From contig WHSY01000014.1 in the NCBI GenBank assembly GCA_009379815.1, positions 1 to 64,000 on the forward strand: 64,000 nucleotides of DNA, in the 5' to 3' direction. Below are positions 1 through 64,000 of this stretch, one piece after another. The stretch's first letter is position 1, and each line of letters begins with the position of its first letter. The DNA is from Pseudonocardiaceae bacterium. GTDB lineage: Bacteria > Actinomycetota > Actinomycetes > Mycobacteriales > Pseudonocardiaceae. The notes beneath the pieces are model-generated. The model had not been told where the DNA came from, ran no database searches, and saw only the letters and a list, made by a program, of their open reading frames with translations. A program made the translations under genes and the position numbers.

Positions 1-1
1 C

Positions 2-1234
2 TACGGGGCGGCGGCCGCGCTGGTCCTCGGTCCGCAGTACTTCCCCAACTTCTCCCCGGTGGCGGGCGTCCTCGCCGCATTCGGGACCTTCGCGGCGGGC
101 TTCGTCGCGCGCCCCATCGGCGGGCTGCTCTTCGGGCATTTCGGGGATCGGCTGGGGCGCAAACGGACATTGATCGCCTCGCTGTTGCTGATGGGCGTCG
201 GCACCCTGCTCGTCGCGGTGCTGCCGACCTACGAGCAGATCGGCGTCGCCGCGCCGCTGGTGCTGGTCCTGCTGCGCATCGTGCAGGGGCTCGGCGTCGG
301 CGGCGAGTGGGGCGGCGCCGTGCTGATGGCCATCGAGCACGCCCCGCGGGGACGCCGGGCGTTCTACTCCTCGTTTCCCCAGATGGGCATCCCGAGCGGG
401 ATCATCCTGTCCAACGTCGTCTTCCTGGCGGTCGGGGCGGTCACGACATCCGATCAGTTCGGAGCTTGGGGCTGGCGGATCCCGTTCCTGTTCAGCGCCC
501 TGCTGGTCGTCACCGCGCTCATCATCAGACTCAAGTTGGAGGAGAGCCCGGAGTTCGCGGACACCCGGGAACGCGGTGCGGTGCGCCGGCTCCCGGCGGT
601 CGACGTGCTGCGGACCAGTTCGCGCAGCGTCGTCCTCGGGATGGGTGTCTCGTTCGCGCCCTCGGCCATCGGCTACCTCTTCTCGGTCTACCTGCTGTCC
701 TACGGGACGAGGGAGGTCGGGCTGCCGCAGCAGACGCTGCTCCTGCTGATCACCCTCGCCTCGGTGTGCTACCTGGCGTTCGCCTACGTCTCGGGTCGGA
801 TCGCGGACCGGGTCGGTCCCCGGCGCGTCTTCCTCGGATCGATGGCACTGTCACTGGTCGCCCCGTTCGGCTGCTTCCTGCTCTTCGAGACCGCGACGGT
901 CAGCGGTGCCTTGACCTCCCTGGTGATCCTCGGCGTGCTCCTCGGGTTCATGGTCGGCGTCCAGGCGATCATCGTGTCGGGCGCATTCGAGACGAGCCTT
1001 CGCTACACCGGCGCCTCGCTGTCCTACCAGCTCGGAGCCGTCCTCGGTGGGGGGCTCACCCCGCTGCTGGCCACGGCGATCTTTGCGGCCACCGGCTCCA
1101 CACAGTTCGTCGCCGGCTACATCGCCGCGCTGGTCATCGTGTCGGCGATCTGCGTCTACCTGCTGCCGACCAGCCCCCGCGGCGACGAGCTCGCCGAGCC
1201 GTCACCGGGCGCCGTCGCCACCGGTGCCTCGTGA
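2..1234 (+). CDS. MFS transporter, metabolite:H+ symporter (MHS) type, 5' end missing
   Basis: Inner-membrane secondary transporter that probably imports an organic acid, betaine or aromatic acid with protons. The frame is open to the left window edge, so the N-terminus is missing; about 410 residues are visible. The first residues read LGPQYFPNFSP and then ARPIGGLLFGHFGDRLGRKR, the G-x3-DRxGRK loop typical of the ProP/shikimate-permease branch. A second GRIADRVGPRR loop marks the start of the second half, and hydrophobic helices fill the rest. The C-terminus ends in a short polar tail. A hydrolase gene begins 28 bp downstream and could be co-transcribed. The substrate cannot be assigned from sequence. 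Confidence 0.9.
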   Translation, partial: YGAAAALVLGPQYFPNFSPVAGVLAAFGTFAAGFVARPIGGLLFGHFGDRLGRKRTLIASLLLMGVGTLLVAVLPTYEQIGVAAPLVLVLLRIVQGLGVGGEWGGAVLMAIEHAPRGRRAFYSSFPQMGIPSGIILSNVVFLAVGAVTTSDQFGAWGWRIPFLFSALLVVTALIIRLKLEESPEFADTRERGAVRRLPAVDVLRTSSRSVVLGMGVSFAPSAIGYLFSVYLLSYGTREVGLPQQTLLLLITLASVCYLAFAYVSGRIADRVGPRRVFLGSMALSLVAPFGCFLLFETATVSGALTSLVILGVLLGFMVGVQAIIVSGAFETSLRYTGASLSYQLGAVLGGGLTPLLATAIFAATGSTQFVAGYIAALVIVSAICVYLLPTSPRGDELAEPSPGAVATGAS

Positions 1235-1262
1235 CCCCGATCGACCGGCGGACGGTGCGCCG

Positions 1263-2138
1263 GTGACGGGCGGGCCGGTGTCGACCTGGGCGACCCCCAC
1301 CCGGGTGGGGGTCGAGCTGGTGGAGCTGCAACGAGCCGATGGTCAGCCGCTCGACGCCCTCTGGTACGGATCGGCGGGCGGCGGGGCCGGGGTGCTGCAC
1401 GTGCACGGCAAGGGCAGCAGTGTCCTCAGCGGTCCCAGCCGGTTCCTGCCGCCGCTGCTTCCGGACCTGTCCCACCTGGCCGTCAACATGCGCTGTCATG
1501 ACCTCGCCTACACCGTCGGCACCGACGACTTCGCCGTGGACGGCGGAATGTGGGAGGACCTGTCGACGGGTCACCTGGACGTGGCAGCAGGGATCGAGCA
1601 CCTGCGGCAGCGGGGTTTGGAGCAGGTCGTCGTGTGCGGGCACTCCTCGGGCGGCTTCTACGCAGCCGACTACATGACGCGGGACGGCGGGATCGCCGCC
1701 TGGGTGCTGCTCTCACCGCTGACGACGAACAAGACCCCGCTGCCCTCCTGGTTCCCCGAGCCCGCCCAGCTGGCGGCCGCCGAGCGGATGGCCCGGGACA
1801 TGGTCGACGCAGGACGCGGGCGCGACCTGATCCCGCTGCGGGGTTGGTTCCACGCGATCAGTGCCGCCTCTCTCGTGCAGCGGTTCGAGGAACCCGACGG
1901 CGTCTGGCTCGACTCGGTACGGCACGCCACCGCGCCGGTGCTCATGGCATGGGGTGACGCCGAGCCGCGGCACGGACTGTGGGGCCGGCTCTACGACCAG
2001 TTCGCCGGGCCGGGGGACCGGCGCGAGGTACTGCCCGGCGCCGGTCACTACTACCGCGGCCAGGAACGGGTACTCGCCACCCGGATCGGCGTCTTCCTGG
2101 CTGACGTCCTGGGCATGAAGACCACCTCGGCGGGCTGA
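1263..2138 (+). CDS. alpha/beta hydrolase
   Basis: Predicted cytoplasmic serine hydrolase of 291 residues. The nucleophile elbow is GHSSGGF in the middle of the protein, the acid probably lies in the later MAWGDAE strand, and GAGHYYRG near the C-terminus supplies the catalytic His. There is no signal peptide. The chosen start is the GTG at 1263 because the sequence before it belongs to the MFS gene; a GTG at 1275 is also possible. It follows the transporter by 28 bp on the same strand, which suggests it acts on the imported compound or a derivative (inference). Substrate unknown. Confidence 0.8.
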   Translation: MTGGPVSTWATPTRVGVELVELQRADGQPLDALWYGSAGGGAGVLHVHGKGSSVLSGPSRFLPPLLPDLSHLAVNMRCHDLAYTVGTDDFAVDGGMWEDLSTGHLDVAAGIEHLRQRGLEQVVVCGHSSGGFYAADYMTRDGGIAAWVLLSPLTTNKTPLPSWFPEPAQLAAAERMARDMVDAGRGRDLIPLRGWFHAISAASLVQRFEEPDGVWLDSVRHATAPVLMAWGDAEPRHGLWGRLYDQFAGPGDRREVLPGAGHYYRGQERVLATRIGVFLADVLGMKTTSAG

Positions 2139-2253
2139 TCGGCGTTGTCGACACCGCGTCCACGCCAGAGCGTGTAGCCCGCGGGACCAACCGATCAGCG
2201 CGGCCATGGACCGCCGCGGGGAAGAGTATCGCTTCGTGCGGGGTTGCCGGAAT

Positions 2254-2280
2254 CGGCACACTTCGGGCTTCGAAGTGCCG
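2254..2280. terminator. imperfect hairpin between convergent genes
   Basis: CGGCAC-AC-TTCG pairs with CGAAGTGCCG around a GGCTT loop, with a 2-nt bulge, in the gap between the convergent hydrolase and membrane-protein genes. The rest of 2139-2370 has no gene I can support, apart from 9-bp arms GCTGATCGG / CCGATCAGC at 2134-2142 and 2191-2199. No U-tract is visible. Confidence 0.35.
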
Positions 2281-2370
2281 AATTCGGAACACCTGCATAT
2301 CGCGCGCACGTGCTATGGGCGCGGCGTCACCGAAACCGTCGCCGCGCACGCTCCGGACGCCGGTTGCGCG

Positions 2371-2820
2371 CTATGAGCGCGGCTCGACGTCTCGTCGTTC
2401 GTCGTAGTACTCGGCCATCAGCTGCCAGTAACCCATGACGAGTGCCATCTGCACGGCTGTGAGGGCGGCTGCCGGTACCAGCCGACGCCTCCGAGCGGCG
2501 AAGACCGCGCCCGCCGCGCAGACCGTCGCCGCCACGTTGACGACCGCGGCCAGGTCCCGTGGTCGCTGCCCGATCCACATCTCCTCGCCGAGCACCGCGC
2601 GGGTCGCCCATGCCTCATCACTCGCGGGCTTGCGGAAGACGATCGGGTTCACGAGCATCCAGGCGGCGACCGGAGCCGCGTGGCTCCACCGTCTGGTCCA
2701 GAACGGCACGAGGATCAGCGGCGTGCTCAGCCATCGGGTCCAGGCGCTCCACGGGTTGGAGTGGCGCTCGAACATCGCGTGTTTGAGGGCGGTCAACTGT
2801 GCCGTGCCACGGTGACGCAT
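2371..2820 (-). CDS. small integral membrane protein, DUF6653-like
   Basis: 149-residue protein with three or four hydrophobic segments. It begins with a charged cytoplasmic stretch followed by NPWSAWTRW and LSTPLILVPFWTRRWSH, a pattern I associate with the DUF6653 family of uncharacterised membrane proteins. The C-terminal YWQLMAEYYDERR tail is charged. Its ATG overlaps the stop codon of the upstream TenA-like gene by one base, so the two are probably translationally coupled. No function can be inferred. Confidence 0.7.
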   Translation of the reverse strand: MRHRGTAQLTALKHAMFERHSNPWSAWTRWLSTPLILVPFWTRRWSHAAPVAAWMLVNPIVFRKPASDEAWATRAVLGEEMWIGQRPRDLAAVVNVAATVCAAGAVFAARRRRLVPAAALTAVQMALVMGYWQLMAEYYDERRDVEPRS

Positions 2821-3482
2821 CAGCTGATCGCCTGCGGCAGGCTGTCCCAGTAGAGCAGCTCGTAGGCCTGCAGCAGCCGCGCGGCCCGGGCCACGGCTGC
2901 CGGGTCGACTCCGTGTGCGAGTCCGCCGTCGATGACCTCGAGGCTGGCTCGCTCCAGGTCCGTGGTCGGCCCGGCGAACTGGGCGAAGAACGCGCAGTCG
3001 GCGGCTGCGAACCCGTATGTCGCGGGCAGCGCGGCCGCCATCCGCGCGCAGCAGCTGCCCCAGGCGTCGAGGTTGACCAGGAAGGCGCCCGCGACCTCGG
3101 CGGCTGTGCCGTCCCGGGCCAGTCGGGCGACGAAGGACGGGTAGGCCTGGCAGCCGGGGATCGGCTCGTAGCCCTGGCGCTGCCGGTCGTCGAGCCCGGC
3201 CGCCGCGGCGAACCGTTCCAGGGCTTGCAGCGCGGCCCGTTCCCCGGCGGCCATGCCCTCCAGGTACCCGTGCGCGGGCTCGTCGCCGGACCGCTGCGCG
3301 ATCATCTCGAAGCTGCGCAGGTCGCTGGGGATGATCGCGAGCTGCTCACCCGCGAAGGCGCGCAGTGCCGCCGCGGGGGTGCGTCCGGCTTCGAGCTCCG
3401 CCAGCCAGGGGTGGTGGCGGATCCGGTGCTCGACGTCGGACAGGTCCTCCCGTACCCGGGTGGTCAGCTCCTGCGCGTCCAT
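2820..3482 (-). CDS. TenA/PqqC-like haem-oxygenase-fold protein
   Basis: 220-residue all-helical protein resembling the TenA/thiaminase II and PqqC group. The pattern is an N-terminal HPWLAELEAGR, then a FAGEQLAIIPSDLRSF helix, EPAHGYLEGMAAGE, a cysteine-containing WGSCCARM helix and a closing LLQAYELLYWDSL. Members of this fold include thiaminases, PQQ synthase and metal-dependent oxidases. I see no clear thiaminase active-site Cys/Glu set, so the specific reaction is open. It is the first gene of a two-gene operon with the membrane protein at 2371-2820; upstream lies the extradiol dioxygenase in the same orientation, 123 bp away. Confidence 0.6.
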   Translation of the reverse strand: MDAQELTTRVREDLSDVEHRIRHHPWLAELEAGRTPAAALRAFAGEQLAIIPSDLRSFEMIAQRSGDEPAHGYLEGMAAGERAALQALERFAAAAGLDDRQRQGYEPIPGCQAYPSFVARLARDGTAAEVAGAFLVNLDAWGSCCARMAAALPATYGFAAADCAFFAQFAGPTTDLERASLEVIDGGLAHGVDPAAVARAARLLQAYELLYWDSLPQAIS

Positions 3483-3605
3483 CGCAACCCCTCACCTCGC
3501 GGATCCCGCCTGCACCAGCGTCGAGCAGCCGAAACCAGTCCGCAACACTGCAGCCGTCCGGTGCTTGCCGTGGCGTCGGGGCAGGCCTTGTCGGCGCGGA
3601 CGGGC

Positions 3606-4523
3606 TCAGTGATCGAGTTCCCGTTCGTTGATCGGTCCCCAGATGTTGACGGTGGCCAGGTCGACCTCCCAGGTCTTGGGGTAGAGCGGGAAGGACTCGT
3701 GCCAGGGCCGCGGTTCCCAGTAGCCCTTGGCGTCGTCGTGCATGACGTCGAGCTGGGTGAACAGCTCGACGGTATTCCCGTCGGGGTCCTTGTGGTAGGT
3801 GAACAGGTTGTGCCCGGGGCCGTGGCGGCCCGGGCCCCAGTGCAGCCGGTAGTCGTGCTTGGCGAGGTGATCGATCATGCTGATCAGGTGGCTGGGGTCG
3901 CGCATCTCGTAGGCGACGTGGTGCATCCCCTCGTACTTGCTGCTGGCCATGAAGTTGGCGGCGTGGTGGTCGGCGTTGCAGCGCAGGAAGACGAAGAAGT
4001 CGCCGATGGTGTCCGACCAGCGGAATCCGAGGAGGTCCTGGTAGAACTTCTGCATCGACTCCAGTTCCGGGGTGAACGCCGCGACGTGGCCGAGCTTGGT
4101 CGGTCGCAGTGGGGGGTAGCCCTCGACGCCGCTGGGGTCCTGGGCGGTGATCAGGTGCAGCGGGATCCCGGTGTTGGGCTCGGCGAGCACGAGCACGTCC
4201 GGGGTTCCCGGGCCGATGTCGCTGCGGCGTTCGACCTCATAGCCCGCCTCGCGCAGCCGCCGCTGCGCATCGTCGAGGGGCTCGAAGATCTCGTAGCCGA
4301 CGGTGGCGCGCGCTCGGGGCCCGCCCGTGGTCAGCACCACGCAGTGGTGATCGAAGCCGGTGGTCAGGAAGGCCCCCCGGGCCGACCGGTCCACCAGTTC
4401 GAAGTCCAGCACCTTCGTGTAGTACTCGATCATGCGGTCGAGATCGGGTGTCTCGAACCCGAGGTATCCCAGCTTCGACACCCGCACCGCCGACTCGACC
4501 GAGCCGGGAGCAGTCGCAGACAT
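3606..4523 (-). CDS. extradiol ring-cleavage dioxygenase, catechol 2,3-dioxygenase type (VOC fold)
   Basis: 305-residue two-domain vicinal-oxygen-chelate protein, the normal length for a type I extradiol dioxygenase. The N-terminal VOC domain covers about residues 15-125 and the catalytic domain about 143-265. Metal ligands can be proposed as His146 (KLGHVAAF), His201/202 (GMHHVAYE) and Glu253 (GNTVELFT), with HKDPDGN just before the last. This is the Fe(II) 2-His-1-carboxylate set, so an active enzyme cleaving a catechol-like ring is likely. The MDR dehydrogenase upstream on the same strand may belong to the same aromatic pathway. The exact substrate is not decidable. Confidence 0.85.
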   Translation of the reverse strand: MSATAPGSVESAVRVSKLGYLGFETPDLDRMIEYYTKVLDFELVDRSARGAFLTTGFDHHCVVLTTGGPRARATVGYEIFEPLDDAQRRLREAGYEVERRSDIGPGTPDVLVLAEPNTGIPLHLITAQDPSGVEGYPPLRPTKLGHVAAFTPELESMQKFYQDLLGFRWSDTIGDFFVFLRCNADHHAANFMASSKYEGMHHVAYEMRDPSHLISMIDHLAKHDYRLHWGPGRHGPGHNLFTYHKDPDGNTVELFTQLDVMHDDAKGYWEPRPWHESFPLYPKTWEVDLATVNIWGPINERELDH

Positions 4524-4641
4524 CTGTCGTCTCCTTCCTCCTTCGAGCCGGACTGGTCGGTGCTGTCAGGCCGGCTCCGCGACCGACCACCCACGCGCGC
4601 CGGGCCGTCGTCGCCCTCGCGGTAGCTGACCAGTGTCCAGG

Positions 4642-5772
4642 TCACCGGTCCGGCCGCCAGTCGTGGCCCGAGCCCGCCGTCAGCACGACGCGGCCCATGT
4701 TGGTGCTCGCCTCGAGATAGCGGTGGGCGTCGGCGGCGCGCGCGACCGGAAACGTGCGGTCGATCACCGGGCGGAAGCCGTTGGCCACCTCGGCCCACAG
4801 CCGCCGGGCGCTGGCGGGATTTCCGGTGCGCACGCCGACGATCTGCTGGCAGCGCGAGTACAGCCGCAGCAGGTCGAGGCCGACCTTGCCGCCGAGGAAC
4901 GCCCCGGAGGAGACGGCGGTGCCCCGGGTCGCCAGCGCGGCCAGGCTGCGGTCCCAGATCGCCTCCTCGCCGAGATCGTCGATCACGATCCGGGCCCCGG
5001 CGCCGCCGGTGAGCTCCAGGACCTGGTCGACGAAGTCGTCGCTGGTGGGGTCCAGCGCGGCGGCGACGCCGAGCTCGAGGAGGCGTTGGCGCTTCCGATC
5101 GCACCGCGAGGTCCCGATGACCCGCGCGCCGAGGTGCCTGGCCAGCGCCGCGGTCAGCGACCCCAGGGCCGAGGCGGCGCCTTGCACGAGCACCCAGTCC
5201 CCGGGTCGCAGGCCCGCCTGAGTCAGCTGGTTCTGGGCAACCGGCCCGGCCAGCGCGAGCCCGGCCGCGGTGACCGGGTCGATGCCGTCGGGCACGGCGT
5301 GCACAGTGACCGCGGGAACGCGGGTGTACTGGGCGTAGGCACCGGGCCGGTGCACCCCCATGATCTCCAGCTCGGGGCACGCCTCCGGGCAGCCGTCGAG
5401 ACAGGCGGCACACGCCGCACAGGACACGACCGGGAACACCGCTACCCGGTCGCCCACCGTGACGGTATCCACGCCGGAACCGACGGCGACCACCGTGCCG
5501 GCGTGCTCCGCCCCGAGGATGTGTGGCAGCTGAAACCGCGCGTAGGGGTGCGTTCCCGCGCGAGCGGTCAGATCCAGCAACCGCCCCACACTGACCGCCG
5601 CCACCCGGATCAGCACGTCGGCCGCGCCCATCGCGGGCACCGCCACCTCGTCGGTCTGCAGCACGCTGGGATCGCCGAACTCGCGGAACACCACCGCCTG
5701 CATCACGTCCGGCGCGGCGCCGACGACCGACGGCCAGGCCGGCACTTCGGCGTCGGTCACCTGCTCGGACAT
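4642..5772 (-). CDS. medium-chain dehydrogenase/reductase (zinc alcohol dehydrogenase-like)
   Basis: 376-residue MDR enzyme. The GroES-like domain contains GAEHAGTVVAVGSGV and a structural-zinc lobe with four cysteines (CAACAACLDGCPEAC). The nucleotide domain follows, with GAASALGSLTAALARHLGA as an atypical Rossmann loop. The usual catalytic Cys after the first strand (GxCGTD) is replaced by SVGRLLD, so the catalytic zinc site looks incomplete and the enzyme may act as a quinone oxidoreductase or enoyl reductase. I chose the ATG at 5772 because GGAGGA lies just upstream; an in-frame start at 5823 lacks this. It precedes the extradiol dioxygenase on the same strand. Confidence 0.85.
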   Translation of the reverse strand: MSEQVTDAEVPAWPSVVGAAPDVMQAVVFREFGDPSVLQTDEVAVPAMGAADVLIRVAAVSVGRLLDLTARAGTHPYARFQLPHILGAEHAGTVVAVGSGVDTVTVGDRVAVFPVVSCAACAACLDGCPEACPELEIMGVHRPGAYAQYTRVPAVTVHAVPDGIDPVTAAGLALAGPVAQNQLTQAGLRPGDWVLVQGAASALGSLTAALARHLGARVIGTSRCDRKRQRLLELGVAAALDPTSDDFVDQVLELTGGAGARIVIDDLGEEAIWDRSLAALATRGTAVSSGAFLGGKVGLDLLRLYSRCQQIVGVRTGNPASARRLWAEVANGFRPVIDRTFPVARAADAHRYLEASTNMGRVVLTAGSGHDWRPDR

Positions 5773-5951
5773 CGATGTCCTCCTCCAGAGCACAACACCA
5801 CTCCGGCTCTTCGGTGAGTGCACACACTTCGGCGGGAGGTGTCAAAGGCGCAGCCCCGCTCCAGCCGGGCCGGGGGCCGGCCCTGGACGTGCACGCGCGG
5901 CCTCCGTTCACCTGGTCGCGATCATAGCGTTCTAGAGATAGCATAGGAGGT

Positions 5952-6218
5952 ATGACCCCGCCGTGTCGCACATCCTTCCCCGGTCTGCAGGGCATGCTCG
6001 ATCGCCGCCGGGCGCTGATGAACGAGTTGGTCGCGGCCCGGCAGGACAGCGGCCTGAGCCAGACCGAGATCGCCGCCCGAATGGGCACCTCGCAGTCGGC
6101 GGTGGCGCGCCTGGAGCGGGGTGACGCCGACGTCCGGCTGTCCACGCTGGAGCGATACACGGCCGCGCTCGGGCGGACGGTCGACTGGCAGATCCGATCG
6201 CGCGAGGAGTCCCCATGA
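5952..6218 (+). CDS. XRE-family HTH regulator
   Basis: 88-residue DNA-binding protein with a Cro/C1-type helix-turn-helix: LSQTEIAARMGTSQSAVARLERGDADVRLSTLERYTAALG. It resembles HigA-like antitoxins and small autoregulators. A strong ribosome-binding site, TAGGAGGT, sits immediately before the ATG, and the upstream 130 bp is relatively AT-rich near 5930-5950, so the promoter is probably there. Its stop overlaps the start of the ClpP-like gene (ATGA, 6215-6218), which indicates a coupled two-gene unit. Confidence 0.85.
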   Translation: MTPPCRTSFPGLQGMLDRRRALMNELVAARQDSGLSQTEIAARMGTSQSAVARLERGDADVRLSTLERYTAALGRTVDWQIRSREESP

Positions 6219-6892
6219 GCATCTGGCCATCGCCACCGCCCCACGAGCCACCGCGCCGCACCCCGTGGCAGCCGGACCCTCGCCCGCCGGCGCCGTTGCC
6301 GACCGCTCCGTCACAGTGGACGATCGTCGAGACGGGTCAGGATTGGCTGGCCGAGCGCCTGCTCGACCGGCGCATCGTGTCCCTGACCGGCAGCATCGAC
6401 CCGGACTCCGCCAACCGCGCCGCGGCGTCGTTGGCCCTGCTCGACGCTTCCGGCGACGACCCGGTCGAGCTCCGGCTGTGCGACGTCGATACCGATCTCG
6501 ACACAGCTCTGACCCTGCTCGACACCCTCGACCTGATGGGCGTGCCGGTCCATGTGACCTGCCTGGGCGAGCTCACCGGAGCGGCGATCGCGATCCTGGC
6601 CGTGGCCGACCATCGCACCGCCGGACCGCACGCGATCCTGCACCTGTGTGAGCCGCGCACCCACCGCAGCGGGCACGCGCACGACGTGGCCGCCCATGCC
6701 GAGGACCACCGGCGCCGACTGTGGCTGCTGCAGGAGCGCCTCGCCGAGGCATGCCGCCGCTCCGTCGACGCGGTGGCCGCCGACATGCGGGCGCACCGGA
6801 CCCTGACGGCCGAGGAGGCACGCGGCTACGGGCTGATCGACGCGTTGGCCCCCGATCGCAGCCAGCGCGCCTCGTCATCACCGAACCGGTAG
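6215..6892 (+). CDS. ClpP/crotonase-fold protein, probably without protease activity
   Basis: 225-residue protein with a proline-rich N-terminus (about residues 1-33) followed by a ClpP-like core: RRIVSLTGSID corresponds to the ClpP opening strand, VELRLCDVDTDLDTALTLLDTL to its first repeat, and VTCLGELTGAAIAIL to the strand that normally carries GQAASMGA. In that alignment the nucleophilic Ser is replaced by Gly, while ILHLCEP still shows the His region. I therefore infer a non-proteolytic member that may bind peptides or act as a partner of the XRE regulator it overlaps. The C-terminus has EEARGYGLIDAL, as in ClpP. Confidence 0.75.
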   Translation: MSIWPSPPPHEPPRRTPWQPDPRPPAPLPTAPSQWTIVETGQDWLAERLLDRRIVSLTGSIDPDSANRAAASLALLDASGDDPVELRLCDVDTDLDTALTLLDTLDLMGVPVHVTCLGELTGAAIAILAVADHRTAGPHAILHLCEPRTHRSGHAHDVAAHAEDHRRRLWLLQERLAEACRRSVDAVAADMRAHRTLTAEEARGYGLIDALAPDRSQRASSSPNR

Positions 6893-6938
6893 CTGTGCCG
6901 CAGCGCCGTGACCGGCATCGTCGGCGCGGCGCGCCCCG

Positions 6939-7211
6939 TTACTCGGGTGGCCGTTCCGTACGGGGACGGCCACGCGGCCGCTTGCGTGCGATCACGGCAC
7001 CGCGGTGGAGGATCTCGCCACCCCACACGCCGCAGAACTCCTGCCGGGCCAGTGCCGCGTCGAGACAGGCGGTGCGGATCGGGCAGCCACGGCAGAGCCG
7101 CTTGGCGCGTTCCAGCTCCGCCGGCGACTCGGCGAACCACAGGTCGGGATCGTCGGTCCGGCACGGCAGGTTCAAGGCTCGTGAGTCGACCAGCATCGCG
7201 ACGTCCATCAC
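6939..7211 (-). CDS. whiB7: WhiB-family iron-sulfur regulator, WhiB7 type
   Basis: 90-residue redox-sensitive transcription factor. Four cysteines are in the Wbl pattern (LPC, then CRGC and TAC), preceded by DPDLWFAE, followed by the GVWGG turn. The C-terminus ends in RKRPRGRPR, an AT-hook, which together with the overall match identifies the WhiB7 branch. WhiB7 in mycobacteria activates intrinsic antibiotic resistance with the primary sigma factor. GTG 7211 and ATG 7208 are alternative starts. The 253 bp upstream (7212-7464) contain no gene I can support, compatible with the long leader known for whiB7, but I could not identify a leader peptide. Confidence 0.88.
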   Translation of the reverse strand: MMDVAMLVDSRALNLPCRTDDPDLWFAESPAELERAKRLCRGCPIRTACLDAALARQEFCGVWGGEILHRGAVIARKRPRGRPRTERPPE

Positions 7212-7464
7212 CCCCGGTATGGCGACAACGGCGTCGCCAAGCGTGGCAGCGGCCGGTTTCCACCCGCTTTCTGCCGACCACTGGACGACGTTGTCGAGGG
7301 TCGGCGAACCGGTGACTCGATGTCAGTCGCCGGCCAGTTCGTCGGTGGCGTCTCGTCCGGCGCTGGTGGTCGGCGCGGGAAGGCGGCGATGAGTTCGAGT
7401 TCGGCACGGCGGTGCGCAACCGGCCTGAGAGCACGCCGAACCGATCGGGCACGGTGACGGCTCG

Positions 7465-7632
7465 TCAACCTCGGGCGTCGGCAGCGCGCCCGGTTCGGAC
7501 CGAGATCGGGTGGCCGGCGGGGCAGCGCAGCACGACGACGATCAGGCCGTTCCCATGGTTGACCAGCTCGCAGACCCCACCGGGGCCGACCAGCACTCCG
7601 TGCCCGCAATCCGGGCAGTAGACGTGCCACAT
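7465..7632 (-). CDS. small zinc-ribbon protein
   Basis: 55-residue protein starting MWHVYCPDCGHG and containing CPAGH near residue 37, giving cysteines at positions 6, 9, 21 and 37 that could bind one zinc. There is no other domain. It starts 4 nt after the stop of the small gene at 7637-7843, so the two probably form one transcript. I do not know a function. The Cys pairs and the tight spacing argue that it is a real gene rather than chance open frame. Confidence 0.55.
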   Translation of the reverse strand: MWHVYCPDCGHGVLVGPGGVCELVNHGNGLIVVVLRCPAGHPISVRTGRAADARG

Positions 7633-7636
7633 CGCG

Positions 7637-7843
7637 CTACCCGCCGCGCTGCGACTTGTCTGCACACGGTGGCAGGATGCTGCCCTCGATGCGCCAGCCC
7701 CGTGGCGAGCGGACCCAATGCAGGTAGGTGGCTTCCCAGGGGCGCTGGGCGCGCAGGTAGCGATCCCAGAGCTCGACGTTCGCCGCGTTGAACTCCCGCA
7801 ACGCCGCGAGGACGCGGCCGAGCCTGGCACGGAACATCATCAT
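7637..7843 (-). CDS. conserved small hypothetical protein
   Basis: 68-residue soluble protein: a short amphipathic helix, then FNAANVELWDRYLRAQRPWE, YLHWVRSPRGWRIEG and a charged tail. The ELWDRYL..QRPWE..YLHW pattern looks like a family recurrent in actinobacteria, but I recognise no function. Three consecutive ATG codons (7843, 7840, 7837) form the start. It is transcribed divergently from the GlxA-type regulator 81 bp away and followed at once by the zinc-ribbon gene. Confidence 0.6.
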   Translation of the reverse strand: MMMFRARLGRVLAALREFNAANVELWDRYLRAQRPWEATYLHWVRSPRGWRIEGSILPPCADKSQRGG

Positions 7844-7924
7844 TACGCCAGCGTGCGCGTGGCGTGCGCTGGCGACGAGTGGCAATACGGCACGTTGTCA
7901 TCGATTTTCTGCCACACTGTCGGC

Positions 7925-8887
7925 ATGGCGGAGCTGTGGAACGTAGGGGTGCTGGCCGGGGACGGGGTCGCCCCGTTCGAGCTGGGTGTGGCCTGCGAGG
8001 TCTTCGGCACCGATCGCAGCGAGCAGGGGCTGCCCGTGCACGACTTCGCGGTCTGCGGCATCGAGGCCGGCCCCGTCCGGACCAAGAGCGGGTTCCACAT
8101 CCATGCGCCGCACGGCCTCGACCGCCTCGCCGAAGCCGACCTGGTGCTGGTGCCCCCGATGGACGAGCCCGCGCCACCGTCGGTGCCGGCCGCGGTCATC
8201 ACGGCGCTGCGGGCGGCGGTCGGCCGGGGAGCGTGGGTGGCGGGCCTGTGCACCGGGGTCTTCGCGCTCGGGTACGCCGGATTGCTGGACGGCCGCCGCG
8301 CCGCGGTGCACTGGAACGCGGCGGCCGCGTTCGAGTCGGCGTTCCCGAAGGTCGAGCTGGATCCCTTCGTGCTCTACGTCGCCGAGCCCCCGGTGTTCAC
8401 CAGCGCCGGCACCGCGGCGGCCATCGACCTGTGCCTGCACCTGGTGCGCGAGAGCTACGGCTCGCAGGTGGCCAACGCCATCGCCCGGCGGATGGTCGTT
8501 CCGCCGCACCGCGACGGTGGCCAGGCCCAGTACATCGAGCTGCCGGTGCCCACAGCCGCCGATGCGCTGACCCCCGTGCTCGCCTGGCTCCAGCAACACC
8601 TCGACCGTGAGCTGAACGTGCCGGAGCTGGCCCGCAGGGCGCACATGTCGCCTCGCACCTTCGCCCGCCGATTCGCCGCCGAGACCGGGACGACACCGCA
8701 CCACTGGCTGACCACACAGCGGGTCATACATGCCCAGTGGCTACTCGAGACCACCCACCACGACATCGAGACCATCGCCCGAAGCTGCGGCTTCGGCAAC
8801 GCCAGCACGTTGCGCCACCACTTCAACCAGCGGCTCGGCACGACACCCACCAGCTACCGGCGGACGTTCGCCAGCGCCGCGTCGTGA
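7925..8887 (+). CDS. GlxA-family transcriptional regulator (DJ-1/PfpI domain plus AraC HTH)
   Basis: 320-residue regulator. Residues about 5-170 are a class-I-amidotransferase-like DJ-1/PfpI domain (nucleophile-elbow region GLCTGVFALG, then AVHWN). The C-terminal 100 residues are an AraC-type double HTH: LNVPELARRAHMSPRTFARRFAAETGTTPHHW and IETIARSCGFGNASTLRHHF. Such proteins usually respond to small metabolites and are activators. I chose ATG 7925 because the sequence before it is intergenic; nothing nearby is an obvious target, so its regulon is unknown. Confidence 0.9.
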   Translation: MAELWNVGVLAGDGVAPFELGVACEVFGTDRSEQGLPVHDFAVCGIEAGPVRTKSGFHIHAPHGLDRLAEADLVLVPPMDEPAPPSVPAAVITALRAAVGRGAWVAGLCTGVFALGYAGLLDGRRAAVHWNAAAAFESAFPKVELDPFVLYVAEPPVFTSAGTAAAIDLCLHLVRESYGSQVANAIARRMVVPPHRDGGQAQYIELPVPTAADALTPVLAWLQQHLDRELNVPELARRAHMSPRTFARRFAAETGTTPHHWLTTQRVIHAQWLLETTHHDIETIARSCGFGNASTLRHHFNQRLGTTPTSYRRTFASAAS

Positions 8888-8913
8888 TCGGCTCCCACCC
8901 GCAGGTGCCTCCG

Positions 8914-10446
8914 TCAGCCAACCCCCTCGGTGATCCGATAGCGCTCGAGGATGTCGCGGGCCGCGGGCAGCACCCGCTGCCGTTCGTCGGGAACGAGGCC
9001 GACGCGGGTGCGCCGGTCGAGCAGGTCGTCCACGTCCAGGGCGCCCTCGTGCCGCAGTGCCCACAGCAGCTCGGCACCGGTGGTCGCCACGCCGGGGGCC
9101 AGCGGTTGCGCCAGCACCGGATCGCCGGCGGCCTCCTCGAGCACCGCCGGAGCCTCCGTGCCGTAGCGCTCGAGCAGCCGTCGCGGCACCGGCAGCGCGG
9201 CCAGCCTGGCGGGCGGTGCTGCGCCGACCAGCGGTAGCCGCGCAGTGCGGCACGGCCCGGCGGGCACGCTCGCCCGTCGCGCAGCCTCGTCCACCGCGTC
9301 GGCCGCCATCAGCCGGTAGGTCGTGAGCTTGCCGCCGGTCACGGTGACGATTCCGTCGTGGGATACGAGCACCGCGTGGCGGCGGGAGACGTCGGCTGTG
9401 GAGCCGTCGCCGGTGTCGAGCAGCGGCCGCAACCCGGCGAAGGCGCCGAGGACGTCACTACGCTGCAGCGGTCGTTCGAGCACGGTGCCCAGCACGTCGA
9501 GCAGGAACCCGATGTCACCCTCCGGCGGCTGCGGCACATCGGGCGGTGGCCCGTCGAGCGCCTCGTCGGTCAGGCCGGCCAGGACCCGGCCGTCGCCCTG
9601 CGGCAGCGCGAAGACGAACCGCGCGGGCTTGCCGGGCACCGGAACGGTGATGGCCGCGCCGAGCCCGCCGAAGGCCTCGTCGGGCAGCACGATGTGGGTG
9701 CCGCGGGACAGCCGCAGCGCCACGTCGGGGACCAGCTGCCCGGCCCACACCCCGGTGGCGTTGACCACCGCGCGGGCGTGCAGCCGGTGGCGCTGCCCGG
9801 TGCGGGTGTCGGTGACCAGCGCGCCGTCGCCATGCAGTTCGTCGACCCGGCACCGGGTGATGATGCGGGCGCCGTGGCCGGCCGCGGTGCGGGCGAGCGA
9901 GGTGACCAGCCGCGCGTCGTCGACCAGCTGCCCGTCCCAGGACAGCAACCCACCCCGCAGGCCCAGCGTGCGCAGCGCGGGCACCTTTCGCGCCGCCTCC
10001 ACGCCCGACAGCCGCCGGGACCGCGGCAGCATGCGCCGCGACGTCCCGGCGTAGCCGCGCAGCAGGTCACCTGCGGCGAACGCGGCACGTACCGGCAGCT
10101 CCTCCCACCGTGCCACGGCCGGCGTCAGCGGCAGCAGCATCGGCAGCGCACGGATCAGGTGCGGCGCGATCGCCTCCATCAGCCTGCCCCGCTCGACCGC
10201 GCTTTCCCGCGCGATCCCGAACTCGAGGTTCGCCAGGTAGCGCAACCCACCGTGCACCAGCTTCGAACTCCACCGCGACGTGCCGAACGCGAGGTCGTGC
10301 GCGTCGACCGCGGCGACCGACAGGCCCCGCGAGGCAGCGTCGAGCGCGACCCCGGCACCGGTCACGCCGAGGCCCACGACGAGCAGGTCGACGGTGGTGC
10401 CACCGGCGAGCTCGTCGAGCTCGGCTGCCCGCCTATTTTCGTGCAA
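8914..10446 (-). CDS. glpD: FAD-dependent glycerol-3-phosphate dehydrogenase
   Basis: About 510-residue membrane-associated flavoenzyme oxidising sn-glycerol 3-phosphate to dihydroxyacetone phosphate. The N-terminal dinucleotide fold is DLLVVGLGVTGAGVALDAASRG, then TSRWSSKLVHGGLRYL, the GlpD signature. VTGGKLTTYRLMAADAVD and the C-terminal DAO_C domain follow. The start is uncertain: an upstream in-frame GTG at 10494 lies inside a dispersed palindrome, so its first residues would be encoded by the repeat; I prefer TTG 10446. Together with the TetR, flavoprotein and kinase genes next to it, the order matches M. tuberculosis Rv2249c-Rv2252. Confidence 0.9.
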   Translation of the reverse strand: MHENRRAAELDELAGGTTVDLLVVGLGVTGAGVALDAASRGLSVAAVDAHDLAFGTSRWSSKLVHGGLRYLANLEFGIARESAVERGRLMEAIAPHLIRALPMLLPLTPAVARWEELPVRAAFAAGDLLRGYAGTSRRMLPRSRRLSGVEAARKVPALRTLGLRGGLLSWDGQLVDDARLVTSLARTAAGHGARIITRCRVDELHGDGALVTDTRTGQRHRLHARAVVNATGVWAGQLVPDVALRLSRGTHIVLPDEAFGGLGAAITVPVPGKPARFVFALPQGDGRVLAGLTDEALDGPPPDVPQPPEGDIGFLLDVLGTVLERPLQRSDVLGAFAGLRPLLDTGDGSTADVSRRHAVLVSHDGIVTVTGGKLTTYRLMAADAVDEAARRASVPAGPCRTARLPLVGAAPPARLAALPVPRRLLERYGTEAPAVLEEAAGDPVLAQPLAPGVATTGAELLWALRHEGALDVDDLLDRRTRVGLVPDERQRVLPAARDILERYRITEGVG

Positions 10447-10454
10447 GCTTGCTC

Positions 10455-10494
10455 GTGAGTGGGGATGCGAGCCATGACTCGCATCGCCACTCAC
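10455..10494. repeat. 40-bp dispersed palindrome, family 1, copy 1
   Basis: Arms GTGAGTGGGGATGCGAG and CTCGCATCGCCACTCAC surround the loop CCATGA; one mismatch between arms. The same element with perfect arms is found at 39431-39470. It lies between glpD and the tetR gene, overlaps the last bases of tetR, and supplies a spurious upstream start codon for glpD. Confidence 0.85.
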
Positions 10495-11099
10495 GAGGGG
10501 TCCCCGGGCGCGAGGTAGCGGTCGAGCATGATGGCGAGCTGCTCGTCGAGCGCCTCCAGCGAGCAGCCGTCGGTCATGGTCGCGGCAGAGATCACGAACG
10601 ACTGCCCGGTGAGCATCACCGCGCGCGCCAGCAGCGCGGGATCGCCGTCGCGGACCTGGCCCTCGGCCTGCCCGTTGCGCAGCAACTGCTCGACCGTCGT
10701 CAGTATCGCGTCGGTGCTGCGACCGCGGCGGTGGAACACGTACGGCAGCAGCAGTTCGGGGTCGACGTCACGGAACTTGCGGAACAGCGGGTGGTCGCGG
10801 ATGCCGGCGACGGCGCCGACGACGATGCCGACGAGGGTGCGTCGCGAGGGGTGCTCGCATGCCCGTGCCACCTCCGCCTCGACCAGCCCGGTCCACTCCC
10901 GGGTGTGCAGCGACGCGAGCAGCGAGTCCGCGTCGGGCCAACGGCGGTAGACCGTCGGCCGCGACACCCCGAGCCGCCGGGCGACCTCGGCCAGCGTGGT
11001 GTGACGGGCGCCGACCGCCAGTACCGCGTCGCGAGCCGCGTCCAGCACGGCATCGTCGGTGAGGACCGGGGGACGCCCGGGCTTGTTTTTCTGTGACAT
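10491..11099 (-). CDS. TetR-family regulator
   Basis: 202-residue repressor with an N-terminal HTH, TTLAEVARRLGVSRPTVYRRWPDADSLLASL, and a helical ligand domain. It is transcribed divergently from the flavoprotein gene at 11121 with only 21 bp between the start codons, and the inverted repeat TGACA-TGGAG-TGTCA overlaps its own start. It is therefore likely to repress itself and the divergent pair. Position and orientation match Rv2250c of M. tuberculosis, the TetR between glpD1 and the Rv2251 flavoprotein. Confidence 0.88.
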   Translation of the reverse strand: MSQKNKPGRPPVLTDDAVLDAARDAVLAVGARHTTLAEVARRLGVSRPTVYRRWPDADSLLASLHTREWTGLVEAEVARACEHPSRRTLVGIVVGAVAGIRDHPLFRKFRDVDPELLLPYVFHRRGRSTDAILTTVEQLLRNGQAEGQVRDGDPALLARAVMLTGQSFVISAATMTDGCSLEALDEQLAIMLDRYLAPGDPS

Positions 11100-11108
11100 G
11101 GAGTGTCA
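11094..11108. promoter_or_regulatory. probable TetR operator
   Basis: Inverted repeat TGACA-TGGAG-TGTCA in the 21-bp gap between divergent tetR and flavoprotein genes, overlapping the tetR start codon. The position suggests autoregulation and control of both directions. Confidence 0.5.
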
Positions 11109-11120
11109 GAGTGTAAAACA

Positions 11121-12719
11121 ATGACGCGATCCGGAACAGCCCCGTCATGGTCGGGCTGGGGTGATCCCGCCCTGGTGCCGACACTGCCCGAGCCGGTGGT
11201 AACCCTGCTCGGGCAGGCGCTCGGGGTCACCCCGCCCCGGGCGGCGCCCGTAGCGATGGCCGACGTGTCGCTGCCCGAGCCCGACCTGCCCGGTGGCTGT
11301 CGTGACGAGCTGGTCGCGCTGCTGGGCGCCGAGCAGGTGCGCGACGATCGCGAGTCGCGGATCCGCCACACCCGGGGCAAGTCGACGCCGGACCTGGTGC
11401 GGCTGCGCGGCGGTGACGCCGGCGACGCGCCGGATCTGGTGGTGCTGCCGGGCAGCCACGACGAGGTGGCGGCGGTGTTGCGGAGCTGCGCGCAGCACCG
11501 GGTGGCCGTGGTGCCGTTCGGGGGAGGCACCTCGGTCGTCGGCGGCCTGACGGCACGGCGGGCGGGGTTGCGCGGCGTGCTCGCGCTCGACCTGGCCCGG
11601 ATGAACCGGCTGCTGGCCGTCGACGCCGAATCGCGGACCGCGACCCTTCAGCCCGGCCTGCTGGCCCCGCAGGCCGAGGAGCTGCTCGGCGCCCACGGCT
11701 TCACGCTCGGGCATTTCCCGCAGTCGTTCGAGTACGCGAGCATCGGCGGCTTCGCCGCGACGCGCTCGGCCGGGCAGGCTTCGGCGGGCTACGGCCGATT
11801 CGACGAGATGGTCGTCGGGCTGACCGTCGCCACCCCGCAGGGCAGCCTCGAGCTCGGCCGCGCACCGGCATCGGCCGCCGGGCCCGACCTGCGCCAGCTC
11901 ATCCTCGGTTCGGAGGGCGCGCTCGGCGTCGTGACGGCCGTGACGGTACGGGTGGCTGCGGCACCGGAGCGGCGGATCTACGACGGCTGGCGCTTCGGGT
12001 CGTTTCCCGACGGCATGGCGGCGCTGCGCCGGCTGGCCCAGGACGGGCCGCGCCCGACCGTGCTCCGGCTGTCGGACGAGACCGAGACCGCGGTGGGCCT
12101 GGCCCGACCCGGCCGGCTCGGGTCGGCGCCCTCCGACGGCTGCCTGGTCATCGCGGGCTACGAGGGCGCGCCGACCGACGTGACCGCTCGCCGTGACGCC
12201 GCGTCGGCCGAGCTCGCGGGATGTGGCGGCGAGCCGCTGGGCGCCGAGGTGGGGCAGGCGTGGCAGCGGCAGCGCTACGCCGGTCCCTACCTGCGCGACG
12301 CGCTGCTCGACGCCGGTGCGTTCGCCGAGACTCTCGAGACCGCGACGTTCTGGTCGGGCATGGGCGAGCTGTACGAGGCGGTGCGCACCGCCCTGACCGA
12401 GGAGCTGACGGCGCAGGGCACTCCGCCGCTGGTGGCGTGCCACGTCTCGCACGTCTACGCCACCGGCGCGTCGCTGTACTTCACCGTGGCCTGCGCGCAG
12501 GCGTGCGACCCGCTCGCGCAGTGGCAGCGGGCCAAGACCGCCGCCGGCGATGCGATCCTGGCCGCCGGCGCCACCATCACCCACCACCACGGCGTCGGCG
12601 CCGACCACCGCGAGCACTACGCCCGCGAGGTCGGCCCGCTGGCCGTCGACGTGCTGCGCGCGGTCAAGGACCGGCTGGACCCGGCCGGGATCCTCAACCC
12701 CGGCGTCCTGGTGGGCTGA
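11121..12719 (+). CDS. FAD-binding oxidase, alkylglycerone-phosphate synthase-like
   Basis: 532-residue flavoprotein of the PCMH/VAO superfamily. The FAD domain contains VVLPGSHDEVAAVLRSCAQHRVAVVPFGGGTSVVGG and later SFEYASIGGFAATRSAG and ILGSEGALGVVTAV. The C-terminal FAD-linked oxidase part includes ITHHHGVGADHREHY, the histidine-rich motif typical of alkylglycerone-phosphate synthases, and ends VKDRLDPAGILNPGVLVG. It could form an ether bond on acyl-DHAP or oxidise a related glycerol compound. It is followed 1 bp later by dagK, and the pair corresponds to Rv2251-Rv2252. Confidence 0.85.
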   Translation: MTRSGTAPSWSGWGDPALVPTLPEPVVTLLGQALGVTPPRAAPVAMADVSLPEPDLPGGCRDELVALLGAEQVRDDRESRIRHTRGKSTPDLVRLRGGDAGDAPDLVVLPGSHDEVAAVLRSCAQHRVAVVPFGGGTSVVGGLTARRAGLRGVLALDLARMNRLLAVDAESRTATLQPGLLAPQAEELLGAHGFTLGHFPQSFEYASIGGFAATRSAGQASAGYGRFDEMVVGLTVATPQGSLELGRAPASAAGPDLRQLILGSEGALGVVTAVTVRVAAAPERRIYDGWRFGSFPDGMAALRRLAQDGPRPTVLRLSDETETAVGLARPGRLGSAPSDGCLVIAGYEGAPTDVTARRDAASAELAGCGGEPLGAEVGQAWQRQRYAGPYLRDALLDAGAFAETLETATFWSGMGELYEAVRTALTEELTAQGTPPLVACHVSHVYATGASLYFTVACAQACDPLAQWQRAKTAAGDAILAAGATITHHHGVGADHREHYAREVGPLAVDVLRAVKDRLDPAGILNPGVLVG

Positions 12720-12720
12720 C

Positions 12721-13602
12721 GTGCGCTCGTTCACCGCCGTGGTCAACCCGGTGGCCGGCGGGGGTCGGGCCACCGCGGCGCTGCTACCGGTCGCCCGGCT
12801 GCTGCGGGAAGCCGGTGCCGCCGTCGCCGTGCACCACAGCCGCAGCCTCGAGCACGCGGGGATGCTGGCCCGTGACGCGGCCGGCGAGGGTGACGTCGTG
12901 CTGGCCGTCGGCGGCGACGGCGCCGTCGGCGCGCTCGCCGGGCCGGTGATCGACGCGGACGGCGTGCTGGGGATCGTTCCGGCCGGCCGGGGCAACGACT
13001 TCGCACGGCAGGTGGGCCTGCCCGGCGATCCGGCCCGGCTCGCCCGGATTCTGCTGCACGCCCCCGGAACCCCGGTCGACGTGATCACCGTGGCCGATCG
13101 CGTCGTGGTCGGCAGCGTCCATGCGGGGATCGACTCGGTGGCCACCGAACTGGTCAACCGGGTCCGGTTCGTGCCCGGCGCGATCGCCTACCCGGCCGCG
13201 GCACTCGGCGCGCTGGTGGCCTGGCGCCCCGCCTGCTACACTCTCGATCTCGACGGCTCGCGCCACCGGTTTCACGGCTACACCGTGGTGGCCGCCAACT
13301 CCGGCTACTACGGGCACGGCCTCCATGTCGCCCCGGCCGCACGGGTCGACGACGGCCTGCTCGACGTCGTCGCCGTGCACCACGTGCCGCGCCGGACCTT
13401 CCTCGCCGGCTTCCGCCAGCTGCCGGCGGGCACCCACGTGAACCGGCCCGAGGTCCAGCTGCTGCGTGGCAGCGAGCTGGCGCTGAATGCCGATCGCCCG
13501 CTGCACCTCTACGGCGACGGCGAGCCGATCACCCGGCTGCCCGCCACCGCCCGGATCCGGCCCTCGGCGCTACGACTGCTCGCCCCGGCCCTGGCCAGGT
13601 AG
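12721..13602 (+). CDS. dagK: diacylglycerol/lipid kinase
   Basis: 293-residue member of the DAGK/sphingosine-kinase family, phosphorylating a lipid or glycerol-lipid hydroxyl with ATP. Visible are VNPVAGGGRA at the N-terminus, the nucleotide-binding VVLAVGGDGAVGALA, IVPAGRGNDFARQVGLP, and the C-terminal RPLHLYGDGEPI strand. The start is a GTG one base after the flavoprotein stop, so the two are co-translated. The M. tuberculosis counterpart, Rv2252, phosphorylates diacylglycerol in phosphatidylinositol mannoside synthesis. The gene is followed by a large palindrome at 13603-13685. Confidence 0.88.
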   Translation: MRSFTAVVNPVAGGGRATAALLPVARLLREAGAAVAVHHSRSLEHAGMLARDAAGEGDVVLAVGGDGAVGALAGPVIDADGVLGIVPAGRGNDFARQVGLPGDPARLARILLHAPGTPVDVITVADRVVVGSVHAGIDSVATELVNRVRFVPGAIAYPAAALGALVAWRPACYTLDLDGSRHRFHGYTVVAANSGYYGHGLHVAPAARVDDGLLDVVAVHHVPRRTFLAGFRQLPAGTHVNRPEVQLLRGSELALNADRPLHLYGDGEPITRLPATARIRPSALRLLAPALAR

Positions 13603-14963
<1,361 letters not shown>

Positions 14964-14979
14964 GCGTCCCCTCTCAGCG

Positions 14980-15220
14980 ACCATCCTCCTCGGCCTCCGC
15001 ACGGCTCAGCGGCTGGGCGTGGACGAGCAGCCCGAGGATCGGCGCGGCGTCGGCGTGCTCGTCGCCGCCCGCGTCGAGCCGGTGCTGGCCGCCGCCCGGC
15101 ACGCTCGGCTCGTCTACCCGGGGCCGATCGGGCAGCTGATCGCCAGGGAACTCGCCGCCTACGCAGAGCTCGGCTGGCTGTTGTCGTCGGACGCGCTGCC
15201 GGAGCAAGTGTCCTGGGTAA
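14980..15220 (+). pseudogene. possible remnant of a small conserved protein
   Basis: The 340 bp between glf and the toxin gene hold no intact gene. One forward frame reads smoothly as LLGLRTAQRLGV, then LVAARVEPVL and ARLVYPGPIGQLIARELAAYAELG. This looks like a short soluble protein recurrent in actinobacteria, but the frame has no convincing start and runs on into the antisense of the toxin gene. I treat it as a possible remnant at the glf-side edge of the accessory region. Confidence 0.28.
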
Positions 15221-15303
15221 ACGCCTCCCGGCTCGGGCCCCAGGGCGTCTGCAGCCCGTCTGACGCACGGTCCGCGGCGCCGCCGAGCAACGCGGGCGCC
15301 ACG

Positions 15304-15612
15304 TCAAGGTTGACGGAAGACGCGGTTCCCACCGATGCGTCGCCACCTGATGCCGGACGCTCCATCGATCTCGACCCATTCGAACGTGGCACGACCGTCC
15401 GGCCCGGAGAACGACCACGTCATCTCCCACACACGAGGAGCGCTGGCGACCTTCTTGACCCGCAGGTTCGACGGCCACGCCTGACCCGGGTCGGCGACGA
15501 TCCGTTCAGCTGCGGCATGCAAGGCCTTGATCGAGGTACGGCACATCTCGCGTTCGGGGTCGCTGAGCCGTTCCCAGTCGGCCTTGAACGTGTCGGTGCG
15601 CTCGAACCTCAC
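15304..15612 (-). CDS. RelE/ParE-like toxin
   Basis: 102-residue basic protein: FERTDTFKADWERLSDPEREM, then WPSNLRVKKVASAPRVWEMTWSF, ATFEWVE and RWRRIGGNRVF. The size, the FK..W..L start and the late Arg/His-rich strand fit the RelE/ParE mRNA-interferase or gyrase-poison fold. The GTG start overlaps the stop codon of the antitoxin gene (GTGA), the usual antitoxin-first arrangement. Whether it cleaves mRNA is not decidable from sequence. Confidence 0.7.
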   Translation of the reverse strand: MRFERTDTFKADWERLSDPEREMCRTSIKALHAAAERIVADPGQAWPSNLRVKKVASAPRVWEMTWSFSGPDGRATFEWVEIDGASGIRWRRIGGNRVFRQP

Positions 15613-15899
15613 GCCGCTGTGTCGAGCTCGTCGAGGAACTCGTCAGGCCCGTCGGCGACGACGACGCGTCCGGCAGCGACGTCCGCCTCGGCTGCACGTT
15701 CCATCTGCTGCCAGCGCTCGCTCCAGAACCACGCTTGATCGGCCGGAATCGCGACGAGCGGATGAAGCTCGATGACCCCGTCCGCACGTTCGACGAGCCG
15801 GACCTGCGCGCCCGGCTCGTCCAGCCGGTGCCGACGCCGGAGCTCGGACGGCAGAGCCAGGGTTCCGCGCCCTTGGACCGTCAGGTGAAACTCAGACAT
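15609..15899 (-). CDS. AbrB/MazE-type antitoxin
   Basis: 96-residue protein whose first 45 residues form an AbrB-type swapped-hairpin DNA-binding domain: FHLTVQGRGTLALPSELRRRHRLDEPGAQVRLVERADGVIELHP. The acidic C-terminal half (AAEADVAAGRVVVADGPDEFLDELD) would bind and neutralise the toxin encoded by the overlapping downstream gene. The start at 15899 gives a complete AbrB fold. It probably represses its own promoter; a short inverted repeat lies just upstream at 15904-15918. Confidence 0.75.
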   Translation of the reverse strand: MSEFHLTVQGRGTLALPSELRRRHRLDEPGAQVRLVERADGVIELHPLVAIPADQAWFWSERWQQMERAAEADVAAGRVVVADGPDEFLDELDTAA

Positions 15900-15903
15900 A
15901 CAC

Positions 15904-15918
15904 GACAGTCTAGCTGTC
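15904..15918. promoter_or_regulatory. candidate operator of the AbrB/RelE-type pair
   Basis: Inverted repeat GACAG-TCTAG-CTGTC centred a dozen bases upstream of the antitoxin start, a typical position for antitoxin autoregulation. Short, so uncertain. Confidence 0.35.
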
Positions 15919-16063
15919 ATGACGTGTGACTGCAATGCAGCTCTGCCGCAGTGCGCGGATACCGCCCTGGTGCTGGCAGTGTGGCGTCGAGCTGAAGCTG
16001 CATGCACTCACTGGGCAGGCCTGTCCGGCGGAAATGACAATGTCCTCGCGTGTCTGATCGCAC

Positions 16064-16759
16064 TCAACGCGCCGCGGGGTGGGGTCGGTCGCTCGGTGGC
16101 GAAGGGACAGCCTGGGGCCGGTCGTCGTCCGGTGGTGCCGCTGCGGCGATCGTGGCCCGGATGGCGGTGCGGCCCCGGTCGACGATCGCCGGGTCTCGGT
16201 GCAGCGTGGAGAGGTAGTTGGCCAGCTCCAGTGGGGCGTAGAGCTCGAAGGCCAGCTGCCCGGCATCGGTCGCCGGGTCGAGCTCGCCCCGCTGTCGGGC
16301 GGTGTCGACCAGCCCCTCGAGCAGGCCCAGCCAGCCTCGCTGTCCGGTGACGACCTCGTCGTGGACCGGCCCGGTCTGTGCGTCGAATTCGGCGAGCAGG
16401 TGGGCGAAGAAGCAGCCGCCGGGGAACACCCCTCGCTCGACGTAGGACAGGTACGCCTCGCAGAGGCCCTCGAGCCGCGCCAGCCCGTCGGGCGCGGCCA
16501 GGCCCGGTCCGAGGACCTCGCGCTCGAAGACCTCCCCGGCCGCCGCGATCGTCTCCTGCTGCAGCCGCTGCTTCGAGCGGAAGTGGGCGAACACCCCGCT
16601 CTTGCTCACCCCGAGCTCCTCGGCGAGCCGACCGACCGTCAGGCTGCCCAGACCTTCGATCGAGGCCACCCGCATGGCTGCCGCCAGAATCGCGGTGTGG
16701 GTCTGCTCGCCGTCCGAGCGCCGCCGAGGCCCGTCGGTGGTGCTGTCCTGATCCGCCAT
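16064..16759 (-). CDS. TetR-family regulator
   Basis: 231-residue repressor. HTH: LGSLTVGRLAEELGVSKSGVFAHFRSKQRLQQET; ligand domain with CEAYLSYVERGVFPGGCFFAHLLAEFD, a TetR_C_16-like pattern, and a proline-rich C-terminal tail. The ATG at 16759 was chosen because the sequence before it holds the shared promoter. It is divergent from the alpha/beta hydrolase at 16858, with two related palindromic sites in the 98-bp gap, so it probably represses both genes. Confidence 0.88.
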   Translation of the reverse strand: MADQDSTTDGPRRRSDGEQTHTAILAAAMRVASIEGLGSLTVGRLAEELGVSKSGVFAHFRSKQRLQQETIAAAGEVFEREVLGPGLAAPDGLARLEGLCEAYLSYVERGVFPGGCFFAHLLAEFDAQTGPVHDEVVTGQRGWLGLLEGLVDTARQRGELDPATDAGQLAFELYAPLELANYLSTLHRDPAIVDRGRTAIRATIAAAAPPDDDRPQAVPSPPSDRPHPAAR

Positions 16760-16771
16760 CGTTGACAAGAT

Positions 16772-16810
16772 AGCACGATCGTGCCACATTAGATCGCACG
16801 GTCATGCTAT
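16772..16810. promoter_or_regulatory. tandem TetR operator candidates
   Basis: GCACGATCGTGC at 16773-16784 is a perfect palindrome inside TAGCACGATCGTGCCA. A second site, read on the minus strand as TAGCATGACCGTGCGA, follows at about 16793-16809. Both lie in the gap between divergent tetR and hydrolase genes and share the pattern TAGCAYGAYCGTGC. Confidence 0.5.
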
Positions 16811-16857
16811 GTATACCCGCTGTATGGCCACCGGACGCCGCGACTGAGGAGCCACCC

Positions 16858-17697
16858 ATGGAAGAGCAGCGGATTCATCGAGCCGTCTCCGACGACGGCA
16901 CCGAGATCGCCGGGCGCATCTACGGGCAGGGACCGCCCCTCGTCCTCATCCACGGCGCCATGGCCGATGGCGAGTTGGAGTGGGGTGAGCTGCTGCCGTG
17001 GCTGACCGACCGGTTCACCTGCTACGTGCCGAGCATGCGTGGACGCGGACTGAGTGGCGCCCACCCCGACCTCTCGCGCGAGGCCCGGGTCCGGGATGTC
17101 GCCGCGTTCGTCGAGAGCATCGGCGAGCCGGTGGGTCTGGTGGGGGTCTCGGGCGGGGGCATGCTGGCGCTCGGAACGGCGGCCCGCACCTCCGCGGTCA
17201 CCGCGGTCGTGGCTAGCGAGCCGGTGGTGTTCGAGGTGCTGAGCGAAGAGGTCCTCGCAGGCTTTTGGGAGGCCGTCGGGCGCATGGCCGCGGCGGCCGA
17301 GCAGGGCCGGGCCGCCGAAGCGGCCGGGACCTTCCTTGCGCTCATTGCCAACGACGAGGAGGTGGCCGCCCTGTCCGCCGACCCGGAGGGCCTCGAGGCC
17401 GTCGCCCAGTACGTGCCGGTCGATCTCGAGGAGCTCCGGGAGGCGTTCGAGTTCGACGGGCCCAGCCCGACCGACCCGTCGGTGCTCCAGCAGATCGCGG
17501 TGCCGACGCTGCTGCTGCACGGCTCGCGCACCGCACTGTCCTGGTTCACCGACAGCACCCGGCACGCCGCCGAGCACGTGCCCGACGCGACGGTGCGCGA
17601 GATCACCGACATCGGCCACCTCGGCCACCTCGTGCACCCGGACCGGGTCGCCGGTGAGCTCATCGCGTTCCTCGCTGCGGCGCCAGAACCGGCGTGA
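16858..17697 (+). CDS. alpha/beta hydrolase
   Basis: 279-residue serine hydrolase. Oxyanion region PPLVLIHGAMADGELEW, nucleophile elbow GLVGVSGGGMLAL (GxSxGG), and a late TDIGHLGHLVHPD segment providing the His. There is a helical lid between. A GAGGAGCC ribosome site precedes the ATG. It is divergently arranged with a TetR gene carrying shared operators, so it is probably induced by the regulator's ligand, perhaps an ester or lactone substrate (inference). The frame stops immediately before a DUF998 fragment in the same frame. Confidence 0.85.
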   Translation: MEEQRIHRAVSDDGTEIAGRIYGQGPPLVLIHGAMADGELEWGELLPWLTDRFTCYVPSMRGRGLSGAHPDLSREARVRDVAAFVESIGEPVGLVGVSGGGMLALGTAARTSAVTAVVASEPVVFEVLSEEVLAGFWEAVGRMAAAAEQGRAAEAAGTFLALIANDEEVAALSADPEGLEAVAQYVPVDLEELREAFEFDGPSPTDPSVLQQIAVPTLLLHGSRTALSWFTDSTRHAAEHVPDATVREITDIGHLGHLVHPDRVAGELIAFLAAAPEPA

Positions 17698-17700
17698 TCC

Positions 17701-17919
17701 GTCGGCGGCGTCGTCGGCCCGATCGCGTTCGCGCTGGTCACGATCACCCACAGCCTGGCGCGGGCGGACCACTCGCTGGTGTCGATGCCGATCAGTGCGC
17801 TGTCGGCCGGGCCGAGCGGGTGGGTCCAGAACGTGAACTTCGTCGGGCTGGGCGTGCTCCTGCTGACGGCGCTCGCCGCCCAGTTGCGGCGCAGCACCAG
17901 GTCGGCCGTCACACCCTGA
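17701..17919 (+). pseudogene. DUF998 membrane-protein fragment
   Basis: Directly after the hydrolase stop, the same frame reads VVGPIAFALVTITHSLARAD, SMPISALSAGPSGWVQNVNF and VGLGVLLLTALAAQLRR before a TGA. The S-L-GPSGWVQ..NF pattern is the N-terminal part of DUF998 integral membrane proteins; only about 70 of roughly 200 residues remain and no start codon fits. I interpret it as a truncated relic. Confidence 0.6.
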
Positions 17920-18052
17920 CGCGAACGGAGGCGCTCGGTCGCGCCGGAGCCTCGGCTGCCGCCGCGCGCGGCTCCGAGCTGACACCGCTTGTCGCTCACG
18001 GGGCAACCGCCTGAGCAGCTCCACGCTGCGCGCCCGAACCCTGGGAGGAGTC

Positions 18053-18681
18053 ATGAGCACACGCAGCGACGTGACGGACGGCGCCGTCGTCGACGTCGGC
18101 GCCACCAGCCTGTATCGCGAGGTACGCGGCGACGGCCTGCAGCCCCCGGCCGGGTGGACCGCCACCAGCATGGCCGAGCAGGCCGACGACGCCGCGGCGC
18201 TGCTGCGGGCGCTGGGTCTCGCGCCGGCCGTGGTGGTCGGGCACAGCGGCGGCGGCTCGATCGCGTGTGAGCTGGTGGTCCGCCACCCCGACGTGGTGCG
18301 GCACGCGGTGATCTACGAGGCCGCGCTGTCAGCGGTCGTGCGCGAGCGGGAGCAGATGGCCGCCGGTATGCGGGGCGTCACCGACCATGCGATGGCCGAG
18401 GGCGGGACACGGCACGCGATGGAGATGTTCATGCGGGCCAACGCAGGCGACGAGGTGGTCGACCACTTCGCGGCGTCCGACCCGGCGCAGATCGAGCGGG
18501 TGCTCGGCAACGGCGTAGTGTTCATCCCGATCGAGCTGCCGACGTTCGCCGCGTTCGTCCCGGACCTGAGCCGGATGCGCGCCGGGGGCGCCGCTGAGCG
18601 TCGTCGTCGGGGCCGAGAGCCGCGACATCTGGTTGGGAGCAGCGTCGCGCTGGCTCGCCGACGGAACGGGGGCCGGAGACG
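18053..18681 (+). pseudogene. alpha/beta hydrolase, internally deleted and frameshifted
   Basis: A good start (GGGAGGAGTC-ATG) opens a hydrolase reading LYREVRGDG, but the next residues are LQPPAGWTATSMAEQADDAAALLRALG: the strand and HG oxyanion segment, normally about 50 residues, are missing. The nucleophile elbow VVVGHSGGGSIACE is intact. Near 18590 the frame shifts; the continuation LSVVVGAESRDIWLGAASRWLADG is in another frame. Two independent lesions make it a pseudogene. A BBE oxidase fragment follows. Confidence 0.65.
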
Positions 18682-18888
18682 GCCTGGGCACGGGCTTTCA
18701 CCGACGCCCTCGAGCCGCACCACGCGGGCGTGTACCGCAACTTCCTCGACGGCGACGACCAGCACCGCGTCCCCGACGCCTTCACCCCGGACGCCTTCCG
18801 ACGCCTGACCGAGCTCCAGCACCGGTACGACCCGGACGGGGTGTTCCAGCACCACCCCGGTCCGGCCGGGCCCGGCCCGGGACCGTGA
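18682..18888 (+). pseudogene. C-terminal fragment of an FAD-linked (berberine-bridge type) oxidase
   Basis: The frame reads WARAFTDALEPHHAGVYRNF, LDGDDQHRVPDAFTPDAF and RRLTELQHRYDPDGVFQHH before a TGA. This is the BBE domain that ends FAD-linked oxidoreductases (NFL..D...V..AF....RL..LK..YDP.N.F). Nothing of the FAD-binding part is present upstream; the fragment is fused directly to the broken hydrolase. It is a relic. Confidence 0.6.
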
Positions 18889-18923
18889 TCTCCTCGACCG
18901 CGGGGCCGGTCCCGCTGCGAGGA

Positions 18924-19307
18924 TCACATCGGCTGCGGGCGCAGGAACCCTCCGTCGTGCACCGGCTGTACCCGCACGCGCAGGCCCGGTATCCGACCCA
19001 GGAACTCCAGGGTTGCCTCGCTCGGCCGCCCGTAGAGGTTCATCTCGTAGCTGTCCAGCGCCTCGAACGCCACGTCGCTGAGCTGCTCGGCGAAGATCTT
19101 CAGGTGGGCGTCCAGCGACTCGGGGCCCGGGTGCACCTGGACCGTCGACACCTCGGTTCCGTCCTCGGCTGCGTAGCTGTGGAACGCGATCATCCGTGGT
19201 TCCGCCGACTCCACGACATCGATCGCTGTGGCCCAGTGCGCCCGGTACGTCTCGAGCTTGCCTGGCTTGACCTTCGAGTGCGAGATCATGATGAGCGGTC
19301 CGGACAT
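18924..19307 (-). CDS. hypothetical protein, dimeric alpha/beta-barrel-like
   Basis: 127-residue protein: MSGPLIMISHSKVKPGKLETYRAHWATAIDVV and AFHSYAAEDGTEVSTVQVHPGPESLDAHLKIF suggest a ferredoxin-like ABM or stress-responsive dimeric barrel. No catalytic residues can be identified. It is expressed from the opposite strand to the relics to its left; an imperfect hairpin (GTGATCTCCTCG / CGAGGATCAC, 18885-18927) separates it from them. It lies 125 bp downstream of the large LuxR regulator on the same strand but may have its own promoter. Confidence 0.6.
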   Translation of the reverse strand: MSGPLIMISHSKVKPGKLETYRAHWATAIDVVESAEPRMIAFHSYAAEDGTEVSTVQVHPGPESLDAHLKIFAEQLSDVAFEALDSYEMNLYGRPSEATLEFLGRIPGLRVRVQPVHDGGFLRPQPM

Positions 19308-19431
19308 GGGGTTCGCCTCCTGTCGGTGGGTCGATCGGTCCCGTCAAACGCTAGGGACCGCAGCGCCACCGGATATCGGGAGAACGACGTATCTTCCGCC
19401 CTCCGGGGGACGGGGGCGGAGGGTCGTCACA

Positions 19432-22290
19432 TCAGCCGGTGACGAGGCCACGGCGTCGGGCGATGTCGGCCGCTTCGGTGCGCCGGGTGGCTCCGAGCTT
19501 CTGCAGGATTCGCGACACGTGCACCCCCACGGTGCGCGGGCTGATCACGAACGCGTCGGCGATCTCGGCGTTCGTCCGGCCGGCGGCGAGCAGCGGCAGG
19601 ATCTCCAGCTCACGGTGGGTCATGCCGAGCTCGGCAGCGATCGCCGCCGGTCCGCTCGGCCCGTTGTCCGTGTCTGTCCCGGCGGCGCCGAGACGGATCC
19701 GCGCGGCCGCGGCGAGGTTCTCGACCGCATCCCGCAGGGGGCGGGCCTGCAGCCGTGCCGCGATCCGCTGCGCCCCCACCAGCTCCTGCGCCGCCTCGCG
19801 CCGCCCGGTCCGGGTGGCGAGCAGCGCGTGCGCCAGCCGCCACCGGCAGTACGCCGCACGGTACGGATCGGCTGCCGCGTCCCACTCGGACACGGCGGCA
19901 CGCCAGGGCTGCGGGACTCCCCGCTCGTCCCGTCTGGACAGCTCCGCCAGCGTGGTCGCCGCGAAGGCGCGGATCCTCGGGTGCGGCTCCGGCTCCTGGA
20001 GCGCGGCGACCGCAGCACGCTCGGCCTCCGTCGGCAGTTCGGTGGGCGGATGGCCGCGGCGGCGGGCCTGCTCGGCCAGATCGGCGGCGGCGCGTGCGTG
20101 CAGGGCCGTGGCTTCGGCTCGGCCGAACGGGTCGGTGGTGAGTGCCCCGGCCTGGTCGGCGCACTCCGACGCCTCCTCGGCCTCGCCGGACCACAAGGAC
20201 GACTCGCCGTGTGCAGCCAGGGCGATCGAACGCGGGATCGGCTGCTGCGGCAGATCCTCCGCCAGCTCCGCCACCCGTGCGGCGCACGCCACCGCCGACG
20301 CCGTCCGACCACGGGCGGCGGCGAGCCGTGCCCGGTAGGCGTGAACGAACATGGCGGGCACGCCGACGACCCCGCCGGCCGCGAGCTCCTCGAGCGTCTC
20401 GTCGGCCTCGTCCCAGCGACCGAGGTCCAGCAGCATCTCGGCGAGCAGGTACCGCATGACGGGCTCGTAGCTCCGGCTCAGCCCGTGCGCGGCGACGTAC
20501 CGGAGCCCGTCACGGAGAACGGATTCCCGCTGTGCCGCCCCCACCCGGCGGCGAAGGGACAGGTCCAGGGCGGCGTGGGCGCGAGCCAGGTCCTCGCCGG
20601 CGTCGGCGGCGACGGCGAGGTCGCGGGCCTGCCGCAGGGCCGCGAACCCCCGCTCTTCGTCCTGGCGTGCGAGACCCCACGTGAGCAGCGCGCGGCACCG
20701 GTCCAGCACTTCGCCGCCGACTTCCGCAGCGTCCAGAGCCCGCTGCGACCACGACCGCGCGTCACCGCTTCGGCCCGCCATCGCGAGGTACCAGCCGTAG
20801 CCCGACCACACACGCGCCCGAGCGGACGCGGATGCGTCGTGGGGCAGCACCGCCACGGACCGCTCATGAGCCCGCTGCGCACCGGCGCCGTCCCGGCTGA
20901 CCCAGCAGTAGCGCGCGAGCCGTTCCCAGCGCAGTGCCATCACCGCGGGTTCGTCGACCTCACCGAGGCACTCGCGGGCGAGCGCCACCGCTCGTTCGAA
21001 GTCGCCGCCCCGGTACGCAGCCTCCGCGGCTCGGGCCTGGAGTGCGCCGCGGCCGCCCACCGCGGCCGCCCGGTCGGCGGGCAGCGCATCGACGTGCTCG
21101 AGGACCCGTTCGAGGTAGGCGTGCACCTCGGCGGGCGCGTGCACCCGCTCGGCGAGCGCGGCCGCGTCGAGGTTGGCCGGCGCCGCCCGGTCCGTCTCGT
21201 CGGCCTCGTACCAATGCCGGGCCAGGGCCGCCACATCGGGGTGCGGTACAGCAGCCAGCGCCGTCGCGATCCGGGCGTGAAGTGCCCGGCGCCGCGCAGG
21301 TGCAACGGCACCGTACACCGCTTCCCGCAACAGCTCGTGGCGCATCCGGTAGCCCGTACCGTCGGCAACGAGGACATCTGCCGCGACCGCCCGGTCCAGC
21401 GCGGCAGCGATCTCGGCCCCCTCGGCCCCGAGTACCCCGGCGACCAGCCGCTCGCCGCACCGACCGCCCACCAGAGCCACCGCCTCGACCGCCCGCGCCG
21501 CGTGCCCGCCGAGCTGCCCGACCCTGGCCAGGAACAGGTCTCGCAGGTGGTTGGGCACTGCCGTCGTGCCGGCCGCCTCGGCGGCGAGCACCTCCTCCAC
21601 CAGCAGCGGGACGCCACCGCTACGGCGGTGCATCCGTTCGGTGTACTCCGCCGACGGCAGCCCACCCACGATGCCGGCGACCTGGGCCGCGACGTCCCGC
21701 GGCGACAGGGCGCCCAGCGCCACGTACCGGGGCGCTTCGCGGTGCAGCAGTTCCAGCCACTCCCGCACCGCGGGCCGCGCACCCACCTCGTCGTGCCGGA
21801 ACGTCACGACCAGCGCCCAGCGGCCCTCGCGCGCCGTCGCCATCAGGTAGAGCAGGGCGTCGCGGGTGATCCGATCCGACCAGTGCACGTCCTCGATCAC
21901 GAGCAGGGTCGGCAGCCGCCGGGCCAGCGCCACCGTCGTGCTCCGCAGCAGCTCGAACAGCCGCGACCGTCGCATGTCGACGGCCCCGGTCAACGCGTCG
22001 AGCACCTGCACGGCGGGCGGGTCGACGCTGCGGAACGCGGCGATCAGGGCCGCGTAGGGCGCGCCCGCCCCCAGGTCCAGGCAGGCACCGGACATCACCC
22101 GCACGCCGTCCGCTCGGAGCCCGTCCGCCACGGCCGTGACGAACCGGGTCTTGCCGATCCCGGCGGGGCCGCTCACCAGCACCACACCCGGCCGCCCTTC
22201 GCGCAGGTCGCCCAGCGCCGCCAGGGTCGAGCGCAGCTCCTCGGCACGCCCGACGAGCGTGTCACTGGCGACCCGCACCGTGTTCGGCAC
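19432..22290 (-). CDS. LuxR-family ATP-binding (LAL) transcriptional regulator
   Basis: 952-residue STAND-type regulator. N-terminal AAA module: GRAEELRSTLAAL, Walker A VSGPAGIGKTRF and Walker B LLVIEDVHWSD, about residues 1-330. A long TPR-like helical region follows, then a C-terminal LuxR HTH ending TNAEIADAFVISPRTVGVHVSRILQKLGATRRTEAADIARRRGLV. The GTG at 22290 yields a complete sensor start (VPNTVRVASDTLVGR). LAL proteins are usually pathway-specific activators. Nothing adjacent points to its target genes. Confidence 0.9.
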   Translation of the reverse strand: MPNTVRVASDTLVGRAEELRSTLAALGDLREGRPGVVLVSGPAGIGKTRFVTAVADGLRADGVRVMSGACLDLGAGAPYAALIAAFRSVDPPAVQVLDALTGAVDMRRSRLFELLRSTTVALARRLPTLLVIEDVHWSDRITRDALLYLMATAREGRWALVVTFRHDEVGARPAVREWLELLHREAPRYVALGALSPRDVAAQVAGIVGGLPSAEYTERMHRRSGGVPLLVEEVLAAEAAGTTAVPNHLRDLFLARVGQLGGHAARAVEAVALVGGRCGERLVAGVLGAEGAEIAAALDRAVAADVLVADGTGYRMRHELLREAVYGAVAPARRRALHARIATALAAVPHPDVAALARHWYEADETDRAAPANLDAAALAERVHAPAEVHAYLERVLEHVDALPADRAAAVGGRGALQARAAEAAYRGGDFERAVALARECLGEVDEPAVMALRWERLARYCWVSRDGAGAQRAHERSVAVLPHDASASARARVWSGYGWYLAMAGRSGDARSWSQRALDAAEVGGEVLDRCRALLTWGLARQDEERGFAALRQARDLAVAADAGEDLARAHAALDLSLRRRVGAAQRESVLRDGLRYVAAHGLSRSYEPVMRYLLAEMLLDLGRWDEADETLEELAAGGVVGVPAMFVHAYRARLAAARGRTASAVACAARVAELAEDLPQQPIPRSIALAAHGESSLWSGEAEEASECADQAGALTTDPFGRAEATALHARAAADLAEQARRRGHPPTELPTEAERAAVAALQEPEPHPRIRAFAATTLAELSRRDERGVPQPWRAAVSEWDAAADPYRAAYCRWRLAHALLATRTGRREAAQELVGAQRIAARLQARPLRDAVENLAAAARIRLGAAGTDTDNGPSGPAAIAAELGMTHRELEILPLLAAGRTNAEIADAFVISPRTVGVHVSRILQKLGATRRTEAADIARRRGLVTG

Positions 22291-22423
22291 CCGCTGAGTC
22301 TCTCCCGGTTCGCCGTCCCCGGACAGCCGGATCCGAAGTCTGGCGAGGTGTGCAGGTGACGCGTACCCGCCGCGAGCTCCAGGAAGGCCGAGATCCCGGA
22401 CCGCTGCGGGTATCCTTGACGTT

Positions 22424-23152
22424 ATGGACAGCAGGTCGGCAGCGGGTGTCGCGCGCGAGCTCGGCACGAACGTGCACCGCCTGCTGCGCGCCGTCGACCG
22501 GCTCGGGCTCCGGCCGGGGCGGACCCCGGGTGGGCAGCTGCGGTTGAGCGCTGATGACGTGGCCGGCCTGGCTCGCGAGCTCGGTGTCACGCCCCGGGTA
22601 GAGGGGCTTCGCCGCACGCAGGTGCAGGTTCTCGCCGCCCTGGCGCGGGCACCGCTGGGCCTACGGTCCGGACGGGCAGTGGCTCGCGCGGCGGGGCTGT
22701 CACCGACGGCTGCCATCGGAGCCCTGCGCGACCTCGTCGACCTCGGGCTGGTCGAGATGCGGCAGGAGATCGTCGCCGAGGGAACCGCTCGGAGCGCCGA
22801 GATCGCCTACGCGAACCTCACCCATCCGCGCTGGCCCGAACTGGCTCCCCGGCTCGCGCGCGTCCGTCGGGCGGCCCGCAGCGTCGCCGGCCACCGAGCA
22901 CCTCGAGGAGTACCGACCAGGTACGCGCACGCTTTCTGGAACGCCCCCGTGCACAGCATCGACCTGGCGGGGCACGGGCCCTACGTCGCCCGACGGGTCC
23001 TTCTCGATGGGGACACCCAGGCGCTCGCGTGGGCTGCCGGTGCGCTCGCAGCCGACGACTGGCAGCAGGCCGCAACCGGGCGGGGTATCGATCCGCGGCA
23101 CCGGGCCCTGGCGGAGAACCTGGCGGCCGGTGCGGCGCAGGTACTCGCATGA
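22424..23152 (+). CDS. AbiEi-like antitoxin with winged-helix domain
   Basis: 242-residue protein. The N-terminus resembles a MerR/HTH fold (GVARELGTNVHRLLRAVDRLGLRPGRT), followed by a winged helix (VQVLAALARAPLGLRSGRAVARAAGLSPTAAIGALRDLVDLGLV) and a C-terminal segment with no recognisable domain. It overlaps the nucleotidyltransferase-type toxin gene by ATGA at 23149-23152. The arrangement, DNA-binding protein followed by an AbiEii-type toxin, is that of type IV toxin-antitoxin systems, although this antitoxin is only loosely similar to classical AbiEi. Confidence 0.6.
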   Translation: MDSRSAAGVARELGTNVHRLLRAVDRLGLRPGRTPGGQLRLSADDVAGLARELGVTPRVEGLRRTQVQVLAALARAPLGLRSGRAVARAAGLSPTAAIGALRDLVDLGLVEMRQEIVAEGTARSAEIAYANLTHPRWPELAPRLARVRRAARSVAGHRAPRGVPTRYAHAFWNAPVHSIDLAGHGPYVARRVLLDGDTQALAWAAGALAADDWQQAATGRGIDPRHRALAENLAAGAAQVLA

Positions 23153-23672
23153 CGCTTCCAGGCTGGCTGCGCGCGGTGCTGCCTGCCGGCACCGCGCAGA
23201 CCTGGGCGGCGATCCGCGCTGTCGTCCCGGATGCCGCGTATCTGGTCGGGGGCACCGCGATCGCGGTGCATCTGCAGCATCGGGTGTCCCGCGATCTCGA
23301 CTTCTTCCTGTCCGAGGCCGCGGACCTGACGGCGATCCGGCACCAGCTCGAAGCGATCGGCCGGCTGGCCGTGACCTGCACAGCGAGGACACCCTGAACG
23401 GACTGTTCAACGGCACCAGGATCCAGTTCCTGTGCGCAACCGACCAGCGGGTCCTCGAACCGCTGACCGAGGTCGAGGGGATTCGGGTCGCGGGAACGGG
23501 AGACCTCCTCGCCACGAAACTGAAGGTGATCGGCGATCGGGGCGAACTGCGCGACTACTACGACACCAAAGTGATCGAGACCGAAGCGGGCCGCCTCGCC
23601 GAGGAGGGTCTCGGCCTGTTCGTGCAGCCGGAGATCGCGCGGGCTCTCGATCGCACCGGAGATCCGGGCTGA
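23149..23672 (+). pseudogene. AbiEii/AbiGii-type nucleotidyltransferase toxin, frameshifted
   Basis: The first frame (23149-23397, 82 residues) reads AAYLVGGTAIAVHLQHRVSRDLDFFLSE, the GG...DLDF nucleotidyltransferase signature, and stops after LAVTCTARTP. The next frame continues without a gap as LHSEDTLNGLFNGTRIQFL, then LATKLKVIGDRGELRDYYD and on to GDPG. Inserting one base near 23380 would restore a single protein of about 174 residues. Either a true inactivating deletion or a sequencing error; the partner antitoxin is intact, so loss of the toxin is plausible. Confidence 0.75.
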
Positions 23673-23733
23673 CGGTAAGCCACTGCTCGGGAGGAGAGGC
23701 CGAGCTTGGTGAAGATGTGGCTCGGGTGTCTGC
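23673..23733 (-). pseudogene. relic of a LuxR-type HTH C-terminus
   Basis: On the minus strand the frame reads SHIFTKLGLSSRAVAYRQ, the recognition-helix end of a LuxR HTH (normally V..HL.HIF.KLGL.SR). Only this scrap remains, between the broken toxin gene and the methyltransferase. The rest of the gap to 23883 contains a stretch similar to 29850-29905 (see findings). Confidence 0.4.
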
Positions 23734-23883
23734 TCGCCCGCCGCGTACCCGCGCCGGTGCCCGTCGGTGACGATAGGCGCGACGAAGCGCCGCTGCTGCA
23801 ATGTCCTGCCAGCCTCCTTCGTCCTGAGGGGCGACACAGCCGCTCACCCGAGCTCGCGCCCAGCTGAACACGGAGGACACGCC

Positions 23884-24723
23884 ATGACCACGACACCCAC
23901 CGACAGCACCGACGCGGCCGCCGCCGACCGTGCCCTGAAGGCCAAGCATCGGGCGATGTGGGCATCCGGGGACTACCCGGCAGTTGCCGCCGAGCTCATC
24001 CCGACCTTGGGCGCCGAGCTGGTCGGGCACTGCCGGATCTCGCCGGGCCAACGAGTCCTCGACGTCGGCGCGGGCACCGGAAACGCCGCGATCCCGGCCG
24101 CGCAGGCCGGTGCGGTCGTCACCGCCTCCGACCTGACACCGGAGCTGTTCGACGTCGGGCGGCGCAACGCCGCCACCGCCGGGGTCGAGCTCGACTGGGT
24201 GCAGGCCGACGCCGAGGCGCTGCCCTTTTCCGACGGCGAGTTCGACGCCGTCATCTCGTGCCTGGGCGCGATGTTCGCCCCCCACCACCACACGACCGCG
24301 GACGAGCTGCTGCGGGTCTGCCGACCCGGCGGGACCGTGGGCATGCTGAACTGGACACCGGAAGGCTTCATCGGCGGCCTGTTCAAGGCCATGGGCCCCT
24401 ACGCGCCGCCGCCCCCGCCCGGCGCCCAGCCCCCACCACTGTGGGGCAGCCAGGAACACGTCCGCGAGCTCTTCGGCACCGGCGTGTCCACCGTGGACAC
24501 GACGCGGCAGCATGTCGTGTTCGCCGGCGGCGAGCCCGCCGAGTTCCGCGAGTACTGGAAGCGCAACTACGGCCCGACCATCTCGGTCTACCGGTTCAAC
24601 GAGCACGACCCGCAACGCGTCGCCGCACTCGACCAGGACTTCGTCGACTTCCTCACCGGCTGGAACCACGGCGGACAATACGAGGCCGAGTACCTGCTGA
24701 TCGCCGCCCGCACGAGCGAGTGA
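23884..24723 (+). CDS. class I SAM-dependent methyltransferase
   Basis: 279-residue cytoplasmic methyltransferase. SAM motif I is VLDVGAGTGNAAIPAAQAGA, the acidic end of strand 2 is VTASDLTPEL, then ADAEALPFSDGEFDAVISCLGAMFA and RPGGTVGMLNWTPEG. A GGAGGACACGCC ribosome site precedes the ATG. The DsrE gene follows 54 bp downstream, probably in the same transcript. It is one of five methyltransferase genes within 12 kb. The substrate cannot be predicted. Confidence 0.85.
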   Translation: MTTTPTDSTDAAAADRALKAKHRAMWASGDYPAVAAELIPTLGAELVGHCRISPGQRVLDVGAGTGNAAIPAAQAGAVVTASDLTPELFDVGRRNAATAGVELDWVQADAEALPFSDGEFDAVISCLGAMFAPHHHTTADELLRVCRPGGTVGMLNWTPEGFIGGLFKAMGPYAPPPPPGAQPPPLWGSQEHVRELFGTGVSTVDTTRQHVVFAGGEPAEFREYWKRNYGPTISVYRFNEHDPQRVAALDQDFVDFLTGWNHGGQYEAEYLLIAARTSE

Positions 24724-24777
24724 CCGCCCACCCGTGGCTGCGGCCCTGGACCGCAGCACGTCGAGAGGAGAACAACC

Positions 24778-25140
24778 ATGAGTGACAAGGCCGCCATCAG
24801 CCTGCATACCGGCCTGGAGGACACCGAGACCGTCACGGTCGCTTTCCTGGTCGCCGTCGGCGCCGCCGAAGCGGGCCGCCCCACGCTGATGTTTCTGACC
24901 AAGGAGGCCGTGCGGCTGGCCCTGGTCGGGACCGCGGTCGGCGTGGCCTGCGACGGCTGCCCGCCGCTGCCCGACCTGCTGCGCCGCTACGCCGACGCGG
25001 GCGGGCGCTACTACGTCTGCCCCATCTGCTTCAACGCCCGCCAGCTCGACAAGGGCGCGATCCTGCCCAACGCCGAGATCGCCGGCACCGCGCCCCTGTG
25101 GGAGTGGATCGGCGACGGCGCCACCACCTTCAGCTACTGA
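24778..25140 (+). CDS. DsrE-family protein
   Basis: 120-residue DsrE/DsrF-like fold: ISLHTGLEDTETVTVAFLVAVGAAEAGRPTLMFLTKEAVRLAL, then CDGCPPLPDLLRRYADAGGRYYVCPICFNARQLD. Three cysteines sit in CDGC and CPIC contexts, which suggests sulfur transfer or metal/thiol chemistry. Strong ribosome site GAGAGGAG. It follows the methyltransferase on the same strand and is closed by a 13-bp-stem terminator. The neighbourhood of thiol- and metalloid-type genes suggests a shared role (inference). Confidence 0.75.
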   Translation: MSDKAAISLHTGLEDTETVTVAFLVAVGAAEAGRPTLMFLTKEAVRLALVGTAVGVACDGCPPLPDLLRRYADAGGRYYVCPICFNARQLDKGAILPNAEIAGTAPLWEWIGDGATTFSY

Positions 25141-25152
25141 GCAGCCGCTGCC

Positions 25153-25194
25153 GGACCCTCCCGGTCGTCTCGCACAAGGCCACCGGGAGGGTCC
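25153..25194 (+). terminator. intrinsic terminator-like hairpin
   Basis: Perfect 13-bp arms GGACCCTCCCGGT and ACCGGGAGGGTCC around a 16-nt loop, 12 bp after the DsrE stop. No U-tract follows, common in high-GC actinobacteria. Confidence 0.65.
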
Positions 25195-25230
25195 ACCCGC
25201 GCCCTGAGCACGCGAGCTCGTCCGCCCCTG

Positions 25231-25410
25231 TCACCGCTTGCCGGCGATGACGGTGACGGCCACCGCGACCTCGGCTTGCTGCTCGGAGGTGAGCAGGTCG
25301 CCCATGAGCTCGACCAGTTCCGGGGGGAACAGTGGGTATCGGGCGGCGTCCTGGAGGCGGAACGGCCGGCGTTCGAGCACCTCGGGCCCGCCGAAGCCCA
25401 CGCTCGTCAT
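25231..25410 (-). pseudogene. C-terminal fragment of a Sec-type methyltransferase
   Basis: 59 codons on the minus strand read TSVGFGGPEVLERRPFRL, QDAARYPLFPPELVEL and MGDLLTSEQQAEVAVAVTV, nearly identical to the last 59 residues of the selenocysteine-type methyltransferase at 30024-30815. DNA identity is also very high from about 25231 to 25408. The methyltransferase domain and TGA region are absent; the fragment abuts the end of the regulator gene at 25425. It is the scar of a duplication or recombination. An ATG at 25410 could in principle still give a small peptide. Confidence 0.7.
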
Positions 25411-25424
25411 CTCGGGGCAGGTAC

Positions 25425-28325
25425 TCAGCGTGAGGTTGTGACCACGTCGGTGGCGTAGGTAACGGCGTCGTCGGGGCTCATGGATCGACCGCGGGCCCAA
25501 GCGACGTCGATCTCGGATTCGGTGAGCACCCGGCGGGCGGCGTCGGTGGGGTGCACGGTCTCCCACCGGAAGTCGTCGATGGCGAGCCCGCCGCCCACGG
25601 TTTCCCGCACTCGGGAGGCGGCCCCAGCGAGGGTGACTGCGCGTTGTGGCGACTGGCGGCCGATCGCCGCCTGGCCGAGCCGGTCGAGGTCCATCGCCAT
25701 GCTGGGCAGGTCATCGAGCTCCGACGCAATGCCGAGGCAAGCAGTGAGCTCCTGCTCGGCTTGCTCGTAGCGTCGCTCGCGCAACGAGATGAGTGCGAGC
25801 GTGCGCAGCATCTGGCTCTCGTACCAGCGCTCGCCGATGGCACGCGTACCAGCCACGACCAGCTCGCCGTAGTTGCGGGCGGCGTCCAGTTCTCCGGTGA
25901 ACAGCTTCACCAGCGCGGAGGTGGCCATGCCGTTACCCATGGCCATGGGGTCGGCTGCGTGCTGGGCGACGATGGCCTGGACCTGTTGCTCCAGCGGTGC
26001 GGCAGCTTCCGGATCGCCGCGGTGACAGGCGATGGTGACCACCAGTCCCAGCAGCGACTCGAACTCGAGCCACCAGGGACTGAGGAGGGTTCCGATCGGG
26101 TACTGCTCGTCAACGACCTCGGCTGCATCATGCTTGAGCCCCCGTGCCACCTCAGCCGCCTGCCGGTAGTGCCCTTCGGCGCCGTCGAGATCGCGCTCCC
26201 AGTAGCACAGCCCGGCGAGCCCGATGAGCGCCTTGGCGCGGGCTACAGTCGCAGCGTCGCCGGAGAGGGCGAGCATCTCGTCAAGCCACGCTCGGCCTTC
26301 GGTGATGCGGCCGCGGAAATGCCAGAAACGCCACAGCCGTCCAGCCATGACCAGGCCCGGGTCGAGTTCGCCCGTTTCCCTGGCCCGGCGCAGCACCGCG
26401 CGCAGGTTGTCGTGATCGGCCTCGAGGCGTCGCAACCACCGGGGCTGTTCGGCTCGGGTGAGCTCCGGCTCGGCCCGTTCCACCAGGGCGGCATAGAGGT
26501 CGGCGTGCCTGCGGCTGACCTCTTCGTACTCACCGTGGGCTCGTAGCTCGTCGAGCGCGTACTCGCGGATCGTCTCCAGCATCGAATACCGGACCGGGTC
26601 GGTGTCCAAGGGTGCTTGGAGCAGGCTCACCTCGATCAGATGGGAGATGCCGCGGAGCACAGCCCCTGCGGGAGAGTTCGCGGCGACGGCTTCGGCTGCG
26701 TCGAGGCTGAAGCCGCCGCGGACGATGCCGAGGCGCCGGAACAGGGCCTGGTCGGCGGGGTCGAGCAGGTCATAGCTCCAGGCGATGGCCTCGCGCAGCT
26801 GCTGCTGACGTGCGGGTTGGTCGGTGTTGCCCTCGACGAGCAGCGAGAGGACATCGGTGAGGCGGCGCCGCAGTTCGGCCAGCGGGAAGTGCCGCAGGCG
26901 GGCCGCGGCGAGCTCGATCGCCAGCGGTAGCCCGTCAACCCGGGCGACGATCTCGGCGACCGGTGCCGCGTTGCCGGCCGTGACGGTGAACCGTGGGTCG
27001 ATGGCCCTGGCCCGTTCGGCGAAGAGAGCGAGGGCGTCGAAGCCATCGGGGTCTTCGGCCGAGGACAGCTCCTCCGGGTCGGGCACCGGCAGCGGCGCCA
27101 GGCGGTATTCCTGTTCCCCGGACAATCGCAGCGGCGCCCGGCTGGTGGCCAGCACCCGTAAACCGGGAGCGGCGTCGAGCAGCCGGCCCACCACCGCCAC
27201 GCCGGGCAGGAGGTGCTCGAGGTTATCGAGCACCAGCAACAACCGCCGCGCCTTGAGGTGGTCGATCAGCGCATCCAGGACCGGCCGCTCGGGCTCGGAC
27301 ACGCCGAGCGCGGCGGCGACGGCGGAGGTGATCAGGCCGGGTTCGTCGATCTCGGCCAACGGCACAAGACACACGCCGTGCGGGTGATGGGGCATCGACT
27401 GCTCCGCCGCTGCCAGAGCCAGTCGGGTCTTGCCCGCCCCGGGCGGGCCGGTGACGGTGACCAGCCGCTTGGTCGCCAGCAGCCCGGCCAGATCGGCGAG
27501 TTCGTCGCGCCGTCCCACGAAGCTGGTTCGCGGACTCGGCAGGTTGTGCAGCGGACGGGCAGCCTCGGCCGCTCGGGGCTCGCCGAGGTCTGGGTCGTGG
27601 AGGAGGATCCGCTCCTCCAACCGGCACAGCCACGGGCTCGGCTCGATGCCCAACTGCTCGTCCAGGGTCTGGCGGGCACGCCGGAAGGCGTGCAAAGCGT
27701 CGGCCTGGCGCCCCGCCCGATACTGCGCGATCATCAGCTGACCCCACAGGCGCTCCCGGAACGGATGTTCCGACACCAGCCCGTTCAGCTCGTCGACCAC
27801 GCGGCTGTGCCACCCCGACGCGAGGTCGGCTTCCACCCGATCTTCGAGGACACCCAGTCGCATGGCCTCCAGCCGGGCCCGCTCCGGCTCCAACGCGACC
27901 ATCTCCGCGACGTCAGCCAGTACGGATCCCCGCCACAGGCCGAGCGCCTCGCGCAGCAGGTCGGCTCCTTCTTTCGGACGACCTCCGGCGAGCGCCTCCC
28001 GGCCCTGTTCGGCCAGGGTCTGGAACCGTCGGGCATCGAGCTCATCGGGGGAGGTCTTGAGCAGGTAGCCCGGCGCGCGGCTCTGCAGCCGCCAGCCGTC
28101 GGGTCCGAGCGCCTGCCGGAGCCGGTACACGTAGCCCTGCAAGGTGTGCCGTGCCGTCTCGGGCGGATCGCTCTCCCACATGTCGTCGATCAGTCGTTCG
28201 GCGGACACCACCCCCGGACTTCGGACGGCCAGCAGGGCTACCAGCAGCCGCAGGCGTGGGGTCCCGGCATCGAGCAGCGACCCCTCCCTGACCACCTCGA
28301 GTGGCCCCAGGATGCGGAACTCCAT
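25425..28325 (-). CDS. AfsR/SARP-type regulator (wHTH-BTAD-NB-ARC-TPR)
   Basis: 966-residue signalling ATPase. Residues 1-95 form an OmpR-type winged helix (MEFRILGPLEVVREGSLLDAG, VSAERLIDDMWESDPP, LQGYVYRLRQALG). BTAD follows to about 245, then an NB-ARC ATPase with Walker A VTGPPGAGKTRLAL, LLLVLDNLEHLLPG and LPLAIELAAARLRHFPLAEL, and C-terminal TPR-like helices. Such proteins activate secondary-metabolism or stress genes. It is divergent from the SRPBCC-methyltransferase pair, which it may control. Transcription runs into the methyltransferase fragment downstream. Confidence 0.9.
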   Translation of the reverse strand: MEFRILGPLEVVREGSLLDAGTPRLRLLVALLAVRSPGVVSAERLIDDMWESDPPETARHTLQGYVYRLRQALGPDGWRLQSRAPGYLLKTSPDELDARRFQTLAEQGREALAGGRPKEGADLLREALGLWRGSVLADVAEMVALEPERARLEAMRLGVLEDRVEADLASGWHSRVVDELNGLVSEHPFRERLWGQLMIAQYRAGRQADALHAFRRARQTLDEQLGIEPSPWLCRLEERILLHDPDLGEPRAAEAARPLHNLPSPRTSFVGRRDELADLAGLLATKRLVTVTGPPGAGKTRLALAAAEQSMPHHPHGVCLVPLAEIDEPGLITSAVAAALGVSEPERPVLDALIDHLKARRLLLVLDNLEHLLPGVAVVGRLLDAAPGLRVLATSRAPLRLSGEQEYRLAPLPVPDPEELSSAEDPDGFDALALFAERARAIDPRFTVTAGNAAPVAEIVARVDGLPLAIELAAARLRHFPLAELRRRLTDVLSLLVEGNTDQPARQQQLREAIAWSYDLLDPADQALFRRLGIVRGGFSLDAAEAVAANSPAGAVLRGISHLIEVSLLQAPLDTDPVRYSMLETIREYALDELRAHGEYEEVSRRHADLYAALVERAEPELTRAEQPRWLRRLEADHDNLRAVLRRARETGELDPGLVMAGRLWRFWHFRGRITEGRAWLDEMLALSGDAATVARAKALIGLAGLCYWERDLDGAEGHYRQAAEVARGLKHDAAEVVDEQYPIGTLLSPWWLEFESLLGLVVTIACHRGDPEAAAPLEQQVQAIVAQHAADPMAMGNGMATSALVKLFTGELDAARNYGELVVAGTRAIGERWYESQMLRTLALISLRERRYEQAEQELTACLGIASELDDLPSMAMDLDRLGQAAIGRQSPQRAVTLAGAASRVRETVGGGLAIDDFRWETVHPTDAARRVLTESEIDVAWARGRSMSPDDAVTYATDVVTTSR

Positions 28326-28457
28326 CTCTGAGCTCCTCCCAGCCGATCGAACCAGACATTACCGAATTTCCGGGCACCGACGCGGCTGCGATCAGATTGC
28401 GATCGCCGCCGGGCACGGTCAACGCAACAGCAAACCCCGATGAGCAAGGGAGTCACC

Positions 28458-28967
28458 ATGAAACGGGCAACGAAGGGCGCGGTCAGCGTCCACATCGACG
28501 CCTCGCCCGAGCGCGTCTACCAGCTGGTCTCCGACGTCACAAGGATGGGTGAGTGGAGCCCGGAAACCTACCGCTGCAAGTGGCTGGACGCAGCGGGCCC
28601 CGCGGTCGGCGCGCGATTCAAGGGCTACAACCGCCGCGGCAACGCACGCTGGTCGAACACCCTGGTCGTCATCGCCGCCGATCCCGGCCGTGAGTTCGCC
28701 TTCCGGCGAGACGTGCTGCCGTGCGGGGTGTGCGACTGGCGCTACCGGCTGGAACAGGACGGCACCGGCACCGTGCTGACCGAGTCCTACGACGTCACCA
28801 AGCCGGACTGGACGATCACCAACCGGTTCAACGGGCTGATGCTGCGCGTCGAAGACCGCGACGACGACCTCGCCGACGGCATGCGCACCACCCTGTCCCG
28901 AATCAAGCAGGCCGTCGAAACCGAGCAAGCACCACGACACACTCCCACGAGGAGGGCTGAACGATGA
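28458..28967 (+). CDS. SRPBCC-family protein (START/Bet v1-like)
   Basis: 169-residue hydrophobic-ligand-binding fold: VSVHIDASPERVYQLVSDVTRMGEWSPETY, then VGARFKGYNRR, WSNTLVVIAADPGREFAFR and WRYRLEQDGTGTVLTESYDV. I chose ATG 28458, preceded by AAGGGAG, over ATG 28440. Members bind lipids or aromatic compounds, or act as polyketide cyclases. Its TGA overlaps the start of the next methyltransferase gene (ATGA), so the two products probably work on the same compound. Divergent to the AfsR-type regulator. Confidence 0.8.
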   Translation: MKRATKGAVSVHIDASPERVYQLVSDVTRMGEWSPETYRCKWLDAAGPAVGARFKGYNRRGNARWSNTLVVIAADPGREFAFRRDVLPCGVCDWRYRLEQDGTGTVLTESYDVTKPDWTITNRFNGLMLRVEDRDDDLADGMRTTLSRIKQAVETEQAPRHTPTRRAER

Positions 28968-29821
28968 CCGACACCACCACGCCTGCCAACGCGGACGAAA
29001 TCCGGTACTGGACGCAGGTCGAAGGCCCCCACTACGTCGTGGAGGCCGAACGCTACGACCTTTTGCTCCGTGCATTCACCGAAGCGCTGCTCGACGCCGC
29101 CGCTCTGCACCCCGGCGAGCGGGTCCTCGATGTCGGCTGCGGCAACGGCGCCACCACCATCGAAGCCGCCAGGCAGGTCCGGCCAGGTGGTCGGGCGCTC
29201 GGTGTCGACGTCTCGCCGCCGATGCTGGCGCTGGCAGGCAAGCGAGCCGCGGCGGCCGGCGTGGACACCGTTGAGTTCCTCCGCGCCGACGCCCAGGTCC
29301 ATGCGTTCGACGAAGGCAGCGTCGACGCCATCATCAGCCGCAACGGCCTGATGTTCTTCGACGACCCGAATGCCGCTTTCGCCAACCTCGCCCGTGCGCT
29401 GCGCCCCGGCGCCCGCGTGGTGTTCGTCGCGCCGCAGGGGCCGAAACACAGCGAGTGGATCATGGCGGCGGGCGCGGCCGCGGCACCCTACCTCGGTGTA
29501 CCCCAAGGGCTTGCCCCGAACGCGCCAGGGCCCTACGGGCTGGCCGACCCCGACCGGACCCGCGGCATTCTCGCCGGTGCGGGATTCGGCGACGTCACTG
29601 TCGAAGCACTGACCCGCCCGATGCGCATCGGCGACGACGTCGAGGACGCGCTGGGCTTCATCCGCTCCCTGCCCAGGGTCGCCGACCTCTTCGCCGCCGC
29701 ACCGCCGGACAAACGGACCGCCGCGATCAGTGCGGTGCGTGAAGCGCTCGCACCCTATGCGGGACCTGACGGTGTGGTGATGCACAACAACGGCGAGTGG
29801 CTGGTGACGGCCCGGCGCTGA
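28964..29821 (+). CDS. class I SAM-dependent methyltransferase (UbiE-like)
   Basis: 285-residue methyltransferase. Motif I VLDVGCGNGATTIEAARQV, motif II ALGVDVSPPMLALAGKRA, then FLRADAQVHAFDEGSVDAIISRNGLMFFDDPNAAFANLARALRPGARVVFV. The N-terminal DEIRYWTQVEGPHYVVEAERYD resembles ubiquinone/menaquinone-type or small-molecule methyltransferases. Overlaps the SRPBCC gene by 4 bp. It converges on the selenocysteine-type methyltransferase; a short perfect hairpin at 29950 separates them. Confidence 0.85.
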   Translation: MTDTTTPANADEIRYWTQVEGPHYVVEAERYDLLLRAFTEALLDAAALHPGERVLDVGCGNGATTIEAARQVRPGGRALGVDVSPPMLALAGKRAAAAGVDTVEFLRADAQVHAFDEGSVDAIISRNGLMFFDDPNAAFANLARALRPGARVVFVAPQGPKHSEWIMAAGAAAAPYLGVPQGLAPNAPGPYGLADPDRTRGILAGAGFGDVTVEALTRPMRIGDDVEDALGFIRSLPRVADLFAAAPPDKRTAAISAVREALAPYAGPDGVVMHNNGEWLVTARR

Positions 29822-29949
29822 GCCTGATCCACCGATGAAGCGGGCGAGTTGATTGCGCCGTGCCATGTCCTGGCCGCCTCCTGCGTCCTCAAGGGTGACG
29901 CCGCACGGCGCCCGGCTACCTGGGATGCCAGGTGTTCCCCGAGGGGCGC

Positions 29950-29970
29950 GGCCACCTCATCGAGGTGGCC
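29950..29970. terminator. perfect short hairpin between convergent genes
   Basis: GGCCACCTC-ATC-GAGGTGGCC, a 9-bp stem with a 3-nt loop, in the 202-bp gap between the convergent methyltransferase genes. Probably a bidirectional terminator. The rest of the gap has no supported gene. Confidence 0.5.
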
Positions 29971-30023
29971 TTCTCCGGCACGGTCGCACAGGTGCACAGC
30001 GACCTCGTCCTATCCGCCCCGGG

Positions 30024-30815
30024 TCACCGCTTGCGGGCGGTGACGGTGATGGCCACCGCGACCTCGGCTTGCTGCTCGGGGGTGAGCAGGTCGCCCATGA
30101 GCTCGACCAGTTCCGGGGGGAACAGTGGGTATCGGGCGGCGTCCTGGAGGCGGAACGGCCGGCGTTCGAGTACCTCGGGCGCGCTGAAGCCCACGCTGGT
30201 GATCTTGTCGACGAAGACACGCTCCGCCAGGGCTCCGGCCACTCAACCGGCCCACGCCGAGGGGTGGGTGAGGATCTCGGAGGGCAACTCCTCCTCTCGG
30301 ATGGTGAGGTCGGTCACGCAGAGGCGGCCACCCGGGCGCAGCACGCGGTAGGCCTCGGCCAGCACCCGGCTCTTGCGCGCCGACAGGTTGATCGAGCCGT
30401 TGGAGATGATCACGTCCACCGAGGCGTTGGGCAGCGGCAGCGACTCCATCTGCGCCCGGTGGAACTCGGCGTTGTCCGCGCCTGCCTGCGCGGCGAACGC
30501 GCGGGCGCGCTCGACCATCTCGGGCAGGAAGTCCACCCCGACCGCCCAGCCGGTCGGCGCCACGAGAGCGGCGGCCAGCAGGGTGTCGATGCCCGCGCCG
30601 CACCCGAGGTCGGCGACCGCCTCGCCGGCGCCCAGGTCCGCCCACGCCAGCGGGGCGCCCACCCCCAGCGCCCACTCAGCGGCGCCGGCGGGCACTGCTG
30701 CCAGCTGCTCGTCGGTGTAGAAGCGCGTCCCGGGCCCGCCGGGCGCGTCGAGCCCCTGGTAGGCGTCGACAACCAGCTCTTGGATCTCGTCGGAGTACAT
30801 CAAGTCCCTGCTCAT
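30024..30815 (-). CDS. ArsM-like SAM methyltransferase A, predicted selenoprotein (in-frame TGA at codon 191)
   Basis: 263 codons if the TGA at 30245-30243 is read as selenocysteine; a conventional reading gives 190 residues plus a separate GTG-started 72-mer. N-terminal MYSDEIQELVVDAYQG, motif I VADLGCGAGIDTLLAA, VGVDFLPEMVERARA, VDVIISNGSINLSARKSRVLAEAYRVLRPGGRL and HPSAWAG, then U, then VAGALAERVFVDKITSVGF and an intact C-terminus. The U position equals the conserved Cys of ArsM (CmArsM Cys224, GECLGGAL). The other ArsM active-site Cys (NCVCNL, Cys174) is NGSINL here, so arsenite may not be the substrate. The ATG overlaps the anti-sigma stop (ATGA), placing it in the sigma operon. A third, truncated copy of its C-terminus is at 25231. 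Confidence 0.75.
30210..30228 (-). promoter_or_regulatory. candidate bacterial SECIS hairpin A
   Basis: In the mRNA, GGCGGAG-CGUGU-CUUCGUC folds into a 7-bp stem (with G-U pairs) and a 5-nt loop; the loop begins 22 nt after the in-frame UGA. Bacterial SECIS elements lie within about 16-37 nt of the UGA and have a G early in the loop, as here. The loop nearly equals that of candidate B. Confidence 0.45.
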
Positions 30816-31051
30816 GGCGCCTCCCTGTCGAGCGTGTCGAGAAAGCCGACCAGACGGGCCTCCACCTCCGTGGGCAGGGAGGGTAGCGGGGTCGAGCGCA
30901 GGAAACCCCGCAGCGCCTCGGCGAACTCGACCTCACCGCAGCAGCGTTTGCAGAACGCCAGATGCTGCTCCACACGGGCGCGGTCGGTCGCGTCGAGGTC
31001 CTGCTCCAGGTACTCCCACAGCTGCCGGACCGCTTCAGCGCAGCTGATCAC
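30812..31051 (-). CDS. zinc-finger anti-sigma factor
   Basis: 79-residue protein with the ZAS motif: ISCAEAVRQLWEYLEQDLDATDRARVEQHLAFCKRCCGEVEF (H-x3-C-x2-C). It matches the RsrA/mycothiol-system anti-sigma group, which binds ECF sigma factors and releases them on oxidation or metal exchange. The GTG start overlaps the sigma stop (GTGA), and its stop overlaps the methyltransferase A start (ATGA). A thiol/metal signal controlling the selenomethyltransferase is therefore plausible (inference). Confidence 0.82.
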   Translation of the reverse strand: MISCAEAVRQLWEYLEQDLDATDRARVEQHLAFCKRCCGEVEFAEALRGFLRSTPLPSLPTEVEARLVGFLDTLDREAP

Positions 31052-31629
31052 CGGCGGGCTCCCTTCGGCGCGGCAACGAGGTCGTGTTCGGTCGCGTAAC
31101 TCCACAGCTCGCGCTCGAACAGCTTGCGGCCGCGGTGCAGCCACGACAACACCGTCCCCTGGGCTACCCCGAACATCCGCGCCACCTGCCCGGTGGACAG
31201 CCCCTCCATGTGCACCAGCACCAGCGGGACCCGGTACAGCGGCTGGACACGGTCCAGGACACACCAGACGTCGTCCTCCTCGAACACGGCGAGAAAGTCC
31301 AGGTGCAAGCTGTCGGAGTAGGGCCAGGGATCCGCCTCGGCGATCCTGCGGTACAGCGAGCCCTCGGGCAGCGGATCGACCGGCAGCTCGCGCGGCAGGC
31401 CCGCGTCCCGGCGGTGCCGGTCGCGGACGCAGTTGAGCAAGATCTGGCGAAACCACGCCGGAGCGGCCTGCACATCGCGCAGCCCGTCGAAGCCGCGGTA
31501 GGCCTTGATCAGACACTCCTGAACCGCATCCTCGGCCGCCTCACCGACCAGCCGGCGAGCCAGCGAATACAGCCAGGGCAGCTGCTCCCTGGCAACCGCC
31601 GCGAACTCGCTGCGTTGTTCCTCGCCCAA
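31048..31629 (-). CDS. ECF RNA polymerase sigma factor
   Basis: 193-residue ECF sigma. Region 2: LPWLYSLARRLVGEAAEDAVQECLIKAYRGFDGLRD and APAWFRQILLNCVRDRHRR. Region 4: LYRVPLVLVHMEGLSTGQVARMFGVAQGTVLSWLHRGRKLFERELW. The only usable start is TTG 31629, since a stop lies seven codons upstream. It lies 92 bp downstream of methyltransferase B and is co-translated with the anti-sigma gene. Its targets probably include its own operon. Confidence 0.87.
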   Translation of the reverse strand: MGEEQRSEFAAVAREQLPWLYSLARRLVGEAAEDAVQECLIKAYRGFDGLRDVQAAPAWFRQILLNCVRDRHRRDAGLPRELPVDPLPEGSLYRRIAEADPWPYSDSLHLDFLAVFEEDDVWCVLDRVQPLYRVPLVLVHMEGLSTGQVARMFGVAQGTVLSWLHRGRKLFERELWSYATEHDLVAAPKGARR

Positions 31630-31721
31630 GGAATGCCCCGCTCGGCCTCATGCGGTCAGGTGAACCAGCTTCTTGGTCGTGATACTCCGGCGCGCCGCCC
31701 TGCGCAACCCTGCATCTGCTC

Positions 31722-32537
31722 TCACTCGGTCGTGTGAGGCTTGCGGGCAAGGAACGCATAGCCGTACACGTCGAACGCGCGTGCCTTGTCCTCGCCGCGC
31801 GCGCCACCGAAGGTGTCCACTGGCGAACCGATTCGTACGTCGACGAACCCCGACTCCTCGAGCATTCGCTGCCAGCCTGCGCACGGCAGGCCGCCGGCGA
31901 TTCAACCGGTCCACAGGTCGATCTCGCGCAACGCCTCCGGGGAGACCGGCACGCCGTTGGCGATATCGCCGAACTGCAGCCACCCACCGGGGACGAGCAC
32001 CCGGGCGACCTCGGTGAACGCCGCGCGCTTGTCGGCGCACAGGTTGAAAACGCCGTTGGAGATCACCACGTCAGCCCAGTCATCAGGCACGGGCAGCGCT
32101 TCGGCCAAGCCTTCCCGGAAGGCCACGTTGTCCAGGCCGAGCCTGGCGGCGTTGTCCTTCGCCTTGGCGCGCATCTCGGCGGTCATGTCCACGCCCACCA
32201 CCGAGCCGGTAGGCCCGACGTGCCGTGCGGCCACGAAGCTGTCGAAGCCGGCACCCGAGCCGACGTCGGCGACCCGCTCGCCGGCCTGCAGCTGTCGCAG
32301 CGCGAACGGGTTCGCGACGCCGGCGAAGGACTCGACGGCCGTGTCCGGGAGCGCGTCGACCACCTCGTCCGGATAGCCGAGCAGCCGCGCGAGCCGCCGG
32401 CCGGTGTGGAAGTGATGCTCACCATGGGGATCGTGGGCCACCTCGCGGTACTTGCGGCGCACCTCCGCGCGCAGCGCCTCGGGGTCCACCGGCGTCTCGA
32501 TCGGCTCCGCCGCGCTCGATGATCGTGCGGTCATCAT
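31722..32537 (-). CDS. ArsM-like SAM methyltransferase B, predicted selenoprotein (in-frame TGA at codon 212)
   Basis: 271 codons with the TGA at 31904-31902 read as selenocysteine. N-terminal VRRKYREVAHDPHGEHHFHTGRRLARLLGYP, motif I VADVGSGAGFDSFVAARHVG, VVGVDMTAEMRAKAKDNAARLG, DWADVVISNGVFNLCADKRAAFTEVARVLVPGGWLQFGDIA, then LREIDLWTG, U, IAGGLPCAGWQRMLEESGF, VDVRIGSPVDTFGGARGED, KARAFDVYGYAFLARKPH. Everything after the TGA is in the same frame and looks like a normal methyltransferase end. The column equals ArsM Cys224; Cys174 is again missing (NGVFNL). A conventional annotation would stop at 31902 and lose the last 60 residues. The start is one of two adjacent ATGs, at 32537 or 32534. Confidence 0.75.
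31875..31891 (-). promoter_or_regulatory. candidate bacterial SECIS hairpin B
   Basis: In the mRNA, GCCUGC-CGUGC-GCAGGC forms a perfect 6-bp stem and 5-nt loop beginning 17 nt after the in-frame UGA. The loop CGUGC resembles CGUGU of candidate A. Confidence 0.45.
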
Positions 32538-32673
32538 CAGCTCCTCTCTCCGGTCGACAACAGTCGACCGACCCCGACATCCGTCGGCTGCCCACAAGGA
32601 CGCGAGCGGGTAAGGGGCTATTGCAGCCGTGCCAAGGAAGAGCTGCCGGGCGCGCGCAGCCGCGGTGTGAACG

Positions 32674-32693
32674 GGAAGGATCCAGGAAGGATC
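32674..32693. promoter_or_regulatory. direct repeat GGAAGGATC x2, 11-bp period
   Basis: Two copies of GGAAGGATC (32674-32682 and 32685-32693), spaced one helical turn apart, in the 206-bp divergent gap between methyltransferase B and the DUF4242 gene. A candidate activator site; the rest of the gap shows no gene. Confidence 0.35.
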
Positions 32694-32743
32694 GCCGCCT
32701 AGCGTCCTGCTCGTCGAACTCGACACGACGAAGGAGGCAAGCA

Positions 32744-33019
32744 ATGCGTAAGTTCCTGATCGAACGGTCCGTCCCCGGCGCCGGCACCATGAGTGCGGAT
32801 GAGCTGCAGGGCATCTCGGCGAAGTCGGTGAGCGTGCTGCGTGACCTGGGCCCGGACGTGCAGTGGGTGCACAGCTACGTGCTGGACGACAAGCTCTACT
32901 GCGTCTACCACGCCACCGACCCCGAGCTGATCCGCGAGCACGCCCGGGTGGGCGGGTTCCCATGCGACTCCATCATGGACGTCTCCACCATGATCAGTCC
33001 GCACACCGCGAAGGCGTGA
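32744..33019 (+). CDS. DUF4242 family protein (SCO4226-like)
   Basis: 91-residue protein: MRKFLIERSVPGAGTMSADELQGISAKSVSVLRDLGPDVQWVHSYVLDDKLYCVYHATDPELIREHARVGGFP. This is the DUF4242 ferredoxin-like fold; a Streptomyces member, SCO4226, binds nickel. AAGGAGGC precedes the ATG. Its stop overlaps the GTG start of the cupin (GTGA). It is divergent to methyltransferase B, so a shared metal/metalloid signal is possible. Confidence 0.8.
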   Translation: MRKFLIERSVPGAGTMSADELQGISAKSVSVLRDLGPDVQWVHSYVLDDKLYCVYHATDPELIREHARVGGFPCDSIMDVSTMISPHTAKA

Positions 33020-33387
33020 GCGCGGTGTCCTCGCTGGTGGCGGCGTCGTTCGCCGAGCCGACCGAGACGCGGGAGTTCCCGAAGGGACGGCTCGAACTGC
33101 TCGAACTCGGCGGCGGCGCGGTCGTGGGCCGGTTCGTCCTCGAACCCGGCTGGCGGTGGTCCGAATGCGTCCGCCCCACCGCCGGGACCGAGACCTGCCA
33201 GCAGCCGCACCTGGGCTACGTCCTGTCCGGGCGGATGCACGTCGTGACCGACGACGGCGCCGCGGGCGAGGCCGGGCCCGGGGACGCGTTCCGGATCGAC
33301 CCCGGCCACGATGCGTGGACCGTCGGCGACGACACCGTCGTCCTGCTCGACTTCGCCGGCGTGGCCACCTACGCCGTGGCGACGTGA
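33016..33387 (+). CDS. cupin-domain protein
   Basis: 123-residue single cupin: LLELGGGAVVGRFVLEPGWRWSECVRPTAGTETCQQPHLGYVLSGRMHVVTDDGAAGEAGPGDAFRIDPGHDAWTVGDDTVVLLDF. Possible metal ligands are the His of QQPHLGYV and the His of PGHDAW; the first cupin motif has lost the usual HxH. Translationally coupled to the DUF4242 gene and closed by a strong hairpin at 33392. Function unknown; possibly sensing or binding a small molecule. Confidence 0.78.
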   Translation: MSAVSSLVAASFAEPTETREFPKGRLELLELGGGAVVGRFVLEPGWRWSECVRPTAGTETCQQPHLGYVLSGRMHVVTDDGAAGEAGPGDAFRIDPGHDAWTVGDDTVVLLDFAGVATYAVAT

Positions 33388-33391
33388 ACCT

Positions 33392-33428
33392 GGCCGGGCC
33401 ACCGCAGGGGCGCTGTGGTGGCCCGGCC
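33392..33428 (+). terminator. intrinsic terminator-like hairpin
   Basis: Perfect 12-bp arms GGCCGGGCCACC and GGTGGCCCGGCC around a 13-nt loop, 4 bp after the cupin stop. Confidence 0.7.
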
Positions 33429-33446
33429 TCCTTCCGTGGAAGGGGT

Positions 33447-33543
33447 GGATCCGGTGGCAACGCTCGCGGTCACGGCACCGAGCTCTACTTCGAACTCCGC
33501 GGCGACGGGCCGCTTCGTCCCCGGCTCGATGGTCAGCACATGT
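33447..33543 (+). pseudogene. N-terminal scrap of an alpha/beta hydrolase
   Basis: A forward frame reads GHGTELYFELRGDGPL, the opening beta-hairpin of alpha/beta hydrolases (usually G.ELYYE.RGDGPP), then loses similarity before the antitoxin promoter. No nucleophile or oxyanion segment follows. Relic. Confidence 0.4.
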
Positions 33544-33581
33544 GCAGCCGATGTGATCTACAGTTGCGGTACACTGTCGTC

Positions 33582-34010
33582 ATGCAGCCTTCCCGGGCGA
33601 CCTCCTATCGGCTTGACGCGGCGGTCAAGTCGCGTCTGGAGAGTCACGCCGCGGCCGAGGGGATCACGGAGCGGGCCCTGCTGGAGCGGCTCGTGTCGGA
33701 GGGTCTCGACACGATCTGTCATCCCGGCATCGTGTACCGGGACGGCCCGACGGGGCGTCGCGCGGCGCTTGCGGTCGGCCCCGACGTGTGGGAGGTCATC
33801 TCGGCGCTGCGCTACACCACCGGCAACGACGAGGAGCGCGTCGCCGCGCTGGCCGAACAGTTCGGGCTGCACCCCCGGCACATCAGATCGGCTATCGATT
33901 TCGCTGCCGCGCACCGCGAGGACATCGACACGCAGGTGGCGGCCAATGACGCCGCAGCGGAGGAGGCCCGTCGCCGCGTGGAGCAGCGGTCCGATCTCAT
34001 GGCCTCGTGA
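33582..34010 (+). CDS. antitoxin-like protein (DUF433/VapB-type HTH)
   Basis: 142-residue protein. N-terminus TSYRLDAAVKSRLESHAAAEGITERALLERLVSEGLDT is ribbon-helix-helix-like; the middle, GIVYRDGPTGRRAALAVGPDVWEVISALR, and the C-terminal ERVAALAEQFGLHPRHIRSAIDFAAAHREDID resemble DUF433-type antitoxins. The downstream gene starts 3 bp after its stop and encodes the N-terminal half of a DUF5615 PIN-like toxin. The 90-bp AT-richer stretch upstream (ATGTGATCTACAGTTGCGG) is a likely promoter. Confidence 0.65.
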   Translation: MQPSRATSYRLDAAVKSRLESHAAAEGITERALLERLVSEGLDTICHPGIVYRDGPTGRRAALAVGPDVWEVISALRYTTGNDEERVAALAEQFGLHPRHIRSAIDFAAAHREDIDTQVAANDAAAEEARRRVEQRSDLMAS

Positions 34011-34013
34011 GCG

Positions 34014-34295
34014 TTGCGATTCCTGATCGACGAGATGTTCCCGCCGGGGACCTGCTCGACGTTGATCGAGCGGGGACACGACGCGGTCCACGTCCGGGAT
34101 CGCGGCGTCGACGCGCGCCCGGACCCTGAGGTTGCGCTGCTCGCCGTCCGGGAGGATCGCGTGCTCGTGACGGAGTCCGCCCCGCCCGTCCCGTTCATCC
34201 AGTGGCTACCCGAGCCGTCACCGGCCGGCCGAACCGGGCCAGCAGCGCGGCCTGCGGGTCGGCGTCGGTGCCGATCTCGGTGCGCGGGCCGATGA
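34014..34295 (+). pseudogene. DUF5615 PIN-like toxin, truncated
   Basis: A TTG start gives LRFLIDEMFPPGTCSTLIERGHDAVHVRDRGVDARPDPEVALLAVREDRVLVTE, the acidic first half of DUF5615 PIN-like toxins (F.ID......L...GHDV.HV.E.G....D..I...A...R.LVT.D). After VTE the similarity ends, and the remaining 40 codons run antisense into the TIGR03086 gene. The C-terminal half has been lost, so the toxin is probably inactive while its antitoxin is intact. Confidence 0.65.
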
Positions 34296-34770
34296 ACCCG
34301 GCCTGGCGGTAGAGGTCCTCGGCCTGGTCGAGGAAGCCCGCGCAGGCGGCCACCAGCTCGGGATCGAGTCCCTCGTCGCCGCCGGTGGCATGTGCGGCGT
34401 CCCAGCCGTGGATGAGGTTCTCGGTGAACCGCTGCCAGGCGTAGACCTCACCGGGGAACGTGCCGTGCGGCGGGTGCGCCATGCCGTCCAGCGCCCCGTC
34501 GGCCTCGATCACGGCTGCTGCCTCGTCCCCTGCCTCGCGTGCCGCCGCGCGGGGGTCGTAGCCGAGCAGGTAGCCGCCGTATCGTTCGTCGACGGTCCCG
34601 CCGGTCAGTACCGGTGCGACGATGCGGTTGCCGGCGACGACGTGGTTGATCAGGTCGCGCACCGTCCAGCCGGCGCACGGGCTGGGTGCCGCCCACTGGT
34701 CGTCGCGTACGGCGGCGACGCGGTCGGCGAAGCTACGCACCGCGCGGCGGTGCAGGTCGCGGATGTCCAT
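34195..34770 (-). CDS. TIGR03086-family metal-binding protein (DinB/mycothiol-dependent type)
   Basis: 191-residue four-helix protein: WAAPSPCAGWTVRDLINHVVAGNRIVAPVL, then FTENLIHGWDAAHATG and FGRPV near the end. The His of NHVV and the HGWD His are the metal ligands of this group, related to mycothiol-dependent maleylpyruvate isomerase. It is the last gene of a minus-strand series with NTF2-like and methyltransferase genes. Its 3' end overlaps the truncated toxin frame, which marks a recombination joint near 34180. Confidence 0.85.
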   Translation of the reverse strand: MDIRDLHRRAVRSFADRVAAVRDDQWAAPSPCAGWTVRDLINHVVAGNRIVAPVLTGGTVDERYGGYLLGYDPRAAAREAGDEAAAVIEADGALDGMAHPPHGTFPGEVYAWQRFTENLIHGWDAAHATGGDEGLDPELVAACAGFLDQAEDLYRQAGFIGPRTEIGTDADPQAALLARFGRPVTARVATG

Positions 34771-34773
34771 GGT

Positions 34774-35136
34774 TCATCCCTTCACGTAGGAGAGCTTCTC
34801 GGCGACCAGCCCGCCGACGACCCGGAACACGTCCACGCCCCGGACATGGCCGTCCTGCGACCACCGGTAGCGCCAGCACACGACGGCGCGGTCCCCGGCG
34901 ATCAGGACGTCCTCGGTGTCGAAGACCGCGTCGGGCGAGGCGGCGAACAGCTGCTCCCAGCAGCGGCGCACCGCCTCGGTGCCCTGGTGTCGGCCGCCGT
35001 CGGGGGCGGTGGTGTCCTCGAACACGCAGTCCGGGGTCATCGCGGCCATCACGGCGTCGACGTCGTGGCGGCCGAACGCGTCGTTGAACCGGTCCAGCGC
35101 GCCCCGGGTCTCCTCGGCTGCGTCGATCGCGGTCAT
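34774..35136 (-). CDS. SnoaL/NTF2-like protein
   Basis: 120-residue cone-shaped fold: ALDRFNDAFGRHDVDAVMAAMTPDCVFEDTTAPDGGRHQGTEAVRRCWEQLFAASPDAVFDTEDVLIAGDRAVVCWRYRW. This is a SnoaL-like domain seen in isomerases, hydrolases and ligand-binding proteins. The ATG overlaps the upstream methyltransferase stop (ATGA) and the stop is 3 bp from the TIGR03086 start, so the three genes form a tight operon. Confidence 0.85.
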   Translation of the reverse strand: MTAIDAAEETRGALDRFNDAFGRHDVDAVMAAMTPDCVFEDTTAPDGGRHQGTEAVRRCWEQLFAASPDAVFDTEDVLIAGDRAVVCWRYRWSQDGHVRGVDVFRVVGGLVAEKLSYVKG

Positions 35137-36183
35137 GGCCGGGCCTCGTAGACGTTGTTGAACGGGGTCTCGGTCGCCCGGCGGAACCGGGTGAAGCCGG
35201 CGCGCTCGACCACGTCGCGGATGCGCGCCTCGCCCGCCTGGGCGCCGAGCGCGAGGTCGGGCTCCTGGGTGCGCGACACCGGCAGGCAGATCAGCGTGGA
35301 CGCGGAGTAGAAGATCCGGCCCACGGGGTTGAGGTTGTCCTCGACGCGGTCGGCCGCGGCCGGTTCGACGATCATCCAGGTGCCGTCGGGGGCCAGGGTC
35401 TGCCGCACGTAGGACGCGGCGCCCACCGGGTCGCCCATGTCGTGCAGGCAGTCGAAGTGCGTGACGAGGTCGAGGCCCGTCCCGGAGTAGTCCTTGGCCG
35501 TCGCGACCTCGAAGGTGCAGCGGTCGGCGACGCCCGCCGTCGCGGCCGCCTTGCGGGCGGCGTCGATCGAACCCTGGTGGTAGTCGGAACCGACGACGGT
35601 CGAGCTGCCGAATGCCTTGGCCATCAGGATGGTCGAGGCGCCGTAGCCGCAGCCCACGTCGGCGACCCGCGCACCGGCCCGCAGCTTGTCGACCACGCCC
35701 TCGAGCGCAGGCAGCCAGGCGTCGACGAGATTGCCGACGTAGTTGGCCTTGAAGAAGCGGTAGGTACCGGCGAACAGGCTCTCGTGGTGCTCGCCCCAGG
35801 ACACGCCCCGGCCGGTGCGCACCGCCTCGGTGAGCAGCTCGACGTCCTTGAGCGTCGAGCCGGCCACCTGCAGCCCACCGGGGACGAACAGCGGGTTGTC
35901 CTCGCTGGTCAGCGCGAACGCCTGCTCCTCGGGCAGCCGGTAGGTCCCGGCCGCGGGGTCGTACTCGGTGTAGCCGCTGGCGGCCTGCGCGGCCAGCCAC
36001 TCGGTCAGGTACCGCTCGTCGCAGCCGGTGCGGGCGGCCAGCTCGGCCGGCGTGACCGGCACGCTGTCGCCCATCGCCCGGTAGAGCCCGAGCCTATCAG
36101 CACCGTCGTCGCGTGCAGCACCGCACCGAGGTCGCCGGCGAACCGGCCCACGAACTCGTTGAGCTTGGTCTCGTCCACGGACA
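35133..36183 (-). CDS. class I SAM-dependent methyltransferase with winged-helix N-terminus, frameshifted near its start
   Basis: The catalytic part is intact: winged-helix PAELAARTGCDERYLTEWLAAQAASGYTEYDPAAGTYRLPEE, then ESLFAGTYRFFKANYVGNLVDAWLPAL, motif I VADVGCGYGASTILMAKAFG, DYHQGSIDAARKAA and DCLHDMGDPVGAASYVRQTLAPDGTWMIVEP. The native start at 36183 (ATG after GGAGGAGAC) reads MSVDETKLNEFVGRFAGDLGAVLHATTVLIG and then leaves the frame near 36093. The expected bridge G-D-R-L-G-L-Y lacks about 7 bases. The product either starts internally (MGDSVPV) or is not made. First gene of the operon with the NTF2-like and TIGR03086 proteins. Confidence 0.75.
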
Positions 36184-36320
36184 TGGTCTCCTCCTTCGTC
36201 AGGGAGACCGACGCTAGAAATCACCGGTTGCGGACAGGTAGCAACGAGCTAGCAGCCGGCCGAGGCGTTGCTCCGTCCAGGTGCTTGCCACGGGGCTCGG
36301 CGTCACGCTACGAACACGAG

Positions 36321-39029
36321 ATGGCCCTGGAGATCGGCCTCCTCGGGCGTTTCGTGGTGTGCCGCGACGGCCGGGAGATCCCGTCCGGCGAATTCGGCGG
36401 CCGGCTGAGCCGCCGGCTGGTGCGGCTGCTGGTCGTCGCCCGGGGGTCGGTGGTGACCCGCGACGCGCTGATCGACGCGCTGTGGGGTGACCGGGCGCCC
36501 TCCGATCCCGCCGCCAACCTCAACGTGCTCGTCAACCGCGCCCGCCACGGTCTGGGCGATCCCGCACTGATCGAGACCGTCGCCGGTGGGTACGCCTTCC
36601 GCGGCGGCGCGGACACCGACGTCGACGTCGAGCGGTTCGCGGTCCAGCTACGGTCGGCGTGGGAACGGCTGGCCCGCGACGACCCGGCGGGCGCCCTGGA
36701 GGCCGTCGAGGCGGCGTTGGCGACCTGGCGGGGCGACCCGCTGCCCGAGGACGCCTACACCGACTGGGCGCGATCGCACCGCGACCGGCTCGAGCAGGAC
36801 CACCAGGACGCGCTGGAGCTCGGCGGCCATGCCGCACTCGCCGCGGGCGATCCTCGCCGCGCCGCAACGCTCGCGGCGGAGGCGGCGGCACGGGCGCCGC
36901 TGCGCGAGGCCGCGCACCTGTTACTGGTGCGGGCACTGGCCGCGGGCGGCGACCGGGCCGGGGCGCTGGCCGCGTTGGGCGCGCTGCGGGACCGGTTCGC
37001 CGACGAGCTCGGCATCGACCCCTCCCGCGAGGCAGCGGAGCTGCAGGTGCAGCTGCTGCGCGACGAGCCGGCGGACAGTCCCGTCCTCCCGCAGCGCGCC
37101 ACCGCGCTGTTCGTCGGCCGCGAGCGTGAGCTGCAGCGGCTGCACGGGCTCGACGCCGAGGATCGGGTCGCCCTGGTCGCCGGTCGCTCGGGTTCGGGCA
37201 AGTCGCGGCTGCTGGGCGAGCTCGCGTCCCGGTCCCGCCGCCGCGTGCTGACCGCCCGCGCCGTGCTTGCCGAGCGCGACGCGCCCTGGGGCCTGGTGCG
37301 GACGCTGCTGCGCGCCGTGCTGCGGGCGGGCGTCGACCCGGCAACGGCGCTGCCACCGCGGCTGGCCGCCGCGGTGTGGGGTCTGCTCCCCGAGCTCGAC
37401 TCGCCGCCGGCCACACTCGATCCACAGACCCGGCGGGCCCTGGCCCTGGAGGCCACCGTGCGCCTGGTGGCGGCGACCGGCAGCCCGCTCGTGCTGATCG
37501 ACGACCTGCAGTGGGCGGACGCGAGCAGCCTCGACGCGCTCGCCGTCACCGCCGCGCGCGGTGAGGAGGTCACCCTCGTCCTCGCCTACCGGCCGGAGGA
37601 GGTCACCGCGCATCCCGAGGTCGGTCGCTTCCTCGGCGGGCTGCGCGCGGCCGGGGCATCCGTCGAGGTCGGTCTCGGGCGGCTCGACGCCGCCGCGGTC
37701 GCCGCACTGGTCGCCGACGCGGAGCTGGCGGCGCTGCTGGCCGAGCAGACCGACGGCACACCCTTCGCGATCCTCGAGGTGATCCGCTCGCTCGTGGGCG
37801 ATGGTGCGCTGCGCCGCGGCGAGCGGGGCAGGTGGCACAGCGCCGGCGACGTGCTCGACCGGGCCCGGGTGGCGGCCAGGGCCGGTCAGCGGCGCTCCAT
37901 CCTGCAGCGCGCCGAGGGCCAGCCTCCGTTACGGCGCGAGCTGCTGGCCCTGCTGGCCCTGCTCGGCCGACCGGCCGCTGCCCGGTTGCTCGCCGAGGCG
38001 GCCGGCGCGCCCACCGCAGAGGTTCTCGCCGGGCTCGACGGCCTGGGCCGTGCCGAGCTCGTCGGGCATCGCGAACGGGGTTTCGCCGTCGCGCACGACC
38101 TCGTCGGGGAGACCATCCGCGACCAGCTCGATCCCGTCGAACGGGCCCGGCGCCACGACGCGTTGGCCCGCGCGCTCGAGCAGCAGCCGGACACGTCGGG
38201 GGAACGGGCGGGGCACCTGGCGGGCGCGGGCGATCACACCGCTGCTGCCGCCGCCTACGCCGTCGCCGCCCGCGAGCGCCTCGACCGGTTCGCGCACCGC
38301 GAGGCGGCCCGGCTCGCCGAGGCAGGGCTGCGACTCGACCCCCCGGACGAGCCGGCCACCGAGCTGCTCGAGGTCCGTGCCGTCACCCGCGAGCGCGAGG
38401 GTGATCGCGACGCCGCCCGTGACGACCTGCGCGCCGCGCTGAAGCTCGCCGCGTCGCCGGGCATCCGGTCCCACTTGCTCATCCGGCTCGCGACGCTGGC
38501 CGTCGGGTCCGAGGACCTCATCCGGGCGGGCGGCCTCGTCGACCTCGCCCTGGCCGAAGCCGGTGACGACCCGGCCGCGCGCGCCCGGGCGCTGGCCGTC
38601 GGCGCCATCGTGGACATGAACCTCGAGCAGCCCTGCCGCGCGCAGCAGCGCTACGCCGCTGCACTGGCGCTCTACGAGCGGGTCGGGGACCCCCGCGGCG
38701 TCGCCGACATCCTCGACGCGCAGGCCATGGCGGGCTTCCTCGACGGCGACATCGACGGCGACATCGACGGCGGCATCGACGCGTTCGACCGCGTGGCGCG
38801 GCTGTTCGCCGACACGGGGAACCTGCTGCGGGTCATCACGCCGCGCTCCACACGCGGGCACGGCCTGGTCTTCGCCGACCGGGCCGGGGACGGGCTGGCC
38901 GACACCGCGGAGGCGGTGGAGCTCGCGCACTCGCTGGGCTACCCGGACGGTGAGACCTACGCACTGTGGCACCACAGCGAGGCGCTCGCCGCATGCGGTC
39001 GGATCGCCGACGCGATCGGCGCGGCGTAA
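36321..39029 (+). CDS. BTAD/AAA-domain regulator, interrupted by an in-frame TAA
   Basis: 902 residues to the stop. N-terminal winged helix (MALEIGLLGRFVVCRDGREI, TRDALIDALWGDRAPSD), BTAD domain to about residue 255, AAA ATPase with VGRERELQRLHGL, Walker A LVAGRSGSGKSRLL and LVLIDDLQWADASSLDAL, then TPR helices. At 39027 the codon is TAA, but the same frame continues with RALSIAQRLGHRGWTATALRALG for 135 more codons to 39434. One base change from a Glu codon explains it. The three-fold DGDIDGDIDGGID is a small internal repeat. Divergent to the methyltransferase operon, which it may regulate. Confidence 0.85.
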   Translation: MALEIGLLGRFVVCRDGREIPSGEFGGRLSRRLVRLLVVARGSVVTRDALIDALWGDRAPSDPAANLNVLVNRARHGLGDPALIETVAGGYAFRGGADTDVDVERFAVQLRSAWERLARDDPAGALEAVEAALATWRGDPLPEDAYTDWARSHRDRLEQDHQDALELGGHAALAAGDPRRAATLAAEAAARAPLREAAHLLLVRALAAGGDRAGALAALGALRDRFADELGIDPSREAAELQVQLLRDEPADSPVLPQRATALFVGRERELQRLHGLDAEDRVALVAGRSGSGKSRLLGELASRSRRRVLTARAVLAERDAPWGLVRTLLRAVLRAGVDPATALPPRLAAAVWGLLPELDSPPATLDPQTRRALALEATVRLVAATGSPLVLIDDLQWADASSLDALAVTAARGEEVTLVLAYRPEEVTAHPEVGRFLGGLRAAGASVEVGLGRLDAAAVAALVADAELAALLAEQTDGTPFAILEVIRSLVGDGALRRGERGRWHSAGDVLDRARVAARAGQRRSILQRAEGQPPLRRELLALLALLGRPAAARLLAEAAGAPTAEVLAGLDGLGRAELVGHRERGFAVAHDLVGETIRDQLDPVERARRHDALARALEQQPDTSGERAGHLAGAGDHTAAAAAYAVAARERLDRFAHREAARLAEAGLRLDPPDEPATELLEVRAVTREREGDRDAARDDLRAALKLAASPGIRSHLLIRLATLAVGSEDLIRAGGLVDLALAEAGDDPAARARALAVGAIVDMNLEQPCRAQQRYAAALALYERVGDPRGVADILDAQAMAGFLDGDIDGDIDGGIDAFDRVARLFADTGNLLRVITPRSTRGHGLVFADRAGDGLADTAEAVELAHSLGYPDGETYALWHHSEALAACGRIADAIGAA

Positions 39030-39434
39030 CGGGCGCTGTCGATCGCGCAGCGGCTCGGGCACCGCGGCTGGACCGCCACCGCGCTGCGCGCCCTGGGCAT
39101 CGCGCGGCAGGACGACGGCGACCTGACTGCGGCCGAGGACGCACTCCGCCGGTCGTTGCGCGCGAGTGAGCGCCTGCCGCTGTTCACCAGCTGGGCGCAC
39201 GCCAGGCTCGGCGCCGTCCTCGTCCGCACCGGCCGCGTCGACGAGGCGGCGCACCACGTCGACGCCGCGCTCGGCACCGGGCCCCCACTCGGGCACTACG
39301 AGGCGCGGCTGGCGCGCTGCGAGCTCGCCGTCGCGCGCCACGACGCGGACGCCGCTGCTCTGCTCGCCGACGCCGTCGACCGGGCCATCCGCGGCGGACA
39401 CCTCGCCAGCCGGCGTGCGCTCACGCCCCCGTGA
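39030..39434 (+). pseudogene. severed C-terminal TPR part of the BTAD regulator
   Basis: Same frame as the gene before it. It reads RALSIAQRLGHRGW, ALGIARQDDGDLTAAEDAL, ARLGAVLVRTGRVDEAAHHV and LARCELAVARHDADAAALLADAVDRAIRGG. The helical-repeat pattern continues the upstream protein without a break, so the TAA at 39027-39029 is a nonsense mutation or base-call error. The final stop touches the palindrome at 39431. Confidence 0.75.
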
Positions 39435-39470
39435 GTGGCGATGCGAGCTATCACTCGCATCGCCACTCAC
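39431..39470. repeat. 40-bp dispersed palindrome, family 1, copy 2
   Basis: Perfect 17-bp arms GTGAGTGGCGATGCGAG and CTCGCATCGCCACTCAC around CTATCA. Same element as 10455-10494. It lies between the regulator tail and the hemolysin-family gene. Confidence 0.88.
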
Positions 39471-39515
39471 GAGCGCGTAGCGCATGCGGACCGGCCCGGA
39501 TGAGAGGCTCACGGG

Positions 39516-40808
39516 GTGGACGGCCTCTTCCTGAACGTGCTCCTGGTCTTGGCCTTCGTCCTCGTCGGCGGGTTCTTCGCGGCCTCCGAGCTGGCGCTGG
39601 TGTCGCTGCGCGACAGCCAGGTACGCAACCTCGCCGAGCGTGGCCGCCACGGTGCCCGGGTGGCCCGGCTGCGGGAGGACCAGAACCGGTTCCTGTCCGC
39701 GGTGCAGATCGGCGTGACCTTCGCCGGGTTCTTCGCCTCCAGCTACGGCGGCGCGACCATCGCGGTCCGGCTCGAGCCGGCGCTGTCCGGCTGGGGGCTT
39801 CCGGTCGCCGTGGCCGCGACCAGCGCGCTCGTGCTCGTGACCCTGCTCGTGTCGTACGTCTCCCTGGTGCTGGGCGAGCTGGTACCCAAGCGGCTCGCGC
39901 TGCAGCGCCCGGAGAGCGTGTCGCTGTTCGTGGCCCCGGTCCTCGACCGGGTCGCGAGCCTGTTCCGCCCGGTGATCTGGCTGCTCTCGCGGTCCACCAA
40001 CGTCGTGGTCCGCCTGCTCGGCCTCGACCCGAAGGCCGGGGGCGACGTGGTCACCGAGCAGGAGCTGCGCGACATGGTCAGCACTCACGAGCAGCTCACC
40101 GTCGAGGAGCGCAGGATGCTCCGCGACGTGTTCCAGGCGACCGACCGCGTGCTGCGCGAGGTGATGGTGCCGCGGACCGAGGTGGACTTCCTGCACGGCG
40201 CGACACCGCTGGCCGATGCCGCCCGCGACGTCGCGGGCAAGCCGCACTCGCGCTACCCGGTGATCGGGGAGTCCACCGATGACGTCACCGGCTTCGTGCA
40301 CGTCCGGGACGTGCTCACCGCCGCCCAGCAGGACGGCGCACCCGCCGAGCGGAGCGTCGGCGAGATCGCCCGCGAGGTCGCGGTGCTGCCGGGAAGCAAG
40401 CCGCTGCTGCCGTCGCTGTCCGAGATGCGCCGCAGCGGCGGTCACCTCGCGGTGGTCGTCGACGAGTACGGCGGCACCGATGGCATCGTCACCCTGGAGG
40501 ACCTCGTCGAGGAGCTCATCGGTGAGATCCGGGACGAGTACGACCCGGACACCGGAGCCGCCCTGTCGCCGAGCACCGGGACGACCGACGAGCTCGACGG
40601 TCTGCTGCACCGCGACGCGGTCGATGAGCTCACCGGAGTGCAGCTACCCGAGGGCCCCTTCGCCACCCTGGGCGGCTTCGTCATGAACGAGCTCCACCGC
40701 CTGCCCACGGTCGGTGATTCCGTCGACACGCTGGGTCACCGCTTCACCGTCACCGAGATGGACGGGCGCCGGCTCGCGCGAGTGCGGGTCACACCGCTGG
40801 AGCCCTGA
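39516..40808 (+). CDS. CNNM/HlyC-CorC family transporter-associated protein
   Basis: 430-residue membrane protein. The DUF21 transmembrane domain opens MDGLFLNVLLVLAFVLVGGFFAASELALVSL and contains FLSAVQIGVTFAGFFASSYGG and LVLGELVPKRLAL. Two CBS domains follow (LREVMVPRTEVDFL, SRYPVIGESTDDVTGFVHVRDVL, GGHLAVVVDEYGGTDGIVTLEDLVEELIGEI), then a CorC_HlyC domain (LPEGPFATLGGFVMNEL). The family is linked to Mg/Co transport and is not a true hemolysin. GTG start. No partner gene adjacent. Confidence 0.92.
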   Translation: MDGLFLNVLLVLAFVLVGGFFAASELALVSLRDSQVRNLAERGRHGARVARLREDQNRFLSAVQIGVTFAGFFASSYGGATIAVRLEPALSGWGLPVAVAATSALVLVTLLVSYVSLVLGELVPKRLALQRPESVSLFVAPVLDRVASLFRPVIWLLSRSTNVVVRLLGLDPKAGGDVVTEQELRDMVSTHEQLTVEERRMLRDVFQATDRVLREVMVPRTEVDFLHGATPLADAARDVAGKPHSRYPVIGESTDDVTGFVHVRDVLTAAQQDGAPAERSVGEIAREVAVLPGSKPLLPSLSEMRRSGGHLAVVVDEYGGTDGIVTLEDLVEELIGEIRDEYDPDTGAALSPSTGTTDELDGLLHRDAVDELTGVQLPEGPFATLGGFVMNELHRLPTVGDSVDTLGHRFTVTEMDGRRLARVRVTPLEP

Positions 40809-40822
40809 CGGGCGGTAGGTGG

Positions 40823-41437
40823 TCAGCGGGGTGGCCTGCCTCGCCGGGGCGGGAGCAGCGTGACGGCGCCGAGCAGGAGGAACACGAGAGCGACCTCGCG
40901 CACCGGGCTCGGGGCCAGCGAGGGGTCGGCGATGAGCACGTCGATCGGGACGAAGAACACGTTGGTGAGCAGCCCCGCCCCGAGCACCGCCAGCACCGTG
41001 CCGGCGGTCGGCCGAACCCAGCGGGGCAGCCGCGGCCCGGTGGCGGCCGGGGCCGGACTGTACCGCAGCCGCAGCCAGAGGACGCCCGCCACGACGAGGT
41101 CGGCGATGGTGGCGATGAGACCCGTCACGGTCACCTCCACCGGGCGAAAGACGAGCAGGCTCGGCACGCCGACGGTGCGGGTCCACACCCAGATCAGCGC
41201 CGAGGTAACCGCGAGCGCGACACCCAGCCGCAGCGGCCGGCGGCCGGGCTCGCCGGTGACCATGCCGGTCAGCAACAGCCCCAGTCCGGCTGCTACCGCG
41301 AGGTGTGTCCCCGCGAGCAGCGGCATCACTATCCACTCCTGCCAGCCGGCGGCCAGATGCGCCAGCCAGGCGAACACCAGCACGGCGCCGGTGACCGGTG
41401 CGGTCGGTACGGCCCGCACGGCCGTCGCGGCGCTCAC
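40823..41437 (-). CDS. membrane protein of unknown function next to a multicopper oxidase
   Basis: 204-residue protein with about five hydrophobic helices (TGAVLVFAWLAHLAAG, VMPLLAGTHLAVAAGLGLLLTGMVTG, LGVALAVTSALIWVWT, GLIATIADLVVAGVLWLRL, TVLAVLGAGLLTNVFFVPIDVLIA) and a basic C-terminus. Its ATG overlaps the oxidase stop by ATGA, so it is expressed with the oxidase. Perhaps a membrane anchor or copper/redox partner (inference); no family recognised. Confidence 0.65.
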   Translation of the reverse strand: MSAATAVRAVPTAPVTGAVLVFAWLAHLAAGWQEWIVMPLLAGTHLAVAAGLGLLLTGMVTGEPGRRPLRLGVALAVTSALIWVWTRTVGVPSLLVFRPVEVTVTGLIATIADLVVAGVLWLRLRYSPAPAATGPRLPRWVRPTAGTVLAVLGAGLLTNVFFVPIDVLIADPSLAPSPVREVALVFLLLGAVTLLPPRRGRPPR

Positions 41438-42972
41438 ACGACCTCCAGGTTGCTCATCATCCCCATGTCCCCGTGCTCCTGGTTGTGACAGTGGAAGACG
41501 TACTTGCCGCGGAAGCCCGAGAAGCGCACCGCCAGCCGGATCTGCCCGCCCGCGGCGTGGACGGTGTCCTTGATCCCGGTCTCGTGCGGCGGCGGCGGCT
41601 CCCCGTCACGGTCGAGTACCTGGAAGTGGCCGAGGTGCAGGTGCACCGGGTGCGCCGGGTCGGAGGTGATCGTCCAGATCTCGGTGCTGCCCAGCGCCGG
41701 CCTCGCGTCGATGCGATGCAGCTCGAAGGTCCGGGAGTTGATCGTCGGGGGCAGTCCGGCGAACCCGCCGATGAACGAGAAGCTCCGCTCCGCCACCGCG
41801 TCGCCGGCGCGGGGTGGCTCCAGGCCGGGGTTGAGCACGTCGGGAACGGTGTGCTCCTCGCGCGCGGGCCGGGCCACGTCGAAGGCCATCACCTGCGCCG
41901 GCCCGCCGGTCGCGCCGAGATTGACCAGCCGAACCCGGGTACCGGGTCGATAGCGCCCGAAGTCGACCACCACGTCGTAGCGCTCGGCGGCCGAGACCGG
42001 GATCTCGTCGAGGGCCACGGGGTGCTCGAGCAACCCGATGTCGCTGCCGACCTGGACGAAGCCGTTGCCGCCGGGTGGCGGGGGGTCCAGCGCGAGCCGG
42101 TAGTGGCGGGCGTTGGAGGCGTTGAGGATCCGCAGCCGGTAGCGCACCGCGTCGACCTCGGCGACCGGCCACGGCGCCCCGTTGACCAGGATCACGTCGC
42201 CGCGCACCCCGTCGGCATAGGCCGGATAGACGCCGGGCTGCCCGGTCAGCGACGGGTCCAGCGAGGGGTAGTACAGCGAGCCGTCCTCGGCGAAGATCCG
42301 GTCGCAGATCATCAGTGGCAGCTCGCGCTCGCCGCGTGGCAGCGGCAGCGCGTCCTCGACCTCGTCGCGGTGCAGGTGGAATCCGGCCAGTCCGCGGTAG
42401 ACCTGCGGTCCGGCGAAGTGCATCCGGTGGTCGTGGTACCAGAGCGTGGCCGCCTGCTGGCCGAGCGGGTACTCGTGGTCGCGGCCACCCCGCATGACGG
42501 CGCCGCGCCGATGCATCGACGCGCTCGCGGCAAAGCGTTCCGGCAGCAGCAGGTCGGTCGGGTAGCCGTCGTGCTCGGGGGCGGTGATGCCGCCGTGCAG
42601 GTGTGCCACGGTGGGCACGTCCAGCTCGTTGACGTGGCGCACCACCGCGTCACGACCCCGTCGGGTCTCGACCGTGGGACCGGGGAAGCTGCCGCCGTAC
42701 GTCATGAGCCGGGTACGCAGGCCGGGCAGGATCTCCGCCTCGACCGGCACTTGCCGGATGGTGAACCGGTCCACCCCGCCTGCGGTGCTCTCGGGTGCGA
42801 GAACCGGCGGGATCGGCAACGGGACCGCGAACGTCGGGATCGGCGGGCTTGCCGACGGCCCGAGCCCACGCCGGCTGGCGGCGACGCCGACCAGCGACGG
42901 AGCGGCGACCGCCGCGCCGGCGGCCACACCGAGCCGGAGCATCGTGCGGCGGGAGAGGGTGGATCTCGGCAT
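41434..42972 (-). CDS. multicopper oxidase, Tat-exported
   Basis: 512-residue three-cupredoxin oxidase. The N-terminal SRRTMLRLGVAAGAAVAAPSLVG is a twin-arginine signal. Copper ligands are visible in all four motifs: HLHGG, LWYHDHRMH, HPVHLHLGHFQVL and HCHNQEHGDMGMM. It probably oxidises a metal (Cu(I) or Mn) or phenolic compound outside the membrane. It is translationally coupled to a membrane protein and divergent to a two-component system 147 bp away, a possible regulator (inference). Confidence 0.92.
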   Translation of the reverse strand: MPRSTLSRRTMLRLGVAAGAAVAAPSLVGVAASRRGLGPSASPPIPTFAVPLPIPPVLAPESTAGGVDRFTIRQVPVEAEILPGLRTRLMTYGGSFPGPTVETRRGRDAVVRHVNELDVPTVAHLHGGITAPEHDGYPTDLLLPERFAASASMHRRGAVMRGGRDHEYPLGQQAATLWYHDHRMHFAGPQVYRGLAGFHLHRDEVEDALPLPRGERELPLMICDRIFAEDGSLYYPSLDPSLTGQPGVYPAYADGVRGDVILVNGAPWPVAEVDAVRYRLRILNASNARHYRLALDPPPPGGNGFVQVGSDIGLLEHPVALDEIPVSAAERYDVVVDFGRYRPGTRVRLVNLGATGGPAQVMAFDVARPAREEHTVPDVLNPGLEPPRAGDAVAERSFSFIGGFAGLPPTINSRTFELHRIDARPALGSTEIWTITSDPAHPVHLHLGHFQVLDRDGEPPPPHETGIKDTVHAAGGQIRLAVRFSGFRGKYVFHCHNQEHGDMGMMSNLEVV

Positions 42973-43119
42973 GGCCCGACGCTAGGTACCGGGATCCGTC
43001 CTGCCATCGGCGCACGAGACCGTTCGACCTACCGCATCCGCGGTATTTCCGCCCTCGTGTCTACTGCGGACGAAGGAGACGATCCCCGAGGGGGAGGCGG
43101 GCGTGCTTACGCTGGCAGC

Positions 43120-44271
43120 GTGCGCAGGAGCTGGTCGGCGACGCCGATACCCGAGGCGGGGATCGCCGTCCTGATCACTGCCGTCATGCTGGTGGCAACG
43201 CTGCAGTCCGACGACCGACCGACCCGGCCCTTCGATGCCGTGCTCGTCGGGGCCGTGATCGCGATCGGGGCGTGGACGGTGCTGGTGCGCCTCGCGCCCC
43301 GGGTAGCGCTGGTCGGCGCGGCGGTCAGCCTCTACGCCGCGTACGCGCTCGACGTCCCGGCCTTCTCTCCCGCGCTGGCGCTGGGGATCCCGATGTTCGC
43401 CGTGGCCCGCGCCGGCTACCTGTGGTGGGGCGCCGCCGCGGTGGCGGTCGTGGCCGCGACCGGGACCCCGTTCCGGCTGTTCGGCCAGGGCGCCGAGCCG
43501 GTCGGGCAGGTGGCGGTCGACCTCGTGTTCGACGTCGCGTTGCTGGGGGTGCTGTTGCTGCTCGGCGAGACGGTGCGCAGCCGGTCGGCGCTGCGGGAGG
43601 AGGCCGCGCTGCGGCTGCGGCTCGCCGAGCAGGAGCAGCAGCGGCGCGTCACCGACGAGCGGTTGCGGATCGCCCGCGACCTGCACGACGTGCTCGCCCA
43701 CACCGTGACCGTGGTCGGTGTCCAGGCGGGCGTGGCCGCGGAGACCTTCGACCACGAACCCGGCCGCGCCCGCGACGCCGTCGAACACATCCGCACCGCC
43801 GGGCGCGAGGCGATGGCCGACCTGCGCAGCACCATCGCGCTGCTGCGTGCCGAGACCTCCGAGGCGACCGAGTCGAGCCCCGCACCGGGGCTCGCGCAGC
43901 TCGACGACCTGATCGACGTGGTGCGCGCGGCGGGGGTGGCCGCGACGCTGACCGTGCACGGTGCCCCGGTGCCGTTGCGGCCCGCCGTCGAGGTGGCCGC
44001 CTACCGGGTGGTGCAGGAGTCGCTGACCAACGTGCTCCGGCACGCGGGCGCCACCACGGTCACCGTGGACGTGCGCCACGCCGCGGACGGGGTACGGGTC
44101 GAGGTCCGGGACGACGGGACCGAGGCGGAGCCCGCCACGGGGGCGGGTTCGGGGCTGCGCGGGATGGCCGAGCGGGTCGCCGCCCTGGGCGGTGACCTCA
44201 CCACCGGCGCCGCGGGCAACGGCGAGGCCGGCTTCGTGGTCCGGGCCCGGCTGCCGGGGAGCGCTCGATGA
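43120..44271 (+). CDS. NarL-type sensor histidine kinase
   Basis: 383-residue kinase. Five or six hydrophobic helices occupy residues 1-145 (AGIAVLITAVMLVATLQS, AVIAIGAWTVLVRL, VALVGAAVSLYAAYAL). The HisKA_3 domain has the phosphoacceptor in RIARDLHDVLAHTVTVVGVQAGVA, and HATPase_c ends with GSGLRGMAERVAALGGDL. GTG start at 43120 in the frame of the kinase. Its stop overlaps the response-regulator start (ATGA). Senses an unknown membrane or envelope signal. Confidence 0.88.
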   Translation: MRRSWSATPIPEAGIAVLITAVMLVATLQSDDRPTRPFDAVLVGAVIAIGAWTVLVRLAPRVALVGAAVSLYAAYALDVPAFSPALALGIPMFAVARAGYLWWGAAAVAVVAATGTPFRLFGQGAEPVGQVAVDLVFDVALLGVLLLLGETVRSRSALREEAALRLRLAEQEQQRRVTDERLRIARDLHDVLAHTVTVVGVQAGVAAETFDHEPGRARDAVEHIRTAGREAMADLRSTIALLRAETSEATESSPAPGLAQLDDLIDVVRAAGVAATLTVHGAPVPLRPAVEVAAYRVVQESLTNVLRHAGATTVTVDVRHAADGVRVEVRDDGTEAEPATGAGSGLRGMAERVAALGGDLTTGAAGNGEAGFVVRARLPGSAR

Positions 44272-44933
44272 CGCTGCGCGTGGTGCTGGCCGACGACCAG
44301 GAGCTGGTGCGCGCCGGGTTGCGGGTGCTGTGCGAGCGCGACGGGGACATCGCCGTGGTCGCCGAGGCCGGCGACGGGGCCGACGCGGTGGCGCTCGCCC
44401 GCGAGCACCGCCCCGACCTCGTGCTCATGGACATCCGGATGCCGGGAGTCGACGGGCTGGCGGCGACCCGGCGGATCGCCGCCGACCCGCAGCTCGGCGC
44501 GGGCGTCCGGGTGCTGGTGCTGACCACCTACGAGCTCGACGAGTACGTCTTCGAGGCACTGCGGGCCGGAGCCAGCGGCTTCCTCGCGAAGGACGTCGCC
44601 CCGGAGGCGCTGCGCGAGGCGGTGCGCACCGTGGCCGCCGGCCAGGCGCTGCTCTCGGCGGGCGCGACCCGGTCACTCATCGAGGCGTTCGTGTCCCAGC
44701 CTTCGCACCGGCCCGATCCGCACCGCCTCTCGCCGATCACCGAGCGGGAGCGGGAGGTGCTTGCCCTGGTCGGGCAAGGGCTGTCGAACGACGACATCGG
44801 CGCTCAGCTGTTCCTCAGCCCCGCCACGGTGAAAACCCACGTCAACCATGCGATGAGCAAACTCGACGCCCGCGACCGGGCCCAGCTCGTGGTGATCGCC
44901 TACGAGACCGGGCTGGTCCGTCCCGGGGGTTGA
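44268..44933 (+). CDS. NarL/LuxR-family response regulator
   Basis: 221-residue two-domain protein. Receiver: VVLADDQELVRAGL, phosphoacceptor Asp in LVLMDIRMPGVDGL, Thr/Lys switch residues in VLTTYELDEYVFEAL and LAKD. C-terminal LuxR HTH: LSPITEREREVLALVGQGLSNDDIGAQLFLSPATVKTHVNHAMSKLDARDRAQLV. It pairs with the overlapping kinase; the oxidase operon across the shared gap is a candidate target. Confidence 0.93.
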   Translation: MTLRVVLADDQELVRAGLRVLCERDGDIAVVAEAGDGADAVALAREHRPDLVLMDIRMPGVDGLAATRRIAADPQLGAGVRVLVLTTYELDEYVFEALRAGASGFLAKDVAPEALREAVRTVAAGQALLSAGATRSLIEAFVSQPSHRPDPHRLSPITEREREVLALVGQGLSNDDIGAQLFLSPATVKTHVNHAMSKLDARDRAQLVVIAYETGLVRPGG

Positions 44934-44945
44934 CCCCGGCGCGGG

Positions 44946-45566
44946 TCAGGACGCGGCGTCGAAGGCCTCCGCCTGGGCGTGCACGGTGGCGAACCCGGCA
45001 ACCTGGTGGCCCACCCGCCGCAGCGCCTCGGTGGCGGTGGCGTCGGAGCACTCGCCTGCCCCGTCGAACGTGCACTCGGCAGCGTTGACCGTGGCCCCGA
45101 ACGGGCTCGGCCAGCCGCGCAGCGCGTGCACGGTGACGCGCAGCCCCTGCAGCGTCGAGACCGTCGCCTGCCAGCCGTACGCCACCGCGATGCATCCGAC
45201 GGGTACGCCGTCGAGGTACGGGCGGTCCTCCCCCCGAAGGTCCTCGAGGTAGTCGAGCGCGTTCTTGATCATCCCGGACATCGTGCCGTGGTAACCCGGC
45301 GACGAGATGATCACCGCGTCGGTACGGCGCACCGCGTCGACCAGCGCGCGGGCCTCCGGACTCCGGTCGGGAGTCTGGGTGTCGTAGATCGGCAGCATCA
45401 GCTCCCGGCTGGTGACGAGCTCGGTGTCCGCACCACACTCCCGCGCCGCCCGGACGGCGATGCGCAGCGCCTGCTCGGAGCTGGAATCGGGGCGGGTCGA
45501 GCCGCCGATCCCCAGCACCCGCAGCTGCCGTCCGGTGCCCGCCGTGCCATCGTGCCCGTCCGTCAT
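44946..45566 (-). CDS. NADPH-dependent FMN reductase
   Basis: 206-residue flavodoxin-like reductase. FMN phosphate loop LGIGGSTRPDSSSEQAL; second loop TDAVIISSPGYHGTMSGMIKNALDYL, typical of the SsuE/NAD(P)H:quinone group. The start at ATG 45566 is preferred over 45593 because the longer N-terminus is not conserved-looking. It may supply reduced flavin or quinol; the luciferase-like oxidoreductase at 50338 is 5 kb away, so any functional link is speculative. Confidence 0.85.
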   Translation of the reverse strand: MTDGHDGTAGTGRQLRVLGIGGSTRPDSSSEQALRIAVRAARECGADTELVTSRELMLPIYDTQTPDRSPEARALVDAVRRTDAVIISSPGYHGTMSGMIKNALDYLEDLRGEDRPYLDGVPVGCIAVAYGWQATVSTLQGLRVTVHALRGWPSPFGATVNAAECTFDGAGECSDATATEALRRVGHQVAGFATVHAQAEAFDAAS

Positions 45567-45666
45567 GTCTTCGATCCTGCCATGGTCAGGCAATCCAGAC
45601 CCGGCTCACGGACGGCTGGAGGCCCCGCGGTCCGAACCGTAACGGCCTCGCAGGCCGTCACGCCTA

Positions 45667-46062
45667 TCATCCCCGCTGGAGTAGCCGCTCGACAGCGGTG
45701 CGGAGGTCATCAACGGCGTCGCGATCGAGCACTGCGCCGAAGGCGGTCGCAGCGTGGAAGTACACCCGCGTCCCATCGCGCTGGCCGATGATGAGCAGCG
45801 TGCATGCTCCTCCGCCGGAACAGCGAGTCGGTATCGCCGTCCGCCCGCTGACCGACAGTGCGACGAACAGCCGCTCGATCACATCTGGAGTCAGCTCGGC
45901 GACCGCGCTCTCGGTGCCGTCGTAACGCAGCCGGTCGGTCCCCGAGGCGACACGCTCCACCGCGACCGTGCATAACCGGCCCTGGTCGTTGTGCACCGTG
46001 ACCGCGACGCGATTCGTGCCCGGAGGTGTTTGCAGGTCCTCTCCCCATCCTGAGCTCACCAT
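45667..46062 (-). CDS. hypothetical protein
   Basis: 131-residue soluble protein with no recognised domain: LQTPPGTNRVAVTVHNDQGRLCTVAVERVASGTDRLRYDGTESAVAELTPDVIERLFVALSVSGRTAIPTRCSGGGACTLLIIGQRDGTRVYFHAATAFG. The two cysteines CSGGGAC could be paired. I started it at ATG 46062; upstream codons run into the AT-rich promoter region. Transcribed divergently from the small-protein/DUF6879/Scr1 operon. Confidence 0.45.
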   Translation of the reverse strand: MVSSGWGEDLQTPPGTNRVAVTVHNDQGRLCTVAVERVASGTDRLRYDGTESAVAELTPDVIERLFVALSVSGRTAIPTRCSGGGACTLLIIGQRDGTRVYFHAATAFGAVLDRDAVDDLRTAVERLLQRG

Positions 46063-46107
46063 TGCATCGCAGCTCGCGTTCAATATCAAAAAATTGCGAA
46101 GTATTGC

Positions 46108-46136
46108 TTGCCGGCGAGCTAGGCATCCGGTATACA
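46108..46136 (+). promoter_or_regulatory. promoter of the small-protein/DUF6879/HTH operon
   Basis: -35 TTGCCG (46108-46113) and -10 TATACA (46131-46136) separated by 17 bp, in an unusually AT-rich patch (46081-46140) 37 bp upstream of the first ATG. Confidence 0.5.
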
Positions 46137-46173
46137 ACGAGCCAGCACGATCCGATGAGAGGCCGGACCCGAT

Positions 46174-46371
46174 ATGAAGATCACGTTCCTGGGGCAGGAG
46201 TCCGGTGACAAGGGCTGCCCGACCATCTACGCGACCGACCGCGACACCTACCTCGTGCAGGGCTGGCGGGTCGGCGATGCTGAAGCCCTTGCGGACATGG
46301 ATGTCCCGGACCATGAGACTGTCGTGGAGGTACCTCGCGGCCTGCTTCGGCTTGCGAGCCCGGAGGCGTGA
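46174..46371 (+). CDS. small protein of the DUF6879/Scr1 module
   Basis: 65-residue acidic protein: MKITFLGQESGDKGCPTIYATDRDTYLVQGWRVGDAEALADMDVPDHETVVEVPRGLLRLA. I recognise it as the short leader gene often found before DUF6879 and Scr1-type HTH genes in actinobacteria; function unknown. Its TGA touches the ATG of the next gene (GTGATG). A promoter is visible 37 bp upstream. Confidence 0.65.
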   Translation: MKITFLGQESGDKGCPTIYATDRDTYLVQGWRVGDAEALADMDVPDHETVVEVPRGLLRLASPEA

Positions 46372-46937
46372 TGGGATCTGTCCTCAGCGACGAGGAGTTC
46401 GGCGCGCTGTTCGACACCGTGCGTCACAGCGCCCGCCGACTGGAGAACCGGAACCGATACGAGGTGCCTTCGGAGCGGGCGCGGGAGCAGCTCTTTCTGG
46501 CTGGCCGCCTGACCGAAGAGCACACCCGGAGCGACCGCGTCGAGTGGGAACGGACGGTTCATGACGCGGTGGCGCGCGGGGTCAGGTTCGAGCGGGTGCG
46601 GGTGGTCCCAGGTCAGCTGATGGGGTACCAACGCTTCCTGCTGTACCAGGCACGGTTCAACGTCGAGTACGGCGAGGACGTGCGATACCTGCTCCGCGAC
46701 CGGGCGTGTGACTTGGACCTGCCGGATCACGACTTCTGGGTGTTCGATTCCACCACCCTGCTCCTGATGCCCTTCAGCGCGGACGACAGGCTGCTGGGTT
46801 GCGAGGTGGTCACGGATCCTGAGCTGGTCACACGCCATGAACAGTGGATCGATCTCGCCATGACCCACGCAACGCCATACCGGGCGTACCTCGCCGAGGA
46901 CCCGGCTCGCGAGTCGCCACCCGTAGGGGCGGTGTGA
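46371..46937 (+). CDS. DUF6879 family protein
   Basis: 188-residue protein: SDEEFGALFDTVRHSARRLENRNRYEVPSEREREQ-like start, then VEWERTVHDAVARGVRFERVRVVPGQLMGYQRF, GEDVRYLLRDRACDLDLPDHDFWVFDSTTLLLMPFSADDRLLGCEVV. This is the DUF6879 pattern (R.R.V..P...Y.R.........GE.I..L.......LP..DFW.FD). ATG 46371 follows GGAGG. Paired with the Scr1-type HTH by GTGA overlap; the module resembles a toxin-antitoxin or regulatory set found in many actinomycetes. Confidence 0.8.
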   Translation: MGSVLSDEEFGALFDTVRHSARRLENRNRYEVPSERAREQLFLAGRLTEEHTRSDRVEWERTVHDAVARGVRFERVRVVPGQLMGYQRFLLYQARFNVEYGEDVRYLLRDRACDLDLPDHDFWVFDSTTLLLMPFSADDRLLGCEVVTDPELVTRHEQWIDLAMTHATPYRAYLAEDPARESPPVGAV

Positions 46938-47779
46938 GCGAGCCACACACCGGCCGGCTGACGTTCGGCAGGCGGCTTCGTGCCCTGCGCCTCGACGCCG
47001 GGCTCGCCGGAAAGGAGCTCGCGGCGCGCCTCGGTTGGGCGGCGTCGAAGGTCTCGCGGCTCGAACACGGCCGCCAGACCGCGACAGTCGACGACGTGTC
47101 CGCGTGGGTCAGGGTTGCCGGAGCCTCAGCGGCGACCCGGGACGAGCTTCTGGTCGACCTCCGAAGCCTCCGGATCGACTACGCCACGTGGCGCGGCCAG
47201 TTCCGCAAGGGTGGCTTCGCGCGGCTGCAACGCGCGCAGGCGCCGCTGGAAGCCAGTGCCGGCACCGTCCGGGTCTTCGAGCCGTCCATCGTGCCAGGGT
47301 TGCTGCAATCCTCCGACTACGCCCGCCACGTGTTCCGCGGCCTGGCGCGGCTGCCCGGTCGCGGGCGCGACATCGATGAGGGTGTGTACGCCCGTATGCA
47401 ACGTCAGGAGGTGCTTTACCAGCCGGGCAGACAGTTCCGTTTCTTGGTGACCGAGGCTACGCTGCGCTGGCTGCTGTGCCCGGCTGGCGTGCTCGTGGAG
47501 CAGCTGGAGCGGCTGCTCGTGCTGTCCGCCGTGCCCACCGTCGAACTGGCGATCATCCCGCTGGATGCGCGGTTGCCCCACATGATCTGGAACGGGTTCT
47601 GGATCTTCGACGAGGCCGTGGTGCTCGTCGAGACTGTCAGCTCCGAACTCAGCCTCCGCGACGCCGACGATGTCGAGATCTACACGCAGTTCTTCGAGTC
47701 GCTCTGGCAAGCCGCCCACCGCGAGGAGGTCGCTGTCGCCGTGCTGCACCGTTTGATCGCGCAACTGCGTGACGGGTGA
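46934..47779 (+). CDS. XRE-family HTH regulator with Scr1-type (DUF5753) C-terminus
   Basis: 281-residue regulator. Residues about 8-65: FGRRLRALRLDAGLAGKELAARLGWAASKVSRLEHGRQTATVDDVSAW. The C-terminal domain has VRVFEPSIVPGLLQSSDYARHVF, RMQRQEVLYQPGRQFRFLVTEATLRW, VELAIIPLDARLPHMIWNGFWIFDE, the DUF5753 pattern of actinobacterial Scr1 proteins. GTG start overlapping the DUF6879 stop. Probably controls its own operon. Confidence 0.88.
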   Translation: MSEPHTGRLTFGRRLRALRLDAGLAGKELAARLGWAASKVSRLEHGRQTATVDDVSAWVRVAGASAATRDELLVDLRSLRIDYATWRGQFRKGGFARLQRAQAPLEASAGTVRVFEPSIVPGLLQSSDYARHVFRGLARLPGRGRDIDEGVYARMQRQEVLYQPGRQFRFLVTEATLRWLLCPAGVLVEQLERLLVLSAVPTVELAIIPLDARLPHMIWNGFWIFDEAVVLVETVSSELSLRDADDVEIYTQFFESLWQAAHREEVAVAVLHRLIAQLRDG

Positions 47780-47805
47780 ATCAGACGTCAGGGGCGGTGG
47801 CGGGG

Positions 47806-49005
47806 TCAGCGCAGGGAGTCGCGCAGCGCTTCGATGAGGCCCGCGGTGCGTCGCTCGCCGAGCATGGAAGCGCCCAGCTGGTTCTGCACATAGCCGAACC
47901 CGACGCGGGCGTCGGGGTCGGCGAAGCCCAGCGCACCGCCTGCCCCCATATGGCCGAACGAGGTCGCGCCGAGCATCGGGACCATCTGGGAGTCGAGCTG
48001 GAAGCCGACGCCGAACCGGCTCTGCCCGATCGTGACCTTGTCGGGGCCGCTGACCTGCTCCATCCGGGCGCGCGCCGCGGCATCGTCGGACAGCAGCCGG
48101 ATACCGTCCACCTCGCCCACACACGCCGCGTACATCCTCGCCAGCGAGCGGGCGTTGGTGATGCCGTTGGCGGCCGGGATCTCCGCGGCGTAGACGGCCG
48201 GGTCGTTCCAGGTCGTCGCGTCCGGGGTCGGCAGTGCCCCGTTGGTGGACAGCGCCCTGGCGAACAGCGACGCCGGGTCGTTCATCGCACCGGCGATCTC
48301 GAGGACGAGCGCCTTGGCGTCGGGGTCGGTGACCAGGTCCAGTTCGGACGGGTCGGGCACGCCGTCGATCAGCGGCGCCACCGCGGCTGCGCGGTCGGCG
48401 GGCAGCCCGACCCAGAAGTCCAACCCGAGCGGCCCGGCGACCTCCTCGGCGAAGAACGTACCCAGCGAGCGGCCCGTGACCCGCCGGACCAGCTCGCCGA
48501 CCAACCAGCCGAAGGTCAGCGCGTGATACCCGTGCGCCGTGCCCGGTTCCCAGAGTGGCCGCTGCCGCGCCAGCACCTCGACCACCGGGGTGCCGGCCAG
48601 CAGTTGCTCGCGGGACAGTGGTTCTGCCGGCACGGCCAGACCGGCCTGGTGGCTGAGCAACTGCCGGACGGTGATCGCGCCCTTGCCCTCGGCCGCGAAC
48701 TCGGGCCAGTACCGGGCCACTGGCGCGTCGAGGTCGAGCTCACCGCGCTGCGCCAGCAGGTTCACGCAGACCGCGGTCGCGCCCTTGGTGGCCGAGTAGA
48801 CCAGCGTCGCGGTGTCCTCGGCCCACGGCCGGTGGGCGGCCGGGTCGGCGGTGCCCCCCCAGAGGTCGACGACCCGCGCGCCGTTGACGTAGACCGCGAC
48901 GGATGCGCCGACGTCACCGTGCTGCTCGAAATTTCGGCGGAAGGCGTCCTGCACGGACTCGAACCCCGGCTGCACCTGGCCGTGTAGCTGCAGATCCTCG
49001 AGCAT
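47806..49005 (-). CDS. serine hydrolase, beta-lactamase/esterase class C fold
   Basis: 399-residue enzyme. The SxxK nucleophile is in LVYSATKGATAVCVNLLAQRGELDLDAPVARYWPEF; the Tyr of GYHALTFGWLVGEL corresponds to YxN/YxxLG, and the C-terminal FGHMGAGGALGFADPDARVGFGYVQN holds the HxG-type third motif. EstB-like esterases share this layout, so it may be an esterase rather than a penicillin-binding protein. No signal peptide. ATG 49005 follows GAGGGAG. Divergent to the TetR gene at 49329. Confidence 0.88.
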   Translation of the reverse strand: MLEDLQLHGQVQPGFESVQDAFRRNFEQHGDVGASVAVYVNGARVVDLWGGTADPAAHRPWAEDTATLVYSATKGATAVCVNLLAQRGELDLDAPVARYWPEFAAEGKGAITVRQLLSHQAGLAVPAEPLSREQLLAGTPVVEVLARQRPLWEPGTAHGYHALTFGWLVGELVRRVTGRSLGTFFAEEVAGPLGLDFWVGLPADRAAAVAPLIDGVPDPSELDLVTDPDAKALVLEIAGAMNDPASLFARALSTNGALPTPDATTWNDPAVYAAEIPAANGITNARSLARMYAACVGEVDGIRLLSDDAAARARMEQVSGPDKVTIGQSRFGVGFQLDSQMVPMLGATSFGHMGAGGALGFADPDARVGFGYVQNQLGASMLGERRTAGLIEALRDSLR

Positions 49006-49328
49006 CGTCACTCCCTCTCGTTCCGGCACACGAGTGCACCTGCCGCGGGCCACGCATTCCGGGCACGTTCGCAACAACTCGGCGCGACGCGATCCGTCGA
49101 AGCGGATCAACAGCGGTGACAGTACGATGGGCGCAACTATGAGTCAAGTCACTCGACAATTCGTCTAGCGAACTGGTGGCGGGCGCACGCCGTAGGCCAT
49201 GTTCTGGGGCCGCGCCTGCCGAAGCAGCGCATCGTATGAGTACCGCGCGCGTCGCGGTACCCGCCGAAGGGAGCAATCTCGGTGGAAACTCCCGTCGGGT
49301 CCGTGTCCGGGACGTAGGCTGCGTGACC

Positions 49329-50015
49329 ATGCGGACCACGAGCTCTGGCGACCGTGCGGCACCGGGTCGCGGCGGCCCCCGCCGGTCGATGCGGGAGCAG
49401 CAGAAGGCACAGACCCGGCAGCTGCTGATCGACGCGGGGCTGGAGCTGTTCGCCGACCAGGGCTACTCGCGGACCACGATCGAGGACATCACGAACTCGG
49501 CCGGCGCCAGCCGCGCAACGTTCTACCTGCACTTCTCCGCGAAGTGGCAGATCGTCTACGAGATGTACGAGCGTATCCTCATGCCGGAGACGGTGGACTA
49601 CTACCGGCGGCTGAACGCATTCGGCGTCCCGGATCGCAGGCAGCTGCAGGGGTGGCTCGAGGATGCGATCGGGTTCTACGAGCGCCACCGCACGCTGCTG
49701 CTGTTCGGTGACGAGGCGAACGCGGTCGAGCCGGAGCTGGCGGCCCAGACGGCGCACTGGCTGGACGACTGCACGGATGCGATGCCCCGCTACCTGCAGC
49801 GGTGGGAAGGGGCCGAGCGCGAGCAGGCGCGGCTGCGGCTCCAATTGCTGATCGTGCAGCTCAGCCGGTTCGCGGTGCTGTGGGTGCACGGACACTGGAA
49901 GGTCGACCGCGCCACGGTGCTCGCCGTGCTGCTGGAGTTGTGGGCGCAGGGATTGCGCATCGACGACGCGGATATCTCCGCCGCGGCGGCAACGGCGGAC
50001 GATACCGCGAGCTGA
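49329..50015 (+). CDS. TetR-family regulator upstream of the mutase operon
   Basis: 228-residue repressor. HTH: FADQGYSRTTIEDITNSAGASRATFYLHFSAKWQIVYEMYERIL; helical C-terminal domain. The ATG at 49329 opens after an intergenic stretch containing TGAGTCAAGTCACTCG near 49139. It precedes the luciferase-mutase operon on the same strand with 322 bp between, part of which is a relic and a promoter, so it is the natural candidate regulator of the acyl-CoA mutase genes (inference). Confidence 0.87.
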   Translation: MRTTSSGDRAAPGRGGPRRSMREQQKAQTRQLLIDAGLELFADQGYSRTTIEDITNSAGASRATFYLHFSAKWQIVYEMYERILMPETVDYYRRLNAFGVPDRRQLQGWLEDAIGFYERHRTLLLFGDEANAVEPELAAQTAHWLDDCTDAMPRYLQRWEGAEREQARLRLQLLIVQLSRFAVLWVHGHWKVDRATVLAVLLELWAQGLRIDDADISAAAATADDTAS

Positions 50016-50089
50016 CGCTGACCGATCGCTCTGCTGATCAACTCGATCCGGTGCAGCCGCCTTCAGCTTGCGCGCGCATCACCTGTCGT

Positions 50090-50240
50090 GATGCCTGCCA
50101 CCTCCGACGACGCGAATCAGCGAATCGTCCTCGCCGTGCAACACGAGCGTGGGTACGTGCAGCCGCGCCAGGTCGGGGCCCAGATCTCGAACAGCGCCAA
50201 GTGGTCAGGGGCCATGTAGTGCTTGATGTTGCGGGTTCCA
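50090..50240 (-). pseudogene. relic of an alpha/beta hydrolase
   Basis: The 322-bp gap between TetR and the luciferase-like gene holds a degraded minus-strand frame reading DLGPDLARLHVPTLVLHGEDDSLIRV, the strand and acid region of alpha/beta hydrolases; the sequence before it, NIKHYMAPDHLALFEIW, is in another frame. No start, no nucleophile. Scar. Confidence 0.5.
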
Positions 50241-50264
50241 TCAGAAGCCGGTATGTATAGCCAG

Positions 50265-50293
50265 TTGACAGTACGTCAGCGTAGCGGCATAGT
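50265..50293 (+). promoter_or_regulatory. promoter of the mutase operon
   Basis: -35 TTGACA (50265-50270), 17-bp spacer, -10 CATAGT (50288-50293), 44 bp upstream of the luciferase-like gene's ATG at 50338. Good vegetative-type match. Confidence 0.55.
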
Positions 50294-50337
50294 CCCTCTT
50301 GCGTGTGACCCCGTTCACCCACTGCGAGGAGGTCGCG

Positions 50338-51501
50338 ATGCGGGTCGGCATGGCCATGTACATCCAGAACTACCAGGACTGGGATCGGTACGAGCGCAGT
50401 GAAAGCGGTGACGGCGCCGCGCCGTTGGATCCGCAGACCGACAGCCAGCGATTCTCCGAGGAGCTGGAAACGGCGCTGCAGGCCGAGGAAATGGGATTCG
50501 ACTCGCTGTGGACGGTCGAACACCACATCAGCCCCTACACCATGATTCCCAACCCGGTGCAGTTCCTCTCGGCGATCGCCGGTGCCACCAAGCGCATCGA
50601 CGTCGGGACCATGGTGATCGTGCTGCCCTGGCACCACCCACTGCGGGTCGCCGAGGACATCACGCTGCTGCAGTACGCGCTGCGCGGCCGAATACCATAC
50701 ATCGGATTCGGACGGGGCGCGGCCCGGCGGGAGTTCCGCCAGCTCGGGTTCGATATGAACGAGTCGAAGGATCGCTTCGCCGAGTCGATCCAGGTGGTCA
50801 AGCTGGCGCTGACCGAGGAGAGGTTCAGTTTCCACGGCGACCACTACGTTTTCGACGACGTGACGATGCGACCGCGGCCGCGGGACCCGCAGGCGCTGCT
50901 GGACAACTTCCACTTCTCCTGGGGAAGCCCGTCCTCGGCCCCCGTCGGTGCCAGCTACGGCCTGAAGCCGCTGATCATCCCGCAGCGGCCGTGGGAGGAG
51001 TACCACGCCGACCTGCAGGCCTTCGGTGAGGCGCGGGCCGAGACCGGGCTGCCGCCGGCGCGGCCCCGGATCCACGTCAACGTGTTCTGCGGTGAGACGG
51101 AGCAGGAAGCCGAGGAGGGTGCCCGCCGATACATCCCGCAGTACGCCGACAGCGCGCGGCGCAACTACGAGCTCGACAGCGGGCACTTCGCCACCACGCG
51201 CGGATACGAGCACTACGCGGACATGGCCAACGTGCTGACCAGCACCGGCGACCCGGCCCAGGCGATGGCGCAGGCCTATCTCGCCAACCACGTCTGGGGC
51301 ACCCCGGCGCAGTGCATCGAGAAGATGCGCGGCATCTCCGAGGCGTTCCACCCCGAGGAATTCATGCTCGTGATGCGCTACGGAAACATGCCGCGCGACG
51401 TGGCCGACAAGAGCACCCGGCTCTTCGCCCGCGAAGTCCTGCCCGCCGTGCAGGCGATCCCGATCGAGGAGCCGATCGTCTACGCGGCCGCCCAGGTCTG
51501 A
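50338..51501 (+). CDS. LLM-class flavin-dependent oxidoreductase (luciferase-like)
   Basis: 387-residue TIM-barrel flavoprotein of the bacterial luciferase superfamily. MRVGMAMYIQNYQDWDRYE, AEEMGFDSLWTVEHHISPYTMIPNPVQFLSAIAGATKRIDVGTMVIVLPWHHPLRVAEDITLLQYALRGRIPYIGFGRGAARREF; the W-x-EHH and GRG turns are typical. ATG 50338 follows GAGGAGG; a TTG at 50299 is unlikely. It heads the operon with B12-mutase genes, 3 bp before the next start. It may insert oxygen into a branched substrate or oxidise it before CoA activation (inference). Confidence 0.88.
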   Translation: MRVGMAMYIQNYQDWDRYERSESGDGAAPLDPQTDSQRFSEELETALQAEEMGFDSLWTVEHHISPYTMIPNPVQFLSAIAGATKRIDVGTMVIVLPWHHPLRVAEDITLLQYALRGRIPYIGFGRGAARREFRQLGFDMNESKDRFAESIQVVKLALTEERFSFHGDHYVFDDVTMRPRPRDPQALLDNFHFSWGSPSSAPVGASYGLKPLIIPQRPWEEYHADLQAFGEARAETGLPPARPRIHVNVFCGETEQEAEEGARRYIPQYADSARRNYELDSGHFATTRGYEHYADMANVLTSTGDPAQAMAQAYLANHVWGTPAQCIEKMRGISEAFHPEEFMLVMRYGNMPRDVADKSTRLFAREVLPAVQAIPIEEPIVYAAAQV

Positions 51502-51503
51502 TC

Positions 51504-51935
51504 ATGTCAGCGCCGGGCGCCGATACCGAACCGATCAGGGTGATGCTGGCCAAGATCGGCCTCGACGGGCACGATCGGGGTGTGCGGGTGGTGGCCCGGG
51601 CGTTGCGGGACGCGGGCATGGAGGTCATCTACTCCGGGCTGCATCGCAGCCCCGAGCAGGTGGTCGAGTCGGCGGTGCAGGAGGACGTGGATGTGCTGGG
51701 CGTCAGCCTGTTGTCCGGCGCGCACCTGCCGATCTTTTCGAGGATCTTCGAGGTGGTGGCGCAGCTGCCCGAGCCGCCGCGGTTCGCGATCGTGGCTGGT
51801 GGGGTGATGCCCGACGAGGATTGCGAGGCGCTGCGGAGGATGGGGGTGGCCGAGGTGCTGGGGCAGGACACCACGCCGGAGGTGATCGTGGCGACGGTGC
51901 GCGGGTTGGCGCGCGAGGCGTCGGCGCGGTTGTAG
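51504..51935 (+). CDS. hcmB: B12-binding small subunit of an acyl-CoA mutase
   Basis: 143-residue cobalamin-binding domain. DxHxxG with Asp21, His23 and Gly26 (KIGLDGHDRG), His being the lower cobalt ligand; then DVLGVSLLSGAHLPIF and FAIVAGGVMPDED, the S-L and GG motifs of base-off B12 binding. The size fits the small subunits of isobutyryl- and 2-hydroxyisobutyryl-CoA mutases. ATG 51504 overlaps nothing; the preceding gene stops at 51501. The large subunit is at 54416. Symbol by analogy with the Aquincola hcm genes. Confidence 0.85.
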   Translation: MSAPGADTEPIRVMLAKIGLDGHDRGVRVVARALRDAGMEVIYSGLHRSPEQVVESAVQEDVDVLGVSLLSGAHLPIFSRIFEVVAQLPEPPRFAIVAGGVMPDEDCEALRRMGVAEVLGQDTTPEVIVATVRGLAREASARL

Positions 51936-51948
51936 GGCGGGTGGCGAC

Positions 51949-53394
51949 GTGAGTGCTGCGGGGATGGAGCAGTGGAGCTGGCCGCCTGGCTACGACGAGG
52001 GGTACCAGCCGGCAGCTGATCAGCGGCATTGGTTTCCGGGTCGGGAGACGATGCCGGCGGGCCGGCGCGACGAGCTGATCCTGGACCGGATCCGCGAGGT
52101 GATGGCCTATGCCTGGGATCGCTCGCCGTTCTACCGGCGCAAGTGGGAGCAGGCGGGGATTGCCCCGTCGTCGATCAGGACCCTGGAGGATTTCGAGCGG
52201 GTGCCGGTGGTGGGTAAGGAGGAGCTGCGTGCCGATCAGGCCTGCCACGAGCCGTTCGGCAGCTACTTGTGCGTCGAGCCCGGCGAGGTCAAGCACGTCA
52301 ACGGCACGTCGGGCACGACGGGGCGGCCGACGGCGTTCGGCATCAGCGAGCGGGACTGGCGCAGCGTGGCGAATGCCCATGCGCGGGTGATGTGGGGGAT
52401 GGGTATCCGGCCGGACGACACGGTGCTGGTGGCGTCGCCGCTGTCGCTGTATTGGGGGTCGTGGGGCGCCTATATCGGCGCCGAGCGGTTGGGCGCGCGG
52501 GTGTTCCCGTTCGGGGCCGGGGCGCCGGGTCAGACGGCCCGCACGGTGGCGTGGATGCGCCAGTTGGGGGTGACGGTGTTCTACGGGACGCCGTCGTATG
52601 CACTTCGGGTGATCGAGGTGGCCGAGGCGGAGGGTGTCGACCCGGCGGAGTTGGGGCTGCGGGCGCTGTTCTTTTCGGGCGAGCCGGGGGCGAGTATCCC
52701 GGCGATCCGGTCGCGCATCGCCGAGGCGTTCGATGCGGAGGTCTACGACTCGGGCAGCATGGCCGAGGTCAGCCCGTGGATGCATCTGGGTTCGGCCAGC
52801 AACGAGCCGGGGGTGTTGTGCTGGCAGGACCTGGTCTATACCGAGGTCTGCGACCCGGTGGGGCTGCGCCGGGTGCCGTATGGCGGCGAGGGCACGCCGG
52901 TCTACACCACCCTGGAGCGGGTCAGCCAGCCGATGATCCGGCTGCTGTCGGGGGATCTGACGCGGTGGGAGGCGCCGTCGGCCGACCGGGGGCGCACGTA
53001 TCCGTTCCTGCCGCACGGCATCTATGGCCGGATCGATGACATGTTCACCGTCCGGGGCGAGAACATCTATCCGAGCGCGATCGATGACGTGGTGATGGCC
53101 GATTCGGGGTACGGCGGCGAGCACCGCATCGTGGTCAGCCGGGGCGCGGCGATGGACCGCCTGGTGGTGCAGGTCGAGTGCCAGCCGGGCGTCGGCGAGG
53201 CCGCCCGGGCCGACTGGGCCGATCGGATCGCGGGGCGGCTGCGTACCGTGCTGGGGGTGGGTGCGGTGGTGGTCCCGGTGGACCAGCACACCTTCGAGCG
53301 CACGGAGTTCAAGGCGCGGCGGGTGATCGACGACCGGGACCTGCTGGTGCGCATCACCTCGGCCGGTGACGCCGCTGTGGGGACGGGGCGGTGA
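51949..53394 (+). CDS. AMP-forming acyl-CoA ligase, phenylacetate-CoA-ligase-like
   Basis: 481-residue ANL-superfamily ligase. YAWDRSPFYRRKWEQAG and DFERVPVVGKEELRADQA are the phenylacetate-CoA-ligase N-terminal signatures; the P-loop is HVNGTSGTTGRPTAFG; later FFSGEPGAS, YDSGSMAEVSPW and GRIDDMFTVRGENIYPSAIDD. It is predicted to activate the free acid to its CoA thioester for the mutase encoded around it, as the 2-hydroxyisobutyrate-CoA ligase does in Aquincola. GTG 51949 was chosen; ATG 51964 is an alternative. Overlaps the MeaB gene (GTGA). Confidence 0.85.
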   Translation: MSAAGMEQWSWPPGYDEGYQPAADQRHWFPGRETMPAGRRDELILDRIREVMAYAWDRSPFYRRKWEQAGIAPSSIRTLEDFERVPVVGKEELRADQACHEPFGSYLCVEPGEVKHVNGTSGTTGRPTAFGISERDWRSVANAHARVMWGMGIRPDDTVLVASPLSLYWGSWGAYIGAERLGARVFPFGAGAPGQTARTVAWMRQLGVTVFYGTPSYALRVIEVAEAEGVDPAELGLRALFFSGEPGASIPAIRSRIAEAFDAEVYDSGSMAEVSPWMHLGSASNEPGVLCWQDLVYTEVCDPVGLRRVPYGGEGTPVYTTLERVSQPMIRLLSGDLTRWEAPSADRGRTYPFLPHGIYGRIDDMFTVRGENIYPSAIDDVVMADSGYGGEHRIVVSRGAAMDRLVVQVECQPGVGEAARADWADRIAGRLRTVLGVGAVVVPVDQHTFERTEFKARRVIDDRDLLVRITSAGDAAVGTGR

Positions 53395-54419
53395 CGGCGA
53401 CGGCGTCGCTGGCCGACCGGGTGGTGGCCGGCGAGCAGGCCGCGATCGCCCGGTTGCTGACCCGGATCGAGCGGCGCAGCCCGGGTGTCGACGAGGTGAT
53501 CTCGGCGCTGGTTCGCCGCGCGGGCCGGGCGCACGTGGTGGGGGTGACGGGTCCGCCGGGGGGCGGCAAGAGCACGTTGGTGTCGGCGCTGGCCGCACAG
53601 TACCGGCGGGCCGGGCGCACCGTGGGGATCATCGCGGTGGATCCGTCCAGCGTGCTGTCGGGCGGCGCGATCCTCGGTGACCGGATCCGGATGTCGGCGC
53701 TGGCCGGTGATGCGGGGGTGTTCATCCGGTCGATCGCCACGCGGGGGGCGCCCGGCGGGCTGCCGCGGGCGGCGCTGGATGCGGTCACCACGTTGGATGC
53801 GGCCGGCAAGGACGTGGTCGTCCTCGAGACGGTCGGGGTGGGCCAGGCCGAGGTCGACGTGATCACCGCGGCGCAGACGGTGGCGGTGGTCAGCGTGCCC
53901 GGGATGGGCGATGCCGTGCAGGCCAGCAAGGCGGGGCTGCTGGAGGTCGCCGACGTGCACGTGGTGAACAAGTCCGACCGCGACGGCGCGGCCAGAACCG
54001 TCGCCGAGCTGACCGACATGCTGCGGCTGGCGCCGCCCGCGCCGGGACAGTGGCAGGTACCGGTCGTGTCGACGGTGGCCGCCACCGGCGAGGGCGTCGG
54101 TGATCTGATCGAGCGGTTCGACGGGCACCGGGCCTGGCTGGCCGATTCCGGTGAGGGCCAGCGCCGGGCCCGGCGCACCACGGCGGCCCGGATCCGGTGG
54201 ATCGCCGAGCAGCTCGTCGCGGATCGGCTCCGGGCCGGGCATCCTGACTTCGACCGCGCCGTGGACGAGGTGACCGAACGCGGCGGCGACCCGGTCGCCG
54301 CGGCCCGGCGGCTGGTACAGCGTGGCCTGGGCGCCGGGGCGGAAGACGCTGCGGCGGGAAGCGACCCGCCGGACAGCGACCCGGCGGGAAGCGACCCGGA
54401 GGGGAGTGCGCGACGGTGA
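53391..54419 (+). CDS. meaH: MeaB/ArgK-type G-protein chaperone of the B12 mutase
   Basis: 342-residue GTPase. Walker [12 protein letters not shown] at about residues 52-62, [46 protein letters not shown] and VNKSDRDGA (guanine-specificity NKxD). It protects and reloads adenosylcobalamin in acyl-CoA mutases. The C-terminal tail repeats a GSDPxxSDP unit, with GGGAAGCGACCCG repeated in the DNA. GTG start overlaps the ligase stop, and its own stop overlaps the mutase start (GTGA). In the Aquincola hcm cluster the corresponding gene is called meaH. Confidence 0.87.
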
Positions 54420-56146
54420 GCGACGGCAGTGGACGCGACGGGGGCGGCGGCGAGCCCGCCGCCCGGCTGAGCAGCGAGGCGCTGGTGGCGGCCGTGGTCG
54501 CGGAGCTGGCCGAGTGGGAGGGCGACGAGCTGGCCGCGTTCCTGGCCCGGGCGCCGGAGTCGCACGACGAGTACCGCACCGGCAGCGGGCTGCCCATCGA
54601 GCGGGTCTACACCCCGGCCGACCTGCCGGCCGACTGGCACGACATCGGGCTGCCCGGCCGCTATCCCTACACCCGTGGGCCGTACCCGACGATGTATCGC
54701 GGCCGCGGCTGGACGATGCGCCAGATCGCGGGCTTCGGGCAGGCCGAGGAGACCAACCAGCGCTTCCGGTACCTGATCGCGCAGGGCCAGACCGGGCTGT
54801 CGGTCGACTTCGACATGCCCACCCTGATGGGGCTCGACAGCGACGACCCGATGAGCCTGGGTGAGGTGGGCCGTGAGGGCGTCGCGATCGACACCCTGCC
54901 GGACATGGAGGCGCTGTTCGACGGGATCGATCTCGAACACATCAGTGTCTCGATGACGATCAACCCGTCGGCGTGGGTCCTGCTGGCGATGTACGTCACG
55001 GTCGCCGCCGATCGCGGGCTGGATCTGAACAAGCTGTCGGGCACGCTGCAAAACGACATCCTCAAGGAATACGTGGCGCAGAAGGAATGGATCTTCCCGG
55101 TCCGCCCGAGCATGCGCATCGTCCGCGACACCATCGTCTACTGCTCGCAGCACATGGCCCGGTACAACCCGGTCAACATCAGCGGCTACCACATCAGCGA
55201 GGCCGGGGCCAACGCGCTGCAGGAGATCGCGTTCACGATGGCCATCACGCAGGCCTACGTCGCCGACGTGACCGCGACCGGCATCGACGTCGACAGCTTC
55301 GCGCCCCGGCTGTCGTTCTTCTTCGTCAGCCAGGCCGACCTGTTCGAAGAGGTCGCCAAGTTCCGGGCGGTGCGCCGCTACTACGCGAAGATGATGCGCG
55401 AGCACTTCGGGGCCACCGACCCGCAGTCGATGCGGCTGCGGTTCCACGCCCAGACCGCGGCGGCCACGCTGACCAAGCCGCAGCCGCTGAACAACATCGT
55501 CCGCACCACGCTGCAGGCGCTGTCGGCGGTGCTCGGCGGCGCGCAGTCGCTGCACACCAACGGGCTCGACGAGGCCTACACCATCCCCAGCGAGCAGGCC
55601 ATGAAGGTCGCGCTGCGCACCCAGCAGATCCTCGCCGACGAGACCGGCATCCCCTCGGTGATCGACCCGCTCGGCGGCTCGTACTACGTCGAGAACCTGA
55701 CCAGCAGGCTCGAACAGGGCATCGCCGACTACCTGGCCACCATCGAGGACATGGGTGGCGTCGTCGCCGCGATCGAGCAGGGCTACTTCCAACGCGAGAT
55801 CTCCGACACCGCCTACGACTTCGCCCGCCGCAAGGCCAGCGGCGACCGCCCGGTGATCGGCGTCAACAAATACGTCGACGCCGAGCCCGACCAGCGGGTC
55901 GAGACCCACAAGCTCGACCCCGAATCCGAGACCCGCCAACGCGCCCGACTCGAGCAGGTCCGCGCCGACCGCGACCCCCAACGCGCCGACGCCGCACTCC
56001 GCGACCTGATCACCGCCGCCCACGACCCCGACACCAACCTCATGCCCGCCACCATCGAAGCCGTCCGCGCCCACCTGTCCATGGGCGAGATCACCGGCGC
56101 ACTACGCGACGTCTTCGGCAGCTACACCGAGACGGCAGTGTTCTGA
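54416..56146 (+). CDS. hcmA: acyl-CoA mutase large subunit, 2-hydroxyisobutyryl-CoA mutase type
   Basis: 576-residue TIM-barrel substrate-binding subunit without a fused B12 domain. [27 protein letters not shown] places Ile104 where methylmalonyl-CoA mutase has Tyr and isobutyryl-CoA mutase Phe, and [15 protein letters not shown] places Asp131 where most relatives have Ala. From memory, this Ile/Asp pair (Ile90/Asp117 in Aquincola HcmA) defines 2-hydroxyisobutyryl-CoA mutase, which makes 3-hydroxybutyryl-CoA. Further motifs: [16 protein letters not shown] and [28 protein letters not shown]. Last gene of the operon. Substrate could also be a related 2-hydroxyacyl-CoA. Confidence 0.88.
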
Positions 56147-56331
56147 CCGGGCCACCTGCGCTCAGGCACTGCGCGGTGCGACCGCGGCTGCGGTGCACCT
56201 CGATTACAGTTCCGCAACGGCCCGCCGCTACTCTGTCGCAGGGCAAGCCCATTCGCCGGTGGCCACCTTCGCCCGCGTTGCTGGCCGCGATACGAGCCGA
56301 CGCAGCGACCATCCCGGAGGACTGACGCTTC

Positions 56332-58332
56332 ATGTCGAGCAGCACCGCCGAGCGCAGCACGCGCGACGCCGAGCACGTCGAGGCATCCCCGACACTGCTG
56401 CAGCGCCTGATCCTGCCTCGGCGGGCCGACCCGATGGCGGTCCGCGCGCTCTACGTCGACGAGTACTCCGCCACCGCTCGGCGGGTGTGGCCGCCTGCCG
56501 GGTCGGCCGCCCGCAGGCCCAACGACGTCGACGTCGAGGTCACCTTCTCCAGCCCCAGCGCGCGGCGGGTCCGGACGCTGTCGCGCACGTCGGTACGGAT
56601 CCCGGCGGACACCGAGGTGTCATTCGCGTCCTACTTCAACGCGTTCCCCGCCAGCTACTGGCAGCGCTGGAGCACGCTGCGCACGATCCACCTGCGGCTG
56701 GCCCTCGAGGGGGCGGGCCGCCTCGACGTCTACCGCTCCAAGGCCGATGCGACCCAGGTCCACGCGCACGGCGAGCTGTTCGAGAGCCCCGGCCACCACG
56801 AGCTCGACCTCGAGCTCGGTCTCGATGCGTTCGAGGACGGCGGCTGGTACTGGTTCGACCTGACGACCGACGACTCCGAGCTCGTGGTGCACTCCGGTGG
56901 CTGGTACGCCCCGCATGCCGCGCCGGGTCGTGCCGCGGTCACCATCGGCATGCCGACGTTCAACCGGCCCACCGACTGCGTCGCCACGCTGCGCGCGATC
57001 GGCGAGGACCCGCTGGTGCGCTCGGCGATCACCGCTGTGGTCATTCCCGACCAGGGTGCGAGCAAGGTCGTCGACCAGGACGGCTTCGCCGAGGCGAAAG
57101 CCGGCCTCGACGGCCGGCTGCGGATCATCGACCAGCCCAACATCGGCGGCTCCGGCGGCTACGCGCGGGTGATGTACGAGGCGCTGGAGAACACCGACTG
57201 CGAGCAGATCCTCTACATGGACGACGACATCGTCCTGGAGCCCGACTCGATCCTGCGCGCGGTCGCCTTCTCCCGTTACGCCCGCGATCCGATGCTCGTC
57301 GGCGGGCAGATGCTGCAGTCGCAGTCCCGGTCCCGGCTGCACGCCTGGGGCGAGGTCGTCGACCGGCACCGGATGCGGTGGGCTCCCGCCCCGAACACCG
57401 AGTACGACCACGACTTCGCCCAGCAGCCGCTGCGGCAGACGGCGTGGCTGCACCGGCGCGCCGACGTCGACTACAACGCCTGGTGGATGTGCCTGATCCC
57501 GCGCGCGGTGGCCGAGGACGTCGGGATGCCGCTGCCGCTGTTCATCAAGTGGGACGACGTCGAGTACGGGCTGCGGGCCGGTGCCGCCGGTTACCCGACC
57601 GCCACCGTGCCGGGCGTCGGCATCTGGCACATGTCGTTCGCGGACAAGGACGACGCCACGGACTGGCAGGCCTACTTCCACCTGCGCAACCGCCTCGTGG
57701 GCGCCGCGCTGCACAGCCCCGACGAGGTCCCCAGGACAATGCTCGCCGACTCGTTCAAGCATGCCCTCAAGCATGCGATGACGATGGAGTACTCCACGCT
57801 GGCGCTGCAGGAGATGGCCATCCTCGACTTCCTCGACGGGCCCGAGACGCTGGTGGCCAAGCTGCCCACCGCGCTGGGCGAGGTCCGCGAGCGCTGCGCC
57901 GACTTCACCGATGGCCAGGTCGTGCCGTCTCGCGAGCTGCCCCTGCCGACGCGCAACCAGCTCGCCGTCCAGGGGATGCTCAAGCCGCCCACCAACCCGC
58001 TGACCATCGGCGCGACCCTGCTCAAGCGGCTGACGCACCAGCTGCGGCCGGCCGACGCCCGCACGCACCGCCGCCCGCAGCTCAACCTCGCCGCGCAGGA
58101 CGCCCGCTGGTTCGTGCTGTCCCAGCTCGACGGGGTGACGGTGTCGACGTCGGACGGCCGCGGTGTCACCTATCGCAAGCGTGACCCGGAGGCCTTCCGC
58201 GCGATGCTGGCCCGCTCGGCGGAGCTGCACTGGCGGCTGGCCAGGGAGTTCCCGCGGATGCGGCGGCGCTACCGTGCCGCCATGCCCGAGCTGACCAGCA
58301 GGCAGGGGTGGAAGCAGGTGTTCGGGTCCTGA
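56332..58332 (+). CDS. glfT2: galactofuranosyltransferase GlfT2
   Basis: 666-residue GT2-type transferase polymerising the galactan of arabinogalactan at the inner membrane face. An N-terminal beta-rich domain precedes the GT-A fold: TIGMPTFNRPTDCVATLRAI, NIGGSGGYARVMYEAL, metal-binding ILYMDDDIVLEPDSIL, acceptor-site IKWDDVEYGLRAGAAGYPT and GIWHMSFADKDD. A C-terminal helical region mediates tetramerisation in the mycobacterial enzyme. ATG follows CGGAGGACTGACGCTTC. A frame ending at 56325 (LLAAIRADAATIPED) just upstream has no support as a gene. Followed by PAP2 and ubiA as in M. tuberculosis. Confidence 0.95.
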   Translation: MSSSTAERSTRDAEHVEASPTLLQRLILPRRADPMAVRALYVDEYSATARRVWPPAGSAARRPNDVDVEVTFSSPSARRVRTLSRTSVRIPADTEVSFASYFNAFPASYWQRWSTLRTIHLRLALEGAGRLDVYRSKADATQVHAHGELFESPGHHELDLELGLDAFEDGGWYWFDLTTDDSELVVHSGGWYAPHAAPGRAAVTIGMPTFNRPTDCVATLRAIGEDPLVRSAITAVVIPDQGASKVVDQDGFAEAKAGLDGRLRIIDQPNIGGSGGYARVMYEALENTDCEQILYMDDDIVLEPDSILRAVAFSRYARDPMLVGGQMLQSQSRSRLHAWGEVVDRHRMRWAPAPNTEYDHDFAQQPLRQTAWLHRRADVDYNAWWMCLIPRAVAEDVGMPLPLFIKWDDVEYGLRAGAAGYPTATVPGVGIWHMSFADKDDATDWQAYFHLRNRLVGAALHSPDEVPRTMLADSFKHALKHAMTMEYSTLALQEMAILDFLDGPETLVAKLPTALGEVRERCADFTDGQVVPSRELPLPTRNQLAVQGMLKPPTNPLTIGATLLKRLTHQLRPADARTHRRPQLNLAAQDARWFVLSQLDGVTVSTSDGRGVTYRKRDPEAFRAMLARSAELHWRLAREFPRMRRRYRAAMPELTSRQGWKQVFGS

Positions 58333-58350
58333 ACCCAGGAGGCATGAGCG

Positions 58351-58881
58351 ATGCTGCAGCGACGTCCGGCGGCTAGCCGGGAGACGGCCGTGGTGGCGCA
58401 GGTGCAGCGCCGGATCGGCCGACCCGGGGTGGTCGGCGCCGCCCGCGGGCTCTCGATGTTCGGTGAGCACGCCGTGGGCTGGATCGTCGGCGGGGCGTTC
58501 GGCGCGCTGATCGACCGCCCGCGCCGTCGCGAGTGGGTGATCGCCACAACCGGCGTCGTGGCCGCGCACGCGGCGTCGGTTGTGCTCAAGCGCCTGGCGC
58601 GGCGCCGTCGCCCGATGGACGAGGCGGTGCAGGTCCTGGTCGACACGCCGAGCTGGTACTCGTTCCCGTCCTCGCACGCGACGTCCACCACCGCGGCGGC
58701 GGTGCTCTACGGTGGGCTGATGGGTCGCCCCCTGGCCCCGGTGCTCGTTCCTCCGATGCTGGCCAGCCGGCTCGTGCTCGGGGTGCACTACCCGACCGAC
58801 GTCCTCGCGGGGTCGGCGCTCGGCGCGCTCGTCGGCATGGCCGTGCGGCGGCGGCTGCGTGGAAGGGGACCGAAGCGATGA
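58351..58881 (+). CDS. PAP2-family lipid phosphatase (Rv3807c-like)
   Basis: 176-residue membrane phosphatase. The three PAP2 motifs are KRLARRRRP, PSSHATSTTAAAVL and SRLVLGVHYPTDVLAG, between hydrophobic helices. Position after glfT2 and an ATGA overlap with ubiA match M. tuberculosis Rv3807c, proposed to dephosphorylate decaprenylphosphoryl-5-phosphoribose on the route to decaprenylphosphoryl-arabinose. Only the family assignment is firm. Confidence 0.88.
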   Translation: MLQRRPAASRETAVVAQVQRRIGRPGVVGAARGLSMFGEHAVGWIVGGAFGALIDRPRRREWVIATTGVVAAHAASVVLKRLARRRRPMDEAVQVLVDTPSWYSFPSSHATSTTAAAVLYGGLMGRPLAPVLVPPMLASRLVLGVHYPTDVLAGSALGALVGMAVRRRLRGRGPKR

Positions 58882-59783
58882 CGACCACAGCACCGGCTCA
58901 GGCGCCTGCCCAGCGCGGCAACGTGGTCACCGGCCTGGTCCGCACGATGCGCCCGCGGCAGTGGGTGAAGAACGTGCTGGTGCTCGCCGCGCCGTTCGCC
59001 AGCGGCGACATCGGCAGGCTCGGCGTGCTGGGCGACGTCGCGCTCGCGTTCGTGGCGTTCTCGCTCGCCGCGGCCGGCGTGTACCTGGTCAACGACATCA
59101 AGGACGTCGAGGGAGACCGCGCACATCCCACGAAGCGCAACCGGCCGATCGCCGCGGGCGTGGTCCCGCCGGTGCTCGCGACGGTGGTCGCGGTCCTCGT
59201 CCTCGCGGGGGCGCTGGGCATCTCGCTGCTGGCCTCGACCGAACTGGCCGTCGTCACCGCCGTCTACATCGTCGTGCAGCTGGCCTACTGCTTCTGGCTC
59301 AAGCACCAGCCCGTGATCGACATCTCGATCGTCGCCTCCGGGTTCCTGCTGCGCGCCATCGCCGGTGGTGCCGCGGCCGAGATCGCGCTGTCGCAGTGGT
59401 TCCTGCTCGTCGCGGCGTTCGGCTCGTTGTTCATGGTGGCAGGCAAGCGCTACGCCGAGATCCGGCTCGCGGAGCGCACCGGCGCGAAGATCCGCAAGTC
59501 ACTGGAGCGCTACACCGCCTCCTACCTGCGCTTCGTGTGGACGCTGTCGGCCACCGTGCTCATCACCACCTACAGCCTGTGGGCGTTCGAGATCACCGAG
59601 CGGACGTCCTCGCGCTGGCCGGTGATCTCGCTGGTGCCGTTCGTCATCGCGGTGCTGCGCTACGCCGTCGACGTCGACGGCGGCAACGGTGGCGAGCCCG
59701 AGGACATCGCGCTCGGCGACCGCGTGCTGCAGGTGCTCGGAGCCGGGCTCGTCGCCATCCTCGTCGCCGCCGTCTACCTCTGA
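58878..59783 (+). CDS. ubiA: decaprenyl-phosphate phosphoribosyltransferase
   Basis: 301-residue UbiA-superfamily membrane enzyme attaching 5-phosphoribose from PRPP to decaprenyl phosphate. First aspartate motif YLVNDIKDVEGDRAHPTKRNRPIAAG (NDxxDxxxD), second region FLLRAIAGG, and about nine helices. It corresponds to Rv3806c, the first step to the arabinan donor. ATG overlaps the phosphatase stop. A family-2 palindrome follows, likely ending transcription. dprE2, acting later in the pathway, is at 63447. Confidence 0.93.
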   Translation: MTTTAPAQAPAQRGNVVTGLVRTMRPRQWVKNVLVLAAPFASGDIGRLGVLGDVALAFVAFSLAAAGVYLVNDIKDVEGDRAHPTKRNRPIAAGVVPPVLATVVAVLVLAGALGISLLASTELAVVTAVYIVVQLAYCFWLKHQPVIDISIVASGFLLRAIAGGAAAEIALSQWFLLVAAFGSLFMVAGKRYAEIRLAERTGAKIRKSLERYTASYLRFVWTLSATVLITTYSLWAFEITERTSSRWPVISLVPFVIAVLRYAVDVDGGNGGEPEDIALGDRVLQVLGAGLVAILVAAVYL

Positions 59784-59830
59784 CGCCGCGCGGCACCCCA
59801 TGCCGCATGCCGCGCCCCGCGGCCCCCAAG

Positions 59831-59900
59831 CTGTCCGTGAACCCGACGCCATGGGGGTGGGTTTCCGCTGCGAGCCCCACCCTGTCGAGTTCATGGACAG
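59831..59900. repeat. long palindrome, family 2, copy 2
   Basis: Arms CTGTCCGTGAACCCGAC + GCCATGGGGGTGGG and CCCCACC + CTGTCGAGTTCATGGACAG, 48 bp after ubiA. Shares the loop CGCTGCGAGCCCC with copy 3. The following 100 bp contain several near-repeats of TGGCATGCCGC and no gene. Confidence 0.8.
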
Positions 59901-60018
59901 GCCGCGGTGGCAAGTGCCGCAGGCCGCGGTGGCATGCCGCGGGCGGCGATGGCATGCCGCCGCGGCAGCGGAGCCACGGCGGCCGGTGATGGGCCGGTGA
60001 GGCCCACGGCGGCGGGAG

Positions 60019-60045
60019 TTATCCACAACTGGCCGGTTATCCACA
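60019..60045 (+). promoter_or_regulatory. two DnaA-box sequences
   Basis: TTATCCACA at 60019-60027 and again at 60037-60045, both in the same orientation with an 18-bp period. Each is a perfect match to the TTATNCACA consensus. They sit 54 bp upstream of the endonuclease-domain gene. Confidence 0.55.
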
Positions 60046-60098
60046 GCTCGGTCGTCCGGTGCTGGCATCGGGAGGTGCGCGACCGCGACGCTCCCGTC

Positions 60099-60737
60099 AT
60101 GCCAGAACTGCGAGGTCCCTTCCGTGGGTCCGAGGCCATCCGCGCCGGCCTGGTGACCAGGGATGTGCTGCGCGGGCCACGGTTCCGGAAGCTGGGCGTG
60201 GACGTGTTCGCAGCTGCGGAGCTTCCCTCGAACCTCGCGAACCGTTCCCGCGGGGTGGCGCTCAGGTTGAACGGGGACGGTGTGCTGTCCGGGTACTCGG
60301 CGGCGGAGGTGCTCGGCTCGGGTTGCGTCCCGGGCGATCCCAACCCCCGGGCGCGGTGGCGTCGCCGGGTTACCGGGGTGATCGACCTGTCCGATCCGCG
60401 TGCGGAATCACCGATGGAGACGCGCAGCCGCCTGGTCCTCGTGCTGCGCGGTCTGCCGCGTCCCGAGCTGCAGTTCACGGTGTACGACATCGACGGGGTG
60501 TTCGTGGCCCGGGTGGACATGGCATATCCGCGACTACGGCTCGCGGTGGAGTACGACGGGCGGGGGCACCTGAAGCAGTGGCAGCAGGAGGCGGATGCGC
60601 ACCGAGCCAACCTGCTGGACGGGTGCGACTGGTCGGTACTGCGCTTCACCTCGACTGACGTGTACGGATACCCGGATGAGATGTTCGTCCGGGTCCAGAG
60701 CTCCGTCGCGCGCCGGTCCCGCCTGTTGCTGCCATGA
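60099..60737 (+). CDS. endonuclease-domain protein (DUF559/Vsr-like), shortened in the middle
   Basis: 212-residue protein. N-terminus FRGSEAIRAGLVTRDVLRGPRFRKLGVDVFAAAELPS is the AbiEi/DUF559-type head; RLNGDGVLSGYSAAEVLGSGCVPGDP follows, then directly ESPMETRSRLVLVLRGLPRPELQFTVYD and the PD-(D/E)XK-like RLAVEYDGRGHLKQW. Typical relatives have about 80 more residues between the two halves, including the HCCGR-type segment, so a region seems deleted in frame. Nuclease activity uncertain. Isolated gene flanked by family-2 palindromes. Confidence 0.7.
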   Translation: MPELRGPFRGSEAIRAGLVTRDVLRGPRFRKLGVDVFAAAELPSNLANRSRGVALRLNGDGVLSGYSAAEVLGSGCVPGDPNPRARWRRRVTGVIDLSDPRAESPMETRSRLVLVLRGLPRPELQFTVYDIDGVFVARVDMAYPRLRLAVEYDGRGHLKQWQQEADAHRANLLDGCDWSVLRFTSTDVYGYPDEMFVRVQSSVARRSRLLLP

Positions 60738-60796
60738 GCTCGACGCGATGGGAGTCGGCAGCCGCTGCGAGCCCCGCGGCATCGGGTTCACGGACA
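60732..60796. repeat. long palindrome, family 2, copy 3
   Basis: Arm CCATGAGCTCGACGCGATGG faces CCGCGGCATCGGGTTCACGG with several mismatches; overlaps the last codons of the endonuclease-domain gene. Shares CGCTGCGAGCCCC with copy 2. Confidence 0.7.
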
Positions 60797-60875
60797 CCAG
60801 GGGAATGGGTGTCTGGTTTGGATAGCACCCGTCGCGGGTAGTGCATCGCCGCGGAGCTGGAGGGAGGAGCTCATC

Positions 60876-60968
60876 ATGTCGACGCCGATCTATGACGACC
60901 TGTGCCAGACGCTGACCGATCCGGGCACGACCGACGATGAGGAAGGCCTCGCGGACGAGGACGCGTAA
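60876..60968 (+). CDS. 30-residue acidic small protein
   Basis: An ATG with a very strong ribosome site (GGAGGGAGGAGCTCATC) opens 30 codons: MSTPIYDDLCQTLTD then PGTTDDEEGLADEDA and TAA. Nine of the last eleven residues include D or E, and there is one Cys. I recognise no family. The excellent initiation context and codon choice suggest it is translated; it could be a small regulator or a peptide precursor. It lies in the 308-bp gap between the endonuclease gene and TetR, otherwise filled by a palindrome and an operator. Confidence 0.45.
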   Translation: MSTPIYDDLCQTLTDPGTTDDEEGLADEDA

Positions 60969-61011
60969 CCGGCACGATCAGGGTTGACCCACCCGGATGA
61001 CGCCGGTTAAA

Positions 61012-61035
61012 TTACGAACGATCGTACGTTCGTAA
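61012..61035. promoter_or_regulatory. TetR operator
   Basis: Perfect 9-bp arms TTACGAACG and CGTTCGTAA around ATCGTA, ending 10 bp before the TetR ATG. A strong candidate for autoregulation of the TetR-MaoC-hydrolase operon. Confidence 0.7.
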
Positions 61036-61045
61036 CAGGGGTGCG

Positions 61046-61681
61046 ATGGTCAGCGGTGGATCGGCGACGGCGGTGCAACGCCCGGCAGCCCGTGCCCGGC
61101 AGGCCCGCGCCGTCCGCGCGGAGCAGTCCATTCTCGCCGCCGCGCTGGCGGCGTTCCACGAACTCGGTTTCCACGGCGCGAGCATGCGTGACATCGCCGC
61201 TCGCGCCGATGTCGGGCTGGCCAGCCTGTACAACTACGTCGACTCCAAGCAGGACCTGCTGGTCGCGGTGCTGCGACGGGCAAGCGCCGACCAGCTCGCC
61301 GACACCCGGCAGGCGCTGCAGCAGGCGCGGCCGACGATCGCGGACCGGCTGGGGGCCGCCGTCGCGGCGCACGTGCGATTCGACGTCGAGCGTCAGGCCG
61401 AGTGCTTCGTGGCCAACAGCGAGCTGCGTTACCTCGATGCGCGGCGGCGCGCCGACCTCGTGGCCGCACGGGACCGGCAGGAGCGGCTGTTCGAGCAGCT
61501 GGTCGCCGAGGGAATCCGCGAGGGGGCCTTCCGCACCCCGCATCCGGGTGAGGCCGCCAGGGCGATCCTGACGATGTGCGCGGGCGTGACGATCTGGTAC
61601 CGCCCGGACGGTCCGCTGTCGGTCGGCGGCATCGCGCAGCGCTACGCCCGATACGCGCTCGCCCTGCTGGAAGGTGTGTGA
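61046..61681 (+). CDS. TetR-family regulator
   Basis: 211-residue repressor. HTH: FHELGFHGASMRDIAARADVGLASLYNYVDSKQDLLVAVL; C-terminal TetR_C pattern RYLDARRRADLVAARDRQERLFEQLVAEGIREGAF, common in regulators of fatty-acid/acyl-CoA genes. First gene of a three-gene operon (3-bp gap to MaoC), with a 24-bp inverted repeat over its promoter. Probably represses acyl-CoA metabolism genes including its own. Confidence 0.9.
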   Translation: MVSGGSATAVQRPAARARQARAVRAEQSILAAALAAFHELGFHGASMRDIAARADVGLASLYNYVDSKQDLLVAVLRRASADQLADTRQALQQARPTIADRLGAAVAAHVRFDVERQAECFVANSELRYLDARRRADLVAARDRQERLFEQLVAEGIREGAFRTPHPGEAARAILTMCAGVTIWYRPDGPLSVGGIAQRYARYALALLEGV

Positions 61682-61684
61682 GGC

Positions 61685-62533
61685 GTGCACCTGGAGGACT
61701 TCGCGGTCGGGCAGCAGTGGCGCAGCGGCGCCCGCACGATCACCGACGACGACCTCGCGACGTTCACCCGCGTCTCGGGAGACGAGAACCTGCTGCACAC
61801 CGACCCGCAGCACGCGAAGGAACTGGGTTTTCCCGCGCCGGTGCTGCAGGGGCCGTTCGGGATCGCCGCGCTGTTCGGGCTGATGCACGAGATGGGCATC
61901 GTCGCCGACACCGCGATCGCCCTGCTCGACCTGGACTGGAGCTTCAGCGCGCCGCTGCTGGTCGGGGATCGGGTGCACTTCGAGATGACGATCACCCGGT
62001 GCCGGCGCAGCTCGCGGGGTGACCGGGGGGTGGTCAACCGGGCGCTGCGACTGGTCAACGGGGACGGCACCACCGTGCAGCACGGCACCTCGGCGATGCT
62101 CGTGCGTGCCCGCGACACCGGGGGACCCGTCGACGCTGGGGGACCCGTCGACGCCGGCCGCGACTTCGGCACCCGCGAGTGGGCGCAGCGCCTCGCGCCG
62201 CTGCTGGCCGACCATCCCGACTTCGCCGACGCCACCGCGGCGTTCGACGGGTCGATCGCGCTGGCCGCGGGCCGCGAGGCGGTGCAGCTGCGGATCTACC
62301 GCGGCCGGGTGCTCGAGACCGCCCGCTCGACGCCGGCCGGGCCGACGTTCACGGTCGCAGGCAGCGAGCTCGCCTGGGTGCAGCTGGCCGCCTCGTCCCG
62401 CAACGACTACATCGCGCGCGCCATGCGCGGGGACTTCTCCGCCAGCGGCAACACCCACGAGTACCTGCGGATGACCAAGGCGGTCGTCACCGCATGGGAC
62501 GCGATCCGCGAGCTGGCCGGGATGGCGACATGA
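61685..62533 (+). CDS. MaoC-type enoyl-CoA hydratase fused to an SCP2-like domain
   Basis: 282-residue two-domain protein. Residues about 1-145: HLEDFAVGQQWRSGARTITDDDLATFTRVSGDENLLHTDPQHAKELGFPAPVLQGPFGIA, the MaoC hot-dog with the D-x4-H active-site pair (DENLLHTD). A small GGPVDAGGPVDAG repeat links it to the C-terminal half, whose WVQLAASSRNDYIARAMRGDFSASGN resembles SCP2 lipid-carrier domains. GTG start. Its stop overlaps the hydrolase ATG. Likely hydrates a steroid- or fatty-type enoyl-CoA (inference). Confidence 0.8.
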   Translation: MHLEDFAVGQQWRSGARTITDDDLATFTRVSGDENLLHTDPQHAKELGFPAPVLQGPFGIAALFGLMHEMGIVADTAIALLDLDWSFSAPLLVGDRVHFEMTITRCRRSSRGDRGVVNRALRLVNGDGTTVQHGTSAMLVRARDTGGPVDAGGPVDAGRDFGTREWAQRLAPLLADHPDFADATAAFDGSIALAAGREAVQLRIYRGRVLETARSTPAGPTFTVAGSELAWVQLAASSRNDYIARAMRGDFSASGNTHEYLRMTKAVVTAWDAIRELAGMAT

Positions 62534-63342
62534 ACCGCTGTGACCACCTGACGATCGACGGCCGCACCGGGTTCGTGGAGATCGCCGGTGACGGCCCGCC
62601 GGTGCTGTGCCTGCACACCGCGGGTCAGAGCGGCGTGCAGTGGCGCGACGTGCTGCGCGAGCTGCCGTCGCACGGCTACCAGGTGATCGTCTGCGACCTG
62701 CCGGGGCACGGCCGCTCCGAGCCCGCGGCCGGCGGTCCGGTGACCGACCTCGCGTACTACCGGGATTGGTGCCTGCAACTGCTCGCCGGGCTCGGCGTCA
62801 CACGGTTCAGCGTCGTCGGCTGCTCGATCGGCGGCAAGATCGCGCTCGACCTCGCCGCGTCGGCTCCCGAAGCGGTGACCTCGGCGGTGGCGATGGAGGC
62901 CGACGCCCGCAACACCCGGCTGTCGGTCCGCGGGCTGCAACGGTCGCTGGAGGCCGCCGCGGCGCCGAGCGTGGCCGACCGCACCTACTACGGCACGCTG
63001 GCCTCGTGTGGCGCTGCCGTGCCCGGGTCCAGGGCCGAGCTGATCGCGACGATGCACCGCCGCGAAGACCCGGCGATCTCCACCTCCGACCTCATCGGCT
63101 GGGCCGCACATGACCTGCGCGAGCAGCTGGTGCAGATCCGCTGCCCGCTTCGACTGGTGGCCGGGGCCGATGACTTCTGGCTCGACCTCGACGACGTGCG
63201 GTGGACGGCGGCGCAGGTGCCGGGCTGCAGGCTGGACATCCTCGAAGGGATCGGGCACTACCCGATGGAGGAGATCGCCGGCTTCCCCGCGGTGCTCGCC
63301 GGCTGGCTCGCGGAGCTCGCAGCGGCGGCGGCCGCGGCGTGA
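62530..63342 (+). CDS. alpha/beta hydrolase
   Basis: 270-residue hydrolase. Oxyanion PPVLCLHTAGQSGVQWRDVL, strand VIVCDLPGHGRSEP, nucleophile VVGCSIGGKIALDLA (GxSxGG), acid LVAGADDFWLDL and His in LEGIGHYPMEE. All three catalytic positions are present. Co-translated with the MaoC-SCP2 gene (ATGA overlap) and ends at a family-2 palindrome. Could hydrolyse an ester, lactone or CoA thioester made by the operon. Confidence 0.88.
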   Translation: MNRCDHLTIDGRTGFVEIAGDGPPVLCLHTAGQSGVQWRDVLRELPSHGYQVIVCDLPGHGRSEPAAGGPVTDLAYYRDWCLQLLAGLGVTRFSVVGCSIGGKIALDLAASAPEAVTSAVAMEADARNTRLSVRGLQRSLEAAAAPSVADRTYYGTLASCGAAVPGSRAELIATMHRREDPAISTSDLIGWAAHDLREQLVQIRCPLRLVAGADDFWLDLDDVRWTAAQVPGCRLDILEGIGHYPMEEIAGFPAVLAGWLAELAAAAAAA

Positions 63343-63357
63343 TCGTGCCGGCTCGCC

Positions 63358-63424
63358 GTCCATGAGCTCGACGGCATGGGGGTTGTCCGCCCCGGGAACC
63401 CCCATCGCGTCGAGTTCACGGACA
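63358..63424. repeat. long palindrome, family 2, copy 4
   Basis: Arms CGTCCATGAGCTCGACG + GCATGGGGGTT and AACCCCCATCG + CGTCGAGTTCACGGACA, between the convergent hydrolase and dprE2 genes. Cleanest copy of the family; probably a bidirectional terminator. Confidence 0.85.
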
Positions 63425-63446
63425 CGGCGGCGTGGGCGCGGTGCGG

Positions 63447-64000
63447 TCAGATCGGCAGGCGACGGAAGATCGGTCGCGGGACGTGGCGCAGCGCGGACAT
63501 CACGAACCGCATCTGCGGGGGAGCCCACGCCTGCTCCCGGCCCTTGGCGACCGACTCGATGATCACATCGGCGACCTGCTCGGGTGTCACCGACAGCGGC
63601 GCGGCGGTCATGCCGCGGGTCATCCTGGTGTGCACGAACCCGGGCCGGACCACGCACACCTTGATGCCGGCGGGGCGCAGCGCCTCGGTCAGCCCGGTGT
63701 AGAAGACGTCGAGCCCGGCCTTGGTCGAGCCGTACACGAAGTTCGAGCGCCGTGCGCGCTCGCCGGCCGCCGACGACAGTGCGACGATCGTGCCGTGCCC
63801 CTGGCGTTGCAACGCCGAGGACAGCGCCACTCCCACCGACACCGCGGCGAGGTAGTTGACCTGCGCGAGCTCGACGGCGGTGGGGACGTCGGTCCAGGCC
63901 TTCTCCTGGTCGCCGAGCAACCCGAAGGCCACCAGGGTGACGTCGATGTCGCCGTCGGCGAATGCCTTCTCGACCACCTCGGCGTGCGTCTCGGGGGCGC
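63447..64000 (-). CDS. dprE2: decaprenylphosphoryl-2-keto-ribose reductase, 5' part beyond the window
   Basis: The last 184 codons of an SDR enzyme reducing decaprenylphosphoryl-2-keto-D-erythro-pentose to decaprenylphosphoryl-arabinose. Catalytic ALSSAAGERARRSNFVYGSTKAGLDVFY contains Ser, YxxxK; then RPGFVHTRMTRG, WAPPQMRFVMSALRHVPRPIFRRLPI, the C-terminus characteristic of DprE2 (Rv3791). The N-terminal Rossmann loop lies outside the window; dprE1 would be expected upstream. It completes the arabinan-donor set with ubiA and PAP2. Confidence 0.92.
   Translation of the reverse strand, partial: APETHAEVVEKAFADGDIDVTLVAFGLLGDQEKAWTDVPTAVELAQVNYLAAVSVGVALSSALQRQGHGTIVALSSAAGERARRSNFVYGSTKAGLDVFYTGLTEALRPAGIKVCVVRPGFVHTRMTRGMTAAPLSVTPEQVADVIIESVAKGREQAWAPPQMRFVMSALRHVPRPIFRRLPI

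Follow-up and report, generated by a model that had tools for sequence, protein, structure and literature searches.

Selenoproteins of known function are mostly oxidoreductases. Selenocysteine (Sec) forms of ArsM-type proteins, characterized by a UxxG motif, and multi-domain UU selenoproteins have been catalogued (PMC2398784, PMC9312934, PMC13188914), and one of these families, ArsM_AhpD_UU, bears the NCBI name arsenite methyltransferase/AhpD domain selenoprotein. In the canonical enzyme CmArsM, the mutants C174A and C224A are inactive with both arsenite and methylarsenite, and C72A is inactive with arsenite (PMC3877260).

Here we analyze two ArsM-like genes, B and A, located in a window of 64,000 nucleotides (the whole stretch analyzed, positions 1 to 64,000 of contig WHSY01000014.1 from a Pseudonocardiaceae bacterium). 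Each of them is interrupted by an in-frame TGA, and standard gene callers would end both at this codon. We propose, with a probability of about 0.8, that B and A are selenoprotein methyltransferases of the ArsM fold, that they are the output of an autoregulated ECF/zinc-anti-sigma stress circuit, and that they act on a soft acceptor other than arsenite. The features under discussion are collected in Table 1.

Table 1. Position of the genes, hairpins and predicted promoter sites in the window
Feature	Position	Strand	Remarks
Gene B, ArsM-like SAM methyltransferase with selenocysteine U212	31722..32537	minus	UGA at 31904-31902
SECIS-type hairpin of B	31874..31892	minus	7-bp stem, apical loop CGUGC at 31885-31881, 16 nt after UGA
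Gene A, second ArsM-like SAM methyltransferase with selenocysteine U191	30024..30815	minus	UGA at 30245-30243
SECIS-type hairpin of A	30210..30228	minus	7-bp stem, apical loop CGUGU at 30221-30217, 21 nt after UGA
ECF sigma factor	31048..31629	minus	sigma-70 regions 2 and 4, TTG start
Zinc-type anti-sigma factor	30812..31051	minus	zf-HC2, HLAFCKRCC (HxxxCxxCC); GTG start overlapping the sigma stop
Predicted ECF-type promoter upstream of B	32598..32625	minus	TGCAATA-N16-CGTCC (exact)
Second promoter-motif site	23797..23824	plus	one mismatch
Class I methyltransferase gene downstream of the second site	23884..24723	plus	ordinary stop, no Sec
DsrE-like protein	24778..25140	plus	of a type neighbouring B in other genomes

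Selenocysteine codons in genes B and A

The frame of gene B opens with ATGATG at 32537 and is broken down to 31722 solely by the TGA at 31904-31902, which is codon 212 and lies within LREIDLWTG-U-IAGGL. The earlier note had counted sixty codons after this TGA, ending in LARKPH; the open frame is there, with an exact count of 59 codons, and it ends in LARKPHTTE ahead of a second TGA at 31724-31722. In gene A the TGA is found in the context PSAWAG-U-VAGAL. The two proteins are 45% identical across 163 residues, and their alignment confirms the earlier claim that both TGAs occupy the same site. Counted along the alignment to PDB 5eg5, the shared column is that of CmArsM Cys224 (the title of PDB 5jx7 reads C224A).

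Among the aligned homologs the codon at this column is TGA in 53, TGC in 87 and TGT in 26 and nothing else, that is, a Cys codon in 113 homologs and TAA or TAG in none. The relatives of B at 65-75% identity retrieved in the first searches, which range from Actinomycetota to Alphaproteobacteria, have TGA there in 18 of 18 cases, and the B homologs beyond this set have TGA or Cys codons and no others. For A, matches containing exactly one TGA were obtained in 17 Actinomycetota genomes outside Pseudonocardiaceae (49-74% identity), and its Pseudonocardiaceae relatives are Cys forms (50-54% identity). By these counts the conservation of UGA at one column is far beyond chance, and the identical codon in 53 homologs excludes a chance TGA in a single assembly. 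When the close homologs were checked for decay of the frame past the TGA, all were found open and conserved there. Constraint on B is the same at both sides of the codon, with a mean pN/pS of 0.48 before and 0.50 after the UGA (13 B homologs, SECIS codons excluded; B only).

Both SECIS-type hairpins satisfy the bSECIS rules of PMC13188914, and Rfam gave no family match at either site. In the B hairpin, columns 13-19 counted from the UGA pair with columns 25-31, and the loop is mostly CGUGC or CGUGU. Over 23 sequences, 98.8% of the cells are paired, 14 cells being changed on both sides; none of 500 shuffles gave pairing as high, and controls slid along the alignment gave 20-47%. A subclade of eight sequences has the CGUGN loop 2 nt further on, out of codon register and with a stem of its own. 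The A hairpin is near-invariant, with one covarying pair. At codons +6 to +11 of A, synonymous choices are 100% identical, whereas the mean for the gene is 0.54; since the hairpin barely varies, synonymous constraint is the main support for the SECIS of A, ahead of covariation. The local MFE at the A site is -8.0. Sec genes fold more stably at the SECIS site than their synonymous shuffles (mean z of -1.0 for Sec B and -0.5 for Sec A), whereas Cys genes do not (0.1). Planctomycete Sec relatives of B (L058, L059, L062, L063, L070) have a predicted hairpin loop GGUC instead of CGUGN.

The same assembly holds on contig C21 a compact selenium locus (L187) with selB, selA, a formate dehydrogenase operon with a UGA in fdhA, a tRNA-Sec with UCA anticodon, and selD with a UGA in its own catalytic motif. 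This is a contig other than that of the window, in a draft assembly of 733 contigs that is 97.3% complete with 1.7% contamination. A second tRNA-Sec candidate, on contig C58, is actually a tRNA-Ser. SelB was present in 23 of 24 genomes with Sec B versus 10 of 22 with Cys B (Fisher p = 0.0002, ignoring kinship, for sampled genomes and homologs that are not independent), and in 17 of 17 genomes with Sec A. SelB is common in Pseudonocardiaceae (201 of 297), so the four Sec-B genomes of this family prove little alone.

A 193-bp stretch at 25221-25412 on the minus strand, 5 kb away from A, is 94% identical to 30013-30205, the 3′ end of A without the UGA region. It adjoins an AfsR/SARP-like regulator gene (25425-28325), overlaps no obvious gene start region and looks like a recent partial duplication. 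Three more class I methyltransferase genes (23884-24723, 28964-29821 and 35133-36218), one of them with an Rv2258c-like winged-helix domain, lie within 13 kb of A and B, which makes five altogether.

If the TGAs were ordinary stops, B and A would be truncated or decaying genes. Standard annotation would indeed terminate both at the TGA, and the fragment of the 3′ part of A at 25221-25412 indicates that partial copies arise here; on the other side are the TGA at one column in 53 homologs without TAA or TAG, the equal constraint on both sides of it, the SECIS covariation and the complete Sec machinery. Moreover, two strands of the predicted fold (E232-236 and E258-265) come after the UGA, so that a product stopping at UGA would be without part of this fold. 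We consider truncation or decay extremely improbable, a nonsense mutation or pseudogene being excluded by column conservation, SECIS covariation and pN/pS. Because the TGA is conserved in relatives, is followed by sequence under equal constraint, has a covarying SECIS and is accompanied by sel machinery in the assembly, the TGA of B is, judging from sequence comparison, decoded as selenocysteine, and A is equally well supported as a selenoprotein. The argument of the earlier note that two independent nonsense mutations are unlikely thus holds, homolog conservation identifying the UGA as a selenocysteine codon. The SECIS elements, the shared promoter motif described below and a module conserved across the phylum go beyond that note.

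No relatives of B were found in viral contigs. Matches of A in plasmids were all below 60% identity and, among the matches listed, all were arsenite methyltransferases. A search for extra UGA-encoded Sec in the neighbouring rhodanese, OsmC, DsrE and sigma genes yielded none, and returned only the terminal TGAs of the MFS gene.

Cysteine signature and the arsenite mechanism

Profile searches place A and B in the ArsM/AS3MT group. They score 213.4 and 201.3 bits, respectively, with NF008823, under its curated cut-off of 263; with NF041537 they score 164 and 225 bits, for the methyltransferase part only and below the cut-off of 510 bits. An AlphaFold2 model of B, built with Sec as Cys from a 25-sequence alignment, has a mean pLDDT of 90.6, and its best 13 PDB matches are all ArsM or AS3MT. 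In CmArsM numbering the alignments assign Cys224 to the Sec column, Cys174 to NCVCNL and Cys72 to the GCG motif. A and B both have Val72, Gly174 and Sec224, the As(III)-binding Cys72 and Cys174 being absent. The earlier reading of NCVCNL as NGVFNL in B and NGSINL in A, with loss of the second ArsM cysteine, was correct, and Cys72 and the N-terminal conserved Cys are gone too.

This arrangement is general. Among 165 homologs, 88 carry Cys72, Cys174 and Cys224, and 77 are without Cys72 and Cys174; in the latter, position 72 is Val, Ile, Thr or Leu, position 174 is Gly, and position 224 is Sec (52) or Cys (25), and no homolog of the 165 mixes the three-Cys and single-ligand patterns. One more TGA row, from L170, was left out of this set for its disturbed frame. 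The N-terminal conserved Cys is missing in all 77 class members, and Trp209, three residues ahead of the Sec, is invariant in them and not in canonical ArsM. A tree made by a quick method and left unrooted shows one switch between Gly174 and Cys174 and a minimum of six between Sec and Cys, with A and B in separate deep clades. At the level of sequence, then, the Val72/Gly174/Sec-or-Cys224 signature defines a coherent class, and to this extent the new methyltransferase class of the earlier note stands; the class is not wholly new, because the known selenoprotein family ArsM_AhpD_UU already has the same signature. A separate subgroup, formed by single-domain Sec methyltransferases from the phylum of L073 (L207-L210), shares Val72/Gly174/Sec224 and has a Cys two residues before Val72 (FCGVGNP).

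Taking into account that the CmArsM cysteine mutants are inactive and that the class is without Cys72 and Cys174, the canonical arsenite mechanism is not expected in B and A. They could still be ordinary arsenite or methylarsenite methyltransferases if Sec replaced one As ligand and small-molecule thiols supplied the rest. The closest fold and profiles are those of ArsM/AS3MT, some B genes adjoin ArsR-type regulators, and dimethylarsenite is said to bind one cysteine only (PMC3877260), so that a late methylation step with one protein ligand is conceivable. However, all 77 class members lack Cys72, Cys174 and the N-terminal conserved Cys, the losses correspond to the inactive C174A and C72A mutants, the NF008823 scores of 201 and 213 stay below 263 bits, and the conserved neighbours included no recognisable gene for arsenite efflux or arsenate reductase. 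These points make an arsenite substrate improbable. The signature separates from true arsenite methyltransferases a large set of proteins that are near to them, are partly annotated as such and should not bind arsenite in the known way, and it can be used to correct annotation and arsM surveys. In our preferred reading, of B and A as methyltransferases for another soft acceptor, Sec would be the single remaining chalcogen ligand of a SAM methyltransferase.

The sigma/anti-sigma module and its possible acceptor

B is placed directly upstream of the sigma, anti-sigma and A genes and in the same direction. The sigma stop overlaps the anti-sigma start (GTGA) and the anti-sigma stop overlaps the ATG of A (ATGA), overlaps by which these three genes look like one tightly coupled operon. 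Sigma and anti-sigma homologs adjoin A in most of the related-genome stretches, from many Actinomycetota. The HxxxCxxC motif is kept in 31 of 31 anti-sigma sequences, and the best NCBIfam match of the anti-sigma factor is RsrA, at 44.4 bits and under the cut-off of 62.5.

A GCAA-N18-CGTC dyad, of a form typical of ECF promoters, was found upstream of 15 of 31 sigma genes and 12 of 19 B genes; in shuffled sequence the best dyad reached 5-7. Roughly half of the regions ahead of sigma do not contain it in exact form. The dyad was counted on each gene's own strand, and divergent genes share their intergenic region. Scanning with GCAAT-N16/17-CGTC gave sites before sigma (13), B (10), OsmC (5), a small membrane-protein gene (4) and DsrE (1), and the control, shuffled copies of 39 larger stretches, gave 6 sites. 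In the 64-kb window the site at 23797-23824 is the only one besides that of B, with 0.14 sites expected; since the motif was defined on sigma and B upstream regions, it provides a modest independent test. The DsrE-like gene at 24778..25140 is a probable member of the regulon.

A perfect palindrome at 32570-32551 on the minus strand, CGGTCGAC-TGTT-GTCGACCG, follows the predicted promoter of B and precedes its ribosome-binding site; it is a possible operator. Divergent from B is an SCO4226-like gene of a nickel-responsive family (PF14026; 32744-33019, plus strand), followed by a cupin gene at about 33025-33390.

Where A and B occur in one stretch, both are Sec forms in 8 pairs, both are Cys forms in 10 and one pair is mixed (p 0.0001, not to be taken at face value in related genomes). 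The closest relatives of the A and B of the window occur in the same genomes, G770 (L149, L168) and G677 (L150, L169), suggesting that the whole module moves together. In this Pseudonocardiaceae genome the Sec form of the module looks acquired, because the family members with the module have Cys forms; these natural Cys versions are available for comparison. A 6 kb portion of the window DNA gave partial matches to relatives throughout the order. Frequent neighbours of free-standing B genes in other lineages are ArsR-HTH/rhodanese regulators (12 loci), MBL-fold/rhodanese proteins (10), MFS transporters (7) and DsrE (4); the counts derive from automatic gene calls and are rough. Outside Actinomycetota, free-standing B genes have neither sigma factor nor promoter motif, and hence the circuit is not intrinsic to the enzyme.

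The model we propose starts from the Sec coding, the SECIS elements, the machinery, the module and the promoter motif, all of them supported by the comparisons above. SelB, together with the hairpin just downstream, would insert selenocysteine at the UGA of A and B. The zinc-type anti-sigma factor (HxxxCxxCC) would hold the ECF sigma factor. As to what is sensed and what Sec does in catalysis, we infer that a thiol-reactive or soft-metal signal would free sigma from anti-sigma, and that the selenolate of A or B would hold or activate one soft acceptor beside SAM. The freed sigma would transcribe from TGCAATA-N16-CGTCC promoters B, the sigma/anti-sigma/A operon and the partners OsmC, DsrE and the small membrane protein, and the methylated product would be removed or volatilised. 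The inducer of sigma/anti-sigma may thus point to the substrate of these selenoenzymes.

Several acceptors can be envisaged. An organometal or heavy-metal species (Hg, Te, Sb) might be methylated or demethylated, with Sec binding the metal, a role that has been proposed for other recently described selenoproteins. Selenolates are excellent ligands of soft metals, zinc-type anti-sigma factors can respond to soft metals, and several recent selenoproteins have been tied to metal or metalloid resistance in reviews (PMC13188914). Against this, the conserved neighbours included no recognisable gene for resistance to mercury or tellurium, and we hold a metal substrate to be unlikely, if less so than arsenite. 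The neighbours DsrE, OsmC and rhodanese-type proteins would suggest sulfur or selenium species as acceptor; these neighbours vary between lineages. As acceptor we would guess reduced sulfur or selenium compounds, or some other soft species needing one ligand, rather than arsenite. In the most specific form of the proposal, members of a distinct class would use one selenolate or thiolate to present hydrosulfide, persulfide or hydroselenide to SAM, and an Actinomycetota ECF/zinc-anti-sigma regulon would have two such selenoenzymes as output, constituting an undescribed selenium-dependent methylation defence. To this form we give less than even chances, and it is put forward tentatively.

Comparison with described systems

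With ArsM/AS3MT (NF008823, PRK11873; CmArsM 4fs8 and others) A and B share the SAM methyltransferase fold (the fold search gave 29-33% identity with algal ArsM structures), the Cys224 column, kept as Sec, and the domain order over the first 240 residues. They differ in the loss of Cys72, Cys174 and the N-terminal Cys, in a score below the NF008823 cut-off, in having no C-terminal extension like that of the eukaryotic enzymes, and in the Trp209 that is invariant in their class.

The selenoprotein families ArsM_AhpD_UU (NF041537), ArsM_DUF2284_UU (NF041536) and MTase_UXPK_star (NF047649) have Sec at the same column and the UxxG motif. Signatures were compared for NF041537-type members only, one of which (L206, over the cut-off) has the same Val72/Gly174/Sec224. 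That Sec forms of the ArsM type were unheard of is thereby excluded, as it is by the UxxG ArsM selenoproteins in reviews. In contrast to these families, A and B are without the second domain (AhpD, DUF2284 or UXPK) and its Sec, and belong to different clades. To our knowledge, no such ECF sigma module is known for the three families. The newest UU families reportedly stem from work by Haft and Gwadz (2023) and by Haft and Tolstoy (2025). The readable literature on ECF sigma factors with arsenite methyltransferases or selenoproteins contained no description of the A/B circuit. Within the limits of that literature, three things are new: the pair of Actinomycetota clades and their SECIS elements, the use of the signature to define the class, and the ECF/zinc-anti-sigma regulon. 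Part of this may be described in the 2025 work.

The circuit resembles the SigR-RsrA type of thiol-stress regulation in the ECF regions 2 and 4, in the HxxxCxxC of the anti-sigma factor, with RsrA as best NCBIfam match, and in that many relatives have the promoter motif ahead of their own sigma gene. The SigR-type promoter is GGAAT/GTT. The present circuit departs from that type in an anti-sigma factor below the RsrA cut-off, in the predicted promoter TGCAATA-N16-CGTCC and in having selenoprotein methyltransferases as its probable targets.
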